Shown: positions 1-64,000 of the stretch, piece after piece | Layout: each line of letters opens with the position of its first letter | Position numbering within the stretch: position 1 is the stretch's first letter | Assembly (NCBI GenBank): GCA_947175195.1 | Contig: CAMWLQ010000001.1 | Span: forward strand, 186,001-250,000 | Origin: an uncultured Clostridia bacterium | Lineage (GTDB): Bacteria > Bacillota > Clostridia > Christensenellales > Pumilibacteraceae | Direction: 5' to 3' | DNA length: 64,000 bases | Made by a program: the position numbers and the translations under genes | Notes under the pieces: generated by a model | Databases searched by the model: none | Told to the model about the DNA's origin: nothing | The model's input: only the letters and a program-made list of their open reading frames with translations

Positions 1-738
1 GTCGATTTTGCCGCGCAGTACGGCGTACACCTCCGACCGCTCAAACGACAGGTCGGTGTCTTGCATTACGCAGTCTATCAGCTTGAGATTTTTGCAATAG
101 CACAGCGGTTGCGTGCCTATAATCGTGCAGTTTTTAAAGGTCAGGTTTTTGCTGTACCAGCCGAGGTACTCGCCTATAACCACGCTGTTTTCCACCGTAA
201 CGTTTTTACTGTGCCAAAACGCGTCCTTGGTATTGAGCGTGCTGTCCATGATTATGGCGTCCTCAACGTACTGAAAGGAATATTTGCCTTTAAAGTTCAA
301 CCGCCGCATGGCAAGGTTTTTTGCGCGCATCATAAAGTATTCGCTTGTCGCGGTGGAATCGGTCAGCCTGATGCCGCTCGACGACCAGCCGAATTCGGGC
401 GAAATTATATCGCAATCGCGCATGACGGTGCTTTTACATTCCCTAAGCGCCTTTATGCCATGCAGCTTGGAGTTTACTATATTTATGTTTTGGCTGTACC
501 ACAACGCGGCGCGGCACTTTTCGGTGAGCTCGCAGTTTTCCAGCGTTACAACGCGGTCGTGCCAAAGCGGATAGCGTAAGTCGAAATAGCAGTTTTTTGC
601 CTCCACCACGCCGCATTCCTTGAGCGCGCTTTCGCCGTCGGCGGGACCTTGAAACTTGCAATTTTCTATTTGCACGTATTCCAGCCCGTACAGCGCGCGT
701 TCCTCGTCCATCGTTTTGTTTTCAATCTTGACCGCCAT
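1..738 (-). CDS. DUF3737 family protein (partial, C-terminus cut by window)
   Basis: The reading frame runs from an ATG at 736-738 to the window edge without a stop, so the C-terminus is missing. The translation (MAVKIENKTMDEERALYGLE...) is a chain of short strand-turn units (VQIENCKFQG, CYFDLRYPLWH, VTLENCELTE, IVNSKLHGI, VMRDCDIIS), as expected for a right-handed beta-helix. It matches my memory of the DUF3737 family, whose biochemical role is unknown to me. The start overlaps the end of the upstream membrane-protein gene by 17 bp, so the two are translationally linked. Family call is good; function is not assigned. Confidence 0.8.
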   Translation of the reverse strand, partial: MAVKIENKTMDEERALYGLEYVQIENCKFQGPADGESALKECGVVEAKNCYFDLRYPLWHDRVVTLENCELTEKCRAALWYSQNINIVNSKLHGIKALRECKSTVMRDCDIISPEFGWSSSGIRLTDSTATSEYFMMRAKNLAMRRLNFKGKYSFQYVEDAIIMDSTLNTKDAFWHSKNVTVENSVVIGEYLGWYSKNLTFKNCTIIGTQPLCYCKNLKLIDCVMQDTDLSFERSEVYAVLRGKID

Positions 739-1270
739 CGGTTTTTCTCCCGTTTATGTTATCGTTAATGTAATTCAAAATCGGCTTATAGTCCAGTATA
801 TGTTTCATCTTATACTTTTTGATTTTTCCCTTGTCGTCCTTTGCCTTGATCGTCACGGTAGCCGTGCAACCGCGCTTTTCGTAGAACGCGCTTTTGTGCT
901 CGACTGACGTTATACTGTCAAGCGGAACGGACTTTCGGCTGTCGGCGCCGCGTCGTTTGAGCACAACGCGCGTGTTGTACACGGTGTACGTTTGCTCGTT
1001 GCCCATTGACGCCAAAATCGTGATTGCGGTTACAATAAACACCGTCACGGGCAGCGCTATGCCGAAAAATACGGAAATAAAAAATGTAAATGCCAGCCCG
1101 ACGGCAAGCACCGTAGCAATAGACAGCCTGAAAATAAGCATTCCCCTGCGGTACGCCTTGTAGTCCATTATGCGCTGAAAAACAATTTCTTCTTTTTGCT
1201 CCTGCGGCGGAGTTTCGGTCACGCCGTCCGCGGCAAGCGTTTGCGTTTCGTCATTGGCTTGATTGTTCAT
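722..1270 (-). CDS. PH-like domain membrane protein
   Basis: A 182-residue protein with a polar, acidic N-terminus (about 1-40), two closely spaced hydrophobic segments (about 47-65 and 68-88) and a cytosolic-looking C-terminal domain. That domain (TYTVYNTRVVLKRRGADSRK, then SVPLDSITSVEH) has the pattern of bacterial PH-like domains of the YdbS/bPH2 type: a strand, a basic loop and a 'VPLDxIxSV' strand. No enzymatic residues are recognised. It lies 4 bp downstream of the antiporter gene and overlaps the DUF3737 gene, so it is probably an operon member. PH-like is inferred from pattern only; it could simply be called a two-TM hypothetical protein. Confidence 0.7.
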   Translation of the reverse strand: MNNQANDETQTLAADGVTETPPQEQKEEIVFQRIMDYKAYRRGMLIFRLSIATVLAVGLAFTFFISVFFGIALPVTVFIVTAITILASMGNEQTYTVYNTRVVLKRRGADSRKSVPLDSITSVEHKSAFYEKRGCTATVTIKAKDDKGKIKKYKMKHILDYKPILNYINDNINGRKTDGGQD

Positions 1271-1274
1271 TATT

Positions 1275-2273
1275 CTACCCTATGATTATTCCGGTGGTGA
1301 TTAACAGGTAAATCACGTAAAGCACGGGCGGCACAGCATTTATAGCCTGCACCCCCCAAAGCGCATGTTTCTTGTTGCACTTGTTTTTCAAAAGCATCAT
1401 GCCGAGCGTGGAGACGGTAGCGATTACGCCCAGTATAAGCAGCCATTTGGAATCGGTGTTCAAAATGTATATGCCCGAACTGTTAGGGATAAACGAGAAC
1501 ACGTCCGCCACAAACAGTATTGCAAAGTTGAACACGTTGGAGCCTATTATATTGCCTGCGGCGGCGTTAAAGTTGCCGCGGTGGCAAAGCGTAACCGAGG
1601 ATATAAGCTCGGGCAGGCTTGTGGCAACGCCGAGGAACAACGCGCCAGCAAACGTCTTGCCGAGGTTGAGCTTGTCCGCCACCATGTCGGTAAGGTAAGT
1701 CATTGCAATGGACGCACCTATAAGTACTATCGCGCATGCGATAAACCGAATTACGGCTTGCTTGAGCGTAATACCTTCGTCGCTCTTTTCGTCGTCGCCT
1801 TCCGACGTTTTGGGCATGCGCCGCACAAACATCACGTACAGCACCAACACGGCGGGCGACACGACCGAAAACCAAGTAAACTGCATATATTCGGCAAAGT
1901 ACAGCCCCGCCGCGACCAGCGCGTACATTCCACACGCAACGGCAAGCGCCGTGTAGTAGAACGTGCTGAATTGTGCCTTTTTCAAGCCGCGCGAATAGAT
2001 GAGCAGTATCACGCCGAAAAACGCGAGGTTAATAAGATCGGAGCCCAAGATGTTGCCGATTATCATGGAGTTTTCTTTTACTATCCACACCGCGGAAAGC
2101 GACGTAAACAGCTCGGGCAAGCTTGTTACTGCGGCAAGCATTACGCCGCCAATGAACGCGCCCGAAATATTGCTTTTGGCGTCCATTATATCGACGTACT
2201 TGCCCAGCTTGATAGACAGCGTCACGATAACCGCGACCATCGCTATATATCCGATATAAACCAACCAGTCCAC
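1275..2273 (-). CDS. Calcium/sodium antiporter (CaCA family, YrbG-like)
   Basis: A 332-residue integral membrane protein with about ten hydrophobic segments and the two inverted alpha-repeats of the Ca2+/cation antiporter superfamily. Repeat 1 has VTSLPELFTSLSAV followed by GNILGSDLINLAF. Repeat 2 has GVATSLPELISSVTL followed by GNIIGSNVFNFAI. The acidic residue of each SLPEL motif is expected to bind the exchanged cation. The usual role is Ca2+ extrusion driven by Na+ (or K+) across the cytoplasmic membrane; the exact ions cannot be read from sequence. The start is GTG at 2273 behind an AGAGGAG ribosome site. It follows the radical SAM gene by 14 bp in the same direction. Confidence 0.92.
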   Translation of the reverse strand: MDWLVYIGYIAMVAVIVTLSIKLGKYVDIMDAKSNISGAFIGGVMLAAVTSLPELFTSLSAVWIVKENSMIIGNILGSDLINLAFFGVILLIYSRGLKKAQFSTFYYTALAVACGMYALVAAGLYFAEYMQFTWFSVVSPAVLVLYVMFVRRMPKTSEGDDEKSDEGITLKQAVIRFIACAIVLIGASIAMTYLTDMVADKLNLGKTFAGALFLGVATSLPELISSVTLCHRGNFNAAAGNIIGSNVFNFAILFVADVFSFIPNSSGIYILNTDSKWLLILGVIATVSTLGMMLLKNKCNKKHALWGVQAINAVPPVLYVIYLLITTGIIIG

Positions 2274-2287
2274 TATTAGCTCCTCTA

Positions 2288-2899
2288 CTAAGCTCCGTTA
2301 TAGTTGTCGGCAACGTACTTGCGCACGCGCAGCGGTATTCCCATATTATCGCACAGTTTTTTGCAATTTGCAATATCTTTTTCGCCTATTACGTCAACTA
2401 CGGTAAAAATTACGTCAAGTCCTTCCGATTTGCAGCACTTGGCAAAGTCCAGCACCCCGTCGAACGCATTACTACCGAACGAGGAACGCGTTACACTTAG
2501 GTACTTGTCCGCAGTGCAGTTGTTGAGCGAAACGGACACTACGTCCATATCTTTCAGCTCGGGCGCGATGTTCCTGCCGTTTACAAGACTGCCCAGCCCG
2601 TTGGTGTTCAGCCGCGTGGTATAACCCCGCCGCTTAAGCTCGCGCGCGACCGGCACAAGCACTTTCATGTTTTCGGTAGGCTCGCCGTAGCCGCAAAACA
2701 CAACCTCGCCGCAGCCGTAGCTCAGTCCGTCAAACGCCGCAAGCACGGCGCTTTCATCCGCGGGCTCATTGTCCAACCACAAAACGGTGTCCTTTACGCC
2801 GCCGCCCGTGTTGCGAATACAAAACGTGCAAGCATTGCTGCATTTGTTGGTCAAATTTATATATGCCTTTCCGTCCAGCATATATGCATAGTTGTTCAT
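2288..2899 (-). CDS. TatD-associated radical SAM protein
   Basis: A 203-residue short radical SAM protein. The N-terminal CSNACTFC motif (C-x3-C-x2-C, residues about 20-27) would hold the 4Fe-4S cluster, and VVFCGYGEPTENM is the glycine-rich GGEP-like SAM-binding strand. It matches the small radical SAM family that is encoded next to TatD nucleases; its substrate is unknown. Here it starts inside the TatD stop codon (TAATG overlap at 2897-2901), so translation is coupled to tatD. A role in repair or processing together with TatD is inference from gene linkage only. Confidence 0.88.
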   Translation of the reverse strand: MNNYAYMLDGKAYINLTNKCSNACTFCIRNTGGGVKDTVLWLDNEPADESAVLAAFDGLSYGCGEVVFCGYGEPTENMKVLVPVARELKRRGYTTRLNTNGLGSLVNGRNIAPELKDMDVVSVSLNNCTADKYLSVTRSSFGSNAFDGVLDFAKCCKSEGLDVIFTVVDVIGEKDIANCKKLCDNMGIPLRVRKYVADNYNGA

Positions 2900-3669
2900 T
2901 ATTTTATCCTGAACGCGCGTTTGGCGTTTTCATTGGTAATGCGCACCATTTGCTCGTACGGCACACCCTTTATTTCGGCAAGCCGCTTGGCTACAAGCGC
3001 AACGTTTTTGGGATAGTTGAGTCCGTAACGCTTTGGCATAGGCGTCAGGTACGGGCTGTCCGTTTCCACAAGCAAGCGGTCGAGCGGCACGTACTCCGCA
3101 GCACGCACAAGGTTGACCGCGTTGTTGTAAGTGACCGTGCCCGAAAAGGAAATGTAAAAATTCTTTTTTACAAAGTACTCGGCGATTTCCCTCGAGCTGG
3201 AAAAACAGTGCATTATCGCGCCGTCGGGATAGTCGCGCGTTTTACTGAACTCCACAAACTCCCCGTAAGAATCGCGCTGGTGAAACACAATGGGCAAATG
3301 CAGCTCGCGCGCCAAATCGTACTGCTTTTCCATAGCGACAAGCTGCAGCTGCCTGTCCGAGCCGTCGCGGTGAAAATCCATGCCGATTTCCCCTATCGCC
3401 AGCACCTTGTCGCAAACCTTTGCCATGTCGCGCAGCTTTTGTATATTCTCGTCGGTTACGGTGTCGGCGTCATAAGGATGAACGCCCACCGTCGCGTATA
3501 TGCGCGGATTACTTTTTGCCAAATCGACGCAGGTTTGGGAGGAAGGCAAATCGCAGCCAACGCAAACGATATATTCCAGCCCGTCTTCGTCCATGCTCGA
3601 TATAATCTTATCCGCGCCGCCCTCGCCGTACTGTTCGTCGTAGATATGCGCGTGCGAATCGATCAGCAT
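2899..3669 (-). CDS. tatD: TatD family metal-dependent hydrolase
   Basis: A 256-residue TIM-barrel amidohydrolase of the TatD DNase family. Metal ligands are visible in SHAHIY (His6, His8), in the GEIGMDF strand (Glu), in VFHQRD and MHCFSSS (His), and in LLVETDSPYL (Asp). The length fits the family. TatD proteins are cytosolic 3'-5' exonucleases or D-aminoacyl-tRNA deacylase-like enzymes. It overlaps the end of metG by 7 bp, the usual metG-tatD arrangement of Firmicutes. The commonly linked rnmV is absent and rsmA lies about 20 kb away (24088-24915). Confidence 0.93.
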   Translation of the reverse strand: MLIDSHAHIYDEQYGEGGADKIISSMDEDGLEYIVCVGCDLPSSQTCVDLAKSNPRIYATVGVHPYDADTVTDENIQKLRDMAKVCDKVLAIGEIGMDFHRDGSDRQLQLVAMEKQYDLARELHLPIVFHQRDSYGEFVEFSKTRDYPDGAIMHCFSSSREIAEYFVKKNFYISFSGTVTYNNAVNLVRAAEYVPLDRLLVETDSPYLTPMPKRYGLNYPKNVALVAKRLAEIKGVPYEQMVRITNENAKRAFRIK

Positions 3670-5627
3670 ATTTTGTCACCCGCCTCGCCGTCGGGATGAA
3701 CAAGCCGCGGCAAGCCGTTCTCGCCTACCGAGCACAAAAGCATGCCCTCGGAGGTAACGCCGCACAGCTTGGCGGGCTTGAGGTTGGCGACAAGCGCGAC
3801 CTTTTTGCCGACAAGGCTTTCGGGCGTGTACGCCATCGCTATGCCGGACACTATCGTGCGGCGGCGCGTGCCGTCAAACACGGTAAGCTTTAACAGCTTT
3901 TTGGCTTTTTCTATTTTTTCGCACGCCTCGATTTGCCCGACCAACAACTGCGTTTTGAAAAAGTCGTCAATGGCGATTTGCTCGGGCGCGGTCTCCTCTT
4001 GCGGCTTTTTTGACTCGGCAGCAGCCGCGAGCTTTTGCTCGACGGGCTTGTCCGTTTTATTCATTTGCTCGGCTAATTCTTCCAATTCCTTAAGCTCCTT
4101 TTTTACGTCAAGCCTGTTAAGTATGGGCTCGATTTCGGTAGTGGCGTATTCGGCTTGCGCGCCGAACGTCATTGTATCGAAACCTGTGGGCACAGGCAAG
4201 CCAAGTCCCGCGAATATACGTTTGGGGTACTTGGTGAGGAATGGCAACAGCAGTCCGCCGACCACGCGTATGCCCTCGGTAAGATTGTACATTACGGCAT
4301 TGAGCCTGTCCTTTTCGCCGTTCTTGTTAAGCTCCCACGGTTTGTTGGCGTCTATATACTTGTTGGACATATCTATCACGCCGAATATCTTGCTTAGCGC
4401 AAGGTGCAGTTCGGGCATGTCCATCAAAGGTCTAACCTCGTCGAGCAGTCCGTTGACCGCATTCGTGTATTCCTCGTCGCGCTTGTCGACCGTTGCGGGA
4501 CGGGTAAGCTTGCCCTCGAAATACTGGCGATTCATCGCAAACGTGCGGCGAACAAGGTTGCCGAGGTCGTTTACTATATTGTTGTTGATTGACGTTACAA
4601 GCAGCTCGTTGGTGTAGTTGCTGTCGTCGCCGAACGGCATCGAGGAAAGCAAATAGTACCTGAGCGCGTCAACGCCGTATCTTTCCGAAAGAATGAACGG
4701 GTCGACCACGTTGCCCTTGCTCTTGCTCATCTTGTCGCCGTCAAACATTATCCAGCCGTGACCGTACACCTTTTTGGGTAGCGGCACATCCAGCGCCATA
4801 AGTATTGCGGGCCACACGATTGCATGAAAGCGCACAATCTCCTTTGCCATCATGTGCATGTCGCACGGCCAGTATTTTTTGTAAAGGCCGTCGTCCTTGC
4901 CGCAGTAGCCGAGCGCCGTGAGGTAGTTGGGCAACGCGTCAATCCACACGTACACCACGTGTTTGGGATCGAACGGCACCTTAACGCCCCAGTCGAAGGA
5001 CGTGCGCGTAACCGCAAAGTCGGTAAGCCCCTTATCTATAAAGTTGTTCACCATTTCCTTCACGCGCGAATCGGGCTGCAAAAAGTCCGTTTCGGTGAGC
5101 AGCTTGCGCACGCGGTCGGCGTACTTGCTCAGGCGGAAAAAATAGCACTCCTGCTTTTCGTCGCGCACAGGTCTGCCGCAGTCGGGGCACTTGCCGTCGA
5201 CAAGCTGGGACGCCGTCCAAAACGATTCGCACGGCTCGCAGTACTTGCCCGAATACTCGGACTTGTAAATATCGCCCTTTTCGTACAGGCGCGTAAAGAT
5301 TTCGGCAACCGCCTTTTCGTGATCCTTATCGGTAGTGCGGATAAAGCCGTCGTTGTTTATGTCCATAAGCTGCCACAGCTTTTTTATCTTGTCCGCCAAG
5401 CCGTCCACAAACGCCTGCGGTTTTAAGCCGCGCGCCTCGGCTGCCTTTTGCACCTTTTGTCCGTGCTCGTCCGTGCCGGTAAGGTAATACACGTCGTAGC
5501 CGTCCATGCGCTTAAACCGCGCAATGGCGTCGCTGGCAACCGTAGTGTAGCAATGCCCGATGTGCAGGCTGCCGCTGGCGTAATATATAGGCGTGGTAAT
5601 GTAAAATGTTTTCTTTTTATTAGGCAT
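3663..5627 (-). CDS. metG: Methionine--tRNA ligase
   Basis: A 654-residue MetRS that charges tRNA-Met with methionine in the cytosol. The catalytic domain has HIGH (residues 22-25) and KMSKS (299-303). A zinc knuckle with two CxxC pairs (Cys130/133 and Cys147/150) interrupts the Rossmann fold. An alpha-helical anticodon domain follows, then a K/E-rich linker (about 500-540) and a C-terminal EMAP/Trbp111 tRNA-binding domain (about 545-654, with VGQIEACEKIEKAKKLLKL). The ATG follows an AAGGGG ribosome site. It lies 21 bp downstream of the ABC exporter gene and overlaps tatD. Confidence 0.97.
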   Translation of the reverse strand: MPNKKKTFYITTPIYYASGSLHIGHCYTTVASDAIARFKRMDGYDVYYLTGTDEHGQKVQKAAEARGLKPQAFVDGLADKIKKLWQLMDINNDGFIRTTDKDHEKAVAEIFTRLYEKGDIYKSEYSGKYCEPCESFWTASQLVDGKCPDCGRPVRDEKQECYFFRLSKYADRVRKLLTETDFLQPDSRVKEMVNNFIDKGLTDFAVTRTSFDWGVKVPFDPKHVVYVWIDALPNYLTALGYCGKDDGLYKKYWPCDMHMMAKEIVRFHAIVWPAILMALDVPLPKKVYGHGWIMFDGDKMSKSKGNVVDPFILSERYGVDALRYYLLSSMPFGDDSNYTNELLVTSINNNIVNDLGNLVRRTFAMNRQYFEGKLTRPATVDKRDEEYTNAVNGLLDEVRPLMDMPELHLALSKIFGVIDMSNKYIDANKPWELNKNGEKDRLNAVMYNLTEGIRVVGGLLLPFLTKYPKRIFAGLGLPVPTGFDTMTFGAQAEYATTEIEPILNRLDVKKELKELEELAEQMNKTDKPVEQKLAAAAESKKPQEETAPEQIAIDDFFKTQLLVGQIEACEKIEKAKKLLKLTVFDGTRRRTIVSGIAMAYTPESLVGKKVALVANLKPAKLCGVTSEGMLLCSVGENGLPRLVHPDGEAGDKIC

Positions 5628-5648
5628 GATTAGTTCGCCCCTTAAATA

Positions 5649-8420
5649 TTATTCTGTTCTTAATGCTACGACGGGGTCTTTCTTTGCGGCTAACCGCGCA
5701 GGAATAAGTCCCGAAATGAGCGTCAACACGATTGACAGCGCAATCATAATAAGCGCCGTCGGGAACGGCAAAGCAGCAATACCGTATATGCCCACCGCGT
5801 TGCCTACAATAAGGTTGAGTATGCCCTGAATTATGTAGGTAACGGCAATACCGATTATACCCGATACCGCGCCTATGATAAACGTTTCGGCATTGAACAG
5901 CGCCGATACGTCGCGCTTTCTGCCTCCCAGCGAGCGGATGACGCCTATTTCCTTTATGCGCTCTATTACGGACACGTAAGTGATTATAGCTATCATTACT
6001 GTGGAAACGACAAGCGACAGCGACGTGAACGCAACCAGCGCGACGGTAATAATGTCTATAAAGCTGCTTATCATTTCGATGACTATGGCAAGGTTGTCGC
6101 TGTAGGTTATATCCTCTCTTTCGTCAGCCTCCCAAACCTCATCGTCAATCGTAATCGCCTTGCTGCTATTCCACTTGTCGAGGTACGAACAAACCTCGTC
6201 CTTAAGTTCGAAGTTGGTGGGATATATGGAAATCTTTTGCGGCGTATCCACTCCACCCACGTCGCGTTTGGTAAGCGTGTACGCGGTCGGAATTGCCGAT
6301 GACGGCAATCCCATTATACTCGACAAAAAGCCGAGCGACGACGAGTTGCCTAATATTGCCTCACGTTCGTACGGTACGCCGTTATGCTGATAGGAGTAGT
6401 TGTAGGTAATTCCCCTAACACCGTCGGTCGCAACCATACCCGTAATATCAACGTCGTTATGCGCTGTAAAGTAATCTACTATTTGCGACGACGCGCTGTC
6501 AGCCAAAATCTCCTCGGTGAGCGCGCTCGTGTAAAAGAAACCGCGGCTCAAGCTGCCGTACGATACGGACGCCTTGGGTTTGAGTATAGCGGTAATCTTC
6601 AGTTTTTTGCCTGTCGTCCAGCTACTGTCGGCAACGGCATTGTATGTAAACGGAGTTTTGGCGGCAAGCTCGGCGTCCTCCACGGCATTGAACACCGTGT
6701 CGTTGGGATACCAAACAAATTCCTTGCCTAAAAGCTCCTCGTAAGAGAATCTGTCCTTCCACAGCGCCGCGTCGTAATCCTCGTCGTCAACAGCTTTGTA
6801 TGCGAGGTTCAAAAACTCTTTTTGCGAAAAGTAGCCGAACTGCGCAAGCAACAAGTCGGTAAGCGACACCTCGTCGTCCACTACAATCATTATCTCGTCC
6901 GCCTCGGTAGCCACCTTACTCGTTTCGGGATCGGACACAAATTCGTACTGTGACAAAATAAAATCCACATTGCTCGGCGCTTGCTTAAAGCTGTCCTTGA
7001 CAACGGAAATGTACGACGTGTATTGCGCAAAATCGGTTTTGCCCAAAAGCTCGGTGTACATATCGAGCGCCGCAGTGAGCGACATTCGCGTTTTACCCAA
7101 GCCCTCCAAATCAAAGTCGGTATACAGGTTGTTGGATAGATTAATGCCGTAATCGGTGGTGATGTCCGCATAGTACTTTTTGGGCATCGCCTTTACGTAC
7201 GAAACATATTCCTTTGTAATATTGTTGGAGATCATGGCATTGCTCATGTCTTTGCCGCGCGCCGCCAAAAACTCGATCATTTGATTGACGTTGACGTAGC
7301 CCTTTTTTATGGATTGCTTAGCCACGCCCGCCTTATCCATGTCGCTCATGCTTTTTATAATCGAGCTGAAATCAAACGCCGATGTGCTGACGGTGACGGG
7401 GTTGCCCGACAGCATATCGTCCTGCATATCCTCTATGTAGTCTTGTACGCCGCTCGACACGGCAAGCACCGTAGCCACGCCTATTATGCCTATAGAGCCA
7501 GCAAAGCACACAAGCAAGGTGCGTTTCAGCTTGGACAACAAGTTCTTTGCTGAAAGCATAAACGCGCTCCACATAGACAACCGCGATTTTTTGCCGCGCG
7601 ATTTTTGCGCCTTTTTCTTGCCGTCCTTGTTCACCTTTTCTTGTTCGTCGGTATCTACCGCTTTGTCCGTATCGACAGCGCCTTCCGCAACGTTTTGCTC
7701 GGCATTGTCTTGCGCGGCATTTTGTTCGCTCTGCTCGGACGGCACAAACGGATTGCTGTCCGATACGACCTCGCCGTCGAGCAAGCGGATGATACGGGTA
7801 GAATACTTTTCGGCAAGCTCGGGATTGTGCGTGACCATGATTACCAAGCAATGCGTTGCAATCTCTTGGATAAGGTCCATAATTTGCACGGACGTTTCGC
7901 TGTCCAGCGCGCCCGTCGGCTCGTCGGCAAGCAAAATCTCGGGCTCGTTTACAAGCGCGCGCGCTATTGCCACGCGCTGCATTTGCCCGCCCGATAACTG
8001 GTTGGGCTTTTTGTTATACAATCCCGCAAGTCCGACTTTGTCGAGCGCCTCTCGCGCACGGCGCACGCGTTCGGGCTTTTCCACGCCCGAAATATTGAGC
8101 GCAAGCTCAACGTTAGCCTGTATGGTTTGGTGCGGAATAAGATTGTACGACTGGAATACAAAGCCTATGCGGTGATTGCGGTATGTGTCCCAATCACGGT
8201 CGTTATAGTTTTCGGTACTCACTCCGTCGATTTGCAAATCGCCCGACGTGTAGTGGTCGAGTCCGCCTATAATATTGAGCAGCGTGGTTTTGCCGCAGCC
8301 CGACGGACCGAGTATCGACACGAACTCGCTTTCACGAAACGACACCGACACGCCCTTGAGTGCATGAACCTTGTCGTCGGCTACCTTATAGTCTTTCGTA
8401 ATGTTTCTAAGCTCTAACAT
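5649..8420 (-). CDS. MacB-type ABC transporter, fused ATPase and permease
   Basis: A 923-residue fusion. Residues 1-230 form a LolD/MacB-type ATPase with Walker A GPSGCGKTT (about 38-46), signature LSGGQMQR and Walker B ILLADEPTGALD. A charged, low-complexity linker (E/N/K rich) follows, then a TM segment near 300, an extracytoplasmic domain of about 400 residues, and three TM segments of an FtsX-like domain at the C-terminus ending LAAKKDPVVALRTE. MacB-like systems move peptides, lipoproteins or antibiotics or act as mechanotransmitters; the substrate here is unknown. Start chosen at ATG 8420 (MLELRNITKDYK) because a TGAGG site lies 6-7 nt upstream; an in-frame ATG at 8432 lies too close to that site. 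It has its own promoter. Confidence 0.9.
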   Translation of the reverse strand: MLELRNITKDYKVADDKVHALKGVSVSFRESEFVSILGPSGCGKTTLLNIIGGLDHYTSGDLQIDGVSTENYNDRDWDTYRNHRIGFVFQSYNLIPHQTIQANVELALNISGVEKPERVRRAREALDKVGLAGLYNKKPNQLSGGQMQRVAIARALVNEPEILLADEPTGALDSETSVQIMDLIQEIATHCLVIMVTHNPELAEKYSTRIIRLLDGEVVSDSNPFVPSEQSEQNAAQDNAEQNVAEGAVDTDKAVDTDEQEKVNKDGKKKAQKSRGKKSRLSMWSAFMLSAKNLLSKLKRTLLVCFAGSIGIIGVATVLAVSSGVQDYIEDMQDDMLSGNPVTVSTSAFDFSSIIKSMSDMDKAGVAKQSIKKGYVNVNQMIEFLAARGKDMSNAMISNNITKEYVSYVKAMPKKYYADITTDYGINLSNNLYTDFDLEGLGKTRMSLTAALDMYTELLGKTDFAQYTSYISVVKDSFKQAPSNVDFILSQYEFVSDPETSKVATEADEIMIVVDDEVSLTDLLLAQFGYFSQKEFLNLAYKAVDDEDYDAALWKDRFSYEELLGKEFVWYPNDTVFNAVEDAELAAKTPFTYNAVADSSWTTGKKLKITAILKPKASVSYGSLSRGFFYTSALTEEILADSASSQIVDYFTAHNDVDITGMVATDGVRGITYNYSYQHNGVPYEREAILGNSSSLGFLSSIMGLPSSAIPTAYTLTKRDVGGVDTPQKISIYPTNFELKDEVCSYLDKWNSSKAITIDDEVWEADEREDITYSDNLAIVIEMISSFIDIITVALVAFTSLSLVVSTVMIAIITYVSVIERIKEIGVIRSLGGRKRDVSALFNAETFIIGAVSGIIGIAVTYIIQGILNLIVGNAVGIYGIAALPFPTALIMIALSIVLTLISGLIPARLAAKKDPVVALRTE

Positions 8421-8458
8421 AAAAAACCTCATATCGGTATATTCATGGACATAGCATA

Positions 8459-8487
8459 AGTATACTCTTTTATTTTAATTTTGTAAA
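8459..8487 (-). promoter_or_regulatory. Promoter of the MacB-type ABC gene
   Basis: On the minus strand TTTACA (8482-8487), a 17-bp spacer and TATACT (8459-8464) form a near-consensus sigma-A promoter about 30 nt upstream of the start codon. Confidence 0.7.
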
Positions 8488-8570
8488 GGAATAATGCGCC
8501 GTTAGCCGACAAAAGACAGTCGCATTTGTCGATATTGTCCTTAGTGCAATATTATCCTCAACACAAATTA

Positions 8571-8598
8571 AAAAAGGAAGTCGATCGACTTCCTTTTT
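8571..8598 (-). terminator. Intrinsic terminator after the 75-residue protein gene
   Basis: Palindrome with arms AAAAAGGAAGTCGA and TCGACTTCCTTTTT, directly downstream of the small gene ending at 8606. On the minus strand the right arm runs into a T-rich tract. Confidence 0.8.
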
Positions 8599-8605
8599 GT
8601 TTGCC

Positions 8606-8833
8606 TTACACCAATGCTTTGAGCTGATCGCTTATCTCGATGAGCTTTTCGCGCTTGACTTCGATTTCCGCCGTGTATTGACGGAAGAACTGCATTTCCG
8701 TTTCGTCAGGCTCTCTCTTGCTTATGATTGCCTCCATAAGCGCAGCCATCGAACGTGTGCGCTTGGTTTCAAGCTCGCGCATCTCTTTTTCGAGCATGTT
8801 AATCTCTTTTGCCAAGTCCTTTCTTAACGACAT
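8606..8833 (-). CDS. Small coiled-coil protein, unknown function
   Basis: A 75-residue, highly charged, almost wholly helical protein (MSLRKDLAKEINMLEKEMRELETKRTR...) with heptad-like leucine/isoleucine spacing. No TM segment, cysteine or known motif is seen. The gene looks real: AGGAG ribosome site at proper distance, a full-consensus promoter upstream and a strong terminator downstream, so it is a monocistronic unit. I do not recognise the family. A structural or regulatory adaptor is plausible but unsupported. Confidence 0.75.
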   Translation of the reverse strand: MSLRKDLAKEINMLEKEMRELETKRTRSMAALMEAIISKREPDETEMQFFRQYTAEIEVKREKLIEISDQLKALV

Positions 8834-8926
8834 AGTTGTTATCTCCTTTTTGGTTTTTATTTTGTAGACGTACTGTTCTTCCGTCCGAGTTTCGAGGGGT
8901 CGGTTGTTATTACGTTTATATCATGC

Positions 8927-8955
8927 ATTATAACAGCCATATCCCCGATTGTCAA
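8927..8955 (-). promoter_or_regulatory. Consensus promoter of the 75-residue protein gene
   Basis: TTGACA (8950-8955), 17-bp spacer, TATAAT (8927-8932) on the minus strand: both boxes are perfect sigma-A consensus. The predicted leader to the start at 8833 is about 85 nt and shows no strong hairpin. Confidence 0.85.
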
Positions 8956-9028
8956 GGAGAACTTTGAAATATTCGGTTATTATTGTACAAAAATCATTTC
9001 AATCACTATGAACGTTTCGCACAAATTA

Positions 9029-11113
9029 TCAATACAACAGTATATCGGAGTAGGACGGGAAGGGCCACAAGTCTTTGGGCATAACCGTTTCCAGCTTGTC
9101 GCAATACCCGCGCAGCTCCTGCATTGTAGCCACCACTTGGTTGTAGCTTACGTCAGCTTGGGCTTGCAGCTCCTCCGTCGCTTTGACTGCGGCTTGAGCG
9201 TCGCTTAGGCGTTGGGTAGCCGTATATGCGTTTTGTATCAATTCCGACACGGCGGACAGCATTTTTGTTTGCATACTCGCGTCCACTTTGAGCGCGGTAA
9301 GCTTGGATATGTTGTCGGCAAGCAGTGTGGAAAACTGCACGGCGGCGGGCAGGATTTGTTTGAGCACAAGCTCGGACATTGTCCCCGCCTCTATATTTAT
9401 CACCTTGCAATAGTTTTCAAGCAAAATATCCTTGCGCGCATGCACCTCCTCGTCGGTATAGATATTAAGCCTGTCAAACAGCTCGACGTTTTGCGAACGG
9501 TCGTAATACGACAACGCCTCAGGCGTGCTTTTAAGATTGAGCAGTCCGCGGTTTTTCGCCTCCTCCACCCACGCGTCCGCGTAGTTGTCGCCGTTAAACA
9601 CTATCCTGCGGTGCGCTATATACTCGCGCTTGATAAGCGCAAGCGCCGCCGCCTTAAAGTCTTGCGACTTCGCCTTTTCCAGCTCGTCGGCAAAAGCGTT
9701 TAACACGTCCGCCACCATGGCGTTTATCATTATGTTGGGACATGCGATATTGAGCGCACTGCCCAGCGAGCGGAACTCGAACTTGTTGCCGGTAAACGCA
9801 AACGGCGACGTGCGGTTGCGGTCGGCGGTGTCCTCGTAGATTACGGGAACGGATTCGACGCCGGTGCTCAGTCTATTACCCACATGATTGCTGTATTCCT
9901 TGCCCGACGCAAGCGTTTCGAGCAGGTCGGTTATCTCGTCGCCCAAGAACATGGAAATAATGGCGGGCGGCGCCTCGTTCGCGCCCAAGCGGTGATCGTT
10001 GCCCGCCGAGGCGACGGACAGGCGCAGCAGGTCCTGATGCTCGTCAACGGCCTTGATGACCGCCGTCAAAAACACCATAAACTGTAAATTGTTCTTAAGG
10101 TCCTTCCCCGGCTCCAAAAGGTTTTCGCCGTCGGAGGTGGAAACCGACCAGTTGTTGTGCTTGCCCGATCCGTTCACGCCGTCAAACGGCTTTTCGTGCA
10201 AAAGGCAAGCAAGGTCGTGCTTTTCCGCGACCTGTTTCATAATAGCCATTGTCAGCTGGTTGTGGTCGGTCGCGATATTGACGGTGGAATATATGGGCGC
10301 CAGCTCGTGCTGTGCGGGCGCAACCTCGTTGTGGCGGGTCTTGGCGTAAACGCCCAGTTTCCACAGCTCGTGGTCGAGATCCTCCATGTACCTAAGCACA
10401 CGCATTTTAATACTGCCGAAATAGTGATCGTCCAGCTCCTGTCCCTTGGGCGGCTTTGCGCCGAACAGCGTTCTACCCGTAATAATAAGGTCGGGGCGCT
10501 TTTTGTACAGCTCGCGCGGGATCAAAAAGTATTCCTGTTCGGGACCGACTGACGCGGTTACGCGCTCGGGCGTTTTGCCGAACAGCTTGAGCACGCGCTT
10601 TGCCGCATTGCTCAGTGCGTCCATCGAGCGGAGCAGCGGCGTCTTTTTGTCGAGCACCTGACCGGAATAGCTTATGAACGCGGTGGGAATGTACAGCACG
10701 CTGTCCTTGACGAACGCATAGCTTGTGGGGTCCCATGCCGTGTACCCGCGCGCCTCGAAGGTGGAGCGCAGTCCGCCTGACGGAAAGCTGGACGCGTCCG
10801 GCTCGCCCTTAATAAGCTGCTTACCCGAAAAATTCATTATGACCGCGCCGCCCTCCGCGGGACTTATAAAGCTGTCGTGCTTTTCCGCGGTAACGCCCGT
10901 CATCGGCTGAAACCAGTGCGTGTAGTGCGTAGCGCCCTTTTCGATAGCCCAGTCCTTCATGGCGCTTGCCACTCCGTCGGCGACCTCGGATGATATGGGC
11001 TTACCCGTTTTAATCGTTTTTTGCAGCGCCTTGAATATTTCCTTGGGCAACCGCTCGCGCATTACCTGCTCGTTAAACACCATAGATCCGAATAATTCGG
11101 GGACGTTGGTCAT
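9029..11113 (-). CDS. glnN: Glutamine synthetase type III
   Basis: A 694-residue GSIII, the long form of glutamine synthetase that makes glutamine from glutamate, ammonia and ATP. Diagnostic segments: the GSIII-specific N-terminus ([20 protein letters not shown]), [12 protein letters not shown] (about 187-198) with catalytic glutamates, [14 protein letters not shown] (262-275), and the ATP-loop-like [10 protein letters not shown] (314-323). A helical C-terminal extension follows. The length is typical of GSIII (about 700 residues). The start has a GGAGG site 7 nt upstream. It is monocistronic, with a consensus promoter and an unusual perfect hairpin at the mRNA 5' end. Confidence 0.96.
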
Positions 11114-11131
11114 AATGTAACCTCCATAAAG

Positions 11132-11163
11132 ACAAAGACGTCACATATCGATGACGTCTTTGT
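11132..11163 (-). promoter_or_regulatory. Perfect 12-bp inverted repeat at the glnN transcript start
   Basis: Arms ACAAAGACGTCA (11132-11143) and TGACGTCTTTGT (11152-11163) pair perfectly around an 8-nt loop. The repeat begins about 10 nt downstream of the glnN -10 box, so it lies at or next to the transcript 5' end and about 20 nt before the glnN start. It is not followed by a T-run on either strand. It could be an operator for a dimeric regulator or a 5' stabilising stem. Confidence 0.75.
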
Positions 11164-11172
11164 GCTAAAAAC

Positions 11173-11202
11173 ATTATATGCCCGCGCGCCAAAAGATGTC
11201 AA
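11173..11202 (-). promoter_or_regulatory. Promoter of glnN
   Basis: TTGACA (11197-11202), 18-bp spacer and TATAAT (11173-11178) on the minus strand; both boxes are perfect consensus. Confidence 0.85.
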
Positions 11203-11254
11203 GCAAAATGACATATTTACCGACGGTATGCACCGCAAATTTCCTAAAAGGCCC

Positions 11255-11283
11255 TTGATTTTTACACAATTATATGCTATGCT
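11255..11283 (+). promoter_or_regulatory. Promoter of the VTC/DUF4956 operon
   Basis: TTGATT (11255-11260), 17-bp spacer, TATGCT (11278-11283), about 30 nt before the ATG at 11315. It supports that start over upstream in-frame codons. Confidence 0.6.
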
Positions 11284-11314
11284 ACCAATAGTAATTTTCG
11301 GCGTAGAGGACATA

Positions 11315-12034
11315 ATGGCAAGCATATGCGTGTTCAAGCGGTACGAATACAAATATTTGCTCACAGCTGAGCAATATTTTGCCGTGCTTAACGAGATAGA
11401 AAAGCATATGGCTGCGGACAAGTACGGCAAGTCCACCATCCAAAGCCTTTACTACGACACCGACGATTACCTGCTTGCGCGGCGGTCGCTGGAAAAACCC
11501 ATGTACAAGGAAAAGCTGCGAATGCGCAGCTATTGCCAAGCCAAGGACGACGACGAAGTGTTTTTGGAACTTAAAAAGAAATACGACGGTGTGGTATTTA
11601 AACGGCGGATAGAGCTTACAGCGGCGCAAGCCGAGCACGGACTGTTCGACTGCGTGCGCGCCCTACCCGACCAAATATCCAAGGAAATTACATACGCAAT
11701 CGACATGTACAAAACGCTCGCGCCAAAAATTTTGCTGTTGTACGACCGCACGGCATATTTCGGCAAGGATGACGAAAGCGGCTTGCGCGTAACGTTCGAC
11801 ACCAATATACGGTACAGAATGGACAGGCTGACGATGTGCGGCGGCACCGACGGCAAGCCCGTGCGCACGGACGGAAAAATACTTATGGAAGTTAAGGCGG
11901 GCGCGTCCATTCCGCTGTGGCTGTGCAGGCTGATTAGCTCGCTCGGCATACGCAAAACGTCATTTTCCAAGTACGGCACGGCGTACACCATAGAACACGA
12001 CAACATATTTACGGAGGTAAAGCAAGTTGGATAA
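11315..12034 (+). CDS. VTC-domain protein (polyphosphate polymerase-like)
   Basis: A 239-residue protein made almost wholly of a VTC domain, the tunnel-fold catalytic domain that makes polyphosphate from ATP in yeast Vtc4. Visible signatures are FKRYEYKYLL at the N-terminus, SLYYDTDDYLLARRSLEKP, KLRMRSY, VFLELKKKYDGVVFKRRIEL and a late LMEVKAG strand; the alternating basic residues would line the tunnel. The frame extends upstream to 11162, but the ATG at 11315 is chosen because AGAGGA precedes it and the promoter lies between. It overlaps the DUF4956 gene by 8 bp, a pairing common in Firmicutes. Polymerase activity is inferred from family. Confidence 0.88.
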   Translation: MASICVFKRYEYKYLLTAEQYFAVLNEIEKHMAADKYGKSTIQSLYYDTDDYLLARRSLEKPMYKEKLRMRSYCQAKDDDEVFLELKKKYDGVVFKRRIELTAAQAEHGLFDCVRALPDQISKEITYAIDMYKTLAPKILLLYDRTAYFGKDDESGLRVTFDTNIRYRMDRLTMCGGTDGKPVRTDGKILMEVKAGASIPLWLCRLISSLGIRKTSFSKYGTAYTIEHDNIFTEVKQVG

Positions 12035-12710
12035 ATTTTTCGCAACTGTTTTGACAGGCAAGTTAGACCCCGGCACGTTCTTTTTGTGCTTGGGCGTGGC
12101 AATAGTTACGGGCGTTATGCTCACGTTTATGAGCTATTACGGATCGCATTCGTCCAAAAGCTTTTACGTAGCCACCGCCCTGCTCCCCGCCGCGGTATCT
12201 ACCATATTCATACTTATCAACGGCAATATCGGCGCGGGCATAACCGTTGCAGGCGCGTTCACGCTGGTGCGCTTTCGTTCGGCGCAGGGCACGGCAAAGG
12301 AAATTTGCATAATATTCGTGGCAATGGTCGCTGGGCTCGCATACGGCATGGGGTATCTCGCCTACGGCGCTATATTCGCGGTTGTCGCAGGAGCTTGCCT
12401 AATGCTTTGCACCCGCCTCAAGCTGTGGAACAAAAAACCGAGCGCCAAAGACAAGACGCTGCGCATCACCATTCCCGAGGACCTCGACTATACCACGGTG
12501 TTTGACGATTTGTTTGACAAGTACACAGCAAGCCGCGAGCTTGTTCAGGCAAAGAGCGCCGACCTCGGCAGTGTGTTCCGCCTCACCTACAACCTTACGC
12601 TAAAAGACCCCGCACAGGAAAAAGCGTTTATAGACGAGCTGCGCGTGCGCAACGGCAACTTGGACATATCGCTTGGCAGAGTGGAATACCGCGTAGGCGA
12701 ATTATTGTAA
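12027..12710 (+). CDS. DUF4956 membrane protein
   Basis: A 227-residue protein with four or five TM segments in its first 130 residues (about 18-36, 45-65, 66-85, 93-109, 112-128) and a soluble C-terminal domain. The conserved GAFTLVRFRSAQGTAKEI segment after TM3 is typical of DUF4956. The start is TTG (12027-12029) behind GGAGG; the more usual ATG is absent nearby. Coupled to the VTC-domain gene by an 8-bp overlap. DUF4956 proteins are commonly encoded beside VTC-domain proteins, and a role in anchoring or polyphosphate handling at the membrane is inference. Confidence 0.9.
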   Translation: MDKFFATVLTGKLDPGTFFLCLGVAIVTGVMLTFMSYYGSHSSKSFYVATALLPAAVSTIFILINGNIGAGITVAGAFTLVRFRSAQGTAKEICIIFVAMVAGLAYGMGYLAYGAIFAVVAGACLMLCTRLKLWNKKPSAKDKTLRITIPEDLDYTTVFDDLFDKYTASRELVQAKSADLGSVFRLTYNLTLKDPAQEKAFIDELRVRNGNLDISLGRVEYRVGELL

Positions 12711-12748
12711 AATCTCCAGCGCCATGTAAAATATCTTTAATAAAACAA

Positions 12749-12777
12749 CAAGCCGCTCGATTATTCCGAGCGGCTTG
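12749..12777. terminator. Bidirectional terminator between DUF4956 and lipoprotein genes
   Basis: Stem CAAGCCGCTCG/CGAGCGGCTTG (11 bp) with a 7-nt loop, T-rich on both outer sides, between convergent genes ending at 12710 and 12809. Confidence 0.85.
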
Positions 12778-12808
12778 ATTTTTATTTGATTGAATTGTTT
12801 TACGCAGC

Positions 12809-14398
12809 TTATTCCGTGGTTTCGCCTTTAGCCTCTTCGATTTGCTTGTCGGTGGGAATATCGCCCTTGGCGCGCTGACCGACAAATATGGGCTCGGCGC
12901 CCTCATGAGTTAAATCAACAAAGTACGCATAGCCGGTTGCCCACTGATCGACCTCGGCATAGTATGTGAAATACCCTGCCGCATAGTCGCAGCCGAACGT
13001 TGCCGAGGACGTGTTTTCGGCAAGCAGCTGAGCCTCGCCATAACCGTCCATATTTTTGAACAGCGGAACGCGGTAGTAGTCCGAGCTGCTGCCCGCAAAG
13101 TACAGGTAGCCGTCCTTAATAAACTGCGGCGTGCCCGTTGTCGAGCAAAGCGTTTGCGCCGCTACGGGATTGTTCTCGTCGTTTTGGTACAGCGACATAC
13201 CGCTGCTTGTAACGCCTACAAAGAACACCTCGTTGCTGTTTTTGTCGTCGCGGAAAGCATAGGTGGACGTTATCGAGCTGGATATAGCCGTCGAAAATGT
13301 GCCGGTTATGTCCGTCGTCTTTTCGTCCTCGTTCTCTATGGCGTCCTGCGCCTTTTTATAGCTCTTGGAATATTCCATGAGCATGTTGTGAAGATTGGTG
13401 TACTTGATTTTGGTATCGTTTACCTCGGTCGTGCGGTAGAACAGCATACCGTCGCGCACAGCCTCTATCGTTTCGGTTTGACCGGACATGGACACCACAA
13501 AGTTTTCTTTGCCGTTGGGGCGCATAGCCTCTATTACGGTGCCGCTCTTTTGCGTATCGCTGTCCTTGACCTCGCGAACAAAGTAAATAAAGTCCTCAAG
13601 CTCGTTGGTGCTTATGCCCTTGTAGTAGGTTTCCTTTACGGGGAAATATACGCTGGTCGCGCCCACCTTAAATGTTACGGGGTCGTCCGCTTTTGCCTTA
13701 TCGGGATTGACCTTGACCGATACGATGTTTGTATTTTCATGCACAACCAAGTACACGCTGCCGCCGTACTTGTAGAACGCGTATGCCGACGACGAGGTGT
13801 CCACCTTTTCGGTAGTGGTGTAAATCTTGGTGGGCTTACCGCCTTTGAGCGGCATCATAAAGAAATCGGTGCGAGTCGTTTGAACTGTACCCGACTTGTT
13901 CTTTTCGTTGTTGGGCGATGCGAAATATGCGTAGTTATCGTAAATGAACAAGCCGCCGTTGGCGTAGCCTTCCGTGCCGATCGTCTTGGGCGCTATCTTG
14001 GTAGTGCCTACAACGTTTATCTCGTTGTCGAAGTAATCATTGCCCTTTGTGTACTTGAAGGCGATACCTTCCTCATCGGCTTGCTGGACAAATTCAAGCT
14101 TATTATCGGCGCTTTTTTCGCCGTTAAGCTGAGCGCGGTACAGTCCGCCTTTTACCACGCTGTCCCAAACGTTGGCTTTGCCGTCCGAATCGGAATAGCC
14201 GCGATAGCCGTTGATAAAGTAGATGTTATTGCCGTACGCCACCGCAGAGCCGCCTTGGCTGGTGACCGCATAGGACGTATCTTGCGCCGAAAATTTGATT
14301 TCCGAGTAGTGGTCGCCGCTGCAACCCAACATTGCGGCGGGCGTTATGGCAAGCACCGCTGCAAGCGCTATCGAAGTGGCAAGTTGAGATTTTTTCAT
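12809..14398 (-). CDS. Predicted lipoprotein, beta-propeller-like
   Basis: A 529-residue exported lipoprotein. The signal peptide has a KK start, a hydrophobic core and a lipobox ending LGC at Cys26. The mature part contains repeated blade-like units with aromatic-rich strands: AYGNNIYFING, GGLFIYDNYAYFASPN, KYGGSVYLVVHE, IKDGYLYFAGSSSDYYRVPL. This resembles DUF5050-type propellers, but I am not sure of the family. The start has GGAGC at correct distance. It lies 76 bp downstream of the degenerate GH2 gene in the same direction, so the two may be co-expressed. Ligand and function are unknown. Confidence 0.8.
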   Translation of the reverse strand: MKKSQLATSIALAAVLAITPAAMLGCSGDHYSEIKFSAQDTSYAVTSQGGSAVAYGNNIYFINGYRGYSDSDGKANVWDSVVKGGLYRAQLNGEKSADNKLEFVQQADEEGIAFKYTKGNDYFDNEINVVGTTKIAPKTIGTEGYANGGLFIYDNYAYFASPNNEKNKSGTVQTTRTDFFMMPLKGGKPTKIYTTTEKVDTSSSAYAFYKYGGSVYLVVHENTNIVSVKVNPDKAKADDPVTFKVGATSVYFPVKETYYKGISTNELEDFIYFVREVKDSDTQKSGTVIEAMRPNGKENFVVSMSGQTETIEAVRDGMLFYRTTEVNDTKIKYTNLHNMLMEYSKSYKKAQDAIENEDEKTTDITGTFSTAISSSITSTYAFRDDKNSNEVFFVGVTSSGMSLYQNDENNPVAAQTLCSTTGTPQFIKDGYLYFAGSSSDYYRVPLFKNMDGYGEAQLLAENTSSATFGCDYAAGYFTYYAEVDQWATGYAYFVDLTHEGAEPIFVGQRAKGDIPTDKQIEEAKGETTE

Positions 14399-14474
14399 AT
14401 TTGCTCCAAAAAAGATGATGACCGATTTAAATTATTACCGTTTTAATAAACATTAATTCGCAGGCTGCGCGGGC

Positions 14475-16742
14475 TCAGTTTTTGATTTTGAACGAAACCC
14501 TTGCGGCAAGCAGTCCGTCGCCTGTAACCTTGACAACCGCTTTGTTTTCGGCGGGGTCGGGACGGATGACCGCCAGCGCCTTGCCGCCGTATGCGGGACA
14601 GCTGTCAAACGAATTTTTCCTGAGCATAGGGTCGGCGTTTACAAATCCGATTAGCTCGCCGCCAGTCACGGTTACGTTAAGCTCGCGCATTGCGTACGGA
14701 ACAAGCTCCCCGTCACGGTCGCAAACCTCTACGTACACAAACCCGACGTCCTTGCGCCCTACCGACAAATTCTTGGAATACGCGGTCAGCCTGAGCGTTT
14801 TGGGCGATGCCGCCGATTTGAGCCGCGACCGCGCGCACTCCGTACCCTTAAAGTACGCAACCGCCTCGAGCGTGCCGGGATAGTAATCCACGCTGAACGA
14901 CGCTATGTGTTTGTTCACCCTGCCCGCAAGCTTTCGCCCGACTATGCGTCCGTCAAGATACAGAGCAACAACGTCGCCCGACGTGTAAACCTCCACGTTC
15001 ACCTTTTGACCAAGGTAGCGCGGCCAGTTCCACATATGCACGGGCTCGCCGCCGTCGGGGTCGCGCACAACAATGTACGCAATTCCGCGCTCGCCCAGCA
15101 ACACGCGCTTGTACACGCTTTGCGGCTTGTCGCAGCCGATGGCGTCCAAATCGCCGAAGGTGGTTGTGTTTTCGTTGAGCTTGCCGCCGCCCGGGTAATC
15201 CATACCGCAGTCGTTAAAGTCGCCTATTACGCGGTCGTTCTTTTCGGTGGCGTCCAAGCTGTCAAAAGCATGCTCGCTGTCCGTGCGCGCGCCTATAATA
15301 AGCCGATCGCGCTTGGATAGCTCCGTTTCGTACAACGGATATAAATAATTGAACCCGCAAACGTCAACCGCGTCGAACGCGCCCGACGTAAGGTCCTCGA
15401 ACAAACTCTTCTCTCTACCCGCATTGATTGCCGCGGCGTCGTTGTCGAACACCGTCTTGCGGCAGCCCGCTTGCTCCAGCTCGCCGCGCGTAGGCACCTG
15501 CTCGCGCGTGGAAACGGTGACGGGACGGGTATTGTCTATTTCCTTAATCCTGTCCGCTATCGCCTTGATAAGCTCGTGACCGTCGTAACGGTTGTAGCAC
15601 TCCGCCACGTCGTCCGCAACGCCGTATACCGTCACCGACGGATGGTTGCGCAGCTCGGCAATCTTGGGGAACACCGAGTAGTAGCGGCGGTCGCTAAGCA
15701 CCCCGCCCAGCGGAGATTTAGGCTCGTTAAGGCACGGGAACAGGTCGACAAAAACGTACATACCCACGTCGTCGCACGCGTCAAGCGTAGCGGCGGTGGG
15801 ACAGCCTACGTAATGAACGGCGTTGTAGCCGATTGCTTTGAGCGCCTCTAATTTGCGCTTTTCGTTGCAGTACAGCGACACCGCGCCGAGCGCAACGTCG
15901 GCGTGCGACATATACGCGCCCATAAGCAGCGTTTTGCGATTGTTTATATACAGTCCGCGCGTTTGCGAAAGCATGCGCGACACAATGCCAAACCGCGTCG
16001 TAGCGGCGCACGGCTCACCCTCGCCATCGGCGGAAACAAGCTTTGCCGTCATCGTATACATATACGGATCGGACGGCGACCATTCGTACGCGTTGTTTAT
16101 GCGCACGCGCACCGACAGCGTTTTGTTTTGGTTGGCTCTGAGAAAAATCTTGCGCTGCTTTTTGCCCGCGCGTTTGCCGCGCGCATTGAGCACCGTGCAG
16201 TCGAGTACAAATTTTTGCGGCTTGTCCGAATCGTTAAATACGGTGACCTCGGTATCGGCGTACACCCTGTCGCCCACAACCGCAGTCTTTACAAACGGAT
16301 AATCTATGCCGTAAGGCGTTGCGTTTTCGGCGTAAACAAGCTCCACGCCGCCCGCTATGCCCAAGCCCAAATACTTGTCCGACATTTCGGGCGAAGTGAT
16401 GAGCGAGATTTTTATCGTATTGTGCGCGCCCGCAAGGTTTACGGTAAAAACATGCGGCGCGTAACCGTCGTTAAGCAGCCCGATGCTCTTGTCGTTTACA
16501 AACACCTCGCCGTAGCCGCATACCCCGGTAATCTTTATGTCGACCAACCCGTTGCCGTTTTTTATTTGCGGCAAAGCGCGTGTAAACACCGCCCTCTCGG
16601 TCGGAATATACCCGTTGAGCGCGCCGAAAGCGCACGTATAGTCGCGTGCGGCGTGTGCGGTTACGTCATACGGAAGATCGCAGGCAATGCTTTCCTCCCC
16701 GACGACCACATTCCAATTCGAGTTTAAATCGACACTTTTCAT
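14475..16742 (-). CDS. GH2-family protein with degenerate active site
   Basis: A 755-residue protein with the glycoside hydrolase family 2 layout: jelly-roll domain (about 1-150), immunoglobulin-like domain (about 160-255), TIM barrel (about 260-500) and C-terminal beta domains. The barrel keeps 'IGYNAVHYVG...DACDDVGMYVFVD', but the catalytic motifs have decayed. The acid/base segment HPSVxxWSxGNE reads HPSVTVYGVADD (367-378), with Asp-Asp for Asn-Glu. The nucleophile segment (usually IIGSET) reads IIGARTD (482-488), with Arg where Glu is expected. No signal peptide is seen. The start sits 6 nt after the -10 box, so the mRNA is probably leaderless. It is likely a pseudoenzyme or carbohydrate-binding protein. 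Confidence 0.85.
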   Translation of the reverse strand: MKSVDLNSNWNVVVGEESIACDLPYDVTAHAARDYTCAFGALNGYIPTERAVFTRALPQIKNGNGLVDIKITGVCGYGEVFVNDKSIGLLNDGYAPHVFTVNLAGAHNTIKISLITSPEMSDKYLGLGIAGGVELVYAENATPYGIDYPFVKTAVVGDRVYADTEVTVFNDSDKPQKFVLDCTVLNARGKRAGKKQRKIFLRANQNKTLSVRVRINNAYEWSPSDPYMYTMTAKLVSADGEGEPCAATTRFGIVSRMLSQTRGLYINNRKTLLMGAYMSHADVALGAVSLYCNEKRKLEALKAIGYNAVHYVGCPTAATLDACDDVGMYVFVDLFPCLNEPKSPLGGVLSDRRYYSVFPKIAELRNHPSVTVYGVADDVAECYNRYDGHELIKAIADRIKEIDNTRPVTVSTREQVPTRGELEQAGCRKTVFDNDAAAINAGREKSLFEDLTSGAFDAVDVCGFNYLYPLYETELSKRDRLIIGARTDSEHAFDSLDATEKNDRVIGDFNDCGMDYPGGGKLNENTTTFGDLDAIGCDKPQSVYKRVLLGERGIAYIVVRDPDGGEPVHMWNWPRYLGQKVNVEVYTSGDVVALYLDGRIVGRKLAGRVNKHIASFSVDYYPGTLEAVAYFKGTECARSRLKSAASPKTLRLTAYSKNLSVGRKDVGFVYVEVCDRDGELVPYAMRELNVTVTGGELIGFVNADPMLRKNSFDSCPAYGGKALAVIRPDPAENKAVVKVTGDGLLAARVSFKIKN

Positions 16743-16748
16743 ACTCTC

Positions 16749-16777
16749 ATTATAACAACATGCAAGACAAAATGCAA
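16749..16777 (-). promoter_or_regulatory. Leaderless promoter of the GH2 gene
   Basis: TTGCAT (16772-16777), 17-bp spacer, TATAAT (16749-16754). Exactly six bases separate the -10 box from the ATG at 16742, which puts +1 at the start codon. The GAGAG between them would not be transcribed as an SD site. Confidence 0.75.
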
Positions 16778-16899
16778 GTGAATTAAAGCGTTTTTTGTAT
16801 TTATCAAATTAAAATATCGAAAAAACGCCTTTTTTTGAATATTTTTTGATTGGAGAATTTTTCAGCCCGAAAACCGCATAATCGGGCGGATAACTATCG

Positions 16900-17778
16900 T
16901 CACATCCGTTCATGAAGAACGCCTGTGGGCGCGGGCGCAAACACTCGTGCGCCGACCCCTTTAAGCGCCGTATAGCACTCGTAAAATGCTTGAATATCGG
17001 TAAAATAGCCGAGCGTCATGCCGCCCGACCCAGTAAGATTGACTGCCGCGCCGTAGGAACGGAGCAGCTCGGTATTCTTTGCTATTTCGGGCGAAAAGTA
17101 CACCGCAGGCTCGTACAGCGCGTTGCCCAAATGCTCTATCGCCTTGTTGTCGCCGTCCAACAAAAGATTGCACAGCTTGTCCGTATCGGTCGGGCAGTGT
17201 TTGCAATCCTTGTGCAGCTCGTCGAATTTTTTGTATGCCGCGGCGGTGGAAACGGGATTTGCCATAAGCCCGACCGTGAACAGCTTGAGCTTGTTTTCTA
17301 TAAAGAAAAGCTCCTCGCCCAAACCCGTAACGCGCGCCAGTCCGCCCGTCAGCATAAACGGAACGTCCGACCCTACGAAAAGCGCAAGCTTGCGCATATT
17401 CACGCCGAGCTGCGGCAGCTTGTACAGCACGTCCAGCGCGCGCAACACTGCCGCGCCGTCCGCCGACGATCCACCCAAGCCAGCACCTATGGGTATGCGT
17501 TTTTCCACGGTGATGTCAAAGCCGTTGCAGCCTATTATGTCCTGCACGGCTTTTGCCGCCTTGTACGCGGTGTTGTTTTCGGCGGGCACAAGGTCCGTGC
17601 CGATAAACTTTACGTTTATTTGTTTGTCGTTGCGCTCGGCTACGGTAACGGTGTCGAACACGTCCACCGACATCATCACGCTGTCCAGCATATGCATGCC
17701 GCGCGCCTCGTCGCAACCGGTAATATTGAGCGAAAGATTGACCTTTGCAAAGGCTCGTAATTTAACGGTATTATTCAT
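16900..17778 (-). CDS. ispE: 4-diphosphocytidyl-2-C-methyl-D-erythritol kinase
   Basis: A 292-residue GHMP kinase that phosphorylates CDP-methylerythritol in the MEP isoprenoid pathway. It begins AFAKVNLSLNITG, has the ATP loop PIGAGLGGSSADGAAVLRAL and the third GHMP motif as NLTGSGGMTLGYF. The length is typical. The frame stays open to 17844, but ATG 17778 is chosen because homologues begin at the LRAFAKVNLSLN segment and because the promoter overlaps the upstream extension. There is no SD site; the -10 box ends 6 nt before the ATG, so the transcript is probably leaderless. Other MEP-pathway genes are not in the window. Confidence 0.95.
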   Translation of the reverse strand: MNNTVKLRAFAKVNLSLNITGCDEARGMHMLDSVMMSVDVFDTVTVAERNDKQINVKFIGTDLVPAENNTAYKAAKAVQDIIGCNGFDITVEKRIPIGAGLGGSSADGAAVLRALDVLYKLPQLGVNMRKLALFVGSDVPFMLTGGLARVTGLGEELFFIENKLKLFTVGLMANPVSTAAAYKKFDELHKDCKHCPTDTDKLCNLLLDGDNKAIEHLGNALYEPAVYFSPEIAKNTELLRSYGAAVNLTGSGGMTLGYFTDIQAFYECYTALKGVGARVFAPAPTGVLHERM

Positions 17779-17784
17779 ACCGCA

Positions 17785-17814
17785 ATTATACACCGCACAA
17801 AAAAGGTTTGTCAA
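17785..17814 (-). promoter_or_regulatory. Leaderless promoter of ispE
   Basis: TTGACA (17809-17814), 18-bp spacer, TATAAT (17785-17790), both perfect consensus. Six bases lie between the -10 box and the ATG at 17778. Confidence 0.85.
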
Positions 17815-17826
17815 TCGAAATGAAAA

Positions 17827-17903
17827 AAGGTTGAGACTCCTCACTGCGTTCGGAGTGACAAAATTATTTTGTCATTCCGAGCAACGCGAGGAATCTCAAC
17901 CTT
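17827..17903. repeat. 77-bp imperfect palindromic element (MITE/REP-like)
   Basis: Both ends carry AAGGTTGAGA in inverted orientation, and the arms (about 37 bp each) pair with few mismatches around a TA-rich centre flanked by TGACAAAAT/ATTTTGTCA. It holds the 'TCATTCCGAG...GAGGAATCTC' core seen widely in interspersed bacterial repeats. No ORF. It sits between the ispE promoter and the 3' end of the SipL-like gene. Confidence 0.75.
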
Positions 17904-17906
17904 ATT

Positions 17907-17934
17907 TAATTCCTAATTCCTAATTCCTAATTCC
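17907..17934. repeat. Heptanucleotide array, four TAATTCC units
   Basis: Four exact tandem copies of the 7-bp unit TAATTCC, directly after the palindromic element and before the stop of the SipL-like gene. Related 7-bp-period arrays occur near 19522, 20265 and 24968. Confidence 0.8.
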
Positions 17935-17944
17935 GAATTAATTG

Positions 17945-19417
17945 CTATTTATTGCAAAAATTAATCAGCCTCTCCCCGCCCGAATACGGCGCGGTGGCGG
18001 AATTTTGTTGCTGCACGCGTTCGGGCGAACAGCACAACGCCTTTGCCGCCTGCCACAGCGTTTCGCCCTCTTTGGCGATATGGATAATTACCGATGCGTC
18101 GGGGCGTGCAAGCTGCTCGCCCTTTTCTACCGAGGCGATACATTCGCATTGCTCGGACGATGACAGCATAAGCGTAAACGCCACCTCGGCTTTTATGTCG
18201 AATACCGACTCGCGCCGTATCTTTACGTTCACGTCGGTGACGGTTGCGATTGCCGTTACCTGCGTGGCGTCGGTATGGTTTGCCAGCGGCATAGCAAACG
18301 GCAGGCGGAAGGCAAGCGCGTCAACCGCGTTCTTTTCCGCATTGTAGTAGATTATATCGCCGCTGACTACGCCCTCAACGTTGACGCGCTCGTTTTCTAT
18401 CTTGGTCGACGTGAGCGTGCAGGACGTGCCGGTCACGCAAAGAACGTTATCGGCGGCAAGCCTATCCGCCTCTATGGGAATTTGCCCGTCCACGGTATCG
18501 ATAACGGTGGTAAGCGGCTCTACGGTAACGCACCGCAATGCTTGTTCGGTTGAAAGTATCTCGTTGTCGGCGCAAAACACGTCGGTCACTACGTCGGCCG
18601 TTGCCGAGGTTAGCGCGGTAGCGTTCAGCCTAACGGTTGCGGCAACCTCGATGCGGTTTTCGCCCGCTATAGGCGTAGCCGAGCTGTCGGTAACATGCGC
18701 ATAAGCAAACACGACGTCGCCGTCATGGACGGGCGCTGCCATGCTCTTTACAAACGGCGTTACGATGCGCATATGCGATATTGTGCCGTCGTCCGTCTTG
18801 ACCGCGACAAAGGTGTATACAGCGCCCGACACCTTTATCTCACCGTCCGCCGCCTCCGCGCCCGTAACTATGGCGCGGCTTGTCGAACACACAACGTCGG
18901 AAATTTTGGGCGCGCCCACACTGTCGGTTACGTACACGATTTCGCTTGCGTCGGCGCAAGCGGTGCAGTACGATAATGTGCGCTTTTCGGCATATATCCC
19001 CTCGTCGGGCTGGGCTATGCACGCGTAATCATTGTCCACAACCGCAACGGCTGCGGTATCCACAACAGCCACCGCCTTGAGCGTGCCGCCTTCCACCGTC
19101 GCCTCTACGTTTATCACTTCGGGAATGAGCGTAACGGCTGTGCCTGCGGTGATTTGCGGCGCCGTGATTTTATCGGAAAACTCGGCGACCGCGGTGACGC
19201 ACTGCACCGCGCCGTCCACCAGCACCATGCAATCGAACGTGGTTTTGCCCACGTACCGCGCCTCACCCGCAAATACCTCGCTCGGCGTTGTCACCGCCGT
19301 AGCCGATGCGGACAGCACCTTGCAATCGCTGTTTATCGGTTGCCGCGCCTCGACCACCGCCTGACCGCGTGCAATCCATACAATTTCGTCGCTCTTAATA
19401 TTGATGTTTTCGGGCAT
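17945..19417 (-). CDS. SipL-like SPOCS (DUF3794) and LysM domain protein
   Basis: A 490-residue protein with repeated beta-rich SPOCS/DUF3794 units (about 1-130, 150-290, 300-430) and a C-terminal LysM-like domain (about 440-490: GETLWQAAKALCCSPERVQQ). This is the architecture and approximate size of SipL, which in Clostridioides difficile binds SpoIVA through its LysM domain and directs spore coat assembly. No signal peptide is present, as expected for a mother-cell protein. The start has AAGGAG. It supports a spore-forming ancestry; whether this organism sporulates cannot be told from one gene. The LysM lacks some usual residues. Confidence 0.82.
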   Translation of the reverse strand: MPENINIKSDEIVWIARGQAVVEARQPINSDCKVLSASATAVTTPSEVFAGEARYVGKTTFDCMVLVDGAVQCVTAVAEFSDKITAPQITAGTAVTLIPEVINVEATVEGGTLKAVAVVDTAAVAVVDNDYACIAQPDEGIYAEKRTLSYCTACADASEIVYVTDSVGAPKISDVVCSTSRAIVTGAEAADGEIKVSGAVYTFVAVKTDDGTISHMRIVTPFVKSMAAPVHDGDVVFAYAHVTDSSATPIAGENRIEVAATVRLNATALTSATADVVTDVFCADNEILSTEQALRCVTVEPLTTVIDTVDGQIPIEADRLAADNVLCVTGTSCTLTSTKIENERVNVEGVVSGDIIYYNAEKNAVDALAFRLPFAMPLANHTDATQVTAIATVTDVNVKIRRESVFDIKAEVAFTLMLSSSEQCECIASVEKGEQLARPDASVIIHIAKEGETLWQAAKALCCSPERVQQQNSATAPYSGGERLINFCNK

Positions 19418-19521
19418 AATGCACTCCTTGAAATAGTTATCGCTATATGATATTCTCCGTGCCGCTCAATTATGCCCGATAAAATAACTGGATGAAAATT
19501 CTTTATAAAATGTTTGTCGAA

Positions 19522-19552
19522 TTTAATTCGGAATGCGGAATTAGGAATTATT
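19522..19552. repeat. Heptanucleotide array, GGAATKM units
   Basis: Units of 7-bp period (TTCGGAATGC GGAATTA GGAATTA), the reverse-strand form of the ATTCC-type array family, downstream of the zinc-ribbon gene terminator. Confidence 0.65.
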
Positions 19553-19555
19553 GTT

Positions 19556-19606
19556 TTGCGCGCAAGCGCAGTCCCTAACTATTCTATTCACTCTTATCTA
19601 TTCACT
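19556..19606. repeat. Composite repeat: GC hairpin plus TATTCAC heptads
   Basis: GCGCGCAAGCGC small hairpin (19558-19569), then AGTCCCTAACTATTC, then heptads TATTCAC TCTTATC TATTCAC (19585-19605), ending beside the terminator at 19610. The same plan recurs at 22216 and, inverted, at 47894. Confidence 0.7.
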
Positions 19607-19609
19607 AAA

Positions 19610-19631
19610 AAACCCCGCCTAAGCGGGGTTT
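19610..19631 (-). terminator. Terminator of the zinc-ribbon protein gene
   Basis: Stem AAACCCCGC/GCGGGGTTT with a 4-nt loop, 5 bp downstream of the stop at 19636, followed by a T-run on the minus strand. Confidence 0.85.
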
Positions 19632-19635
19632 GTTG

Positions 19636-20142
19636 TTAATCTTCGTCGTCCTCGAATTCCTCGTCGTCCTCGTAGTCGTTGGGGTCGACGTTAAAGTCAA
19701 AGTCGTCGGGCTCGTCGGAAACGGTTTCCACCATTTCGTCCTCCTCTTCCTCTTCTTCCTCGTCTTCCTCGAGGATTTCCTGCATACCGTCTGGAACTTC
19801 CTCTTCCTCGTCGTCGGCAAACGGATCCCAGCTGTTGTTGCCGTCCTCGTCGTCCGAGTCGGTTATTTCCTTGGATTCCTTTTCCTTTTCCTCGCGTTCC
19901 TTAAGGCACTCGAAACATACGTCCTCGTCCTCGCCCAAAAGATTGACTTTGCAAACGGGGCAAATGCGGTTGTCGGTTTCGTCCTCCTCGTCGGGCAAAA
20001 GGAAAGACGAGTCGCCAATACCCATTTCGGCTTTACACACGGGGCAAAGCTTTTCGCGCTTATCGATATAATTTATCTCGCAACGCGGGCAAATGATATA
20101 GACGGGGCGTTCGTCCTTGTTGTTCTTTTCGGTTTTTTTCAT
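19636..20142 (-). CDS. Double zinc-ribbon protein with poly-acidic tail
   Basis: A 168-residue protein. The N-terminal half carries four CxxC knuckles (ICPRC and LCPVC, then ICPVC and VCFEC), enough for two zinc ribbons. The second half is almost entirely Glu/Asp, with a run EEDEEEEEEEDE. Total charge is strongly negative. I do not recognise a named family. Acidic tails of this kind occur in nucleic-acid mimics, RNA polymerase delta-like proteins and ribosome-associated factors; none is supported here. It has its own promoter, a GGAG ribosome site and a terminator, so it is monocistronic. Confidence 0.75.
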   Translation of the reverse strand: MKKTEKNNKDERPVYIICPRCEINYIDKREKLCPVCKAEMGIGDSSFLLPDEEDETDNRICPVCKVNLLGEDEDVCFECLKEREEKEKESKEITDSDDEDGNNSWDPFADDEEEEVPDGMQEILEEDEEEEEEEDEMVETVSDEPDDFDFNVDPNDYEDDEEFEDDED

Positions 20143-20182
20143 GAATGTTTCTCCGTGTTTAGATTGCCTGTAAATCGCACCT

Positions 20183-20211
20183 ATTATATGCGTTTTATTC
20201 GAGTTTGTAAA
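20183..20211 (-). promoter_or_regulatory. Promoter of the zinc-ribbon protein gene
   Basis: TTTACA (20206-20211), 17-bp spacer, TATAAT (20183-20188) on the minus strand, about 40 nt before the start. Confidence 0.8.
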
Positions 20212-20264
20212 CTGTTTTGACGCCGTTTTGCAATTTTTTTTATTTCTTTTTCGGAAAACAAATA

Positions 20265-20292
20265 ATTCCGCATTCCCAATTCCGCATTCCGA
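20265..20292. repeat. Heptanucleotide array, four ATTCCNN units
   Basis: Four tandem 7-mers (ATTCCGC, ATTCCCA, ATTCCGC, ATTCCGA) in the divergent intergenic region between the zinc-ribbon gene and veg. Confidence 0.8.
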
Positions 20293-20319
20293 ATTTATTA
20301 AGTATATTTTTTAAGCCAT

Positions 20320-20348
20320 TTGACAACAATCGTTTACGTCAATAAATT
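20320..20348 (+). promoter_or_regulatory. Promoter of veg
   Basis: TTGACA (20320-20325), 17-bp spacer, TAAATT (20343-20348), about 20 nt before the veg ATG. Confidence 0.7.
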
Positions 20349-20367
20349 CACATTATCGGAGGATATT

Positions 20368-20604
20368 ATGCGCCGTCGTGCAGTAAATATACAAGAGGTC
20401 AAACAAAAAATCGCATCTCTTCGCGGCAAAGACTTGTCGCTTGCGGTCAACAAAGGCAGGAACAAAATAACCAAGCTCAACGGACAAATCGAGGACTTGT
20501 TCCCGTCGGTGTTCACCTTTCGCGCCGCCGCCGGCGATTTGGTATCATTCTCGTACTCCGATATTATATGCGGCGATATTAAGATAGGTTATAACAACGG
20601 CTAA
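20368..20604 (+). CDS. veg: Veg family protein
   Basis: A 78-residue protein matching Veg (DUF1021): VKQKIASLRGKDLSLAVNKG, then RNKITKLNGQIEDLFPSVF, then VSFSYSDIICGDIKIGY. Veg in Bacillus subtilis is a small, highly expressed protein linked to biofilm gene control and spore outgrowth; the fold is a small beta barrel. The ATG at 20368 follows CGGAGG and is preferred over an upstream in-frame codon inside the promoter. It is monocistronic with promoter and terminator. The usual neighbour ksgA/rsmA lies about 4 kb away rather than next to it. Confidence 0.92.
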   Translation: MRRRAVNIQEVKQKIASLRGKDLSLAVNKGRNKITKLNGQIEDLFPSVFTFRAAAGDLVSFSYSDIICGDIKIGYNNG

Positions 20605-20617
20605 TCAACAAAAAAAA

Positions 20618-20645
20618 CGACCGACAGCTTTCAACTATCGGTCGT
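20618..20645. terminator. Bidirectional terminator between veg and malQ
   Basis: Stem ACGACCGA-c-AG / CT-a-TCGGTCGT with one mismatch and a 6-nt loop; A-run before and T-run after, so it can serve both convergent genes. Confidence 0.85.
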
Positions 20646-20678
20646 TTTTGTATTTCTTTAATTCCGAATTCCTAATTA

Positions 20679-22121
20679 TTACAAGCGGTTGTACTTTGCG
20701 AGCATATCCTTAATTTTGCCCGCAAGCTGCTCCCAGTCAGGATAGGAACGCCATGCCCAGTTGCCGCCCAGCGTGGACGGAATGTTCATACGCGCCGATG
20801 TGGGCAGGTTTAAAAAGTCCTGCATGGGAATGATTACCGTATCGGCGGCTGACGAGAAAAGCCTATCCACTATTTCGCCGGCAATGTCGTCACCGTAGTA
20901 GCCGAGCGTGCGGCGCACCAAATCCTTCTCGTTGTTATTAAGCGCCTCAAACCAGCCACGCGTGGTATCGTTGTCATGCGTGCCCGTGTACGCAACGCAG
21001 TTGGTGTTGTAGTTGGTGTAATAGAAATCGTTGCGCGGGTTGCCGTCAAACGCGAACTGCATAATCTTCATACCGGGATAGCCCGTTTCGCGCACAAGCT
21101 GACGCACGCACTCGTGTAGCTCGCCCAAGTCCTCGGCAATGATTGCGGGGTGGTTGAGCTTTTGGTTGATAACGTTGAACAGCGCCATACCGGGACCGGG
21201 TTTCCACTCGCCCACGCGCGCGTCGGTGCGGTCGGCGGGAATAACGTAATAGTCGGCAAACGCGCGGAAATGATCGATACGCACAACGTCGTACAGCTTG
21301 AGCGCCATTGTCATGCGCATAACCCACCAATCGTAATTGGTTTCGCGCATATAGTCCCAGTCGTAAATGGGATTGCCCCAAAGCTGACCGTCGGCGGAGA
21401 AATAGTCGGGCGGAACACCCGCAACCACCTTTTTGGACAAATCCTCGTTGAGCAGGAACTGCTTGGGATTGCTCCAAACCTCGACCGAATCGTGCGCAAC
21501 GTAAATGGGCATGTCGCCTACGATTTTCACGCCGTGCGCGTTGGCATAGTTTTTGAGCGCAAGCCACTGACGGAAAAACTCGTATTGCAAGAACTTGTGG
21601 AATTCCGCAGCGTTGGCAAACTTAGCCACCGAGCCCGTGCGGTGCATATACCGCGGCTCCCACGTGTACCAAGGCTGCATGTCGTGCGATTCCTTGAGCG
21701 CCATGAACAGCGCGTAATCGTCCAGCCAAAACGCGTTTTCGGCTTTGAACGTTTCGTAATCGGCGGGCGGCGCTTTTTTAAACCGACGGAACGCCTTGCG
21801 CAGCGTGTCAAACCGCTCGTAATACACCTCGGCGTAGTCGATGTCCTTAAGCTCGTACGTAGGCGCCTCCGCCTTTTTAAGCAAGCCCTCGTCTATGAGC
21901 GTATCTATGTCTATAAAGTACGGATTGCCCGCAATCGCACTGGGCGACTGGTACGGCGAATCGCCGTACGACGTGGGACACAGCGGCAAAACCTGCCACA
22001 GCGTCAAACCCGACTTTTCCATAAAGTCAACAAACTCGTATGCAGACTTGCCGAACGAGCCGATTCCCCGCTCATTGGGCAGCGACGATATGTGCATCAA
22101 AACACCCGCTTTTCTTTCCAA
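20679..22121 (-). CDS. malQ: 4-alpha-glucanotransferase (amylomaltase)
   Basis: A 480-residue GH77 enzyme that moves alpha-1,4-glucan segments between maltodextrins in the cytosol. Motifs: LHISSLPNERGIGSFG-like N-terminus (MHISSLPNERGIGSFG), LPLCPTSYGDSPYQSPSA, VRIDHFRAFADYY with the nucleophile Asp, IIAEDLG with the acid/base Glu, and YTGTHDNDTTRGW. The start is TTG at 22121, preceded by GAGGAAGGTG. Its own promoter lies about 37 nt upstream. With the GH13 enzyme at 39.9 kb and PckA next door it points to starch or glycogen turnover. Confidence 0.96.
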   Translation of the reverse strand: MERKAGVLMHISSLPNERGIGSFGKSAYEFVDFMEKSGLTLWQVLPLCPTSYGDSPYQSPSAIAGNPYFIDIDTLIDEGLLKKAEAPTYELKDIDYAEVYYERFDTLRKAFRRFKKAPPADYETFKAENAFWLDDYALFMALKESHDMQPWYTWEPRYMHRTGSVAKFANAAEFHKFLQYEFFRQWLALKNYANAHGVKIVGDMPIYVAHDSVEVWSNPKQFLLNEDLSKKVVAGVPPDYFSADGQLWGNPIYDWDYMRETNYDWWVMRMTMALKLYDVVRIDHFRAFADYYVIPADRTDARVGEWKPGPGMALFNVINQKLNHPAIIAEDLGELHECVRQLVRETGYPGMKIMQFAFDGNPRNDFYYTNYNTNCVAYTGTHDNDTTRGWFEALNNNEKDLVRRTLGYYGDDIAGEIVDRLFSSAADTVIIPMQDFLNLPTSARMNIPSTLGGNWAWRSYPDWEQLAGKIKDMLAKYNRL

Positions 22122-22157
22122 AATACACCTTCCTCACAATGTAGTTTTTGCAATGTA

Positions 22158-22186
22158 AGTATAGCACATACCTTTACGGATTTCAA
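22158..22186 (-). promoter_or_regulatory. Promoter of malQ
   Basis: TTGAAA (22181-22186), 17-bp spacer, TATACT (22158-22163) on the minus strand. Confidence 0.75.
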
Positions 22187-22215
22187 TATGTTTGAGAAAA
22201 AATCTTTTATTACTT

Positions 22216-22274
22216 TAATAAGGGCGGCGTAGCCGCAGTCCTTAACTATTCACTATTATCTATTATCTATTCAC
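22216..22274. repeat. Composite repeat: GC palindrome plus TATTCAC/TATTATC heptads
   Basis: A 26-bp block TAATAAGGGCGGCGTAGCCG CAGTCC (22216-22241) containing the hairpin GCGGC/GCCGC, then TTAAC and four heptads TATTCAC TATTATC TATTATC TATTCAC (22247-22274), ending next to the pckA terminator. The 26-bp block is repeated exactly, inverted, at 47927-47952. Confidence 0.85.
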
Positions 22275-22278
22275 TAAC

Positions 22279-22306
22279 AAACAACCCCGCTTTCGCGGGG
22301 TTGTTT
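22279..22306 (-). terminator. Terminator of pckA
   Basis: Stem AAACAACCCCGC/GCGGGGTTGTTT (12 bp) with a TTTC loop, 7 bp after the pckA stop, T-rich on the minus strand. Confidence 0.88.
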
Positions 22307-22313
22307 TTGATTA

Positions 22314-23891
22314 TTACGCTTTAGGTCCTGCCGCAACGATGGTCGCGTCAAGGTTGTACTTTTTGATGTTCTCGGCAAAGTCGTGCGCCAGCTTTTTGGC
22401 AAGGCGGTCGTACTCGGCTTTGTCCTTCCATACGTTTTTGGGATTGAGGATATTACTTTCCACGTTCGGGCAGGTCTTGGGAATAGCAAGCCCGAAGAAA
22501 GGCTCAACCTCGTACTCGACGTCGGCAAGCGTGCCGTCAAGTGCGGCGGTGACGATTGCGCGGGTTGCGGGCAGGCTCATGCGCTTGCCAACGCCGTACG
22601 CGCCGCCCGTCCAGCCGGTGTTTATAAGGTACACGTCGGAGCCGTGCTTTTCTATCTTTTCGCCCAAAAGCTTGGCATACTCGGACGAAGGCAACGGCAT
22701 GAACGGTGCGCCAAAGCATGTGGAGAAAGTGCTGACGGGGTCGGTTATGCCGCGCTCGGTGCCCGCCACCTTGCTGGTGTAGCCGGACACAAAGTAGAAC
22801 ATTGCCTGTTCCTTGGTGAGCTTAGCCACGGGCGGGAGCACGCCGAACGCGTCCGCCGTAAGGAATATAACCGTTTTGGGGTGCTTGCCTACCGACGGCA
22901 CTACCTTGTTCGGGATAAAGTCTATCGGGTACGATACGCGCGTGTTCTCGGTAAGCGAACGGTTTTTGTAATCGGGCGTGCGCGTTTCGGAATCGATAAC
23001 CACGTTTTCCACAAGCGCGCCAAAGCGGATTGCGCCGTAAATTTCGGGCTCGTGCTCTTTGCTCAAATCGATGCACTTGGCGTAGCAGCCGCCCTCGATA
23101 TTGAATATGCCGTCGTCCGACCAGCCGTGTTCATCGTCGCCGATAAGTCCGCGCTTGGGGTCGGCGGACAGTGTGGTCTTGCCGGTACCCGAAAGACCGA
23201 AGAACAATGCGGTGTCGCCGCTGCCGTCAAGCGCCATGTTAGCCGAGCAGTGCATGCCTAGTACGCCCTTTTGCGGCAACAGGTAGTTCATAAGACTGAA
23301 CACCGATTTTTTTATTTCGCCCGCGTACTTGGAGCCGACGACGAGAATTATCTTTTTGTTGAGGCAAAGCAGTATTGCCGCCTCGCTGTTGGTGCCGCAC
23401 TCTTTGGGGTCGAGCTTGAGCCCGGGCACGGCAATAAGCGTGTAGTCCTCTTTGAATACGTCCAGCTCTTTTTCCGTAGGACGGATGAGCATGTTGTTCA
23501 TAAACAGGTTTTCGGACGCGTACTCGTTGATTACGCGCACCGCCACACGGTATTTGGGGTCGGCGCCCGCAAAGCCGTCAAACAAGTAAACGTTTTTGCC
23601 GGACAGGTACTCGCCTACCTTTTTGTAGATAAGCTCGAATTTGTCGAGCGGGAACTTTTTGTTCTCCGTGCCCCAGCCGATTTTTTCGGACACGCCCTCC
23701 TCGTCCACTATAAAGCGGTCCTTGGGCGAACGACCGGTATACGCGCCCGTTTCCACAAGCAACGCACCCGTATCCATAAGCTGACACGGCTCGGTGGCAA
23801 GCGCCTCCTCGGTGAGTACCGCGGGAGCAAGATTGCGATCGACTTTTTTGGGGTTTTTAATCCCGTACTTTTCAATTCCGTAGGTTTGCAT
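22314..23891 (-). CDS. pckA: Phosphoenolpyruvate carboxykinase (ATP)
   Basis: A 525-residue ATP-dependent PEPCK interconverting oxaloacetate and PEP. Visible: TGRSPKDRFIV (substrate site), the P-loop GLSGTGKTTLS (about 232-242), the metal site DDEHGWSD (252-259) and the adenine-site RVSYPIDFIPN. It is full length for the family. The frame is open to 23918, but ATG 23891 (MQTYGIEKYGI) is used because AAAGGAG stands 5-6 nt upstream. It is a single gene with its own terminator. In fermentative gut bacteria it often runs toward oxaloacetate; direction here is not known. Confidence 0.97.
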   Translation of the reverse strand: MQTYGIEKYGIKNPKKVDRNLAPAVLTEEALATEPCQLMDTGALLVETGAYTGRSPKDRFIVDEEGVSEKIGWGTENKKFPLDKFELIYKKVGEYLSGKNVYLFDGFAGADPKYRVAVRVINEYASENLFMNNMLIRPTEKELDVFKEDYTLIAVPGLKLDPKECGTNSEAAILLCLNKKIILVVGSKYAGEIKKSVFSLMNYLLPQKGVLGMHCSANMALDGSGDTALFFGLSGTGKTTLSADPKRGLIGDDEHGWSDDGIFNIEGGCYAKCIDLSKEHEPEIYGAIRFGALVENVVIDSETRTPDYKNRSLTENTRVSYPIDFIPNKVVPSVGKHPKTVIFLTADAFGVLPPVAKLTKEQAMFYFVSGYTSKVAGTERGITDPVSTFSTCFGAPFMPLPSSEYAKLLGEKIEKHGSDVYLINTGWTGGAYGVGKRMSLPATRAIVTAALDGTLADVEYEVEPFFGLAIPKTCPNVESNILNPKNVWKDKAEYDRLAKKLAHDFAENIKKYNLDATIVAAGPKA

Positions 23892-23944
23892 ATATACTCC
23901 TTTGCGCTTACCGCGCATAAATTATTGACAAATTATTATGTGTT

Positions 23945-24080
23945 ATTCGGCGGCGCATTCATCGCCGGATACGGGCTACGTTTGGTTCGGCGGCTTGGTC
24001 ACGTAGGTTGGTCTACGCTCCCGTCGCCTCCTCGCCAACTGTTGCCCGTCTGCGGCGCGCCTTCGCCGCCTAGGCTGAGG
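23945..24080. other. GC-rich palindromic non-coding block
   Basis: The roughly 195-bp gap between pckA and rsmA holds no credible ORF. It has outer inverted arms (GGCGGCG near 23949, CGCCGCC near 24064) and inner complementary pieces (GGCTACGT with ACGTAGG; GTTGG with CCAAC). It could fold as a branched structure. It does not resemble a riboswitch that I know. Confidence 0.5.
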
Positions 24081-24087
24081 ACAGTTA

Positions 24088-24915
24088 TTATTCCGCAACC
24101 GACGCAGGAACACGACCGAGCGCCTCGCCGAGCAATCTTATGTTTACCGCGCCAAGCTCCTCCGCGCGCGCTGTGGCGGCAAAGCCGAGCTTGTCTAATG
24201 CGGAAACGACGTCCTGTTTATTTATGCCCGCCGCAGTCAGATTGTTTACAAGCGTTTTTCGTTTTTGCGTAAAGCATAATTTTATAAACGCGTCCAGCTC
24301 GTCGGTGAGCGCCGCGCCCTGTATGCGGTCGAGCCGAATGAGCGTACTGTCCACGTCGGGCATGGGCGTGAAATCCCACGACTTGATGTCCCGAATTTTG
24401 CGCGGCACGGCAACCGCCTGCACCGACGCCGAAAGCGCACCAAAGTCGCCGCCGCTTGTAGCGCAAATCCTGTCCGCCACCTCTTTTTGCACAAGACAGG
24501 TTATAGACCCGCACATAGCGGACCTCAAAAACAAAAATATAAGCGGCGTAGTGATATAGTACGGAAGATTGGCGATTACGATATACGGCTCGCCGATAAG
24601 CATGTCCACCGTTTCAATGCCCAGCTCCAACACGTTGTTGCTGAACAACCGAACGTTGTCGAACTCGCCCAGCGTTTCGCCGAGTATGGGGAACAACGTT
24701 TCGTCAATCTCGAACGCGCAAAGCGACGAGGCACGCTGAGCAATGGCACGCGAAAGGCTCCCCGAGCCCGCGCCGATCTCCACAACACATTTACCGTCGG
24801 CGCCGCCCGCCTCGGCTATCTCGTCAAGCAAGCCGTCGTCAAAAATGAAATTTTGCCCCAACGCCTTTTTGTACTTGAATTTATGTTTAGTTAAAATTTG
24901 CTCAATATCGACCAT
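24088..24915 (-). CDS. rsmA: 16S rRNA (adenine1518/1519-N6)-dimethyltransferase
   Basis: A 275-residue KsgA/RsmA that dimethylates two adenines in the 16S rRNA 3' hairpin during 30S maturation. N-terminal KYKKALGQNFIFDDGLLDEI, the SAM motif VVEIGAGSGSLSRAIA and the catalytic motif NLPYYITTPLI are all present. The frame extends to a GTG at 24939, but that codon lies within the promoter; ATG 24915 is chosen. The predicted leader is only about 8 nt and has no SD site. The usual neighbours metG-tatD are 18 kb away. Confidence 0.95.
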   Translation of the reverse strand: MVDIEQILTKHKFKYKKALGQNFIFDDGLLDEIAEAGGADGKCVVEIGAGSGSLSRAIAQRASSLCAFEIDETLFPILGETLGEFDNVRLFSNNVLELGIETVDMLIGEPYIVIANLPYYITTPLIFLFLRSAMCGSITCLVQKEVADRICATSGGDFGALSASVQAVAVPRKIRDIKSWDFTPMPDVDSTLIRLDRIQGAALTDELDAFIKLCFTQKRKTLVNNLTAAGINKQDVVSALDKLGFAATARAEELGAVNIRLLGEALGRVPASVAE

Positions 24916-24929
24916 AATTCCACAATTAC

Positions 24930-24958
24930 AGTATACCACAAGGCAGTTAAAAATGCAA
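24930..24958 (-). promoter_or_regulatory. Promoter of rsmA (very short leader)
   Basis: TTGCAT (24953-24958), 17-bp spacer, TATACT (24930-24935). The -10 box ends 14 nt before the ATG, leaving a leader of about 8 nt. Confidence 0.7.
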
Positions 24959-24967
24959 CCTTATTTT

Positions 24968-24995
24968 ATTCTTAATTACGCATTCTTAATTCTTA
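24968..24995. repeat. Heptanucleotide array, ATTCTTA units
   Basis: Four 7-mers (ATTCTTA, ATTACGC, ATTCTTA, ATTCTTA), running into the stop region of the frameshifted gene at 24986. Confidence 0.65.
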
Positions 24996-26030
24996 ATTAT
25001 CCTCTCCGCCAATTCCCGCGTTTCGGCATAGCAATCGTATCGGCACTCCTGCAAAAGCTCGTCGGTAAGCAGCCCGTGCTTATGCATGGTTTCCACAACC
25101 GAGCAGCGGCAGCATGCGCATAGCCCCGTGTACACGTACATATACGCCTCTATCGGAAACACCGTATTGTCCTTGTTCACAATATCCAACGCGACGGTAT
25201 GCCACTCGCCTTCCCTGTCTGTGTTGTCGTACTTTTGCATTTTGCGCAAAAGCTTTTTTACGTTGCACTTTTTGTTGCGCTCGCGTTTTATACGCCTTGC
25301 ACGCTTGGCGCGGCGCTTTGCTGTTTTTTTCTTTTCGGCGTCGGTGTGTACGTATATCGGCGCCTCGTATTCGACAACATTTTCTATATAATAAGCTATA
25401 TTTCCGTCAATATCCTCGGCGGCTTTGAGTGCGGAGATATACCCGTTTTTGCCGTATTTTTCATCGCAATGCCAAACAAAGGAGTCAAAATCCTCACCGT
25501 CGTATTGCGTCGTTTTGCGGAGCAGTCCGCCTATATCGGCGGCGATTTTTACAAGCGCGTCGGTACTGCCCGCCTCCATACCCTCTATGCAAATGTGTTC
25601 CAGCCACTGCCTATGATAATCAACCTCATAAGGCTCGGGCTTTTTTTCGGCAATGCAATCGAGCAAATCACGGTAAATCTCGTGTATAAATTCCCTTGCC
25701 GGTGCATAGCCGTTTTTGGCGAACTCCAACGCCAAATCGAAAAGGTGTTCAAACTCCCAACAATTACCGTTCCAACACAACGTTTCGCGCAGCTTATGCT
25801 GTACACGCGAAAAGAAAAACTCGTCGTCGTTAAAGTATGACAGCAGCTTATACGTATACCACGCACGCGTACCCTCGCACTGCTCGTCGTATGCGTAGCC
25901 GTCAAGGCACGCACCAAGCACAGCCTCGCGGTAAGGCTCTTTGTTTTCACAGCTCTCAAGCAGCAGGTATGCACCTGCCTAAGCCCGCCCGCAATGCCTT
26001 ATCAAACTCATCAACCGTCATATCTTTCAT
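24986..26030 (-). pseudogene. Hypothetical protein gene with a 1-nt frameshift near its start
   Basis: The main frame (24986 to a GTG at 25921, 311 residues) is a Cys-, Tyr- and acidic-rich protein with a basic segment (KKKTAKRRAKRARRIKRERN, about 195-215). Upstream, a second frame starts at ATG 26030 (MKDMTVDEFDKALRAGLGR) and stops after 24 residues. If one base at 25973 is ignored it joins directly to AYLLLESCENKEPYREAVLGACLDGYAYDEQCEG. That joined N-terminus ('...ALxxGxGRAxLxLxxxxxxYREAVLxACLxxxAYDxQCEGxR') fits a family of uncharacterised Firmicutes proteins I recall. So it is either a recent pseudogene or a sequencing/assembly error. Function unknown. Confidence 0.7.
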
Positions 26031-26136
26031 ATCGATATTCTATCATTAATAATACGCAAAATCAATCCGTCAACATTAAAGGCGCATTAAAATTTCATTA
26101 AAAACGAAAATAGTCGATACATTTCTTTATCTTTTA

Positions 26137-26145
26137 TGCTACAAT
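26137..26145 (+). promoter_or_regulatory. Extended -10 promoter, leaderless
   Basis: TGC-TACAAT (26137-26145), an extended -10 element with no good -35. Six bases separate it from the ATG at 26152. Confidence 0.6.
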
Positions 26146-26151
26146 GCAAGT

Positions 26152-26964
26152 ATGAACAAAAAGAGCTTGTTATCATTACTCCTGTTCGGAGCGTCAACGG
26201 TATTGAGCTTTGCGACGGTACATATAATGGAGCTGCTGACAACCAACAAGTGGGTTGGCGTGTCGACAGCAATACCTATGTTTTTGGTAATGTTTATTGC
26301 GCTGTTGATAATAAGCAAAATGATAAAGAAATTTGCAAAGGCAGCGCGGTTTATTGCGCTTACCGTAAACGCGATCGCCGACGGCTTGGCAATAAGCAGC
26401 CTTTTCATGCACTTGGGCAAATTCCCCGCGGTTTGGCAATCGGTACTATCCGCGGCAGGGCTTATAGGCTTGTTCGCGCTGTACTTGGCTATAACGTATA
26501 TACCGTTCACGCGCAAGCACTACATAATAAGCATGGTACTTTACGCACTGGCGGTTGTGGGCGGAGTCGCGACATGGTGCGCGCTCGCTACACAAGCAAC
26601 AAAAGCAATGTCGTTGCTTACAATACTGTACTTAATAATCTTTATCGCGTTCTTTATCCCGCTCGCCGACAATGCGCATTGCGCCGAGGAACATATAGCA
26701 ACGGTTTCATATTTCTCGTTTGCGGGACTGATGATCGCAATAATAGTACTGGTAATAATTTCCGACGGTAGCGACCTTCCGCTCGACGGACTTGCATGCG
26801 TAGATTCGGTCGGCTCGTCTAAAAAACGCAACCCTTACGCATACGCGCCCTATGACTACGCCGCATTCGCCGCCGTTGCAGGCGCCAATATAGACAACGC
26901 AAAATACGGCGACCCTCAGGAAAACAATAATCCACCCACACCGCCTATTAAACCTTTGTTTTAA
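26152..26964 (+). CDS. Polytopic membrane protein, unknown function
   Basis: A 270-residue protein with seven or eight TM segments (about 5-25, 37-57, 64-84, 97-117, 126-147, 151-172, 184-203) and a polar, proline/asparagine-rich C-terminal tail ending NNPPTPPIKPLF. The TM regions contain scattered His and Glu (VHIMELL, FMHLGKF, NAHCAEEH) that faintly recall ZIP-type metal transporters, but the signature is not convincing. No SD site precedes the ATG; the -10 box ends 6 nt upstream, so it is probably translated from a leaderless mRNA. Monocistronic, convergent with the ABC cluster. Confidence 0.7.
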   Translation: MNKKSLLSLLLFGASTVLSFATVHIMELLTTNKWVGVSTAIPMFLVMFIALLIISKMIKKFAKAARFIALTVNAIADGLAISSLFMHLGKFPAVWQSVLSAAGLIGLFALYLAITYIPFTRKHYIISMVLYALAVVGGVATWCALATQATKAMSLLTILYLIIFIAFFIPLADNAHCAEEHIATVSYFSFAGLMIAIIVLVIISDGSDLPLDGLACVDSVGSSKKRNPYAYAPYDYAAFAAVAGANIDNAKYGDPQENNNPPTPPIKPLF

Positions 26965-26999
26965 ACAAAACACTTACGGCGCATGTCAGCCGCCAACAA

Positions 27000-27030
27000 C
27001 AAACCCCATCGGCAATACCGATGGGGTTTG
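27000..27030. terminator. Terminator hairpin between membrane protein and ABC permease
   Basis: Perfect 13-bp stem CAAACCCCATCGG/CCGATGGGGTTTG with a 5-nt loop, between convergent genes. Flanking T-runs are weak, so termination strength is uncertain. Confidence 0.7.
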
Positions 27031-27067
27031 TGCATTTAACGTTTTTTGGAATATCGGCTATTTTGTT

Positions 27068-28627
27068 TTACAGCGGCAAATCCTTCTTGTCGAATATGAG
27101 CGCGCCGCAAATATAGCAAGCCACACCGACAACCGCAAGTATCGCCCATTTCCACAGGTATGCGAACGTGCCTTCCAAAATGGACACAACGTCGAACAGC
27201 GAGATTATGCTAACGTAGTTAAACGCGTTGAGCGCGCTCATTCTTATAATGGACGGGAGCACGGGCGAGCCGAACAGTCCGAGCATTGTTGCGACAAGGA
27301 AGAACATATTCAGTCCGCCGCCCAGCGCCATCGAGTGCTTGCTGCGGTTGAACTTGCACGAGGCAAGAAAGCAAATTCCGCTCATTGCAAACATTACGAG
27401 GAACGCGCCGAGATTGATAAGCAGCAGCTTGCCGTAAGTGAGTCCCGTGTTCACGTCGACTATTGCGTAGCAAATTATGCTTGCAAGCGTTGTGCAAAGG
27501 AACATGGCGAGCAACGAGCCGATAAGATACATAGCCTGCGTAAAAGTCACCTCTTTGCGCTTGGTGCCCGAGCTTAAAACGTACGCCATAGATCCGCTGT
27601 CAACCTGCCCCGCTATCAGCGCGTTAGCCGACATTATCATATAGATTATGGGCAACAGCAGTCCCGCCATTTTAAAGAATATCGACCCTACGAGCGTGCC
27701 GTACAAATCCGCTTGACCTATTTCCATAAGTGCGTCGGATACGTCCGAGGGCAGGCTTGCCAGTAAGCCCGCGGAGCAACGGTTTTTAACCTCGGCTTTT
27801 ATGCTCTCCTCGGTTTCGCCGTCTTTAATGTTTTCCAGCCTGTACTTAAGGTTGGCACGGTAATCTACCACCACGTTTTGCGCCACGCTCTTTACGTACG
27901 AGTAATCGCCAAACCCGAATTCGTCAAACTGTTTCTTGGTCACGCCGTAGTCGCTTAGCACGTCGAGTATGAGCTGAATGTTCTCTTCCTTAATGAGATT
28001 GCCCGCAAGGAACATGGAGCTGTAATTCATCACGTACTTTTCGCGTTCTTCCGCGTATAAATCAGAGCCCGAAATAAGATCGGACAAAAGCGCGTCGTAA
28101 CGCGGCGGCTCTTCGCCCCATGCCTTGTAGTCCTCGTCAAACATATATTTGCCGGGCGCCGTCATCGGGTTGAGTACGTAAAATATTATGCCCTTGATTT
28201 CCATTGCCTCGGCAGAGTCGGCTGCATAATCGAGTTTTTGTATAAGCGGGTCGTAATACCCCGTTTCAAGATCGAGCGCAGCATTTGTGTATGCCGTAGC
28301 CTGCGCCTGCGCGGCGGCTTGCTCCTGCGACGCGCCCGACTGCAATGCCTGCGCGTACGCCGCGGCAAATTCCATTTTGAACTTGTCGTCAAAGTGGTCG
28401 AGCGCCGCGTCGGCAATGTCGTAATAATTGATTGCGCGCGTTTCGGTTTGCGACGTAAGCTCGCCCTTTATTACGGTGTTTTCTATAGCCATCTTGGTTT
28501 CGCCCAAACTGCCGTTGCCCGCAATCAGCATAACGCAGCACAGCATAAAGCACACCGCAACGGTAATTATTATCCACATTATACCGTTTGCCTTGCACGA
28601 TTGCTTAAAAAGTGATTTACTGAACAT
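27068..28627 (-). CDS. ABC-2 type transporter permease
   Basis: A 519-residue permease: one TM segment near the N-terminus (about 17-38), an extracytoplasmic domain of about 270 residues rich in Ala/Gln/Tyr (about 45-310), then six TM segments (about 320-510), ending FDKKDLPL. This is the ABC-2/NatB-like layout. It follows the two ATPase genes by 2 bp and is the last gene of the DUF308-ATPase-ATPase-permease cluster. One permease with two distinct ATPases suggests a heterodimeric ATPase. The substrate is unknown; drug or peptide export is common for such TetR-linked systems. Confidence 0.88.
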   Translation of the reverse strand: MFSKSLFKQSCKANGIMWIIITVAVCFMLCCVMLIAGNGSLGETKMAIENTVIKGELTSQTETRAINYYDIADAALDHFDDKFKMEFAAAYAQALQSGASQEQAAAQAQATAYTNAALDLETGYYDPLIQKLDYAADSAEAMEIKGIIFYVLNPMTAPGKYMFDEDYKAWGEEPPRYDALLSDLISGSDLYAEEREKYVMNYSSMFLAGNLIKEENIQLILDVLSDYGVTKKQFDEFGFGDYSYVKSVAQNVVVDYRANLKYRLENIKDGETEESIKAEVKNRCSAGLLASLPSDVSDALMEIGQADLYGTLVGSIFFKMAGLLLPIIYMIMSANALIAGQVDSGSMAYVLSSGTKRKEVTFTQAMYLIGSLLAMFLCTTLASIICYAIVDVNTGLTYGKLLLINLGAFLVMFAMSGICFLASCKFNRSKHSMALGGGLNMFFLVATMLGLFGSPVLPSIIRMSALNAFNYVSIISLFDVVSILEGTFAYLWKWAILAVVGVACYICGALIFDKKDLPL

Positions 28628-28629
28628 AC

Positions 28630-29535
28630 TTAATTCTCCTTTACCGAATTCAGCACGGTTTTAAAATGTTTTTCGAGGTTGTAGTTGACCTCGGTTATAA
28701 ACTTGACGTCGTGGTTTTTAAGGCTTTTAAACAGCCTGCCTATTTGTTCGCGCGGCAGCAATACCGTTAATTGAAAGTATTGCGGCTGATCGCGCACTAT
28801 GTTGAACCCTACGGACTTGAACGCCGTATAATCCTTTTCATTCTTGAACTCTATTTTGAATTCCTTTTCGGGGCGGTCGGTTATGTCGGCAATGACGGCT
28901 ACGTCCGCTATGTGCCCGTTGTGTATGAGTGCAACGCGGTCGCATGTTGTTTCGAGTTCACCGAACATATGACTGCTCATAAATATCGTCTTGCCCTTGC
29001 GGTGCTCGTCGCGTATGATTTCCAAAAACGCGTCGCGCATAAGCGGGTCGAGTCCGGTGGTCGGCTCGTCGAGTATTATTATTTCGGGGTCAGCCATCAG
29101 CGCCGCAACTATCGCCGTTTTTTGTTTCATGCCCTTGCTCATTCGCTTTAGCGGCGCGCGCGGGTCGAGTTGGAGCTTTTCTATTATTCCCTCGGCATAG
29201 CTCATGTCGGACACGCCCAAAAATTCCGCCTGGCTTTTAAGGAACTCTACGCCCGTCGACAGGTCGGGAAACGCTATCTCGCCCGGCACGTAGCCTATGT
29301 GCTTTACTATCTCGCTGGAATGCTGCCACGATTCCAAACCGTTTACCGTAACGCTGCCGCCCGTCGGCTGCAAAAAGCCCATGATGTTGCGTATGGTGGT
29401 CGTTTTTCCGCTGCCGTTAGTGCCGGCAAAGCCGAGCATTTCGCCGCGGTGAACGGTAAGCGTTACGTCGAATATTCCGCGCCCCTCGCCGTAGTCCTTG
29501 GTAAGTCCTTGCATTACTATTACGGGCTCGTTCAT
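28630..29535 (-). CDS. ABC transporter ATP-binding protein (second of pair)
   Basis: A 301-residue ABC-2-type ATPase. Walker A GTNGSGKTTTIRN (about 38-50), signature MSKGMKQK, Walker B IIILDEPTTGLDP and the switch histidine in SSHMFGELE are intact. A C-terminal regulatory extension follows (about 220-301). It overlaps the preceding ATPase gene by 4 bp (ATGA) and lies 2 bp before the permease, so translation is coupled. Confidence 0.93.
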   Translation of the reverse strand: MNEPVIVMQGLTKDYGEGRGIFDVTLTVHRGEMLGFAGTNGSGKTTTIRNIMGFLQPTGGSVTVNGLESWQHSSEIVKHIGYVPGEIAFPDLSTGVEFLKSQAEFLGVSDMSYAEGIIEKLQLDPRAPLKRMSKGMKQKTAIVAALMADPEIIILDEPTTGLDPLMRDAFLEIIRDEHRKGKTIFMSSHMFGELETTCDRVALIHNGHIADVAVIADITDRPEKEFKIEFKNEKDYTAFKSVGFNIVRDQPQYFQLTVLLPREQIGRLFKSLKNHDVKFITEVNYNLEKHFKTVLNSVKEN

Positions 29536-30461
29536 TTTAGCGCACCTCCAAAGCTCTTGTCTTCCTTGTAGTAGCTCATAAAGTAGTCCTCGAGCGTTTC
29601 CTTTATGTGTCCGAAATTCACTATTTTGTAGTCCGAAAACCGCGCTATTACCTCGTTGATATACTTGTCGTCGGTGGAAACCGTTGCGGTAAGGCGGGAC
29701 GTGTCGGTATCGATTATCTTCATTATTTCGGACTGCGCGGTTTCGGCGACAAACTTATCAAGCGACGCCTTGTCGGCAAACCCCACAAGATAATTCTTTT
29801 GCGACGCATGCTTAAGATCGTCGGCGACAAAGTCGGACACTATCCTGCCGTCTTTTATTATGGCAATGCGGTCACACGTCGCGTCCACCTCCGAAAAAAT
29901 GTGGCTGGAAAGCAGTATCGTCTTGCCGCGCTCCTTTTCCTTGCGTATGTAGTCGATAAACACCTCCTGCATTACGGGGTCGAGTCCGCTGGTCGGCTCG
30001 TCCAGTATAAGCACGTCGGGATCGCTCATAAACGCGGTTACTACCGCAAGCTTGCGCTTTACGCCCAAGCTCATACGCTTGGTTTCGCCCGACGGATCGA
30101 GCTTGAACGTATCAATAAGGTATTTCAAATACTCGTCGTTTTTGCAGTGCTGCAAGTCCTGCATCATGCGTATGAACTCCCAACCCGTAAGCCCCACAGG
30201 CAACGCTATCTCGCCGGGAATATATCCAACGCTGCGCAGTACCTCGTAATAGCGGTCGAACGTATCCTTGCCAAAGATGCGCGTGCTGCCGCTTTGCGGT
30301 TTGGAAAAGCCCATTAGGTGCCGAATGGTCGTGGACTTGCCCGCGCCGTTCGGACCGAGAAAGCCGAAAACCTCACCCTTGTCGACCGAGAACGAAACGT
30401 CGAACACGCCCCGCCCCGAGCCGTAATCTTTGGTCAGGTTTTGTACCTCGATTATGCCCAT
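29532..30461 (-). CDS. ABC transporter ATP-binding protein (first of pair)
   Basis: A 309-residue ATPase with Walker A GPNGAGKSTTIRH, a signature reading MSLGVKRK (degenerate relative to LSGGQ), Walker B VLILDEPTSGLDP and SSHIFSEVD switch. A C-terminal extension as in its neighbour. It is only moderately similar to the second ATPase, so the two are not a recent tandem duplication. The start has an AGGAGGC site in the gap after DUF308. Confidence 0.93.
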   Translation of the reverse strand: MGIIEVQNLTKDYGSGRGVFDVSFSVDKGEVFGFLGPNGAGKSTTIRHLMGFSKPQSGSTRIFGKDTFDRYYEVLRSVGYIPGEIALPVGLTGWEFIRMMQDLQHCKNDEYLKYLIDTFKLDPSGETKRMSLGVKRKLAVVTAFMSDPDVLILDEPTSGLDPVMQEVFIDYIRKEKERGKTILLSSHIFSEVDATCDRIAIIKDGRIVSDFVADDLKHASQKNYLVGFADKASLDKFVAETAQSEIMKIIDTDTSRLTATVSTDDKYINEVIARFSDYKIVNFGHIKETLEDYFMSYYKEDKSFGGALK

Positions 30462-30482
30462 TTATTTAAGCCTCCTGAAAAG

Positions 30483-31073
30483 TTAATCACAAATTTCGTA
30501 TTCCACGTCTATGGTGTCAGGCTGTTGGTGCTTTATTATTTTCACCGTGGTAAGCACCGTTATAAGGTTGAATATGCCCTCAGTTATCATTGCTATGCCC
30601 AGCACGATTGCGCCCGCCCTAACGCCGTACGCAGGAAAGATTATCAAAAGTACGCCGATTATGCAGGTTACGATTGCCGAAACGAATATGGCAAGCCACG
30701 GGCGTATGCCGAACTTTTTTGCGTCTATTGCGGTAGACGCCCTGAACAGTCCGTCAATAAGCAGCGCCGCGCCGAACATTACGCATATGGCAATCAGCGC
30801 GCGGTCGGGAAAAACCGCAATAAGTACGCCTATTACCACCGCCGCTATACCAAGCTGCAAATCGTACCTGTACGCCAGCCTAAACAGGTCTTTGGAAAAA
30901 TACCCAGCAAGCTTAGCCACGCCGAACACCGCGGTGAGCGTGCCGATCGCTATTCCTATTATCCGTCCCGACATGTTCGGAATACACAGCAGCACAATGC
31001 CGAAAGCGACAAAGCAAATTGACATTATTATGCTTATAAATTTTGCCGATTTAATGGGCGCCACAGCTCGCAT
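30483..31073 (-). CDS. DUF308 (HdeD-like) membrane protein
   Basis: A 196-residue protein of six short TM segments arranged as three hairpin repeats, with glycine-rich pairs such as FAFGIVLL-type 'ISIIMSICFVAFGIVLLCIP' and 'AIVTCIIGVLLIIFP'. This is the DUF308/HdeD family, known in enterobacteria for acid resistance. Here it heads the ABC cluster, 21 bp before the first ATPase. GAGGT precedes the ATG. A stress-related accessory role to the exporter is inference from context. Confidence 0.88.
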   Translation of the reverse strand: MRAVAPIKSAKFISIIMSICFVAFGIVLLCIPNMSGRIIGIAIGTLTAVFGVAKLAGYFSKDLFRLAYRYDLQLGIAAVVIGVLIAVFPDRALIAICVMFGAALLIDGLFRASTAIDAKKFGIRPWLAIFVSAIVTCIIGVLLIIFPAYGVRAGAIVLGIAMITEGIFNLITVLTTVKIIKHQQPDTIDVEYEICD

Positions 31074-31134
31074 TTTTGTTTACCTCGCGTTTATTTTCTA
31101 CATTGTATCAAATTGCGCGGCAAATGAGCCCATA

Positions 31135-31170
31135 CAAAAAAACCGCCGTGCACAGTTTTTGTACACGGCG
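31135..31170 (-). terminator. Terminator of the TetR gene
   Basis: Stem CGCCGTG-c-ACA/TGT-a-CACGGCG with a 5-nt loop; on the minus strand it is followed by GGTTTTTTT. It separates the TetR gene from DUF308. Confidence 0.85.
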
Positions 31171-31222
31171 AACAAATTGATTAATTTTTGGGCAAACGCG
31201 TTTAAATGCTCAAAAATGTATA

Positions 31223-31783
31223 TTAGCCCTTCTTTTCACAACGCTTGAAAAGCTCGTCTATCATCCCCTTACGCAGCTCGGACAAGCGGGTCGTAGTGGC
31301 GATAATATCGTCCTTCATTCCGCCGTCCAGCCAGCCTATGATTTGCCCGAACACCTCGCATTTATAAAACTGAATAATAACGTTTTTGTCGCTTTCGCTT
31401 ACCTTGTGCTCGGCACACAACGGACGTAGGTACACCTCTACAAGATACCCGCAAATACGCCACATGTAGTTTTCAAATATATCGCGGTTGACGGAATTAA
31501 ACACGTGCAGGACAGCCTTGCGGTGATTAAGGCTGAACTCGGCGGCAATCTTAACGCATTCGGTAAAATTATCGACGGACGGGTACTGTTTTATTATCCT
31601 GTCTATCTCGCCCGAAACAATCTCGCCGATCAACGCCGGAATATCCTGAAAATGATAATAAAACGAATTGCGGTTTATACCGCAGTCCTCTACTATATCC
31701 TTTATCGTTATCTTGTTGAGCGGGCGTTCCTCGAGCAGTTTTAAAAACGAGGCAATTATTGCGTTACGTGTAAAATTAGGCAT
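31223..31783 (-). CDS. TetR/AcrR family transcriptional regulator
   Basis: A 186-residue regulator (MPNFTRNAIIASFLKLLEER...). The N-terminal helix-turn-helix is clear: ITIKDIVEDCGINRNSFYYHF (about 25-45). The rest is all-helical, as for TetR ligand domains. The frame runs to 31840, but ATG 31783 is taken because GGAGG lies 11 nt upstream and TetR domains begin near here. Located just upstream of, and co-oriented with, the DUF308/ABC cluster, it most likely represses it or itself; no palindromic operator is obvious. Confidence 0.9.
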   Translation of the reverse strand: MPNFTRNAIIASFLKLLEERPLNKITIKDIVEDCGINRNSFYYHFQDIPALIGEIVSGEIDRIIKQYPSVDNFTECVKIAAEFSLNHRKAVLHVFNSVNRDIFENYMWRICGYLVEVYLRPLCAEHKVSESDKNVIIQFYKCEVFGQIIGWLDGGMKDDIIATTTRLSELRKGMIDELFKRCEKKG

Positions 31784-31811
31784 AGCGTAAAATTCCTCCG
31801 CTTTTTTTGAT

Positions 31812-31840
31812 ATTTTAACACAGCATAAAAAAAATTGCAA
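31812..31840 (-). promoter_or_regulatory. Promoter of the TetR gene
   Basis: TTGCAA (31835-31840), 17-bp spacer, TAAAAT (31812-31817) on the minus strand. Confidence 0.65.
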
Positions 31841-31880
31841 CCGTTATGTAAACGAATGCAATTTCACGAAAAGCGGTTAT

Positions 31881-32435
31881 TTACTGTTTGCAAATTTCTA
31901 TTTTCGACATATAAATACGCTGAATAAGCACGCACTTGGCTTTTTCCGCGGGGCGTTGCAAAAAGAAATAATCGACCGCCTCCCAAACAAAAACCCATGC
32001 CGCTATCTCTACAATAGACGTTATGTAAAAATTATCGGTAAAGCGATTGATCAGTATGAGCGCGGTAAGCGCTATAATTCCGAGCACCGTCATGATTACC
32101 GATATAAGCGTTGTACGGCTAACCGATTTTTTCGCCTCTTTGTATTCGGCACGGTAATGACTTTTGAGCGCACGGTTTACCTCGTCGGCGTCAATATCGT
32201 CATCGGAATGAATCCTGATCGTAATATCGTCTTTGATAGGCACGCCCTTCGCCTTTTCAAACACATATTCGCCGAACTCGCCGTTAAGCTTATCGCCCGA
32301 ATAACTGTATGCCGAATACAGCTGCTCCTTCGTATCTATTTTTACGTCAATGACCGAAGGATTGGCGTTGCCCTCGCCCGCCTCACTACCGACGATTAAT
32401 CTATCTATATCACGTCTTTGTTTACTGAAAAACAT
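31881..32435 (-). CDS. Two-TM membrane protein, unknown function
   Basis: A 184-residue protein: acidic cytosolic N-terminal domain (about 1-105), two TM segments (about 110-130 and 138-160) and a short Cys-containing tail (MSKIEICKQ). The N-terminal strand pattern (DVKIDTKEQLYSAYSYSGDKL) is not one I recognise. Start ATG 32435 (MFFSKQRRD) chosen for the AGGTGG site 5 nt upstream; the promoter is perfect consensus. Monocistronic. Confidence 0.7.
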   Translation of the reverse strand: MFFSKQRRDIDRLIVGSEAGEGNANPSVIDVKIDTKEQLYSAYSYSGDKLNGEFGEYVFEKAKGVPIKDDITIRIHSDDDIDADEVNRALKSHYRAEYKEAKKSVSRTTLISVIMTVLGIIALTALILINRFTDNFYITSIVEIAAWVFVWEAVDYFFLQRPAEKAKCVLIQRIYMSKIEICKQ

Positions 32436-32453
32436 AATTGCCACCTCACTCGA

Positions 32454-32482
32454 ATTATAGCATTAAAGCCCATTGTTGTCAA
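32454..32482 (-). promoter_or_regulatory. Consensus promoter of the two-TM protein gene
   Basis: TTGACA (32477-32482), 17-bp spacer, TATAAT (32454-32459); both boxes perfect. Confidence 0.85.
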
Positions 32483-32551
32483 CGCGTCAACCGCCATTAG
32501 CGCCACGCAAGGAAAACGCGCTGCACACGGTGAGCCGCACAGTAACTAAAA

Positions 32552-32578
32552 AACGCCCCCTCTTAACGAGGGGGCGTT
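32552..32578 (-). terminator. Terminator of tRNA-Thr
   Basis: Stem AACGCCCCCTC/GAGGGGGCGTT (11 bp), 5-nt loop, then TTTTTT on the minus strand. Its first base is the final A of the encoded CCA, so hairpin and tRNA end share a nucleotide. Confidence 0.88.
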
Positions 32579-32653
32579 GGAGCTACTGGGCGGACTCGAA
32601 CCGCCGACCTGCTGATTACGAATCAGCTGCTCTACCAACTGAGCCACAGTAGC
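32578..32653 (-). tRNA. tRNA-Thr (CGT anticodon)
   Basis: Cloverleaf of 76 nt including encoded CCA. The acceptor stem is GCTACTG/CAGTAGC, the anticodon stem GCTGA/TCAGC with loop TTCGTAA (anticodon CGT, reading ACG), and the T arm has GGTTCGAGTCC. The discriminator base is T. Own promoter and terminator. Confidence 0.96.
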
Positions 32654-32693
32654 AAGTATGAACTTTTTTATTAATCAAATTGATAACGAAAAG

Positions 32694-32722
32694 ATTATAC
32701 CACACTTAATATTAATTTGCAA
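32694..32722 (-). promoter_or_regulatory. Promoter of tRNA-Thr
   Basis: TTGCAA (32717-32722), 17-bp spacer, TATAAT (32694-32699), about 40 nt before the mature 5' end. Confidence 0.75.
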
Positions 32723-32761
32723 ATGTTTACGACAAGTTTTTGTGATTTAACTGTATGTAAT

Positions 32762-33346
32762 TTACAGTGCCGTTCTTCTGCCGAGCGCCTGCGACAGTGT
32801 TACGCTGTCGGCGTATTCCAGCTCCGAGCCCATCGAAATGCCCTGCGCTATCCGCGTTACCTTTATTCCAAGCGGTTTAATCAGTCTTGCCAAGTACACC
32901 GCAGTCGCCTCGCCTTCCACGTCGGGGTTGGTTGCTATGATCACCTCTTCCACGCCGTTGAGCCTTGCGAGCAGGCTTTTTATGTTGAGGTCGTCGGGCG
33001 TGCGGTTGTTCATAGGGCTGAGCGTGCCGTGCAGCACGTGGTACGCGCCGTCAAACGCGCCGGTGTTTTCCACCGCTATTACGTCCTTGGGATATGCCAC
33101 CACACAAATTTGCTTAGCCGAGCGCGCCTTGCAAATTTCGCAAACGTCGTCCTCGGTAAAGTTGCCGCATACCGAGCAAAGCTTGACGTTTTGCTTGACG
33201 TCCTTTAACGCCTCGCAAAACGCGTCCACGTCGCGCTCCTGCATGTCTATAACCGCGTAGGCGTATCTAAGCGCGGTCTTTTTGCCTACGCCGGGCAGCA
33301 TAGAAAACTTGCTTGCCAGCGCGGCTACGCATTTTATATCGCGCAT
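32762..33346 (-). CDS. recR: Recombination mediator protein RecR
   Basis: A 194-residue RecR, which with RecO/RecF loads RecA at gaps. N-terminal helix-hairpin-helix FSMLPGVGKKTALRYAY, a C4 zinc finger (Cys57, 60, 69, 72) and a Toprim domain (ICVVAYPKDVIAVENTG...) are in order. Its start codon shares a base with the ybaB stop at 33346. The upstream dnaX usually seen in dnaX-ybaB-recR is absent. RecF is encoded in this window at 43984. Confidence 0.96.
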   Translation of the reverse strand: MRDIKCVAALASKFSMLPGVGKKTALRYAYAVIDMQERDVDAFCEALKDVKQNVKLCSVCGNFTEDDVCEICKARSAKQICVVAYPKDVIAVENTGAFDGAYHVLHGTLSPMNNRTPDDLNIKSLLARLNGVEEVIIATNPDVEGEATAVYLARLIKPLGIKVTRIAQGISMGSELEYADSVTLSQALGRRTAL

Positions 33347-33678
33347 TAAAGTCCGCCGAGATTGCCGAGCGGGCTGTTCTTATACATTTCGTCCGCCTCC
33401 GCGTAAGCCTCGTTAGCCGCCGCGGTAATAAGGTCTTCCAGCATTTCCACGTCGTCGGGATCGACCACTTCGGGCTTGATGGAAATGGAAATAAAGCGCT
33501 TTGTTCCCGACACGGTAACGGTAACCGCGCCGCCGCCGGCACTACCCGTAACGCGCGCCTCCTCAAGCTGCTCTTTGGCTTGCGCCATTTGCTCCTGCAG
33601 CTGCTGCGCTTGGCGCATCATTTGCTGCATATTCATTCCACCGCCGCCACCGCGACCGTATCCGCCGAATCTTGCCAT
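33346..33678 (-). CDS. YbaB/EbfC nucleoid-associated protein
   Basis: A 110-residue DNA-binding protein: glycine-rich N-terminus ([13 protein letters not shown]), a long helix [20 protein letters not shown], and the core [20 protein letters not shown] with the [17 protein letters not shown] helix. It forms dimers that bind DNA and is co-encoded with RecR almost everywhere. ATG 33678 is chosen over a TTG at 33690 because GGAG lies 7 nt upstream. The N-terminal glycine run is longer than usual. Confidence 0.93.
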
Positions 33679-33738
33679 TATATTCTCCAAATTAAATGCG
33701 TGTTTGATTATAGTTAATTATTGACCGAGTTTTCCAAG

Positions 33739-33868
33739 TTTCTACAGCGCAAGCGCGCGTCAGGCGGACAGCAGGTGGCAAGTTGTCGACGGGAGTGTAG
33801 AACACCCTACACGACCAAGACGACTTGCCACACGCAGTTCGCATCACGCGATGCATGCGGCGTAGAAA
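33739..33868. other. 130-bp structured non-coding element with inverted ends
   Basis: Ends carry TTTCTAC (33739) and GTAGAAA (33868). Inside, GTGGCAAGTTGTC pairs with GACGACTTGCCAC (one mismatch) and GTGTAG pairs with CTACAC around 6 nt, so a long nested hairpin forms. It directly abuts the stop codon of the parvulin lipoprotein gene and fills the gap to the ybaB promoter region. No ORF. It may be a MITE remnant or a structured RNA. Confidence 0.6.
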
Positions 33869-35659
33869 TTAGTCTTCCCAAAGGTTTTTAAAATTGTCCG
33901 TATAGGTCTTGGAATGTTTTTTGTAGTTGTACGTGAAAACGTTGTTCGACCAGTTGGTATAGGACGCGTTTTCGCGGTTGGTCTTGATAGGCTCCTCGAG
34001 CAAGTCGTAATAGGTTTGCGAGCCGTTGGGCGACGTTACGTCGTTCAACCCGACTATGCCCTTTTGCGTAACCGACGACAAGTACATGATATGCACGCCG
34101 TAATCGGTTATTACGGGCTGAGCGTAAACCTGACCGACCTCGATAGACCTGCGCATTTCGCGCGCGGCGTCGGCAAACTCTTGCATATACGTTTCGCTCT
34201 CGCCCTCGTCAAGCTCGTACTTAACCACATAACCCTTGTCGTTGCCGAACGCACCGGGGTCGGTATTGTACAAATAGATAAGGTCGTTAAACGCGTCGTT
34301 TGCGCGCTGTACGTTGCCCGCAAGCGGAGTCATAACCGAACGCACATGCGACATTACGTCATCCACCGTCATGGGGCTACTCAGGTCGTCCTCGCCGTCC
34401 ACATGCGGGTAGCACGTAATAGACTCGACAAGCTGTTCGCGGAACAATTCGACTTTTTCCTTCTTTTCGGAGTCACTCAAATTCTTGATGTCGGGACGGT
34501 TTTGGAACGCGGTAAGTGCCGCTGTTTGTTCGTCCGAGAACGGCAACAAAATGTGCTTGACGTAGAAATAATTGTTGTTGGCGTGATAAAGCACGGTAGT
34601 AGATCCGCCGCTCATTGCGCTGTCGTATTCGGAAATATCCGCGTCAAACCTGCTGAGCTGATCGTTGAGCAGCGTGTTGTAGCTTTTTTCCACCTCGTCA
34701 TACTGAACGGTAACTCTGTCCGTCAAGTGTTCCTGCATAGCGGTAATCTTTTGCGAACGCTCGAGATTTTCGCCGCTGAGGTAGTACATTATATAGCCGA
34801 ACTCGCTCGTGCTTTCGTTCATGGGATAGGAATACTCGCCGATCTTGGGATAGACCGCCTCTATGCCCTGCGTGTCTATAAGCTTATCGATAGCCTTGAT
34901 TTCGGCGTTGATTTTGTTTTTGAGCCACTTGCGTGCGGGCTTGTCCAAACGGAAATCGTCCTCTACGCGCGACTTGATAAGCGCAAGAAATCTGCTCATA
35001 GCCTCGCGCTCCAAGCTGCGCGCGTCGCTGTCCCCACTTACGCCGGGCCACGATACGCGGTCGGGCGTCCAAACGGTGGTTTCGGGCTCGGTCGGCTCGT
35101 CGGCGTCGGCACTGTCGGTAGCGTCGGGCTTGACGGGATACGTCGTGCTCGAAGACGAGGTGTCGGCGTCTATCTCGATGATTTGTTCTTGATCGCGCTC
35201 CGAAAGTATATTGTTTTTGAGCGAAAGCAACGTGTTGTCGATTATGCTGTAAATGTCGCGGCGAATTTCGTTTTGCTGCGACAAGCCCCATTCCACTTGA
35301 TTGCTGTCTATAAGCGCGTCAACCTCGTTGGCTACAAGCTCGATGCTTATGAGCATGCGCACGCAGTACTTGTACATACCCTCGGCGTCACCCGAAAAAG
35401 ATGACGCAAGCGAGCTTGCGTTGCTATTGACGTATTCCAGCAAATCGCGCTTGTAAATAATCTTCTTGTCCGTCTTGTATTCGTAAGTCTTGCCTACGCC
35501 ATCGTCGTCAAGCACAACGTTGGTGATTGTGTACGATTTAACAACCGCGATTTCTTGCTGCATATCGCGCGCGTCGTCGTGACTGAAGAACGAACAGCCC
35601 AAAAGCATGCACGCCGTAAGGGCAAAAGTCAATATTACTACAAAAATGCGTTTTAACAC
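33869..35659 (-). CDS. Parvulin-type (PrsA-like) foldase lipoprotein
   Basis: A 596-residue secreted lipoprotein with lipobox LLGC (Cys22). A long helical N-terminal region (about 35-330) resembles SurA/PrsA chaperone domains. The parvulin signature is split: the first strand NYFYVKHILLPFSDEQ (about 385) and the C-terminal part GAFGNDKGYVVKY ... QPVITDYGVHIMYLSS (about 495-555) are separated by about 100 residues instead of a compact 90-residue domain. Expected role: peptidyl-prolyl isomerase or chaperone for exported proteins at the outer face of the membrane. The start is GTG with AGGTG upstream; it has its own promoter. Confidence 0.82.
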   Translation of the reverse strand: MLKRIFVVILTFALTACMLLGCSFFSHDDARDMQQEIAVVKSYTITNVVLDDDGVGKTYEYKTDKKIIYKRDLLEYVNSNASSLASSFSGDAEGMYKYCVRMLISIELVANEVDALIDSNQVEWGLSQQNEIRRDIYSIIDNTLLSLKNNILSERDQEQIIEIDADTSSSSTTYPVKPDATDSADADEPTEPETTVWTPDRVSWPGVSGDSDARSLEREAMSRFLALIKSRVEDDFRLDKPARKWLKNKINAEIKAIDKLIDTQGIEAVYPKIGEYSYPMNESTSEFGYIMYYLSGENLERSQKITAMQEHLTDRVTVQYDEVEKSYNTLLNDQLSRFDADISEYDSAMSGGSTTVLYHANNNYFYVKHILLPFSDEQTAALTAFQNRPDIKNLSDSEKKEKVELFREQLVESITCYPHVDGEDDLSSPMTVDDVMSHVRSVMTPLAGNVQRANDAFNDLIYLYNTDPGAFGNDKGYVVKYELDEGESETYMQEFADAAREMRRSIEVGQVYAQPVITDYGVHIMYLSSVTQKGIVGLNDVTSPNGSQTYYDLLEEPIKTNRENASYTNWSNNVFTYNYKKHSKTYTDNFKNLWED

Positions 35660-35692
35660 TTGTTTACACCTATACCGATTAGAGTACCTATA

Positions 35693-35721
35693 ATTATACT
35701 AAACTATGACGAAAAAATCAA
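35693..35721 (-). promoter_or_regulatory. Promoter of the parvulin lipoprotein gene
   Basis: TTGATT (35716-35721), 17-bp spacer, TATAAT (35693-35698) on the minus strand. Confidence 0.8.
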
Positions 35722-35756
35722 ACGATTTACTATGTTTTTTGCCAATAAAATCTTTT

Positions 35757-36275
35757 TTATTCCTTGACGGTAATCGTTTTGATAACAATGGGGTTGAGCG
35801 GGATGTCGGAATAATACTGCCACCTGCCCGTTCTCACCTTGCCGTAAGCTACGGCAGTCTTAATGCTTTGCTCGTCGGCGCACTTGCCGAAAGCGGCATA
35901 CTCGCCGTTGAGGTGCGGGGTGTTTGCCACGCAAATAAAGAACTGGCTGGACGCGCTGTCCTTAACGTTGGTGCGCGCCATGGATATTGTGCCTTTGGTG
36001 TGCTGTACGGGATTAGGCACGCCGTTGCTCATGAACTCGCCCTTAATGGTGGACGCCTCCTTTTGCACAAGCCCGCGGCGCTCGTCCCAAACGAATCCGC
36101 CGCCCTGAATCATAAACCCGTCTATTACGCGGTGAAAGCACAGCCCGTCGTAAAAATGTGCCTTGCACAGCTTGACAAAGTTGGCGACCGTTATGGGCGC
36201 GGCGTCGGGATAAAGCTCGAGGTTGATAATGTTGCCGTCGGTGAACTCGATGCTACAGTAAATTTTGTTTTCCAT
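35757..36275 (-). CDS. Peptidyl-prolyl cis-trans isomerase, cyclophilin type
   Basis: A 172-residue cytosolic cyclophilin. The active-site pattern is intact: FHRVIDGFMIQGG (catalytic Arg and Phe), GTISMARTNVKDSASSQFFI and AAFGKC. No signal peptide. AGGAG lies before ATG 36275, 21 bp after the dusB stop, so it is likely read from the mazG-dusB transcript. Confidence 0.95.
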   Translation of the reverse strand: MENKIYCSIEFTDGNIINLELYPDAAPITVANFVKLCKAHFYDGLCFHRVIDGFMIQGGGFVWDERRGLVQKEASTIKGEFMSNGVPNPVQHTKGTISMARTNVKDSASSQFFICVANTPHLNGEYAAFGKCADEQSIKTAVAYGKVRTGRWQYYSDIPLNPIVIKTITVKE

Positions 36276-36296
36276 GATTATCTCCTAAATAATTTT

Positions 36297-37193
36297 TTAA
36301 TTAAGTCGCTCGCACTCGTCCAGTGCGAACATTACATCCGAAACCTTATCAGCTACGTTTACTGCGTTTCTAAGCGCCTTACTGCCGTTTACGCGGCGAA
36401 AGTAATGCACAAAAAACTTGCGCGTCTGATTGATTGTATACCGTTCGTCAAAGTACTGCGTAAGCAGCTCGATATGCCGCCGCGCCACGCCGAACGGGTC
36501 GGGATCCTTGTCGTCAAACACGTGCGGATTGAACAGCGCCTGCCGCCCTATCATGAGTGCGGCTATCGATGGAGCCGCGGGAAAAAGCTCGTATATATCG
36601 CCGTTTGCTATTATCGGTATGGGCGAGCTTTTTGCAATCTCCAACACCGCCCCGCCGTCCGAAATGCCATTATACAGCTGCTTGGCGTACCTGCCGTGCA
36701 CAGTTACAGCCGCCGCGCCCGCTTTTGCCACGCTGTCGATTAACTCCGCGGCTTGGTCTTCTTCAATGTAGTAGCCCAGCCGCGTCTTGACGGTGACGGG
36801 CTTGTCCGTAACGTCCTTGATAGCGCGCACTATTTGTCCCGCGCGCTCGGGGTTGTTGAGCAATGCCGCCCCGTCGCCGTTTTTGACTATCTTTGGCATG
36901 GGACAGCCCATGTTAATGTCTATTATATCGCAGTCGATAGTTTTTGCCGCTGCGGCAAAATCGGCAGGGTCGTTGCCGAACAGCTGAATACACGACGGGC
37001 GTTCCACCTCCGACAGCCGCATTAGCTGTTCGGTCTTTTGGCTGCCATGCGCAAGCCCGCGCACGGACACCATTTCCGTGACGGTAAGCCCCGCGCCGCA
37101 CTCCCTGCACAGCGTGCGGAACGCCACGTCGGTATACCCCGCCATCGGCGCAAGTATGCCGCCCGTTATTGTGTACTTGCCAAGCTGCAACAT
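36297..37193 (-). CDS. dusB: tRNA-dihydrouridine synthase
   Basis: A 298-residue flavoenzyme that reduces uridines in tRNA D loops. Signatures: APMAGYTDVAFRTLCRE at the FMN site, DINMGCPMPKIVKNGDGAALL with the catalytic Cys, KTRLGY, TVHGRYAKQLY and IIANGDIY. The start has AGAGGG and lies 7 bp after mazG. DusB is the usual Firmicutes subtype; the letter is a family-level guess. Confidence 0.95.
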   Translation of the reverse strand: MLQLGKYTITGGILAPMAGYTDVAFRTLCRECGAGLTVTEMVSVRGLAHGSQKTEQLMRLSEVERPSCIQLFGNDPADFAAAAKTIDCDIIDINMGCPMPKIVKNGDGAALLNNPERAGQIVRAIKDVTDKPVTVKTRLGYYIEEDQAAELIDSVAKAGAAAVTVHGRYAKQLYNGISDGGAVLEIAKSSPIPIIANGDIYELFPAAPSIAALMIGRQALFNPHVFDDKDPDPFGVARRHIELLTQYFDERYTINQTRKFFVHYFRRVNGSKALRNAVNVADKVSDVMFALDECERLN

Positions 37194-37200
37194 ATACCCT

Positions 37201-38064
37201 CTATTTTATTTCCGAAATCTTGGTTTTGACAAGCTTGTTAAGCTCGACCTCCGCGTCCGCGCCGTTATCGGCAAGCAGCGCCGCGCAAGCGTCGATAGCG
37301 GCGGCATAGTCCTTGGTTGCTATTGCCCTGTCGAGCGCCTCTTGCGGGTCGGATTTATAGCCGGCTTTTTTGAGCTTTTTGTACGTCTTTTGCGCAAGCA
37401 GCAGCGACGGAAAATTATCGGGCAGCTTGTCGAGTATGGTCTTGACCGAATCGTAATGCTTTTCGGTAGCCTTTGCCTTGTCCCACAGCTTATGCGCCTC
37501 GTCGGCATCGCTCGCGCTTTCGTCGCCGAATATGAACGTGTGCCTGCTTATCAGCTTTTTGCACAGCCCGTCGCACACGTCGTTAAAGTCGAACTCGCCC
37601 GCGCGCCGCGCTATGTCCGACTGGAGCAACGACTGCAAAAGCACGTCGCCGAACTCCTCGCGCATACCCTCGGTATCATGCTTGTCTATTGCGTCCACCG
37701 CCTCGTAAGCCTCTTCTATCATGTTGATACGAATGCTCTCGTGCGTTTGCGCTCTGTCCCAAGGGCAACCGTCGCCGTCGCGGGTCAAACGCGTAATAAC
37801 GCGCATTGCGTCGACGGCGTTGTACCGTTGCTTGTCAAAGTCGCGCTGTGCGGGCACGGATACGTCTTTGGCGCAGCCAAGCTTTGCGGTGGTCGTTTGC
37901 TTGCCGTCGGCGGTGCAGTCCACGTCGCCGTACAGCCCGATAAGCTTGCTCTTAACTTGCTCAAACGTATCGGCGGTTATATCGCATATACCCACTGCCA
38001 ACGAAGTATCTATTACGGGCAGGCGCAAAAACGTTTCGCCGTCCACAATAAGCGTGTTTTTCAT
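37201..38064 (-). CDS. MazG-family NTP pyrophosphohydrolase, N-truncated YabN-like
   Basis: A 287-residue protein. The C-terminal half is a MazG domain with metal motifs MIEEAYEAVDAI (EExxE) and EEFGDVLLQ (ExxD), preceded by CPWDRAQTHESIR. It would cleave non-canonical NTPs to NMP and PPi. The first about 80 residues (SLAVGICDITADTFEQVKSKLIGLYGD) resemble only the last part of a tetrapyrrole-methylase domain, as if a YabN-type fusion had lost its N-terminal half. ATG 38064 is chosen (GGAAC upstream); the longer frame to 38115 would overlap the M3 peptidase gene. Confidence 0.88.
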   Translation of the reverse strand: MKNTLIVDGETFLRLPVIDTSLAVGICDITADTFEQVKSKLIGLYGDVDCTADGKQTTTAKLGCAKDVSVPAQRDFDKQRYNAVDAMRVITRLTRDGDGCPWDRAQTHESIRINMIEEAYEAVDAIDKHDTEGMREEFGDVLLQSLLQSDIARRAGEFDFNDVCDGLCKKLISRHTFIFGDESASDADEAHKLWDKAKATEKHYDSVKTILDKLPDNFPSLLLAQKTYKKLKKAGYKSDPQEALDRAIATKDYAAAIDACAALLADNGADAEVELNKLVKTKISEIK

Positions 38065-38066
38065 TA

Positions 38067-39770
38067 TTATAGTTCCTTTAGCAGTTTGTTCAGGTGCGCC
38101 GTTATTTGCTTGCACACGTCGCTCATAGCGCCGTTATCGAACGGGCTTTTAAGCCCCGCCTCGTGCGCCAAATCCACAATGGACTTTGTGCCGCCCGCCT
38201 CGACTAAGTTCAAGTATTTTTTGAGTGCGTCCTTAAAGTCCACTGCCGCAAGCTCGCCGAACTGCAGCGCCAAGCATGTAGACAGGCAGTAATCTATATA
38301 ATAGAAAGGCGCCTCGTAAATATGCTTTTGGTACTGCCACCTGCCGCCGTCGCATATGAACGGTATATCGCTCATATCGACGTAGGGGCGGAACTCGCCT
38401 TCCAGCTTGAGCCACAGCGCGCGCCGCTCGGCGGGAGTCATGTCGGGATTTTCGTAAACGAGCTGTTGGAAATAGTCGACCGTCACGCCGTACGGCAAAA
38501 AGTCGAACGCGTCGAATATTTGCTGGTACGTGGCGGCTACTGCGCGGTCGCCGTAAAAATATTTGTTGTAGCTGTTGCACAGCGCCTCCATGCTCATCGA
38601 ATGAGTTTCGGCTGTTTCCATGCCGCCCACAAACAGGTCTATATCCACGTTGTTGACGGCGGCGCGCTCAAACGCATAGGCGTGACCGAACTCGTGCGTA
38701 AGCACACCCACGTCGTCCATTGTGCCGTTAAAGTTGGCAAAGATAAACGGCTGAGCGTAATCGTACAGCATTTCGGCATAGCCGCCGCCCATCTTGCCCT
38801 CGCGCGACACGTAGTCTATGGCTTGCGCCGCGCACATATTGCTAAAGAACTTGCCGAGCGCGGGGTCCATATCGTCGTAAATCTCTTGCGCCGCAGCAAA
38901 CATCTGCTCGGCATTGCCGACGGGATCTATGTTGCCGCCCACAATGTAGTTGTCGTTGTCGTAAAGGTGTATGCCGCCCGTCAGTCCCAACCGCTCGGCA
39001 AGCTCGGCTTTCAGCTTTTTGAGCGCGGGCACGACGTCCTTCAATACCGATTCGCGGAACACGGCAATCTCCTTCCTGCCGTAGCCGATATGCCCTATGC
39101 GCAAATCGCCCATTTCCACAAAGTTGTCAAAGCCCATTTTGCGCGCCATACCGGTGCGCACCTTGACCATTTTGTCGTAAATATCGTCCAGCTTGTCGCC
39201 GACGGTGGCAAGCGTTTGTCCGATTACCGTAAACGCCTTTTTGCGCACCGCTCTATCCGCGTCCTTGCAAAAGCCGTGCATCTCGCTGAGCGTTACGTTC
39301 CTACCCTCCCACGGGTAGGCAAGCGAGGCAAGCAGCTTGTCGTACTCGGTGACAAGCTTGTTCTCCTCTATGCAGTCCTCTATGATACTTTCGTCCATGA
39401 CGCGCAAGCCCGCTTGTATGTTTTGCACTATTATGGGGTTGATAACCGCGCCCAGTCCGTCAGCATACGGCGACGACATCAACGCACGGTTAAACTCCGT
39501 GCTCTTTGCCGAAAGCGCGGGCAGGTTTTCGTCGTAGTAATCCTTTTCGGCAGCGTAGAACTCGTCGCGCACGTCAAGCGAATGTCGTATCATTGCAAGA
39601 TTGATTTGAGTGACGAACTTGGCGTAATACGCGTTTACCTCGGCGCGAACGTCCGCAAGCGCCTGTGCGCTTTTTGCCTGCTTTACGCGCGCCGTAGCAT
39701 TGTCGTAATACTCGGCGGCTTTCTTTAAGTCAACGCGCTCGTACTTGTACTCGGATATTTTCTTGACCAT
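38067..39770 (-). CDS. M3 family oligoendopeptidase
   Basis: A 567-residue cytosolic zinc peptidase of the PepF/M3 group. The zinc site HEFGHAYA (His359, Glu360, His363) and downstream glutamate GGMETAETHSMSMEAL are present. The N-terminal half is helical, as usual. It degrades short peptides. AAGGAG before ATG 39770; perfect promoter boxes upstream. First gene of a likely M3-mazG-dusB-cyclophilin transcript. Confidence 0.93.
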   Translation of the reverse strand: MVKKISEYKYERVDLKKAAEYYDNATARVKQAKSAQALADVRAEVNAYYAKFVTQINLAMIRHSLDVRDEFYAAEKDYYDENLPALSAKSTEFNRALMSSPYADGLGAVINPIIVQNIQAGLRVMDESIIEDCIEENKLVTEYDKLLASLAYPWEGRNVTLSEMHGFCKDADRAVRKKAFTVIGQTLATVGDKLDDIYDKMVKVRTGMARKMGFDNFVEMGDLRIGHIGYGRKEIAVFRESVLKDVVPALKKLKAELAERLGLTGGIHLYDNDNYIVGGNIDPVGNAEQMFAAAQEIYDDMDPALGKFFSNMCAAQAIDYVSREGKMGGGYAEMLYDYAQPFIFANFNGTMDDVGVLTHEFGHAYAFERAAVNNVDIDLFVGGMETAETHSMSMEALCNSYNKYFYGDRAVAATYQQIFDAFDFLPYGVTVDYFQQLVYENPDMTPAERRALWLKLEGEFRPYVDMSDIPFICDGGRWQYQKHIYEAPFYYIDYCLSTCLALQFGELAAVDFKDALKKYLNLVEAGGTKSIVDLAHEAGLKSPFDNGAMSDVCKQITAHLNKLLKEL

Positions 39771-39788
39771 AAAAAACTCCTTTTTTTA

Positions 39789-39818
39789 ATTATATAAAAA
39801 GAAAGCGTATTTTGTCAA
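39789..39818 (-). promoter_or_regulatory. Consensus promoter of the M3 peptidase operon
   Basis: TTGACA (39813-39818), 18-bp spacer, TATAAT (39789-39794) on the minus strand. Confidence 0.85.
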
Positions 39819-39827
39819 GCAAAGATA

Positions 39828-39857
39828 AATGGACGCTCGACATAGCAAGCGTCCATT
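39828..39857 (-). terminator. Hairpin after the GH13 gene
   Basis: Stem AATGGACGCT/AGCGTCCATT (10 bp) with a 10-nt loop, 24 bp beyond the GH13 stop. The trailing T-run on the minus strand is weak. Confidence 0.55.
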
Positions 39858-39881
39858 CTTCATTCACTTTTTAATTCCGAA

Positions 39882-41417
39882 TTATTTAAACACCGTGACC
39901 GATACGGGCGGAACGGCGACCGTGCCGTTCTTGTTGGGCTTAGCCTCCTTACCCGTAGAGAACACAACGGTCGCTTTGACGGGAATGTCCACCGTTACAG
40001 TTTGCTTTACGGCGAGCGGATTGACAACAACGGTGAGCCCGCCGCGCTTGTACACCAGTGGCTCGGCGCCGACCGCGTGAACAAATTCCAAATCGGTAGA
40101 GCAAAGCTCCTTATTCGCCTTGCGGAATTCAAACAGCGATTTTACAAAGTTAAGCAACGACTTTTTGTCCTTAAGCTGTGCCTCCACGTTTACCGCCTTG
40201 TCCGTTTCGGTAGGCAGGAAGGTGCGCTCGGCTGCGGAAAATCCCGCGTTCTTGGTAGTGTTCCATTGCATAGGCGTGCGCGAGCCTGTGCGCGCAAACC
40301 CACATTCCACGGACGGCAGGTCGGATTGATATTTCATGCCTATCTCGTCGCCGTAGTACATAAACGGCACACCGGGAAGAGTGAACAGCGTTGCGTATAT
40401 CGCTTTGAGCTGGTCGACCGTGTAGTGCGGAGCAAGCCGCGGCGTGTCGTGATTGCACGATATTATGGCGATATTGCCGTTGTCCTTAACGGCGTCGTGC
40501 CATTCGGAAAAGCGCTTGGCAAATTCCGCCGCGTCGCCGCGCCCTTGTATGTCGAAATAGCTGTGCTCGCCCGCCTCCTCGTACCTGACAAGCCTGTTGT
40601 AAGGATTGCCGTGGTGGTCGAGCATGAAATCGGCATGGAAACCTGCGCGTATCGCCTGAGGATTGGACCATTCGGAAACGAGCACCGCGTCGGGATATTC
40701 GTTGTCCAGCATTTTGCGTATATCGCGCCACACCTCGCTGGTAGCGGGCTTTTCGCTTTGCGGTCCGTCGTTCTTTACAAGCGAGTCCGCCATATCCACG
40801 CGGAAACCGTCCGCGCCCCTATCCAGCCAAAACCGAATGACCGATTTGAGCCATTCGCGCGTAGCTTTTGCCGCGTCGGACTTGTACGACATTTGCCAGT
40901 CGGGCTCGGTAATCTCGTTAAAGCCGTAGTTGAGCGACGGCTGGGTGGAATAGTAGTTTACAATATAATTGCCCGTGCGGTCATGCCTGCCCGAAATCGC
41001 CTTAAAGCCCTCGGGGAATTGCCATTCGTGATTGGTCCAAATAAAGCGGTCGTACATTTCGTTGCGCACGTTTTCCGCGCTGCGCAAAAAGTCGGGGTTT
41101 TGCTCGGAGGTATGTCCGGGGACCAAGTCCAAAATGACGCGAATACCGCGCGCGTGCGCCGCGGAAATAAACTCGTCAAAGTCCGCCTCCGTACCGAAAC
41201 GCGGCGATACCTTAAAGTAATCGCGCACGTCGTAGCCGCCGTCCATAAACGGCGAATCGTAGTGCGGGTTAAGCCAAATAGCGTCGGCGCCCAGCTCCTT
41301 GATGTAGTCGAGCTTGCTCGTTATGCCCTTAAGGTCGCCGTACCCGTCGCCGTTTGCGTCCATGTACGAATTGGGATAGATCTCGTAAAAGATTGCCGAT
41401 TTCAGCCAGTTACTCAT
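39882..41417 (-). CDS. GH13 alpha-glucosidase / oligo-glucosidase
   Basis: A 511-residue alpha-amylase-family enzyme without signal peptide, so cytosolic. It has FYEIYPNSYMDANGDGYGDL (domain start), nucleophile Asp208 in GFRVDMAD, acid/base Glu249 in LVSEWS and Asp324 in CNHDTPR. The C-terminal beta domain ends VSVTVFK. The GDGYGDLKGI pattern suits oligo-1,6-glucosidase/alpha-glucosidase (GH13 subfamilies 23/31); exact linkage preference cannot be decided. GAGG precedes ATG 41417. It lies 43 bp after the Wzz-like gene. Confidence 0.92.
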   Translation of the reverse strand: MSNWLKSAIFYEIYPNSYMDANGDGYGDLKGITSKLDYIKELGADAIWLNPHYDSPFMDGGYDVRDYFKVSPRFGTEADFDEFISAAHARGIRVILDLVPGHTSEQNPDFLRSAENVRNEMYDRFIWTNHEWQFPEGFKAISGRHDRTGNYIVNYYSTQPSLNYGFNEITEPDWQMSYKSDAAKATREWLKSVIRFWLDRGADGFRVDMADSLVKNDGPQSEKPATSEVWRDIRKMLDNEYPDAVLVSEWSNPQAIRAGFHADFMLDHHGNPYNRLVRYEEAGEHSYFDIQGRGDAAEFAKRFSEWHDAVKDNGNIAIISCNHDTPRLAPHYTVDQLKAIYATLFTLPGVPFMYYGDEIGMKYQSDLPSVECGFARTGSRTPMQWNTTKNAGFSAAERTFLPTETDKAVNVEAQLKDKKSLLNFVKSLFEFRKANKELCSTDLEFVHAVGAEPLVYKRGGLTVVVNPLAVKQTVTVDIPVKATVVFSTGKEAKPNKNGTVAVPPVSVTVFK

Positions 41418-41459
41418 ATAAACCTCGGTATGCTTTGTGCGGAACGCTTTCCGCCGTGA

Positions 41460-42902
41460 TTATTCTTTGTCTTGTTTTCCGTCGTCGGGCGTTTGTTCGG
41501 TCTTGTTAGTCGAAGACGCCTTTGCCATTTTTACGCCGGTTACAATGCCTGCGGCAAGCAACGCGACAATAACGGCAACCGCGTACACGACAAGAAGGTT
41601 AAAGTCCATGCTCCTGCGCGTAACGACGGGCGGCTGTACTTGACTGACGGACGACGACACAAACGTGGTGTCGTAGTAGTCGGACACGGTGGCGTTTACC
41701 TTTTGTATAAACTCGACCGTTTGGCTTTCCAATGCGTTCAAGTTGGCAATGGCGTTTTGAATGGTTTGCTCGTCCGTTTGCGATTCGTCTTTAAGCTTTT
41801 CAAGACGGGTTTCTATATTGTTGAGCTGAATTGTATATTCCTCTACCAGCTCGGTGTATTCAGCCAAACGGCGGTGAAGGGTATCGTAAATTTCGGGATA
41901 TTCCGTTTTTTCGGTATGCACGCCGCTCGTGTCGGTAGACGACGTGGTGGGATTGATAGTGGCTATTTGCGCCTGCAGTCTTTGAATAGACCCGTTTTCG
42001 CCGTCCAACGCCTCAAGACGGTTTTGTATTTCGGTTTGCGTGGACAAAAGCGCGTTGCGCGCCGTGGTCTTGTTGCGCCATACGTTGTTGGAAAGTATAT
42101 ACGCGTTGAAAAGACTGTAATTGTTGCGCAAAATACTCAGGTCGCTGAGCAGCTGCGTAAACGAAGTGTTGTTCTCGGTGGACACAAAACCCGCGCCCTC
42201 TTCCGACATTTCTTGAAGGAACGACTTGACCGAATCCAGCGACTGCGAATATATATCGTAAATATCAGTAAATTCCATATTTACGTTTTGGGACAGCGTA
42301 TACGAGTTTTCCGCGAACATCTTCGTAACCGAATACCGCTTTTGAAAATCCTTGTAGTAGCAAGCGACAATCTTGTTGAGCAGCAGCTTGGCTTGATCGT
42401 CGGACAAGCCCAATTCCGCGGGGTCGGATATTATTATATCAAAGCGTGTGGAATACATATTGTAATTGCGCAGCTTGTCCGATGCGGTTTTGTCGCCGTT
42501 TGCCGCTGCCTCGGTCAAACTTACGTATTCGTCGGTAAGCACGCCCTCCACGCGCATTGCGTTGCGCAGCGTGGATATGTCCTTTATTTTCTTTTGCAGG
42601 TTAGCCTCGGCTACCGCTTGCGCAAGCACAGTGGGGCTGATTATATTGTCCGTGTTAAGCGGCGCGCCGTTGGGGTCAAGCCCCTTTTCTATGCCATCGT
42701 AAATAAATTCTATCGAAGTCTGGGCAATGGGCTCGGACTTGGCGTAAACCTTGACAGGCACCGCAACGGCAGTGACCAAAAGCGCCGCGATAATGACGTA
42801 AATAACCATGCGCAGCCAGCTCTTTTGAAAGAACTTCCCTATCTTTTTAAAGGTCAAGCCCTCGGTTTCTTGTTCGTCCTCGTATACGTATTCTTTGTTC
42901 AT
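41460..42902 (-). CDS. Wzz-like / polysaccharide co-polymerase-type membrane protein
   Basis: A 480-residue protein with a cytosolic N-terminus (about 1-30), one TM segment (about 33-52), a large extracytoplasmic helical region with coiled-coil stretches (about 60-430) and a second TM segment (about 436-458), then a polar tail. This two-TM plan is that of Wzz/CapA chain-length regulators, but the PxxP motif is not clear and no polysaccharide genes lie nearby. Start ATG 42902 (MNKEYVYEDEQ) has GAGGAG upstream. Role in glycan assembly is tentative. Confidence 0.65.
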   Translation of the reverse strand: MNKEYVYEDEQETEGLTFKKIGKFFQKSWLRMVIYVIIAALLVTAVAVPVKVYAKSEPIAQTSIEFIYDGIEKGLDPNGAPLNTDNIISPTVLAQAVAEANLQKKIKDISTLRNAMRVEGVLTDEYVSLTEAAANGDKTASDKLRNYNMYSTRFDIIISDPAELGLSDDQAKLLLNKIVACYYKDFQKRYSVTKMFAENSYTLSQNVNMEFTDIYDIYSQSLDSVKSFLQEMSEEGAGFVSTENNTSFTQLLSDLSILRNNYSLFNAYILSNNVWRNKTTARNALLSTQTEIQNRLEALDGENGSIQRLQAQIATINPTTSSTDTSGVHTEKTEYPEIYDTLHRRLAEYTELVEEYTIQLNNIETRLEKLKDESQTDEQTIQNAIANLNALESQTVEFIQKVNATVSDYYDTTFVSSSVSQVQPPVVTRRSMDFNLLVVYAVAVIVALLAAGIVTGVKMAKASSTNKTEQTPDDGKQDKE

Positions 42903-42937
42903 GTTTTCTCCTCGTACGTCCCGTTTGGGATATATGT

Positions 42938-42966
42938 AGTATAACACCGAAAGGCATTAAAATCAA
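42938..42966 (-). promoter_or_regulatory. Promoter of the Wzz-like/GH13 pair
   Basis: TTGATT (42961-42966), 17-bp spacer, TATACT (42938-42943) on the minus strand. A possible TATAAT for the divergent SDR gene (42984-42989) lies just beyond. Confidence 0.75.
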
Positions 42967-43012
42967 CATTTTATTGCAATATTTATAATAGTATTTGCAA
43001 AAACTACTTAAT

Positions 43013-43783
43013 ATGAAAAGCATTGTGATAGTGGGCGGCTCGTCGGGAATAGGACTTGCAATCGCGCAAAACCTTTTGGACGAGCAAACTCAAATAACCA
43101 ACATATCCCGCACACCGTGCGCTGTAAACGGCGTTGCCAATATCACGGCGGATGTGAGCGATATATTCGAGCTGCACGCGGCAATCAGCGCGGTGGAGCA
43201 AATAGATGTGCTTATCTACTGCGCGGGCGAATCACTCGCCGCGCCGGTGGAGTACGCCAAAAACAGCGACGTTAAACATATGTTCGAAGTGAACATAATC
43301 GGCGCGACCGAGTGCATAAAAGCGGCTATGCCCAAATTAAACGAAAGCGACAATCCGCATGTGGTATTGCTGTCGTCGTCGGGCGGGATTGCGCCCATCC
43401 CCTTCGACGGGTTTTACTCGGCGACAAAGGCGGGGCTTTTTGCGCTTGCCGTCGCGGTGCGGACTGAATGTCCCAAAATAAAATGCACGGCGGTTGCCGT
43501 ACCCGCCACGCAAACCGAATTTTCGTTCAAGCGCAAAATATACACCGACTGCGGCGAGTATAACACCAACCTGAAAGCCGCGTCGGACGCGCTCATCAAA
43601 ATGGAGCAAACAGGCTATTCCGCCGAGTACGTCGCAAAGCGCATAGCCGCCGTAATCGGAAAGAAAAACCCGCCGCCAAAGGTGACGGTGGGCACAAAAA
43701 ACAAGCTCATGCTGTTCGCATACAATTTGCTGCCGTGGCGGTTAAAGCTGTACGCGCTTAGAAAAACGTATAATATAAAGTAA
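43013..43783 (+). CDS. Short-chain dehydrogenase/reductase
   Basis: A 256-residue classical SDR. NAD(P) loop IVIVGGSSGIGLAIAQN at the N-terminus, NAG-equivalent motif reading YCAGES, catalytic Ser in LLSSSGG and the YSATK active-site pair. The C-terminal part (PPPKVTVGTKNKLMLFAYNLLPW) suggests membrane association. Substrate unknown. ATG 43013 is preferred to an upstream in-frame codon; there is no SD, and the -10-like TATAAT at 42984 would give a leader of only about 16 nt. Confidence 0.9.
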   Translation: MKSIVIVGGSSGIGLAIAQNLLDEQTQITNISRTPCAVNGVANITADVSDIFELHAAISAVEQIDVLIYCAGESLAAPVEYAKNSDVKHMFEVNIIGATECIKAAMPKLNESDNPHVVLLSSSGGIAPIPFDGFYSATKAGLFALAVAVRTECPKIKCTAVAVPATQTEFSFKRKIYTDCGEYNTNLKAASDALIKMEQTGYSAEYVAKRIAAVIGKKNPPPKVTVGTKNKLMLFAYNLLPWRLKLYALRKTYNIK

Positions 43784-43799
43784 ATTCGGAATTATGCGG

Positions 43800-43970
43800 C
43801 TGCGCCTAGATTTCTCCACTACGCGCTTGCGCGCTCCGGTCGAAATGATGGGTATATAAAGTTTACTGTTCTAATATAGGATAGTAACGTTTTACTCCCA
43901 TCGCCCCGGGCAACGCCGAGGGGTGTGGGCAAAAGGGCGACCCGCCGCATAGTGGCGTTGCTATTATAAT
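43800..43970. other. Structured intergenic block between SDR and recF
   Basis: The 200-bp gap between convergent genes has no credible ORF. It holds a 'GATTTCTCCACTACGCGC...GGTCGAAAT' repeat-like piece (43812-43847), an AT-rich stretch, and a GC-rich stem: GCAACGCC (43910-43917) pairs with GGCGTTGC (43954-43961) around 36 nt that can pair further. No known RNA family recognised. Confidence 0.5.
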
Positions 43971-43983
43971 TTTAATTCCCGAA

Positions 43984-45039
43984 TTAAATTTCTATTATAT
44001 TCACGCTTTCGTCAAAGTCAGTTTTATCGGTCGTTGTGATTATGGACTGAAACCCGTCCAGCGCCTCTATAAGCCTTTTTCGGCGGTGTTCGTCCAGCTC
44101 GCTGAACACGTCGTCCAGCAGCAGTATGGGCGAAGTGCCTATCACCTTTGTGAGTAACTGCATTTCCGCCAGTTTCATACTTAACGCGGCGGTGCGCTGC
44201 TGACCCTGCGACCCGTAAGCGCGCACGTCCACGCCGTCCACGGATATAATAATATCGTCCTTGTGCGGACCGGTGTGCGTATACTTTAGCCTATAATCGC
44301 TTTCCCTATCGCGCTCGAAACCTTTGAGTAGCTCGGCTTTAATATCGTCGGTATTGTCGCCCGCAACGCCGTCGTAGTCCAGCGACAAAATTTCCTTGCT
44401 ACCCGACAAAAACGCATGCCTATCCGCGGCAAACGGCGTAAGCTCGCGCACAAACCCTCGCCTGCTCTTTATTATCTTTGCGCCTACGTCGGCGAGCAGC
44501 TCGTCCCACGGCGCAAGCGTGTTGTCGTTTGCACCGCCGCTTTTGAGCAGTTTGTTTCGGCTCGCCAAAATTTTGCCGTACTGCGACAGCGCGGCAAAGT
44601 ACGCCTTGGATATTTGGCACAGCGAAATATCCATAAACCGCCTGCGGTCGGCGGGCGCGTCCTTGATTATTTTAAGCCCGTCGGGACAAAACAGCACGAC
44701 GGGGCACACGCCCATAAGCTCGCTCATGCGCGTGATGGGCAGTCCGTTTACGGCGACCGACTTGTTTACGCTGCGGTCGATTATTATCTTGACCGTTTCG
44801 GTAATTCCATCCTTTTCCGCCGACACGAATATGAACGCCCTGTCCTTGTCGCGCATAATAAGCTCGCGATCGCGCGGTGTGCGGAACGATTTGCCCACGC
44901 CCGCAAAGTACACCGCCTCCAAAAGATTGGTCTTGCCTCGCGCGTTGGCGCCGACAAAGGCGTTCCTACCCTCGGCAAGCATTATCGTTCGCTCGGTGGC
45001 ATTGCGGTAATCCTTAACTTGCAGCTGTTTTACCGTCAC
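43984..45039 (-). CDS. recF: DNA replication/repair protein RecF
   Basis: A 351-residue SMC-like ATPase that acts with RecO/RecR at gapped DNA. Walker A GANARGKTNLLEA (30-42), signature QGQQRTAALSMKLAE, Walker B ILLLDDVFSELDEHRR, and the usual N-terminal LQVKDYRNA. Full length. It is not in the usual dnaA-dnaN-recF context; it is the last gene of a block and overlaps the MBL gene by 4 bp (ATGA). Confidence 0.96.
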   Translation of the reverse strand: MTVKQLQVKDYRNATERTIMLAEGRNAFVGANARGKTNLLEAVYFAGVGKSFRTPRDRELIMRDKDRAFIFVSAEKDGITETVKIIIDRSVNKSVAVNGLPITRMSELMGVCPVVLFCPDGLKIIKDAPADRRRFMDISLCQISKAYFAALSQYGKILASRNKLLKSGGANDNTLAPWDELLADVGAKIIKSRRGFVRELTPFAADRHAFLSGSKEILSLDYDGVAGDNTDDIKAELLKGFERDRESDYRLKYTHTGPHKDDIIISVDGVDVRAYGSQGQQRTAALSMKLAEMQLLTKVIGTSPILLLDDVFSELDEHRRKRLIEALDGFQSIITTTDKTDFDESVNIIEI

Positions 45040-46490
45040 CTTTTGCGCCTACCGTTTCCTTTTTCGTTGCCGCTCAAAACGATATGCACCGCCGCCGCCA
45101 AAACGACTACGGCATAAGAGACCCAAGCGACCACCGCCCACTTGAGCTTTATGCTGCCCAGCTTGCGGTAAACCAAAACCTGAATTTTTTCGTTTTCGGG
45201 GTCATCGCCGTTCGGTTTTTCGGTGTTTTTATCGTCATCGGGGTTATCCGAGTTGTTATTATCGGAATTATTGTTGTCATCGGGGGTTTGGGGGTTATCG
45301 GGGGTGATAACGGGCGCGTTCGGATTTTGCGTCTTTTTATCCCCGCAATAAAGACTGTACGCACCGTCCTCGTCCACGCGCACGGTAAACGAAATGTCGC
45401 CCGCCTCATCGGTGCGCAAAACATTTTCGTCGAGTATGCCGACTGCTTTTATTCTATCCAGCGCCGCGCTGTGCGGATGACCGTACTTATTACCCGCGCC
45501 GCACGATATTACGCTGTAAACGTTTTCCACGCCGTCGGGCGCGGTGAGCACGTTAAGGTAATCGAGCGTGGTGGCGTTTTCCGAGCCGTGATGTCCCGCC
45601 TTTATTACGTTTACGCAATAGTCGTCGGTAAACGCGTCGTACTTGTCGGTAACGCCGTCCGTCTTGGCAGCGTTCACCTTGGCAACAAACTCGCCGAGGT
45701 TTTTCTCCTCCGCGTCACCCGACATGGCGAACTTGTAGCCTTGATAATCGAGTATCATTATCGGCGAATAATCGTTCCAACTCACTGACGATTGAGAGCC
45801 GTAATAATCGGACAACGGAGTGTAAAAAGTGAACGTGTAAGCACTGTTGCCCGTGCCGCCCGTAATAGTTTGCGACTCATCTTTCGGGTCGGTTATGTAT
45901 ACAACGTTAGGCTGCCCGTCGATTTCCTTGTACATAGACTTAATGGCGTTTACGTACGCCGCACTATCCTTATATCTCGGCAGCTCTCCCGCAGGGTCGG
46001 TAAATTCTGTAGATTTGGCTTTTACGTTGGGGCGATAGCACACACGCGCAGGATATTTGTCCAGCACATAACTCAAGCTACCGCAATGGTCGGAATCGGG
46101 GTGTGTAAGTATTGCATAATCGAAGTACTTAAAATCGGACGGGAGCGTGTCATCGATAAACTTTTGAATAGCCTTTTGCTGTGCCGAATATCTTTCCCCG
46201 CCGTCGATGAGCATGGTCTTGCCGTCGGGCAATTCTATAATTGCACAGTCGCCTTGACCGACGTCCACAAAATGCACCTTTAAGCTTGTGCTATCGTCAG
46301 CCGAAACATACACGCCGCTCGACAGCGTTACAATATCGCTCTCGTCAACGCCGTCCGCGTCCACGTAGTACAGCAGTCCCAGCCCAAGCTCAATATCGCG
46401 CGACCACACCATGGAAACGCCGAGCACTATCGCAAGCACCACCAGCACTATAACGTCGATAATAGCAATTTTCTTTTTTGATTTGTTCAT
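45036..46490 (-). CDS. Membrane-anchored MBL-fold hydrolase (ComEC C-domain-like)
   Basis: A 484-residue protein: N-terminal TM (about 8-28), extracytoplasmic metallo-beta-lactamase domain (about 68-350), an Asn/Asp/Pro/Thr-rich linker (about 375-420) and a C-terminal TM (about 440-462). The domain has VHFVDVGQGDCAII, MLIDGG, the zinc motif THPDSDHCG, KFAMSGDAEE, and KAGHHGSENAT, as in the MBL domain of ComEC. The ComEC channel is missing. Such proteins are thought to be extracellular nucleases or phosphodiesterases. AGGTGG precedes ATG 46490. It overlaps recF. Confidence 0.88.
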   Translation of the reverse strand: MNKSKKKIAIIDVIVLVVLAIVLGVSMVWSRDIELGLGLLYYVDADGVDESDIVTLSSGVYVSADDSTSLKVHFVDVGQGDCAIIELPDGKTMLIDGGERYSAQQKAIQKFIDDTLPSDFKYFDYAILTHPDSDHCGSLSYVLDKYPARVCYRPNVKAKSTEFTDPAGELPRYKDSAAYVNAIKSMYKEIDGQPNVVYITDPKDESQTITGGTGNSAYTFTFYTPLSDYYGSQSSVSWNDYSPIMILDYQGYKFAMSGDAEEKNLGEFVAKVNAAKTDGVTDKYDAFTDDYCVNVIKAGHHGSENATTLDYLNVLTAPDGVENVYSVISCGAGNKYGHPHSAALDRIKAVGILDENVLRTDEAGDISFTVRVDEDGAYSLYCGDKKTQNPNAPVITPDNPQTPDDNNNSDNNNSDNPDDDKNTEKPNGDDPENEKIQVLVYRKLGSIKLKWAVVAWVSYAVVVLAAAVHIVLSGNEKGNGRRKR

Positions 46491-46499
46491 AACAACCAC

Positions 46500-47297
46500 C
46501 TACTCTTTTGTATGCTCAAACAACGCTTTTATCTCGTCCCGCTTTGCCATTGTCGCGTTGTAGCCTAACTCTATCATTTGCATATACCCCGACTTGCTCG
46601 TCGCCTTGAACGCCGCGGTGTCGGGCGCAATCACTATGTCCGATTGCATAAGCCCCACGACCGACGCGTTTGCGTTCATAATGGAAAACATCGCCTTCAG
46701 CGTATCGAACAGCCCCGTGCCGTCGGTGCCGCTGCCGCGCGTGCCATGGGCGTCCACCGTAACCACCTTGTCCGCGCCAAGCATTTTGCACACGTCGGCG
46801 GGAATGTTGTTTGTAAGCCCGCCGTCGCAAAGCGCCATACCGTCCTTGGCGAGCGGCGCGTACAGTATTGGTACTGCGGAGGACGCGGAAACCGCGTCAA
46901 TCACCGAGCCGCGGTCTATAACCACCTGTTTGCCCGTTTTCAAATCGGTCGCCACTGCGGCGTACTTGACCTTAAGACTTTCGATGCTTACGTCGCCTAT
47001 AACGTTCGCCAGCACCTCGCCTATCCTGCGCGGATCGTCGGGCTTGAAAATGATTTTGCCGTGAAAGTCGCCCATGTTCAGCGTGTCGGAAATGCTGATT
47101 ATCTCGTCGGGATCGACGCCCGCACAGTACAGCGCGCCCACAATGCTCCCCACCGACGTACCTACGCAAAGATCGAAATTAATATTGCTCTCTTTAAACG
47201 CTTTGAGCGCACCGACCTGTACAAATCCGCGCGCTCCGCCGCCGCCGAGAACTAACCCGACCGCAGGTTTATTATTTTCTTTTTTCCGTCCAAACAT
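46500..47297 (-). CDS. Patatin-like phospholipase
   Basis: A 265-residue patatin/RssA-type lipid acyl hydrolase. Oxyanion loop GLVLGGGGARGFVQVGALK, nucleophile motif GTSVGS (GxSxG) and catalytic Asp in CDGG are all present, so the Ser-Asp dyad is intact. No signal peptide. It lies 8 bp after pdxT and 9 bp before the MBL gene. Start ATG 47297 has a weak ribosome site and may depend on coupling. Confidence 0.92.
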   Translation of the reverse strand: MFGRKKENNKPAVGLVLGGGGARGFVQVGALKAFKESNINFDLCVGTSVGSIVGALYCAGVDPDEIISISDTLNMGDFHGKIIFKPDDPRRIGEVLANVIGDVSIESLKVKYAAVATDLKTGKQVVIDRGSVIDAVSASSAVPILYAPLAKDGMALCDGGLTNNIPADVCKMLGADKVVTVDAHGTRGSGTDGTGLFDTLKAMFSIMNANASVVGLMQSDIVIAPDTAAFKATSKSGYMQMIELGYNATMAKRDEIKALFEHTKE

Positions 47298-47305
47298 CAA
47301 CGCCG

Positions 47306-47875
47306 TTATACCTTGGCGTCAATCATATTTATAAAATATTTGTGTATGCGATTGTCGCGCGTCATTTCGGGATGGAACGCCGTCGCCATAACGTTGCCGC
47401 TGCGCACCGCCACGGGACGGTCGTCGCACTCGGCAAGTACGGTAACACCGTCGCCCACGCGCGTGATGTGCGGGGCGCGAATAAACACCATGTTCACATA
47501 CATGCCGTCAAAATCGCCCTCGCCGACAAAGCTGTCGCTGTGCCTGCCGTAACCGTTGCGCTTGACGTCAATGTCGAGCACGGAAAGACAGGGGTTTTCG
47601 CCTTCTATGCGGTTAGCCAAAAGTATAAGCCCCGCGCACGTACCCCATACGGGCATGCCCGCGACAATGCGTTCCCTAATGGGCGTGTACAAATTGAACT
47701 CGTCCATAAGCCTGCGCAACGTCGTGCTTTCCCCGCCGGGAATGATAAGCCCGTCTACTGTGGCAAGCTCGTCAATCGTCTTTACCGGCACGGCGTCGAT
47801 CTTTTTGTTGACCGACTTAATCATCTTTAAATGCTCGGAAACCGAGCCTTGCAATGCCAAAACTCCGATGGTCAT
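47306..47875 (-). CDS. pdxT: Pyridoxal 5'-phosphate synthase glutaminase subunit
   Basis: A 189-residue class I glutamine amidotransferase that feeds ammonia to PdxS. Begins GVLALQGSVSEH; the oxyanion PGGEST, the nucleophile Cys80 in VWGTCAGL and the His168/Glu170 pair in FHPEMT are intact. It follows pdxS by 81 bp, and that gap carries the composite repeat. Confidence 0.97.
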   Translation of the reverse strand: MTIGVLALQGSVSEHLKMIKSVNKKIDAVPVKTIDELATVDGLIIPGGESTTLRRLMDEFNLYTPIRERIVAGMPVWGTCAGLILLANRIEGENPCLSVLDIDVKRNGYGRHSDSFVGEGDFDGMYVNMVFIRAPHITRVGDGVTVLAECDDRPVAVRSGNVMATAFHPEMTRDNRIHKYFINMIDAKV

Positions 47876-47893
47876 ATTAGCTCCGCTAAAATA

Positions 47894-47952
47894 GTGAATA
47901 GATAATAGTGAATAGTGAATAATTTCGGACTGCGGCTACGCCGCCCTTATTA
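47894..47952. repeat. Composite repeat (inverted copy) in the pdxS-pdxT gap
   Basis: Heptads GTGAATA GATAATA GTGAATA GTGAATA (47894-47921), then a 26-bp block (47927-47952) identical in reverse complement to 22216-22241. It sits inside an operon, between pdxS and pdxT. Confidence 0.85.
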
Positions 47953-47956
47953 ATTT

Positions 47957-48859
47957 TTACCAACCCCTTTTCGCTAAGCGCTCCGCCTCGCTCATATTCT
48001 CCACGTCAACGCCCGTCATGGCAGCGCCCAAGCCGTAGCTTACGCCTGCGAGAATGGCGGGATCGCCGTAGTACGCAACCGCTTTGACTATTGCCTCGGC
48101 GCGGCGTTTGGGATCGCTCGACTTGAATATGCCGCTGCCGACGAATACGCCGTCCGCACCGAGCTGCATCATGAGCGCAGCGTCCGCAGGTGTTGCAATG
48201 CCGCCGGCTGCAAAGTTGACAACGGGCAGCGACTTATTCTTGGCAACGTAGCGCACAAGATCGAGCGGCGCACCTATATCCTTTGCATAGGTTGCAAGCT
48301 GCTCGCTGGGGAGAGCCGCGACCTCGGCAATTTGCGTGCGCATTTTGCGCATATGCTTGACAGCCTCTACAACGTTGCCTGTGCCCGCCTCGCCCTTGGT
48401 GCGAATCATCGACGCGCCCTCGGATATGCGACGGAGCGCCTCGCCCAAGTCGCGCGCGCCGCACACAAACGGCGTTTCAAACTTGGTCTTGTCAATGTGG
48501 TAGGCGTCGTCGGCGGGAGTGAGGACCTCGCTCTCGTCTATGTAATCGATCTTGATAGCCTCCAAAATTTGCGCCTCCACAAAATGCCCGATACGCACCT
48601 TTGCCATAACGGGAATGGATACCGCCTTTTGGATTTCGGAAATCATTTTGGGATCGGACATGCGTGCTACGCCGCCTTCCTTGCGAATGTCGGCGGGAAC
48701 GCGCTCAAGCGCCATAACCGCAACCGCGCCCGCCTGTTCGGCTATTTGCGCCTGCTCGGCGTTGGTTACGTCCATAATGACGCCGCCCTTGAGCATTTGC
48801 GCGAGATTACGGTTTAAAAGCTTTCTGTTTGCCGCTTTGGTTTCTTCTTTGCTTGCCAT
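47957..48859 (-). CDS. pdxS: Pyridoxal 5'-phosphate synthase lyase subunit
   Basis: A 300-residue TIM-barrel enzyme that builds PLP from ribose 5-phosphate, glyceraldehyde 3-phosphate and ammonia. Highly conserved blocks: [40 protein letters not shown] (Lys87, Schiff base), [35 protein letters not shown] precedes ATG 48859. It is downstream of rplI by 78 bp; a small CCGAC/GTCGG hairpin lies in the leader. Confidence 0.98.
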
Positions 48860-48937
48860 AATATACTCCTTGTCCGACTGTGTCGGTCATTATTTATTAG
48901 TGATATTTCCGCTTGCGCGGAAGTGTTGACGATTATA

Positions 48938-49384
48938 TTATTCCGCCGCAACTACGTTTACGTTGAGCTTGCCCGAAACTTCGGCAAACGGCTTGACGGT
49001 AAGTACGTACCTGCCGAGCGACTTTATAGGCTCGGAAATGACGATTTTCTTTTTGTCCAGCTCGATACCGATAGCAGAGAGCGCGTCGGACACCGCGGCG
49101 GTATTGAGCGCGCCAAACAGCTTGCCGTTTGCGCCCGTCTTTATCTTGACGGTAACGGTTATGCCCGCAAGCTTTTTGCACAGTGCCACAGCCTCGTCAT
49201 GCTCTATCTTGCGCCGACGCTCCTCCGCCTCTTTTGCAATCTTAATGCTGTTGAGCGCGGACGACGTTGCAGGCTGAGCGAGATTATTGGGGAACAAATA
49301 ATTGCGCGCGTAGCCGTCCGAAACGTCCACCACCTCGCCTTTCTTTCCCTGTGCCTTTACATCCTTTGTCAGTATAACTTTCAT
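48938..49384 (-). CDS. rplI: 50S ribosomal protein L9
   Basis: A 148-residue L9: N-terminal KVILTKDVKAQGKKGEVVDVSDGYARNYL fold, central helix, C-terminal domain ending FAEVSGKLNVNVVAAE. Full length. AGGAG precedes the ATG and a promoter stands upstream. It follows the YybS-like gene, as in Bacillus (yybS-gdpP-rplI), but gdpP is missing between them. Confidence 0.97.
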   Translation of the reverse strand: MKVILTKDVKAQGKKGEVVDVSDGYARNYLFPNNLAQPATSSALNSIKIAKEAEERRRKIEHDEAVALCKKLAGITVTVKIKTGANGKLFGALNTAAVSDALSAIGIELDKKKIVISEPIKSLGRYVLTVKPFAEVSGKLNVNVVAAE

Positions 49385-49404
49385 TGCGATTTTCTCCTGC
49401 TAAT

Positions 49405-49434
49405 ATATTAACAAAAAATATTAACCTTTGTCAA
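49405..49434 (-). promoter_or_regulatory. Promoter of rplI
   Basis: TTGACA (49429-49434), 18-bp spacer, TAATAT (49405-49410) on the minus strand. Confidence 0.7.
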
Positions 49435-49482
49435 GCCTAAATAACGGCAAAACTTGTCGATTAGATAATTCGGAATTGCGAA

Positions 49483-50541
49483 TTAATCTCTAATATACTC
49501 CGTCCAAAACCGCAAATTCAAAATACAATCGCACACGCCGAATATGGAAAGAATAAACAGCGCGAGCGGGAACACCACCGCCGCTATGCCTATCAAGCCG
49601 AAAACGATATACGCCGCTATCCGCGCTTTGCCCTTGAACAGTGCGGCAAAGTAGCCCAAAACGGTGTAGCACCCGAACGCGGCGGGCAACGTACAAAATG
49701 CGTGCATCACCGTTGCCGACAGCGCGTCGTACCCGCTGAAAAATCCGAGAAGAATGCCAGTTACCGTCGCGGGCAACGCCATAGTCCAAATAAATGAGCG
49801 CGGCAACCTCATATCCCCTATCCGCGCGGCAAAACGCGAATTGCCACGCCCGCCAAGCCTGCCGTTAAACAACGCCGCGATAAAGAAACCCACAAAGCCG
49901 AGTACCGCGCCGCAGTGAATACAGTGGTACCAACCGTATGTGTCAAACTCGTCCTTAGCCCATTCGGATAGACTCTTCGTCGCCGCCTCGGCGTAGCCGT
50001 CGTCGGTCGGCTTAAGCTTTACCTCATCGAGCTGCGGCTTTTCGGAATCGTAATAGTCGCGGGCAAAGTAAGATATTACAGGGTCGTCACGCTCGTTAAT
50101 AACGTACCGCGCCGCTATATCGCCAATAGGCATACCCTCGGCGGCGCGCACGATACCGACGCCCGCGAACGCGCCGAGTACGGCAAAGCATGCCGCGACC
50201 GCCACGGCAAGCAAATACTGCGACGAACAAAACTGCACGCACACAGCCAAGCCGCAAAACGCAAAAAACAAAGTTACGCAATATATAACAGTCAAAATAT
50301 CGTAATTGAGCGAAAGCGACAGCACGCCGTAAACCACGATACAGCCGAGCGGAAGATACGGTCCGAAACGCTTATATAATATGTATAACAGCGGCAACAC
50401 TACGGGAAGAATAAGTATCGCCGTAGACGGCATTGCGCCCGCCGCCATAAGCAGGAACGGAATAATAAAGTACAGCAAAATCTCGCACACCCCCGGCGGC
50501 GATTTGAGTTCGGGATTAACGTTTACATTGCTGTTTTCCAC
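49483..50541 (-). CDS. YybS-like (DUF2232) membrane protein
   Basis: A 352-residue protein with eight or nine TM segments and a polar extracytoplasmic loop (about 150-215). Position just upstream of rplI and overall shape suggest YybS/DUF2232; the sequence match is only moderate. The frame runs to 50694, but GTG 50541 is chosen because a perfect promoter overlaps the extension. The -10 box ends 6 nt before that GTG, so the mRNA should be leaderless with a GTG start. Confidence 0.72.
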   Translation of the reverse strand: MENSNVNVNPELKSPPGVCEILLYFIIPFLLMAAGAMPSTAILILPVVLPLLYILYKRFGPYLPLGCIVVYGVLSLSLNYDILTVIYCVTLFFAFCGLAVCVQFCSSQYLLAVAVAACFAVLGAFAGVGIVRAAEGMPIGDIAARYVINERDDPVISYFARDYYDSEKPQLDEVKLKPTDDGYAEAATKSLSEWAKDEFDTYGWYHCIHCGAVLGFVGFFIAALFNGRLGGRGNSRFAARIGDMRLPRSFIWTMALPATVTGILLGFFSGYDALSATVMHAFCTLPAAFGCYTVLGYFAALFKGKARIAAYIVFGLIGIAAVVFPLALFILSIFGVCDCILNLRFWTEYIRD

Positions 50542-50547
50542 GCAGCC

Positions 50548-50576
50548 ATTATACCACAAAATAATGCGTAAATCAA
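50548..50576 (-). promoter_or_regulatory. Leaderless promoter of the YybS-like gene
   Basis: TTGATT (50571-50576), 17-bp spacer, TATAAT (50548-50553). Six bases separate the -10 box from GTG 50541. Confidence 0.8.
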
Positions 50577-50649
50577 CACCGACTGTATGAATATTAAAAT
50601 GCGGAATGACAATAATAAATATATTGACACTTTTTATTAGGAGTAAATC

Positions 50650-50952
50650 ATGTACGATCTTAAATGCGGACAAAAAAATTGCAAGCACAACCACGGCTAC
50701 TGCTGCTGTGCAAAGGACATAGCCGTATCGGGCGGCACGCGCTGCACCACTTATGAGGAATGCGAGGGCGGCTGCGACTACAAAACGGAAACCTCCGCCG
50801 AATTCAGCAAACCAGACTTTTCGGTTGACACGTGCGTAGCGTGCAACGCGCCCTGCCTATTCAACCGCGCGGCAAAATGCATAGCCAACGGCATAACGGT
50901 ATCCACCGCCGACGACGGCACTGCGGAATGCTTGACGTTTATTAAGAAGTAA
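50650..50952 (+). CDS. Tandem DUF1540-like cysteine-rich protein
   Basis: A 100-residue protein with 14 cysteines. Two similar halves: CGQKNCKHNHGYCCCAKDIAV...CTTYE (about 6-37) and CVACNAPCLFNRAAKCIANGI...CLTFIKK (about 62-100). Both follow the DUF1540 pattern (C-x3/4-C-x2-N-x4-C-x-A-x2-I...C-x-TF), a small probably metal-binding domain of Firmicutes with unknown role. GGAG precedes the ATG. Terminator follows. Confidence 0.82.
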   Translation: MYDLKCGQKNCKHNHGYCCCAKDIAVSGGTRCTTYEECEGGCDYKTETSAEFSKPDFSVDTCVACNAPCLFNRAAKCIANGITVSTADDGTAECLTFIKK

Positions 50953-50978
50953 CACTAAGACCAAAAATAATTTAAACC

Positions 50979-51004
50979 AAAAACAGCCCGCTTGGGCTGT
51001 TTTT
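50979..51004. terminator. Bidirectional terminator
   Basis: Stem AAAAACAGCCC/GGGCTGTTTTT with a GCTT loop between convergent genes; its right edge touches the stop codon of the Mrr-type gene. Confidence 0.88.
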
Positions 51005-52002
51005 TATTCTCTTAATTGTTGTATAAGTATGTCCCTATTCCATAATGTTATTGGTTTTTTACTTTCTTTTGCCAGTGTAATTGCAGAAGTTTGAAAATAA
51101 TTATTAGTTATTACCATTCCTTTTGTGAGGTTATAATGTTCAAAACCACCAAGAACTTCTTGAACCGCCCGTAAAGACACTTTTTTTGAATATCGTTTTA
51201 ATTGTATTCCAATCCTTTCTGTTCCAGTAGTAATAATAAGGTCAATTCCCCAGTCCCCCGACGTAGGTGTTCTATATGTATTGTAACCTTTCCGTTTAAA
51301 ATATTGTTCCATATATTTCTCAAATTGTTCGCCAGTCATATTATCTACTTTTTGAATGGGGGTCATCGTCGTATTTTGCATTGTTTTATTTTGTTGCGTT
51401 TTTTTCCTTTGATATACCTCCGACAAATAATCCCATTGCGCCACACAATCACGCACGTTTTGTTCTCTATAATTTCTTTCTTGTTTGTAAATCGTTTTTT
51501 CTAAATCTATATCTTGCATACGCGTTTCGGGATATGACACCGACTCAATAACAATATTTTTAATTACATTATCATCATTAACATTGATATTCTCGTCAAA
51601 GTTACATGTATAAGTAGTATCCGTTTGACGTTTTCTATTCACTCTTTTTCTCCGTCTTGGAACAAAAACAGTCATAACAAATGTAATGATTGGCATAAAT
51701 GATAAAACCATTGATATAACAATAAAATAAAATATTATTTTCGATATACTGTCACCATATATACTATCACTATATATACCAATCAACAAACCATATCCAA
51801 TAATACTATTGACAAAAAGAAATAAACTAATTATTAATAGCGCAATAAACCGTTTAGAATGCTTTTTGCAAAACTCTGTTTGTTGTGTAATATTCTTTGC
51901 TCCAAACTTGTTTAATTTATAAAGAACTATGACAGCATAAACAAAAACTATATAAATCAATATAGCGACAATAATGCCATATGTTAGTAAAAAATTTTTC
52001 AT
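51004..52002 (-). CDS. Membrane-anchored Mrr-type restriction endonuclease
   Basis: A 332-residue protein: three TM segments (about 4-27, 53-75, 86-112), a strongly basic stop-transfer stretch (RRRKRVNRKR) that keeps the rest cytosolic, a polar helical linker, and a C-terminal Mrr_cat domain. The domain reads GEQFEKYMEQYFKRKGYNTY, then the PD-(D/E)xK core GDWGIDLII...GIQLKRY, then VQEVLGG and GMVITNNYF. The catalytic Glu, Asp and QxK are all visible, so the nuclease is probably active. Start ATG 52002 follows GGAG with a longish gap; an ATG at 52029 overlapping the previous gene is possible. AT-rich. Confidence 0.82.
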   Translation of the reverse strand: MKNFLLTYGIIVAILIYIVFVYAVIVLYKLNKFGAKNITQQTEFCKKHSKRFIALLIISLFLFVNSIIGYGLLIGIYSDSIYGDSISKIIFYFIVISMVLSFMPIITFVMTVFVPRRRKRVNRKRQTDTTYTCNFDENINVNDDNVIKNIVIESVSYPETRMQDIDLEKTIYKQERNYREQNVRDCVAQWDYLSEVYQRKKTQQNKTMQNTTMTPIQKVDNMTGEQFEKYMEQYFKRKGYNTYRTPTSGDWGIDLIITTGTERIGIQLKRYSKKVSLRAVQEVLGGFEHYNLTKGMVITNNYFQTSAITLAKESKKPITLWNRDILIQQLRE

Positions 52003-52019
52003 ATGTTGTATAATCTCCG

Positions 52020-52766
52020 CTAAATGCATTTTTCTAAGATTGCTTTCAATTCATTCTGCGCATTTACAGTCTGCTGTTCCGTTGACAGTAAAATTTCATG
52101 CAATTCTGAAACTGACTTAGCTCTATCTATGTTTTTAGAAAATGCATCTAACTCTCTTGCCGCTTGCTTACGTTGTTCAGTCACTGCCCTAACCCATGAC
52201 ACAATAAATTGCGATATTTTTTCAATTTTCACACTCAATGTAGAATCATTATGACATTGTTGGGCTGCTGATTTATAACCTGTATTTATAAATATCATCA
52301 TCTCAGTTGTCATTTTTACCAATAAATTCATATTGCATGGGATATAATTAAAAAGTTGCATTTTATGAGCTGCGGTTAATAATTGTTCTCTAAGCATATC
52401 CATTTCTAAATTGTATAGTAACAAATCTTTCCCTTCTACTTTGTCATTAACAAGAATGTTTAATGGTTTTTTTAAGCTACTATACTGTGTTATGCCATCA
52501 CATATATCAGCTAACATAATTTGTTCGCTACGAATATTGTCCTTTATTTCTCTTTTTGTAGAAGCAAGCGTATATTTCTTATTTTGCAAAACAGCTATTA
52601 CACCTAAAACAATCGCGGCAATTCCACTAACCCAGCCGCTAATTGCTGTAAATATATTCGCACCACAGTTATTATATAAGCAAGCAAGTAAAACATTCAC
52701 AGCACATAAAATGACTGCTAAAATAGTTAGAGAAACCCATAGCGCTATATACTTTCCTTTGTTCAT
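52020..52766 (-). CDS. Two-TM helical membrane protein, cassette partner
   Basis: A 248-residue protein: two TM segments (about 6-30 and 38-60), then a 185-residue cytosolic all-helical region (KREIKDNIRSEQIMLADICD...). No enzymatic motif is seen and I do not know the family. It is directly upstream of the Mrr-type gene (ends overlap its possible first codon). Both are AT-rich and flanked by normal-composition genes, so the pair looks like one acquired unit. The start ATG 52766 has no strong SD. Confidence 0.7.
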   Translation of the reverse strand: MNKGKYIALWVSLTILAVILCAVNVLLACLYNNCGANIFTAISGWVSGIAAIVLGVIAVLQNKKYTLASTKREIKDNIRSEQIMLADICDGITQYSSLKKPLNILVNDKVEGKDLLLYNLEMDMLREQLLTAAHKMQLFNYIPCNMNLLVKMTTEMMIFINTGYKSAAQQCHNDSTLSVKIEKISQFIVSWVRAVTEQRKQAARELDAFSKNIDRAKSVSELHEILLSTEQQTVNAQNELKAILEKCI

Positions 52767-52947
52767 CCTAATTCTTCCACCTTTTGCTTAAAATTTTTTG
52801 ATTAATATTCGTTCCAAATGACCACTTGGTATTTTCAATATGTGTCATATGTTATAATTTTCTTTTACCTTTTCTATTTAAAACTCTGTTATAACATAGC
52901 ACAAAATCTTTTATACTCTAATCGTTGTACACATGTTAGGCGCAATA
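52767..52947. other. AT-rich intergenic region upstream of the cassette
   Basis: 181 bases, markedly AT-rich, with no ORF. It must hold the cassette promoter, but no clean -35/-10 pair stands out to me. No att-like direct repeat or tRNA is seen. Confidence 0.5.
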
Positions 52948-53892
52948 TTATGCTCCTGCGTCGATGTTCTTTTTCATCAGCTCGGCGAGTTGGAGATACT
53001 TTTTGATTACGGGCGAATCGGTGTATTTGGAGTATTCGCGCAGGTCAACAATTAACTCTTTAAGTTCGTTTACGTCGCGGCTTTTTACTACCTGCTCGGT
53101 GCGAGCGGCGGCGTTCCAGTTCATAAGATTTGTCGATTCGGGATAGCAATTCAACAGCGCGGTCGAGTATTCGCACACAAAGTCTACGTCGCCCTTTGCC
53201 ATGCGCTTTTCGAATACCTCGAATATATAATTGCGCCGCAAATCCATAAACGGCTTGTACCAGCCTAACAGCTTGTCCGCGCCGACAAGCTCTGCCTCGT
53301 CGCCTATCAGCATAGAGCCTTCCACCTCGCACGCCTCTTTATAAATCTTTTCCTCGTGCAGCATGGCAAAAAGCTTTTCGTCGTACTCCTCGTCCACGGG
53401 CTCGTTGGTCGCGTCCAAATAAAAATAGTACGTGTACCACAGCGCGCGCAAGTCCTTGAAAAGATTGCACACGCAGTACACCGCCGCGTACAGCGAAAGG
53501 CTGTCTATCGGCTGCCTATCGTCGGGCGGTATCACGCCGTTAAGCACAAGCTTATCAAACAGCGGCGAGCCGTAATCGTATTTGATAAAATACTTGCCGC
53601 CGCGCTCGTACCACCTGCCGCCCACCGCCAATACGTCGTTGGACGCCGCGGTATGTACAAATTCGGGCTTGCCCGCCTCGTAGTCGGGGTGGCGTTCGGG
53701 CTCTATCAAAAAGCAAATACCGTACTCGAAAAGCGTATTGCTCGGCTTTGCCGCATACTCGGGATAAACCGCGCACGCAAAGCAGTACAAATTGAACAGC
53801 AGCTCGCGCTTTAACTCGTACTTTAGGTCGCTGTCGCCCACGCGTTCAAACGTTGGCTCGAATAATTCTTTTATTGTTTGCAAAACTTCCAT
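52948..53892 (-). CDS. Hypothetical protein, 314 residues
   Basis: A soluble, Tyr/Phe-rich, acidic, mostly helical protein without signal peptide or TM segment. No catalytic motif recognised. It starts 6 bp after the GNAT gene stop and lacks a clear ribosome site, so it is probably translated by coupling. Normal base composition. Function unknown. Confidence 0.7.
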   Translation of the reverse strand: MEVLQTIKELFEPTFERVGDSDLKYELKRELLFNLYCFACAVYPEYAAKPSNTLFEYGICFLIEPERHPDYEAGKPEFVHTAASNDVLAVGGRWYERGGKYFIKYDYGSPLFDKLVLNGVIPPDDRQPIDSLSLYAAVYCVCNLFKDLRALWYTYYFYLDATNEPVDEEYDEKLFAMLHEEKIYKEACEVEGSMLIGDEAELVGADKLLGWYKPFMDLRRNYIFEVFEKRMAKGDVDFVCEYSTALLNCYPESTNLMNWNAAARTEQVVKSRDVNELKELIVDLREYSKYTDSPVIKKYLQLAELMKKNIDAGA

Positions 53893-53898
53893 AATTTT

Positions 53899-54579
53899 CT
53901 ATTCCTTGTCCGCGCTTATCCAGTACGTAAAGCCGCGACCCTTTGTCAGCCCCAGCTTTTGCTGCAAAGCCATACTCGCGGGATTGTCCGTATACACGTC
54001 GCATACGGGTATGCGCCCGAACGTCATTACGTACGTTATTAAAAACTTTTCGAGCGCCGCCGCTATGCCCCGCCGACGGAACGGCTCGAACACCTCTAAC
54101 ATTCCCATGCTGCCGTCGCCGTGCCTGCCTATAAACCCCGCAAGCTTGCCGTTAGCTATCGCGCCGAATATGCCTTTTGTCCGCATAATGCCCTCGATAC
54201 GCTCAACCGTATATCCGCCGCCCGGGTTGTGGTAGGCGTCCAGCACGGTAGACGCAAGGCTGGGCGCAAGCCGCTTTATTTCCACGCCGTCGATAATATC
54301 GGGCAGCGGCGGCATAGGATTGAGATAAGCATAGGTATAGCACGGGTTTTGCGCGATACCCTCGGGCGCGCCTATCAAGCACACGTCGCCGCGTATGCCG
54401 TACTTATCCGCATAACGCGTATAGTCACGCTCGTCGGCAAACACGCATTTGTACCACTTGCCCATGCTTATAACCGCGGCGGTAGGCTCGTCAATAACCA
54501 CCTCGGCGTTTTCGTTATTCAGCGCGTCCTCTATGACCGCGCGTTCCACGGCGTACTTGCCGTCATCGAACATCTTCAT
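53899..54579 (-). CDS. GNAT family N-acetyltransferase
   Basis: A 226-residue protein. The GNAT core is in the second half: strand GKLAGFIGRHGDGSMGMLEV, acetyl-CoA loop EPFRRRGIAAALEKFL (RxxGIA) and CDVYTDNPASMALQQKLGL. The first about 95 residues form an extra N-terminal region as in two-domain GNATs (DUF5613-like); substrate unknown. The start ATG 54579 is 9 nt after a -10 box, giving a leader of only 2-3 nt. It heads an operon with the next hypothetical gene. Confidence 0.88.
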   Translation of the reverse strand: MKMFDDGKYAVERAVIEDALNNENAEVVIDEPTAAVISMGKWYKCVFADERDYTRYADKYGIRGDVCLIGAPEGIAQNPCYTYAYLNPMPPLPDIIDGVEIKRLAPSLASTVLDAYHNPGGGYTVERIEGIMRTKGIFGAIANGKLAGFIGRHGDGSMGMLEVFEPFRRRGIAAALEKFLITYVMTFGRIPVCDVYTDNPASMALQQKLGLTKGRGFTYWISADKE

Positions 54580-54588
54580 AACAAAATA

Positions 54589-54617
54589 AGTTTACACTGC
54601 CGATTGCGAATTGTCAA
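54589..54617 (-). promoter_or_regulatory. Near-leaderless promoter of the GNAT gene
   Basis: TTGACA (54612-54617), 17-bp spacer, TAAACT (54589-54594). Nine bases separate it from the ATG. Confidence 0.7.
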
Positions 54618-54637
54618 GTATATGTGCCGCAAACAAA

Positions 54638-54663
54638 ACGGCACCGCAGTTTTGCAGTGCCGT
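54638..54663 (-). terminator. Terminator of the Q/A-rich membrane protein gene
   Basis: Stem ACGGCACCGCA/TGCAGTGCCGT with one mismatch and a GTTT loop, 13 bp after the stop, followed by TTTTGTTT on the minus strand. Confidence 0.8.
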
Positions 54664-54676
54664 AGTTGACTTTTGA

Positions 54677-55828
54677 TTATTTCTTTGTGGCAGCGGACAT
54701 AGCCTTGAGCAGTTTGCTAAGCGCCTCGTTAAGCCGCTTTTGCTGTTCGGGCGTTTTGTTTTCCGGTTTGGAGCGTTCCTTTTGCAGCAGCGTTGCCACG
54801 TCGCGCATTGTTTCGCGCGGTGCGCCCTCGCGGGAAATCTTTTCTATTTGCGCTATAACGTCGTCCGCGGACGATCCGCCCGTAGCGCCTGCAGTCGGTT
54901 TTGCTTGAGCCTGTTGAGCTTGCGCTTGTGCCTGAGCCTGAGCTTGTGCCGCGGCTTGCTGCGCTTTGGCTTGAGCAATCGCCTCCTCGCGCGCCCTGCG
55001 GCGAATTTCCTCGTCGCTCTCCTGCGGAGCGTCAGCCATTACAGCCACAGGCTCTTCGTAAGCATTTGCATTGCCGTACGCGGCTTGGGGCTCGGCGTAC
55101 ATGGGTTGTTCGTTATAGACCTCCGCTTGAGGCTCGGCATACGCGGCTTGCGGCTCATATGTGTTGGCTTGCGGCTCGTACGTTTGAGCGTTGTATGCGG
55201 ATTGCTGTTCGTAAGCGGGCTGTGCGGCTGCCGGCTGTTCTTGTTCGACACCGCCGTGCTGATCGCCGTCGATGACGGGCGCGAACTTGCCGTAGGTCTT
55301 GACCGCGCCGCCGTACACTACCTTGCCGATAATGCCGCCGATCAATGTAAGCAGTCCGCCCAATATATAAAGGAAAATGGGCGAAAGGTATATCGACATT
55401 GCCGCAAGAGCAGCGTCCGCAGGGGTTTTAGCCTCGGCAAAAAGCGGCACCAGTCCCGAAATCGGGGCGCAAATAAGCGTGGCGATAAGCGTAACCAGCC
55501 AAATCTTGGAAACAAGCGAATGTTTGAACGGCTCATCCACGCAAACCTGTTGTGAAACAAGCGTAGACGGCTTGACGTTGGTCATGCGCGCGGTCTTGTA
55601 CAAATTCTTGACCGATGCGGGCATGTTTTTCATTTGCACCACAGCCGTGTTGGGTTTTTGTACGGCGCGTTTCATATTGCCTTTAATCTTATTGAACGCA
55701 CCGCCGACAAGTCCCGCAATGAGCGCGACCGCAAACGCGACGATAACAACAGCCATAAGCACTATCAGCCACATATCGGCAGACAGCGTTAGCTGTTCGG
55801 TAAATAACTTACTGAGAAAATCCAGCAT
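54677..55828 (-). CDS. Membrane protein with Y/EPQA repeats and Q/A-rich tail
   Basis: A 383-residue protein. TM segments at about 20-42, 110-130 and 145-170. The rest is low complexity: imperfect repeats of YEPQA/AEPQA with tyrosines (about 195-270), a basic helix, an alternating AQ run (AQAQAQAQAQAQQAQAK, about 305-321), and a helical end rich in Lys/Glu/Arg. Family not recognised; membrane scaffold or adaptor is possible. Start ATG 55828 has GGAGAG upstream. A TATAAT at 55889-55894 with a poor -35 may be its promoter. About 150 bases between it and addA hold no gene. Confidence 0.65.
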   Translation of the reverse strand: MLDFLSKLFTEQLTLSADMWLIVLMAVVIVAFAVALIAGLVGGAFNKIKGNMKRAVQKPNTAVVQMKNMPASVKNLYKTARMTNVKPSTLVSQQVCVDEPFKHSLVSKIWLVTLIATLICAPISGLVPLFAEAKTPADAALAAMSIYLSPIFLYILGGLLTLIGGIIGKVVYGGAVKTYGKFAPVIDGDQHGGVEQEQPAAAQPAYEQQSAYNAQTYEPQANTYEPQAAYAEPQAEVYNEQPMYAEPQAAYGNANAYEEPVAVMADAPQESDEEIRRRAREEAIAQAKAQQAAAQAQAQAQAQAQQAQAKPTAGATGGSSADDVIAQIEKISREGAPRETMRDVATLLQKERSKPENKTPEQQKRLNEALSKLLKAMSAATKK

Positions 55829-56041
55829 TTTGCTCTCCTTTTTCCTCTTGTTATGCGGTCGCAAAACGACCTAACATACAAATCTTCTATTATAGTGTAA
55901 CATAAGATAATAAAAAAATCCACAGTTTTACAAAAGATTTTTGTTTTTATTTTCGTGTATTTACGCTGTTATTCGTTTTTTGTTGCGACGGCACGGTTTC
56001 GTTGCATTAAAATTTGCTCAACGACACTATTGTCGGATTAT

Positions 56042-59000
56042 TTACGGCTGTATCAGCTTGCCCGCGGCGAACGAATACAGCACCGCCTTCTTTACCTTGT
56101 ACGGCGTTACGCGCTCCACCGCCGCCGAGTACAGCTCCAGCTGCTTGCGGTAAGCGTTGTTGTTAAGCGACACGGGATTGCCAGTTTTGTAGTCAACTAT
56201 CGTAGCATTGCCGTCCTTGTCCACAATGAGCAGGTCGATAACGCCCTGAACAAGCACGTTGCCCGTTATCCCCTCGTCGCCGTACACCTGCGCAGCGGGA
56301 AGATTGACTATAAAGTACCGTTCCTTTGCTATAAACGCACTGCCTGCGGTCAGCTCCTTCATTGCCGCGACCGCCGTCGCTATTTCGCGCTCGTCAACAA
56401 GAGAGAAATTTTCGCAAGTCCGCCGCAGTTCGTCCATATCGAAATCGACAAAATCCGCAAGCTCCATCGCGCGGTGGTACGCCGTGCCGCGCAGCATACT
56501 CGCCGCACTGTCGCCGTTTTTGTCTTTTTCGTTTTTGTCCGTGTCGCGGTCGTCAACGGTAAGCACCTTTGTGTGAGCGGTATAGTCGCCCTCCTCCCAC
56601 TCGTCGTGCGCGACCGCGGTGACGCACGTCTTGACGGGCAGCGCGCATTTAAGGCGCAAGGCGTTATACTCCTCGACCTGCTTGTGCCGAGCGGACACCG
56701 CCGCCGCTATACTCCCGTCGTAGGGGCGCAATTCCTCGACGTCGCCGATAGGTACGGGCTTTACGTCTATCTTGTCGGGCGTGAGCCTGCTCAAAAAGTT
56801 CATCATGCACTTGCTGTCCTCGGGCGCGACGGGCGCGAACGCGCTTTTTTTGCCGCACACTATAAGCTCGCGCTTTGCGCGCGTGAGCGCAACGTAGAAC
56901 AGGCGCAACTCCTCCGCGCGTTGCCTATCCGAATAGGTAAGGTTTTCCACCATCCACGGCGCGGACTTTTTGAGCAAATGCGTGTCCTCGTCTGGGATTT
57001 TTACAAACACGCCGTTTTCGGAAATAAGCACGCGCTTTTCCTTGTCCGTATTGCTGAACTGCTTGTTGGTGTCGGCGACTATTACCAAATCGTACTCCAA
57101 GCCCTTGGACGAATGCATGGTGGTAATAGCCACTGCGTCGCCGCCGCCAGACGCGGACAGCTCTATATTATTGCCGTCAAAGTAGGTCAAAAACGCATGC
57201 ATATCGCAAGCGCGGTCGGCAGCAAAACGTATAAGCGCGTCCACCGCCGCGGCGCTGCCGCCCTGCTCGTACACCTGCTGAAAATAATCTATTTCCGATG
57301 TGATAAACCCGAGCACGTCGGCGCAGTCATGATTGATAGCAAAATCAACTATCTTGTCGCGCGCGGCAATGAATTTGTCCACCCTATCTTTAAGCTCGCC
57401 GTTGTAGGCGTTTACCTTTTGCCAAAACGCATAATTGACGCGTTGTCCCGACCCGATCGGCTTGACAAACGCGGCGCGGCACGCCGACTCGCCCTCGGCT
57501 GCAATGCGGGCAAGCTCCTCGTCCGAAAAACCGCCCATAGCCGAGCGCATTGCGGTATACAGCGCTATGTCGTCCAGTCGGTTGTCCGCACAGCGCAAAA
57601 TGTCCATAAGCGCGACAACCTCGGGGAATGACTTGGCGCTGCTGCGTTTTTCCAAGCAATACTTGACCGAGCGCCTGTCCAGCTCCCTGCCGAGCGCCAC
57701 GCAAAAGCGCGACTTGACCGAGCGCACAAGCACGGCGATATTGCCCACCTTGGGCGCGGGGCTGCGCGTTATGTATTCGAATATGCAGTCCGCCACAAGC
57801 TCGGCTTGGCTGTCGTCATCCACCGCGGCAACGGCGTCGGTAACTACCGAATATCCGTCGCGCTTTTCCTGACCGTTCCCCTCGCTCGGCACGGCAACGG
57901 TATCGATTTGCGTAGGCTCGTCATCACTCTCGTCCACTGCGTAAAACGCCGTTTTACCGTCCGTTATACTCTTATTTCCCCACACCAAACGCTGCGCGGC
58001 GTCGCTGTAATCCACGCCGCCAAAATCCTTTGTCATAACGCCGTCAAACACCGAATTGACAAAGTTTATAACAGCCTCCGACGAACGGAAATTGTCCGTG
58101 AGCGGAATGTGCGTGTAGTGCGGACTGGCTATCGCGCGCTTAAAATGCTCGGGCGAACAGCGGCGAAAGCCGTATATCGATTGCTTAATATCGCCCACCA
58201 CAAACATTTCCGCTCCCGCCGCCCTGAAACATTCGGCTATTGCCGACTGCAGCGGGTTGACGTCCTGAAACTCGTCTATAAACACGTACTTGATATTTTC
58301 GGTAATACCGCTCAAACACTCACTGTCGCGCAGCACGTTGTACGCACCGTGTTCGAGGTCGGAATAATCTATCTTGCCGAGCGATCTTTTGCGTTCGGCG
58401 TAACGCTGCAACGCGTCCGCCGCAACGGCGCGCAGCGCGAATGAATACGGCGCGCTCTCCACCGCCTTGGCGTTTTCCGTTTCGACAATAAACTCGCGGA
58501 ATTTTTTGCACCGCGTTTTCAAATTCTTATACTGCTCGTTAAGCTCGTCGGTATAATCGTGCCGCGCCTTGTGGCTGGTATACGTTATCGTGTCGGTTAT
58601 GCCGTCCATATAAGCGAGCATATCGTCGGCGCCCATGACGTGCTTTTCCATGCCAGCGGCGGCAAGGTCGAGCTTGAGCGCCGATATTTTTTTGGCAATA
58701 GCCTCGCGGCGTGACGTTACGATACCGTCGAGCTCGGCAAAGTACGCGTCGTCCGCGCGAGTATCGGCAAGGTATGCTTGCGGGTCGGGCATTGTTAGCG
58801 CAAACTCCAAAATGTCGCCCACCGCCGCCTTTACTCCGTCGTCGCTCCGACCCACGCAAAGCATGTCGTACATTGTCATAAAGCAGGGGTCGGCGGCGTT
58901 CCACGCGCACTCCACCGCGTCCGACACGACGCGCTGCTTGATTGCGTCCGCCTCACATTCCTCGCAAACCGCCGCGGACGGGTCGAGGTCGGCGGCAAAA

Positions 59001-59326
59001 AAGTACATGCGCACCAGCCGCTGACAGTAGCTGTGCAGTGTGCCTATATTGCACGCGGGCAAAAGCTCCAGTGCGTTTTCGGCAATCGCGCGGAACTTGG
59101 GGTCGGCTTTCAGCTCGTACAGCTTGTCGGTAAGCTTGACGCGCATATCAGCAGCCGACGCGCGGGTAAACGTTACAATAAGCATTTCGTCCAGCGAAAC
59201 GCCTTTTTTAAGCTTGTCTATAATGCGCGCTATCATTACGGTAGTCTTGCCGCTGCCCGCGCCCGCCGATACTATTATATTTCCGCTTGTCGTTATTGCG
59301 CGGAGTTGATTGTCGGTAAAAGCCAT
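56042..59326 (-). CDS. addA: Helicase-nuclease subunit AddA
   Basis: A 1094-residue AddA, the helicase-nuclease that processes double-strand breaks with AddB. UvrD-type motifs: Walker A VSAGAGSGKTTVM near residue 19-31, FIDEFQDVNPLQ (motif II), VGDIKQSIYGFRR (motif III), TMHSSKGLEYD (motif V), YVALTRAKRE (motif VI). The C-terminal RecB-type nuclease GVIDLLIV...IVDYKTGNP is intact. The frame extends to 59503, but ATG 59326 (MAFTDNQLRAI) is right: GGAGGAG at the end of addB precedes it. Confidence 0.97.
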   Translation of the reverse strand: MAFTDNQLRAITTSGNIIVSAGAGSGKTTVMIARIIDKLKKGVSLDEMLIVTFTRASAADMRVKLTDKLYELKADPKFRAIAENALELLPACNIGTLHSYCQRLVRMYFFAADLDPSAAVCEECEADAIKQRVVSDAVECAWNAADPCFMTMYDMLCVGRSDDGVKAAVGDILEFALTMPDPQAYLADTRADDAYFAELDGIVTSRREAIAKKISALKLDLAAAGMEKHVMGADDMLAYMDGITDTITYTSHKARHDYTDELNEQYKNLKTRCKKFREFIVETENAKAVESAPYSFALRAVAADALQRYAERKRSLGKIDYSDLEHGAYNVLRDSECLSGITENIKYVFIDEFQDVNPLQSAIAECFRAAGAEMFVVGDIKQSIYGFRRCSPEHFKRAIASPHYTHIPLTDNFRSSEAVINFVNSVFDGVMTKDFGGVDYSDAAQRLVWGNKSITDGKTAFYAVDESDDEPTQIDTVAVPSEGNGQEKRDGYSVVTDAVAAVDDDSQAELVADCIFEYITRSPAPKVGNIAVLVRSVKSRFCVALGRELDRRSVKYCLEKRSSAKSFPEVVALMDILRCADNRLDDIALYTAMRSAMGGFSDEELARIAAEGESACRAAFVKPIGSGQRVNYAFWQKVNAYNGELKDRVDKFIAARDKIVDFAINHDCADVLGFITSEIDYFQQVYEQGGSAAAVDALIRFAADRACDMHAFLTYFDGNNIELSASGGGDAVAITTMHSSKGLEYDLVIVADTNKQFSNTDKEKRVLISENGVFVKIPDEDTHLLKKSAPWMVENLTYSDRQRAEELRLFYVALTRAKRELIVCGKKSAFAPVAPEDSKCMMNFLSRLTPDKIDVKPVPIGDVEELRPYDGSIAAAVSARHKQVEEYNALRLKCALPVKTCVTAVAHDEWEEGDYTAHTKVLTVDDRDTDKNEKDKNGDSAASMLRGTAYHRAMELADFVDFDMDELRRTCENFSLVDEREIATAVAAMKELTAGSAFIAKERYFIVNLPAAQVYGDEGITGNVLVQGVIDLLIVDKDGNATIVDYKTGNPVSLNNNAYRKQLELYSAAVERVTPYKVKKAVLYSFAAGKLIQP

Positions 59327-59328
59327 AA

Positions 59329-62124
59329 CTAATTCTCCTCCCCGCCGTCGCTCAGCGAATCCGCGTCGTAATCGAACGAACGCGGCTCGCCGCCGCCGCA
59401 AATGCCCGTGTACGGACAATAGGCGCACGCCTCGCCTATGGGCGAACGGCAAATAAATCCGTCCGCTATTTCGTCGGCGGCTATATCGGCATTGCTTTTG
59501 CACCGCGCAATAAGCGCGTCAAACACAGGCTTGTCCAACAATGATTTGTTGCGCCGCGAAAACACTACCTCGTCCGTTTCCTTATCCACCGTCAGCCGCG
59601 CGGGAATAATATCGGACGCAGGTCCGCCCGCCTCTAAGTCGGTATCGTATTCCACCGCCACGTCCACGTCGGCTACCATGCACCCTGACATAGCCCTGTC
59701 GCGCGTTTTGGTGTAATACCGCTTGGGCGTGCGCACGTAAAACATGCCCGTAACGTCGTAGGGCAAAGCGTATGCGTAAAGCGGCAGCTGCATATCGGTG
59801 CCGTCAAGACATTTATTTATATCGAACTGCTTGTTGCCCGTTTTGTAGTCGATTATTCGGGCATGGTCGTCGCACAAATCAAACCTGTCTATAAACCCGA
59901 TAAATTCAAACTGCGCTTTCGTTCCAAGCGTTTTGCCGCCGAAACGGTACTCGGTCTTGCCCACCTCGTACTCGCCTTTTTCCAAAATGCGTGCGTTTTC
60001 GGTTGCGTAGTCCACTGCGTCCGCCAGCATGCGACTGTAGGTCGCGCCGTCGGGCTGCATATCGCTTTCGGCAAGCACATCGTCGATTATCTTTTTTACC
60101 GCCTGCTCCGAGCAATCATACGGCTGCCGCTCCACAAACCGCCGCATAAAGTCGTGCACCACAATACCGAAATCGGGCGCGCCGAATCCGCCGCGCCGCT
60201 CCGCCAGGCCGACGGAATCATGCAAAAATCGATAGTACGGGCAGCTAAACCAATGCGACAGCTCGCTGACCGACAGCGTGGGCTTGTGCGTAATATTTAT
60301 GCGTTCGCAAAACGGCGATGGCTGCGCCGTCGTCTTCTCCGTCCCGCCGTCCACCGAATGGGCGTGCACGGTCAACCGCCTTGCCACCAGCTCCCGCGCT
60401 GCGGCGGGCACCGAGGCATGCTTTGATATAAGCTGCGCGTCGTCCGACCGCAAAAGCATTTCGCACATTTGCGAATAATCGAGCTTGTTGATCGTTTTTG
60501 CCAGCTCGCGTATAAACGCCGCAGGGCTACCGTCCGCCGCCGAGTACGCCACGTACACGCTGCCCGCGTTTACTACAACCGCTTTAAGCTCGTCGCGGCT
60601 TTGCTTGTTGCGCCCGCGAACGGTCGGCTCTATCACGCCGCCCAGCATATTGAGCTCGGTATCGGATATTAGTCCGGTATCGGCAATGGTTACGGGCATT
60701 ACGCCCTCGTTAAAATCGGTAATAAACAGCTTTTTGACAGCCGTCATGCGCAAGGCGCTCGGCACAGTTACGGTAACGCAATCGCGTTCGCGCGGCAGCG
60801 TGTTTACGTTGACGGCATGCGCCGCCGCAAAAAACGCTTTGGCGTCTATATCGAAATCGCCCGACCCGTAACGCTTTAACAGCTCCACAAGGTTGAATAC
60901 AGGCGTAACCACGTCCGTGCCGTGGGAGGTGGTGCTTTGCACAGCCGCAAAGTCGCATTTTTCGGCAACGCGCATGACGGCTGTACCAAAGTCCTCGCAG
61001 TCGAAAAATATGCGCGCGACGCTAAGCGCACGGCTTGCCGCACGCGCCCCGCCTTTAAAGTCGTAATCGAGCGGAACATACCCGAGCGCACGAGTGCTCA
61101 CCTCGTAAAGCAGCGTTTCCCCGTCCAATGCGTCGCAGCCGACGTAAGGGTTTTTGGCAAGCGCGACAAGCGCGGTGCAATCTATGGCATTGCGCTTTTT
61201 GTACGCGGTATACAATTTATATATATTGTCGATTGCGGCAAGCGGCGGTGTGGAAAACAGCGGCTTGCTCTCGTCGGTATAAGCGGGAATCTCGTATTCG
61301 CCGAGTATGCGGTTGAGCGCGCGCGGCGAGGGACATATCACCGCCACGTCCTCGTACCGCCCGCCACGGTAAACGTAGTCGCGTATTTCGGCGGCGACCT
61401 GCTTGTACTCGCTTACCTTGTCGGGCGCGCAAAGCATGTCGAGCGTTTCGCGCTTAACGGCGCGCGGCGGCGCGCAGTACAGCGTAAACGACTTGGCATG
61501 TCCCGCCAAAACCGAAAATACCCGCGCAATCAGCTTGGTCATGTCCTCGTACCCGATAGCGAAAAAGCGGGTGTTTTTTATGAACTTTCCGTCCGCGTTC
61601 TTTATCAGCGCAAACAGCTTGTCGGGCGCGTCCGAATACTCGCCCTTTATTTTGTCGTACTCCGACTTGATAAGCGCAAGGTCGGACAGCTTGACCTTGA
61701 CCGCGCCGCTCGCCTCGATTTCCGATATATTCGCGTCGGACGCGGTGATTTGCTGAATGGTGGTGTACGCCTCGCGCGCAAAGTCGTCAAACGCCGCCGC
61801 ACGAGTATAGTATCCGAAATCCTTTTTTGCGGCGGCAACGGCGCGCGCGGTTATCATTACCCCGCCCTCTTGCGACAGTGTTTTTGCCGCGGGCGCTACC
61901 CTGCGCGATAAGCGCGACAACGTAAGCACTTCGCAGTCGAGCGCGCCGCCCATGCCGTCACTGCCGCAAAACAGCGTTTGCTCCACCGTTTGGGTATAGC
62001 GGTCGGGGCAAAGCACAACGTAGTATTCGTCGGGCGAAAACTCTCTTTTGTTAAGCTCCCGCGCAAGCTCCTTCAGCGCCTGCGGATAGCTGTCGAATTG
62101 CTTTTTTGTCATCTTGGGTTGCAT
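59329..62124 (-). CDS. addB: Nuclease subunit AddB (RexB-like, no Walker A)
   Basis: A 931-residue AddB/RexB. The C-terminal nuclease has IDRFDLCDDHARIIDYKTGN and the 4Fe-4S cysteines CAYCPYTGIC plus a distant upstream Cys (LSHWFSCPYYRFL). The N-terminus lacks the Walker A loop found in Bacillus AddB, which matches RexB-type subunits. The frame runs to 62193; ATG 62124 (MQPKMTKKQF) is 6 nt after a TATAAT, so a leaderless start there is favoured (an alternative ATG is at 62112). addA starts 3 bp after its stop. Confidence 0.93.
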   Translation of the reverse strand: MQPKMTKKQFDSYPQALKELARELNKREFSPDEYYVVLCPDRYTQTVEQTLFCGSDGMGGALDCEVLTLSRLSRRVAPAAKTLSQEGGVMITARAVAAAKKDFGYYTRAAAFDDFAREAYTTIQQITASDANISEIEASGAVKVKLSDLALIKSEYDKIKGEYSDAPDKLFALIKNADGKFIKNTRFFAIGYEDMTKLIARVFSVLAGHAKSFTLYCAPPRAVKRETLDMLCAPDKVSEYKQVAAEIRDYVYRGGRYEDVAVICPSPRALNRILGEYEIPAYTDESKPLFSTPPLAAIDNIYKLYTAYKKRNAIDCTALVALAKNPYVGCDALDGETLLYEVSTRALGYVPLDYDFKGGARAASRALSVARIFFDCEDFGTAVMRVAEKCDFAAVQSTTSHGTDVVTPVFNLVELLKRYGSGDFDIDAKAFFAAAHAVNVNTLPRERDCVTVTVPSALRMTAVKKLFITDFNEGVMPVTIADTGLISDTELNMLGGVIEPTVRGRNKQSRDELKAVVVNAGSVYVAYSAADGSPAAFIRELAKTINKLDYSQMCEMLLRSDDAQLISKHASVPAAARELVARRLTVHAHSVDGGTEKTTAQPSPFCERINITHKPTLSVSELSHWFSCPYYRFLHDSVGLAERRGGFGAPDFGIVVHDFMRRFVERQPYDCSEQAVKKIIDDVLAESDMQPDGATYSRMLADAVDYATENARILEKGEYEVGKTEYRFGGKTLGTKAQFEFIGFIDRFDLCDDHARIIDYKTGNKQFDINKCLDGTDMQLPLYAYALPYDVTGMFYVRTPKRYYTKTRDRAMSGCMVADVDVAVEYDTDLEAGGPASDIIPARLTVDKETDEVVFSRRNKSLLDKPVFDALIARCKSNADIAADEIADGFICRSPIGEACAYCPYTGICGGGEPRSFDYDADSLSDGGEEN

Positions 62125-62130
62125 ACAAAC

Positions 62131-62159
62131 ATTATATACCCGATTGCGCCAAAAAGCAA
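62131..62159 (-). promoter_or_regulatory. Leaderless promoter of addBA
   Basis: TTGCTT (62154-62159), 17-bp spacer, TATAAT (62131-62136). Six bases separate the -10 box from ATG 62124. Confidence 0.75.
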
Positions 62160-62187
62160 GTAGTAACCGATAGCGACTAATAATCGG

Positions 62188-62216
62188 TTGCAAAAACCGC
62201 CCGAATATGATAGAAT
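62188..62216 (+). promoter_or_regulatory. Promoter of the 328-residue lipoprotein gene
   Basis: TTGCAA (62188-62193), 17-bp spacer, TAGAAT (62211-62216) with a TG extension. The leader to ATG 62297 is about 75 nt. Confidence 0.65.
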
Positions 62217-62296
62217 AAGCTTACGGTCGTAAAGGGCGGAGCAAGGCTCGGCTTTACATTATGCGATTACGGGTATTCGACCCAATAAGGTGAATT

Positions 62297-63283
62297 ATGA
62301 AAAACAATGCAAAAAGATATTTGTGTGCGGCGCTTGCCGCGACAACGGCGTTCTCGTTTGTAGCGTGCAGCACCGAAACGGCGGAATCGGCGTTTGACAG
62401 CCCGCTGCCCTGGCACGTGTCGGACTCGTCGTACGAAAAGCTGGAATACTCCGTTGCAATATACAACACCCAAAAGAGCGAAAAGGAAGACGAGCGCGAA
62501 AAGATAGCCGACGGCACAATGACCTTTACTTTGGAGGAAGGCAAGGACCAGGGCTATACCATGCTCGGTATGAGCTTTACCGTAACCTACCTTAACACCG
62601 ACGCCGCAGGCGATGACGCGGGACTGACGGACAAGATAGAATCTACCGTGTACTTCGAGCCCAACAGCCTTGCCGCCAAAAGCATGGAAAAAACGGTAAC
62701 GCTTGCCGACCGCAAGGACACGAAAAATCTTTCCTACAAAATCAACGCCGATTACTTTGGCACGCACAAAGCCACGTTCCAATATTTCAAGCAAGAGGGC
62801 GCAAAGGAAAAAACGCGCTCGCTCCCCCGCGACGCATGCCGCGACAACGAAATGATGTTTTTTGCCGCGCGGGCGCAAACGCTGAGCAAAAGCTCGTCCA
62901 CCAATTTTAAAATGATCAATCTTTACGATTCGTTCAACACCGGCAAAACGGCGGAGTACCGTATAACGGTCACGGGCAGCTCTGAGCGCAAGCTGGACAT
63001 AGGCGAATGGGTAAGCGAGTACGGCATACAAGCCGTTACCGACGAAAAAAGCGGCAAAACCACCTACCCCATAACATGCTATACCACCACGCTGCAAATA
63101 AACGACGAAAAGCACGGACCGGCATACACAGTACTGTATGCAAAGGACTCCTTTACCGTCGGCTCGGCGGAGCACAAAAAACTGCCTATCAAGATAGATT
63201 ACAGCGCGTACACGGGCAGCAAGCCGTACCGCCTGACGTCGTACACACTCACCTCCTGCTCGTTTTCAAAGACGGCGGAATAG
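62297..63283 (+). CDS. Predicted lipoprotein, unknown function
   Basis: A 328-residue exported protein: signal peptide MKNNAKRYLCAALAATTAFS with lipobox VAC (Cys24), mature domain of beta strands with alternating polar residues (WHVSDSSYEKLEYSVAIYN, MSFTVTYLNTD, AEYRITVTGSS). No family recognised. AGGTGA precedes the ATG. It lies 9 bp before the ATP-grasp gene in the same direction, so they are probably co-transcribed. Confidence 0.78.
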   Translation: MKNNAKRYLCAALAATTAFSFVACSTETAESAFDSPLPWHVSDSSYEKLEYSVAIYNTQKSEKEDEREKIADGTMTFTLEEGKDQGYTMLGMSFTVTYLNTDAAGDDAGLTDKIESTVYFEPNSLAAKSMEKTVTLADRKDTKNLSYKINADYFGTHKATFQYFKQEGAKEKTRSLPRDACRDNEMMFFAARAQTLSKSSSTNFKMINLYDSFNTGKTAEYRITVTGSSERKLDIGEWVSEYGIQAVTDEKSGKTTYPITCYTTTLQINDEKHGPAYTVLYAKDSFTVGSAEHKKLPIKIDYSAYTGSKPYRLTSYTLTSCSFSKTAE

Positions 63284-63292
63284 CCGCTTAGT

Positions 63293-64000
63293 ATGAAGGG
63301 ACTGATTGTAGTAAACGCGTACGCCAAAACGACGGAAACGCGGCAGGTTTTGCGACTGCGCCAAGAGCTTTACAATCGCGGAGTGCCCACCAACGTCGTG
63401 CGCAACGACAAATTTTTTGCGCACGTTGCGGACGGCGAGCTTGCGGACAACCTGAGCAAATACGATTTTTGTATTTATTTGGATAAAGACAAGTACGCCT
63501 CGCGCGTACTGGAAAAACATATGCGGCTGTTCAATTCCGCCGCGGCTATAGAAAACTGCGACGACAAAATGACCACGCACATACTTTTGTCCGACAGCGG
63601 TATACCTATGCCCCCGACCATTGCGGGGCTTTTGTGCTACGACAAAACCGCCGAGGTGAGCGACGACGCCGTGGACGGCGTGGCAAACGCGCTCGGGTTT
63701 CCCGTGGTGGTAAAGCAGGCTTACGGCTCGATGGGCAGCGGCGTGTTCATGGCGGTTGCGCGCGGACAGCTAAAAGACTTAATGGAAAGGTTTAAGTGCG
63801 AGCCACACCTCTTTCAAAAATATATCAAGTCCTCACACGGCAGGGACTTGCGCGTTATCGTCGTGGGCGGCAAAGTCTTGGGCGGCATAGAGCGCCGCTC
63901 AAACGGAGATTTCCGTTCCAATATCGGTTTGGGCGGCAGCGCCACAGCAGTCCCCGTTCCGCTGCAGGTGCAGGACTACGCGGTACAAGCGGCGCAAATA
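63293..64000 (+). CDS. RimK-family ATP-grasp ligase (partial, C-terminus cut)
   Basis: The frame from ATG 63293 is open to the window edge (236 residues). Motifs of the RimK/LysX group: DDKMTTHILLSDSGIPMPPT, VVVKQAYGSMGSGVF (glycine-rich ATP-binding loop), LFQKYIKSSHGRDLRVIVVGG and NIGLGGSA. Such enzymes attach an amino acid (often glutamate) to a carboxylate. Substrate unknown. It follows the lipoprotein gene by 9 bp. Confidence 0.88.
   Translation, partial: MKGLIVVNAYAKTTETRQVLRLRQELYNRGVPTNVVRNDKFFAHVADGELADNLSKYDFCIYLDKDKYASRVLEKHMRLFNSAAAIENCDDKMTTHILLSDSGIPMPPTIAGLLCYDKTAEVSDDAVDGVANALGFPVVVKQAYGSMGSGVFMAVARGQLKDLMERFKCEPHLFQKYIKSSHGRDLRVIVVGGKVLGGIERRSNGDFRSNIGLGGSATAVPVPLQVQDYAVQAAQI

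Follow-up and report, generated by a model that had tools for sequence, protein, structure and literature searches.

A foreign two-gene insert in a gut Clostridia bacterium encodes a predicted membrane-anchored Mrr nuclease and a membrane partner

Introduction

Zorya, Kiwa and SNIPE are classed together in a review as systems that sit at the membrane and act on DNA (PMC12904381). SNIPE, as its report describes it, combines a transmembrane segment (TM), DUF4041 and a GIY-YIG nuclease; the tape measure protein is contacted via DUF4041, and without the TM the nuclease is toxic (PMC13190303). That study (Nature 2026) showed for GIY-YIG the principle of a membrane-held nuclease cutting entering DNA, and the word 'Mrr' does not occur in its main text (PMC13190303). 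Type I Zorya (ZorA, ZorB, ZorC, and ZorD) joins membrane proteins to the Mrr-like nuclease ZorD, according to two sources (PMC11890865, PMC12904381). Kiwa consists of two genes, for a membrane protein (KwaA) and a DNA-acting protein (KwaB), the latter binding DNA without cutting it (PMC12904381). Transmembrane proteins are often seen to act as suicide effectors in defence systems, as stated in a further source (PMC9122126).

Here we analyze a pair of genes, both on the minus strand, in a 64-kb stretch of a gut Clostridia bacterium (the window, meaning the whole stretch analyzed). They encode a Mrr protein with three predicted TMs and a separate two-TM partner. Like SNIPE, the pair would have a nuclease that is anchored in the inner membrane and keeps its catalytic domain in the cytosol, with an N-terminal region that varies between relatives. 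It differs from SNIPE in its Mrr PD-(D/E)xK fold, three predicted TMs, and separate membrane partner gene, and in having no DUF4041; neither GIY-YIG nor DUF4041 gave a Pfam match in the pair up to E 1. The best PADLOC match of the Mrr protein was the ZorD model, limited to its C-terminal part (930–1060 of 1071), the Mrr domain. In contrast to Zorya, the nuclease itself bears the predicted TMs; no MotA/MotB-like protein or helicase was matched in the pair, and the partner matched neither ZorA nor ZorB. The Kwa models (KwaA and KwaB) matched neither window protein. PADLOC also includes Mrr-type restriction genes (mREase_IV and the candidate PDC-S02) that resemble the window gene in their Mrr-like nuclease domain. 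In the window protein and eight relatives tested, these matches cover the Mrr domain only and leave the N-terminal TM part outside; the best PDC-S02 model covers residues 209–339 only (profile 181–318 of 346) and is not a whole-length match. On the best reading, the window pair would work like SNIPE or Zorya while being a member of neither SNIPE, Zorya nor Kiwa. The accessible parts of the literature searched (including PMC13190303, PMC9519451, PMC9122126, PMC11890865, and PMC12904381) contain no pair of a three-TM Mrr protein and a two-TM protein, which is no proof of absence because most subscription papers lie outside this scope.

We hypothesize, with a probability of roughly 0.45, that the insert is a horizontally acquired operon whose membrane-tethered Mrr nuclease and membrane partner act together against entering DNA, most likely that of a phage at injection.

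Results

A sequence-only reading of this DNA had described two adjoining minus-strand genes, and we confirmed that they are real, with coordinates, strands, and lengths exact. The Mrr protein gene (51004–52029, minus strand, 341 aa) follows the partner gene (52020–52766, minus strand, 248 aa), whose stop codon overlaps the Mrr gene start. The frames share 10 bases, an overlap resembling those of coupled operons, and reading of the sequence places a plausible ribosome site 5′ of the partner gene. Both genes lie in an AT-rich insert (51005–52947, right end approximate) between two convergent native genes. To the left are a DUF1540 gene (50650–50952, plus strand) and, at the junction, a terminator-like hairpin (50979–51004) with the Mrr stop codon inside its T tract; to the right is a gene of 314 aa without a Pfam match (52948–53892, minus strand). 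Both flanking genes adjoin the site in the genus. The insert has 30.6% GC versus a mean of 52.2% (sd 2.6) for equal-length windows elsewhere in the 64 kb (z −8.3), the lowest of which outside the insert has 43.8%. Third-position GC is 23% and 27% in the two insert genes versus 60–70% in four neighbours. These values bear out the AT-rich insert claimed from the sequence, as does the site comparison below. Its surroundings, called 'otherwise uniform', are roughly so (42% to 58.5% GC in 1-kb windows clear of the insert). The G/C counts given for two 60-base rows were also exact (16 in 52321–52380 and 28 in 53221–53280), but a single AT-rich row proves little because 15 of 1033 rows outside the insert have 16 G/C or fewer as well.

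Chance ORFs were rejected for both frames, as 500 first-order Markov shuffles of the insert gave no ORF longer than 153 aa. We also rejected transposon ends at the junctions, as no direct repeat of at least 14 bases spans both; shorter repeats would escape this detection. Promoter consensus sites in the insert (17, versus 11.9, sd 3.7, in shuffles) were uninformative. The insert is foreign and was probably acquired horizontally, and the overlapping frames and shared base composition suggest that the Mrr and partner genes travelled together.

Flank queries matched all 20 genomes of the genus, own included. The site was compared in the 15 of 19 other genomes that carry both flanks on one contig; G301, G295, G309, and G307, with flanks on different contigs, were left unclassified. 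Seven of the 15 have a short gap (65 bases in G292, 77 in G296 and in G294, 94 in G300, 109 in G291, 228 in G297, and 207 in G308, a figure that is too large because the right-flank match starts late), and eight hold other DNA (594–8216 bases). A strict scan of the first 140 gap bases found a terminator-like hairpin in two of the seven short sites (G300 and G292) and five of the eight filled ones; the hairpins of G300, G292, and G304 are near-identical to that at the window's left junction. The site in G304 holds type I restriction genes (HsdM, HsdS, and HsdR), a SoFic-like Fic gene, and a DUF4062 gene, the last present in 3/20 genus genomes. Elsewhere the filling comprises a 23S_rRNA_IVP protein (G305), HTH proteins (G302 and G299), DHFR (G293), adenine deaminase (G303), a similar ORF (G306), and a large lipoprotein-like ORF with a CPCC protein (G298). 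Among the ORFs tested from these seven sites, PADLOC matched no non-HTH ORF and gave HTH-domain matches for two HTH ORFs. The site is variable, with a known defence system in only one of eight filled sites (G304). By reading, each end of the G302 insert (L032) carries a similar terminator-like sequence.

The three-TM Mrr protein and two-TM helical protein of the sequence-only reading were recovered by a hydropathy script and by Pfam. In the Mrr protein, predicted TM helices (residues 18–36, 61–79, and 98–116) are followed by a basic segment and low-confidence linker (~120–225) and a Mrr PD-(D/E)xK domain. Mrr_cat (PF04471) matches residues 229–337 at E 6e-29 (100.9 bits, cut-off 21; profile 2–113 of 115). 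NA-iREase1, a Pfam family of inactive nucleases, matches the same region more weakly (44.5 bits, cut-off 27). The active-site residues are D263, Q276, and K278. Across 46 aligned Mrr domains (the window's plus 45), D263 is kept in all and [Q/E/H]xK at 276–278 in 34, the 12 sequences without the motif all coming from family f96. Since D263 and QxK align in the window domain, the residues missing from inactive forms are present here, and the nuclease motif is, by alignment, complete, as the reading of an intact nuclease had held.

An AlphaFold model of the Mrr protein (four sequences) had a mean pLDDT of 65, with 72–88 for the nuclease domain in blocks of ten and values below 50 for residues 123–188 and 212–220. 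Strands and helices appear in the expected order. D263 opens one core strand and QxK closes the following one, which is the arrangement of the PD-(D/E)xK fold that the domain is predicted to adopt. A 13-row profile of the Mrr domain matched AF1548 (1y88) and LlaBIII (4xqk) in the PDB (E about 1e-4), where the single Mrr protein sequence had 0 matches. RRRKRVNRKR follows TM3, a charge pattern that favours a cytosolic nuclease domain; by the positive-inside rule, the bulk domains of the Mrr protein and the partner would both face the cytosol. PADLOC, a check proposed with the sequence-only reading, matched the Mrr protein over the nuclease domain only, and its one match for the partner (LeoBC, E 0.68) is at chance level.

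The Mrr protein matched 46 of 347 genomes of the order at E 1e-3 (own included), and 43 of the 47 non-own match places fall within residues 170–341. Mrr_cat occurs in 24/74 family genomes, own included; the domain is patchily distributed, and the window's Mrr gene does not behave as a widespread housekeeping gene, the outcome that the sequence-only reading had set against defence. We compiled 49 Mrr loci with wider flanks from 29 of the 47 order-search places and 23 of 25 Mrr_cat-search places (3 shared). The gene caller used gave a Mrr ORF for 45 of them (none for L086, L158, L166, and L176), and 24 of these ORFs carry at least one predicted TM segment. No relative of the partner was found at the 49 loci, several of which end at contig edges and where one-sequence phmmer may miss remote partners; nor was one found in plasmids, phages, or viral contigs. 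A conserved pairing is thus not supported: the same pair is adjacent at 0/49 Mrr loci, the rarity elsewhere that the sequence-only reading had itself named as evidence against it, and is known as a single instance. The suggestion of defence by a membrane pair is supported in part, by the insert, the complete motif, and the defence or mobile settings of relatives.

The TM part of the Mrr protein has one clear relative (39% over 111 aa), in G307. There, on a contig of 3720 bases (L048, contig 130), a rolling-circle Rep gene (REP_ORF2-G2P) adjoins a TM-Mrr gene that either is interrupted by an in-frame stop and a shift of frame or was wrongly assembled. The contig possibly represents a small plasmid or an element of phage type. 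It was also the one match for the TM part in GTDB genomes; there were 0 matches in viral contigs and 0 in phages, the phage query being the G307 relative. The Mrr protein matched 333 plasmid records, none covering 80% of the query, one locus in viral contigs, and 10 phage records, 7 of which are unannotated, unverified scaffolds. The plasmid copy examined (1 of 333 records) has no partner-like neighbour and, by reading, neither have the phage copies. All 10 phage records were examined, and nine of them gave a Mrr ORF. Four of these ORFs lack predicted TMs. The other five bear TMs at the N-terminus and are located close to an integrase (annotated for three and, by reading, for MT839810) or, in MT839334, flanked by HTH-like ORFs (by reading). 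The gene of Roseburia phage Jekyll (VUE37434.1) is, like that of G629, a solitary membrane-Mrr gene. The integrase/repressor region is a usual place of superinfection-exclusion genes.

The Mrr proteins of G629, G594 (two copies), and G307 have in common a helical domain of roughly 180–220 aa 5′ of the nuclease (L077 5177–6508; L078 5870–7660, twice; L048 601–1140, a piece without a Pfam match). It is not recognisable in the window Mrr protein. When the window linker was compared with five such helical regions, the observed score was reached in 103, 196, 7, 37, and 65 of 300 shuffles, and we took the single low value (7/300) as chance. Sequence likeness of the partner to the same domain was rejected, five comparisons being at chance (score reached in 30, 175, 200, 112, and 239 of 300 shuffles). 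The G629 Mrr gene lies just 3′ of an apparent tRNA (by reading).

The partner has predicted TM helices at 11–29 and 42–60 (hydropathy script), after which about 185 aa are modelled as all helical at low confidence; the AlphaFold model of the partner alone is poor (pLDDT 51). Pfam, PADLOC, NCBIfam, and PHROGs gave weak matches only, below cut-offs where these exist, the best in NCBIfam being ApyI (E 5e-4, 19 bits, cut-off 200). No relative beyond its own genome was found in 291 class genomes, nor in any of 57 candidate stretches picked by peptide patterns from GTDB genomes. Of 347 genomes of the order, 24 matched at E 0.1, own included. Among the 23 others, G603 and G388 were trusted and pursued, and G399, G439, and G327 were inspected, their matches being by reading a SEC-C-like ORF, a small membrane protein, and a transporter-like ORF. 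A three-row alignment of the partner had 0 matches in viral contigs, and its two relatives had 0 in plasmids.

The G603 relative (E 1.7e-8, residues 11–87) is flanked by DUF4391 and type III Mod genes, and its island also holds HKD+Snf2 helicase, Res, and DUF2971 genes. This type III restriction island (L134, G603:C13:3000-14000) additionally encodes a 478-aa membrane protein. The G388 relative (E 1.5e-6, residues 35–227, 22% identity) has on one side an HTH-like gene together with a helical ORF (by reading) and on the other a phage-type integrase. Aligned locally to the partner, G603 scored 130 and G388 112, where the best of 300 shuffles reached 77 and 66. When only the soluble part was aligned, G603 did not exceed chance (42, mean 40) and G388 barely did (69, maximum 63). 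The three-row profile, run on 391 class genomes (matches in G725 and G095 were left unopened), added G697 in the membrane part (E 2e-5). Here a Tn7-like element with TnsA, B, C, and D beside a glmS-like gene (L191, G697:C1:1396000-1415500, 9338-12408, 13457-19500) carries type I restriction, a Mrr gene, the two-TM hairpin protein, and a CAP12/Pycsar-type TIR gene (PADLOC PDC-S35). A 49-nt repeat is seen three times (65–100% identity) between the element's genes. The hairpin protein and the Mrr gene are 278 bases apart with the repeat between them, the nearest likeness to the window pair. The packing of defence genes in this element is integron-like. G603 and G697 share mainly the TM hairpin with the partner, only G388 aligns beyond it, and two of the three relatives have no Mrr-like ORF in the stretch compared. 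Because the settings of all three are defence or mobile ones and their cytosolic parts differ, the membrane hairpin looks like a movable module with varying cytosolic parts, although three cases are few.

Discussion

In the mechanism that we propose for a joint action against entering DNA, three TM helices would tether the Mrr nuclease beneath the membrane, at a distance from the bulk of the chromosome, where it would meet DNA as it enters and be kept off the cell's own. Through its TM hairpin the partner would expose its helical domain on the cytosolic side as well, and this domain may sense entry or restrain the nuclease until entry. The partner would thereby be a sensor, brake, or scaffold, the two proteins presumably bind each other, and the nuclease would cut incoming DNA. 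We count in favour the foreign composition, the variable site, the restriction genes at the same site in G304, the 10-base overlap, the complete motif, and the defence or mobile settings of relatives. Against it we count the pair's occurrence at 0/49 loci, the 7/8 other filled sites without a known defence system, the NA-iREase1 match, partner relatives that share mainly the TM hairpin, the partner model's pLDDT of 51, and the four phage Mrr ORFs without TMs, which were not placed beside an integrase.

A defence role of some kind is likely when this proposal is summed with two alternatives. The pair might instead cause abortive infection, the Mrr domain recognising foreign or modified DNA and the two-TM helical partner damaging the membrane to stop the infected cell. 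Transmembrane proteins are often seen as such effectors in defence systems (PMC9122126), and the partner had no close relatives in the searches made, as would often be expected of fast-changing effectors; yet this model has no need of three TMs on the nuclease, whose active residues are complete, and two of the three partner relatives lack a Mrr-like ORF in the stretch compared, so we consider it unlikely. The 45 loci with a Mrr ORF, none with a partner homologue and 24 with TMs of their own on that ORF, suit a Mrr gene that is a self-sufficient membrane-nuclease defence gene preceded by chance by unrelated cargo, as do the examined plasmid copy and the phage copies (by reading) without a partner-like neighbour. 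The 10-base frame overlap and shared base composition suggest joint travel, however, and this reading too is unlikely.

The gene order, smaller protein first and overlapping nuclease second, would also fit a toxin–antitoxin-like unit in which the host is damaged by the nuclease if the partner does not keep it in check at the membrane, and the SNIPE nuclease is toxic once its TM is removed (PMC13190303). This reading is improbable, as relatives that carry the complete motif but have no such partner point to tolerance without one. Metabolic or regulatory genes occupy several of the other filled sites, and membrane-Mrr proteins of family f96 persist without active residues in steady surroundings, as might be expected if the insert had no defence role and were decaying or neutral foreign DNA, or served to take up DNA or handle the chromosome at the membrane. 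Nevertheless, both window frames are long and open, the motif is complete, and the f96 form, GC-matched and without QxK, is unlike the window gene; the lack of any defence role therefore seems very improbable.

If our proposal of a membrane-tethered nuclease acting with its partner is true, the principle described for SNIPE, a membrane-kept nuclease cutting entering DNA, would hold for the common Mrr fold as well, and in a version made of two proteins. 'Restriction endonuclease' genes of gut bacteria and temperate phages whose TMs have lacked an explanation would gain a role, and self could be told from non-self without DNA modification. More speculatively, and with a low probability, membrane-anchored Mrr nucleases could form a large class of entry-stage immunity that has been overlooked. 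Its membrane and helical adapter parts would be interchangeable, it would travel with phage integrase/repressor regions, with rolling-circle elements, and through insertion sites in chromosomes, and the window partner would be a split sensor. The window Mrr protein has no counterpart of its relatives' helical domain, and the separate two-TM helical partner may supply that role in trans, a step argued from architecture because partner and helical domain show no sequence likeness.

The f96 form is apparently a membrane-bound, inactive Mrr fold of a distant lineage in steady surroundings. It differs from the window gene, which is neither GC-matched nor without QxK. The 12 Mrr-like ORFs called from f96 (L163–L165, L167–L171, L173–L175, and L178) all lack QxK, a count that covers called ORFs only, other f96 matches being unopened and L176 having given no ORF. 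Eleven of the 12 have two to three TMs. Their GC content matches the surroundings, and several lie, by reading, beside kinase-like or FeoB-like ORFs.
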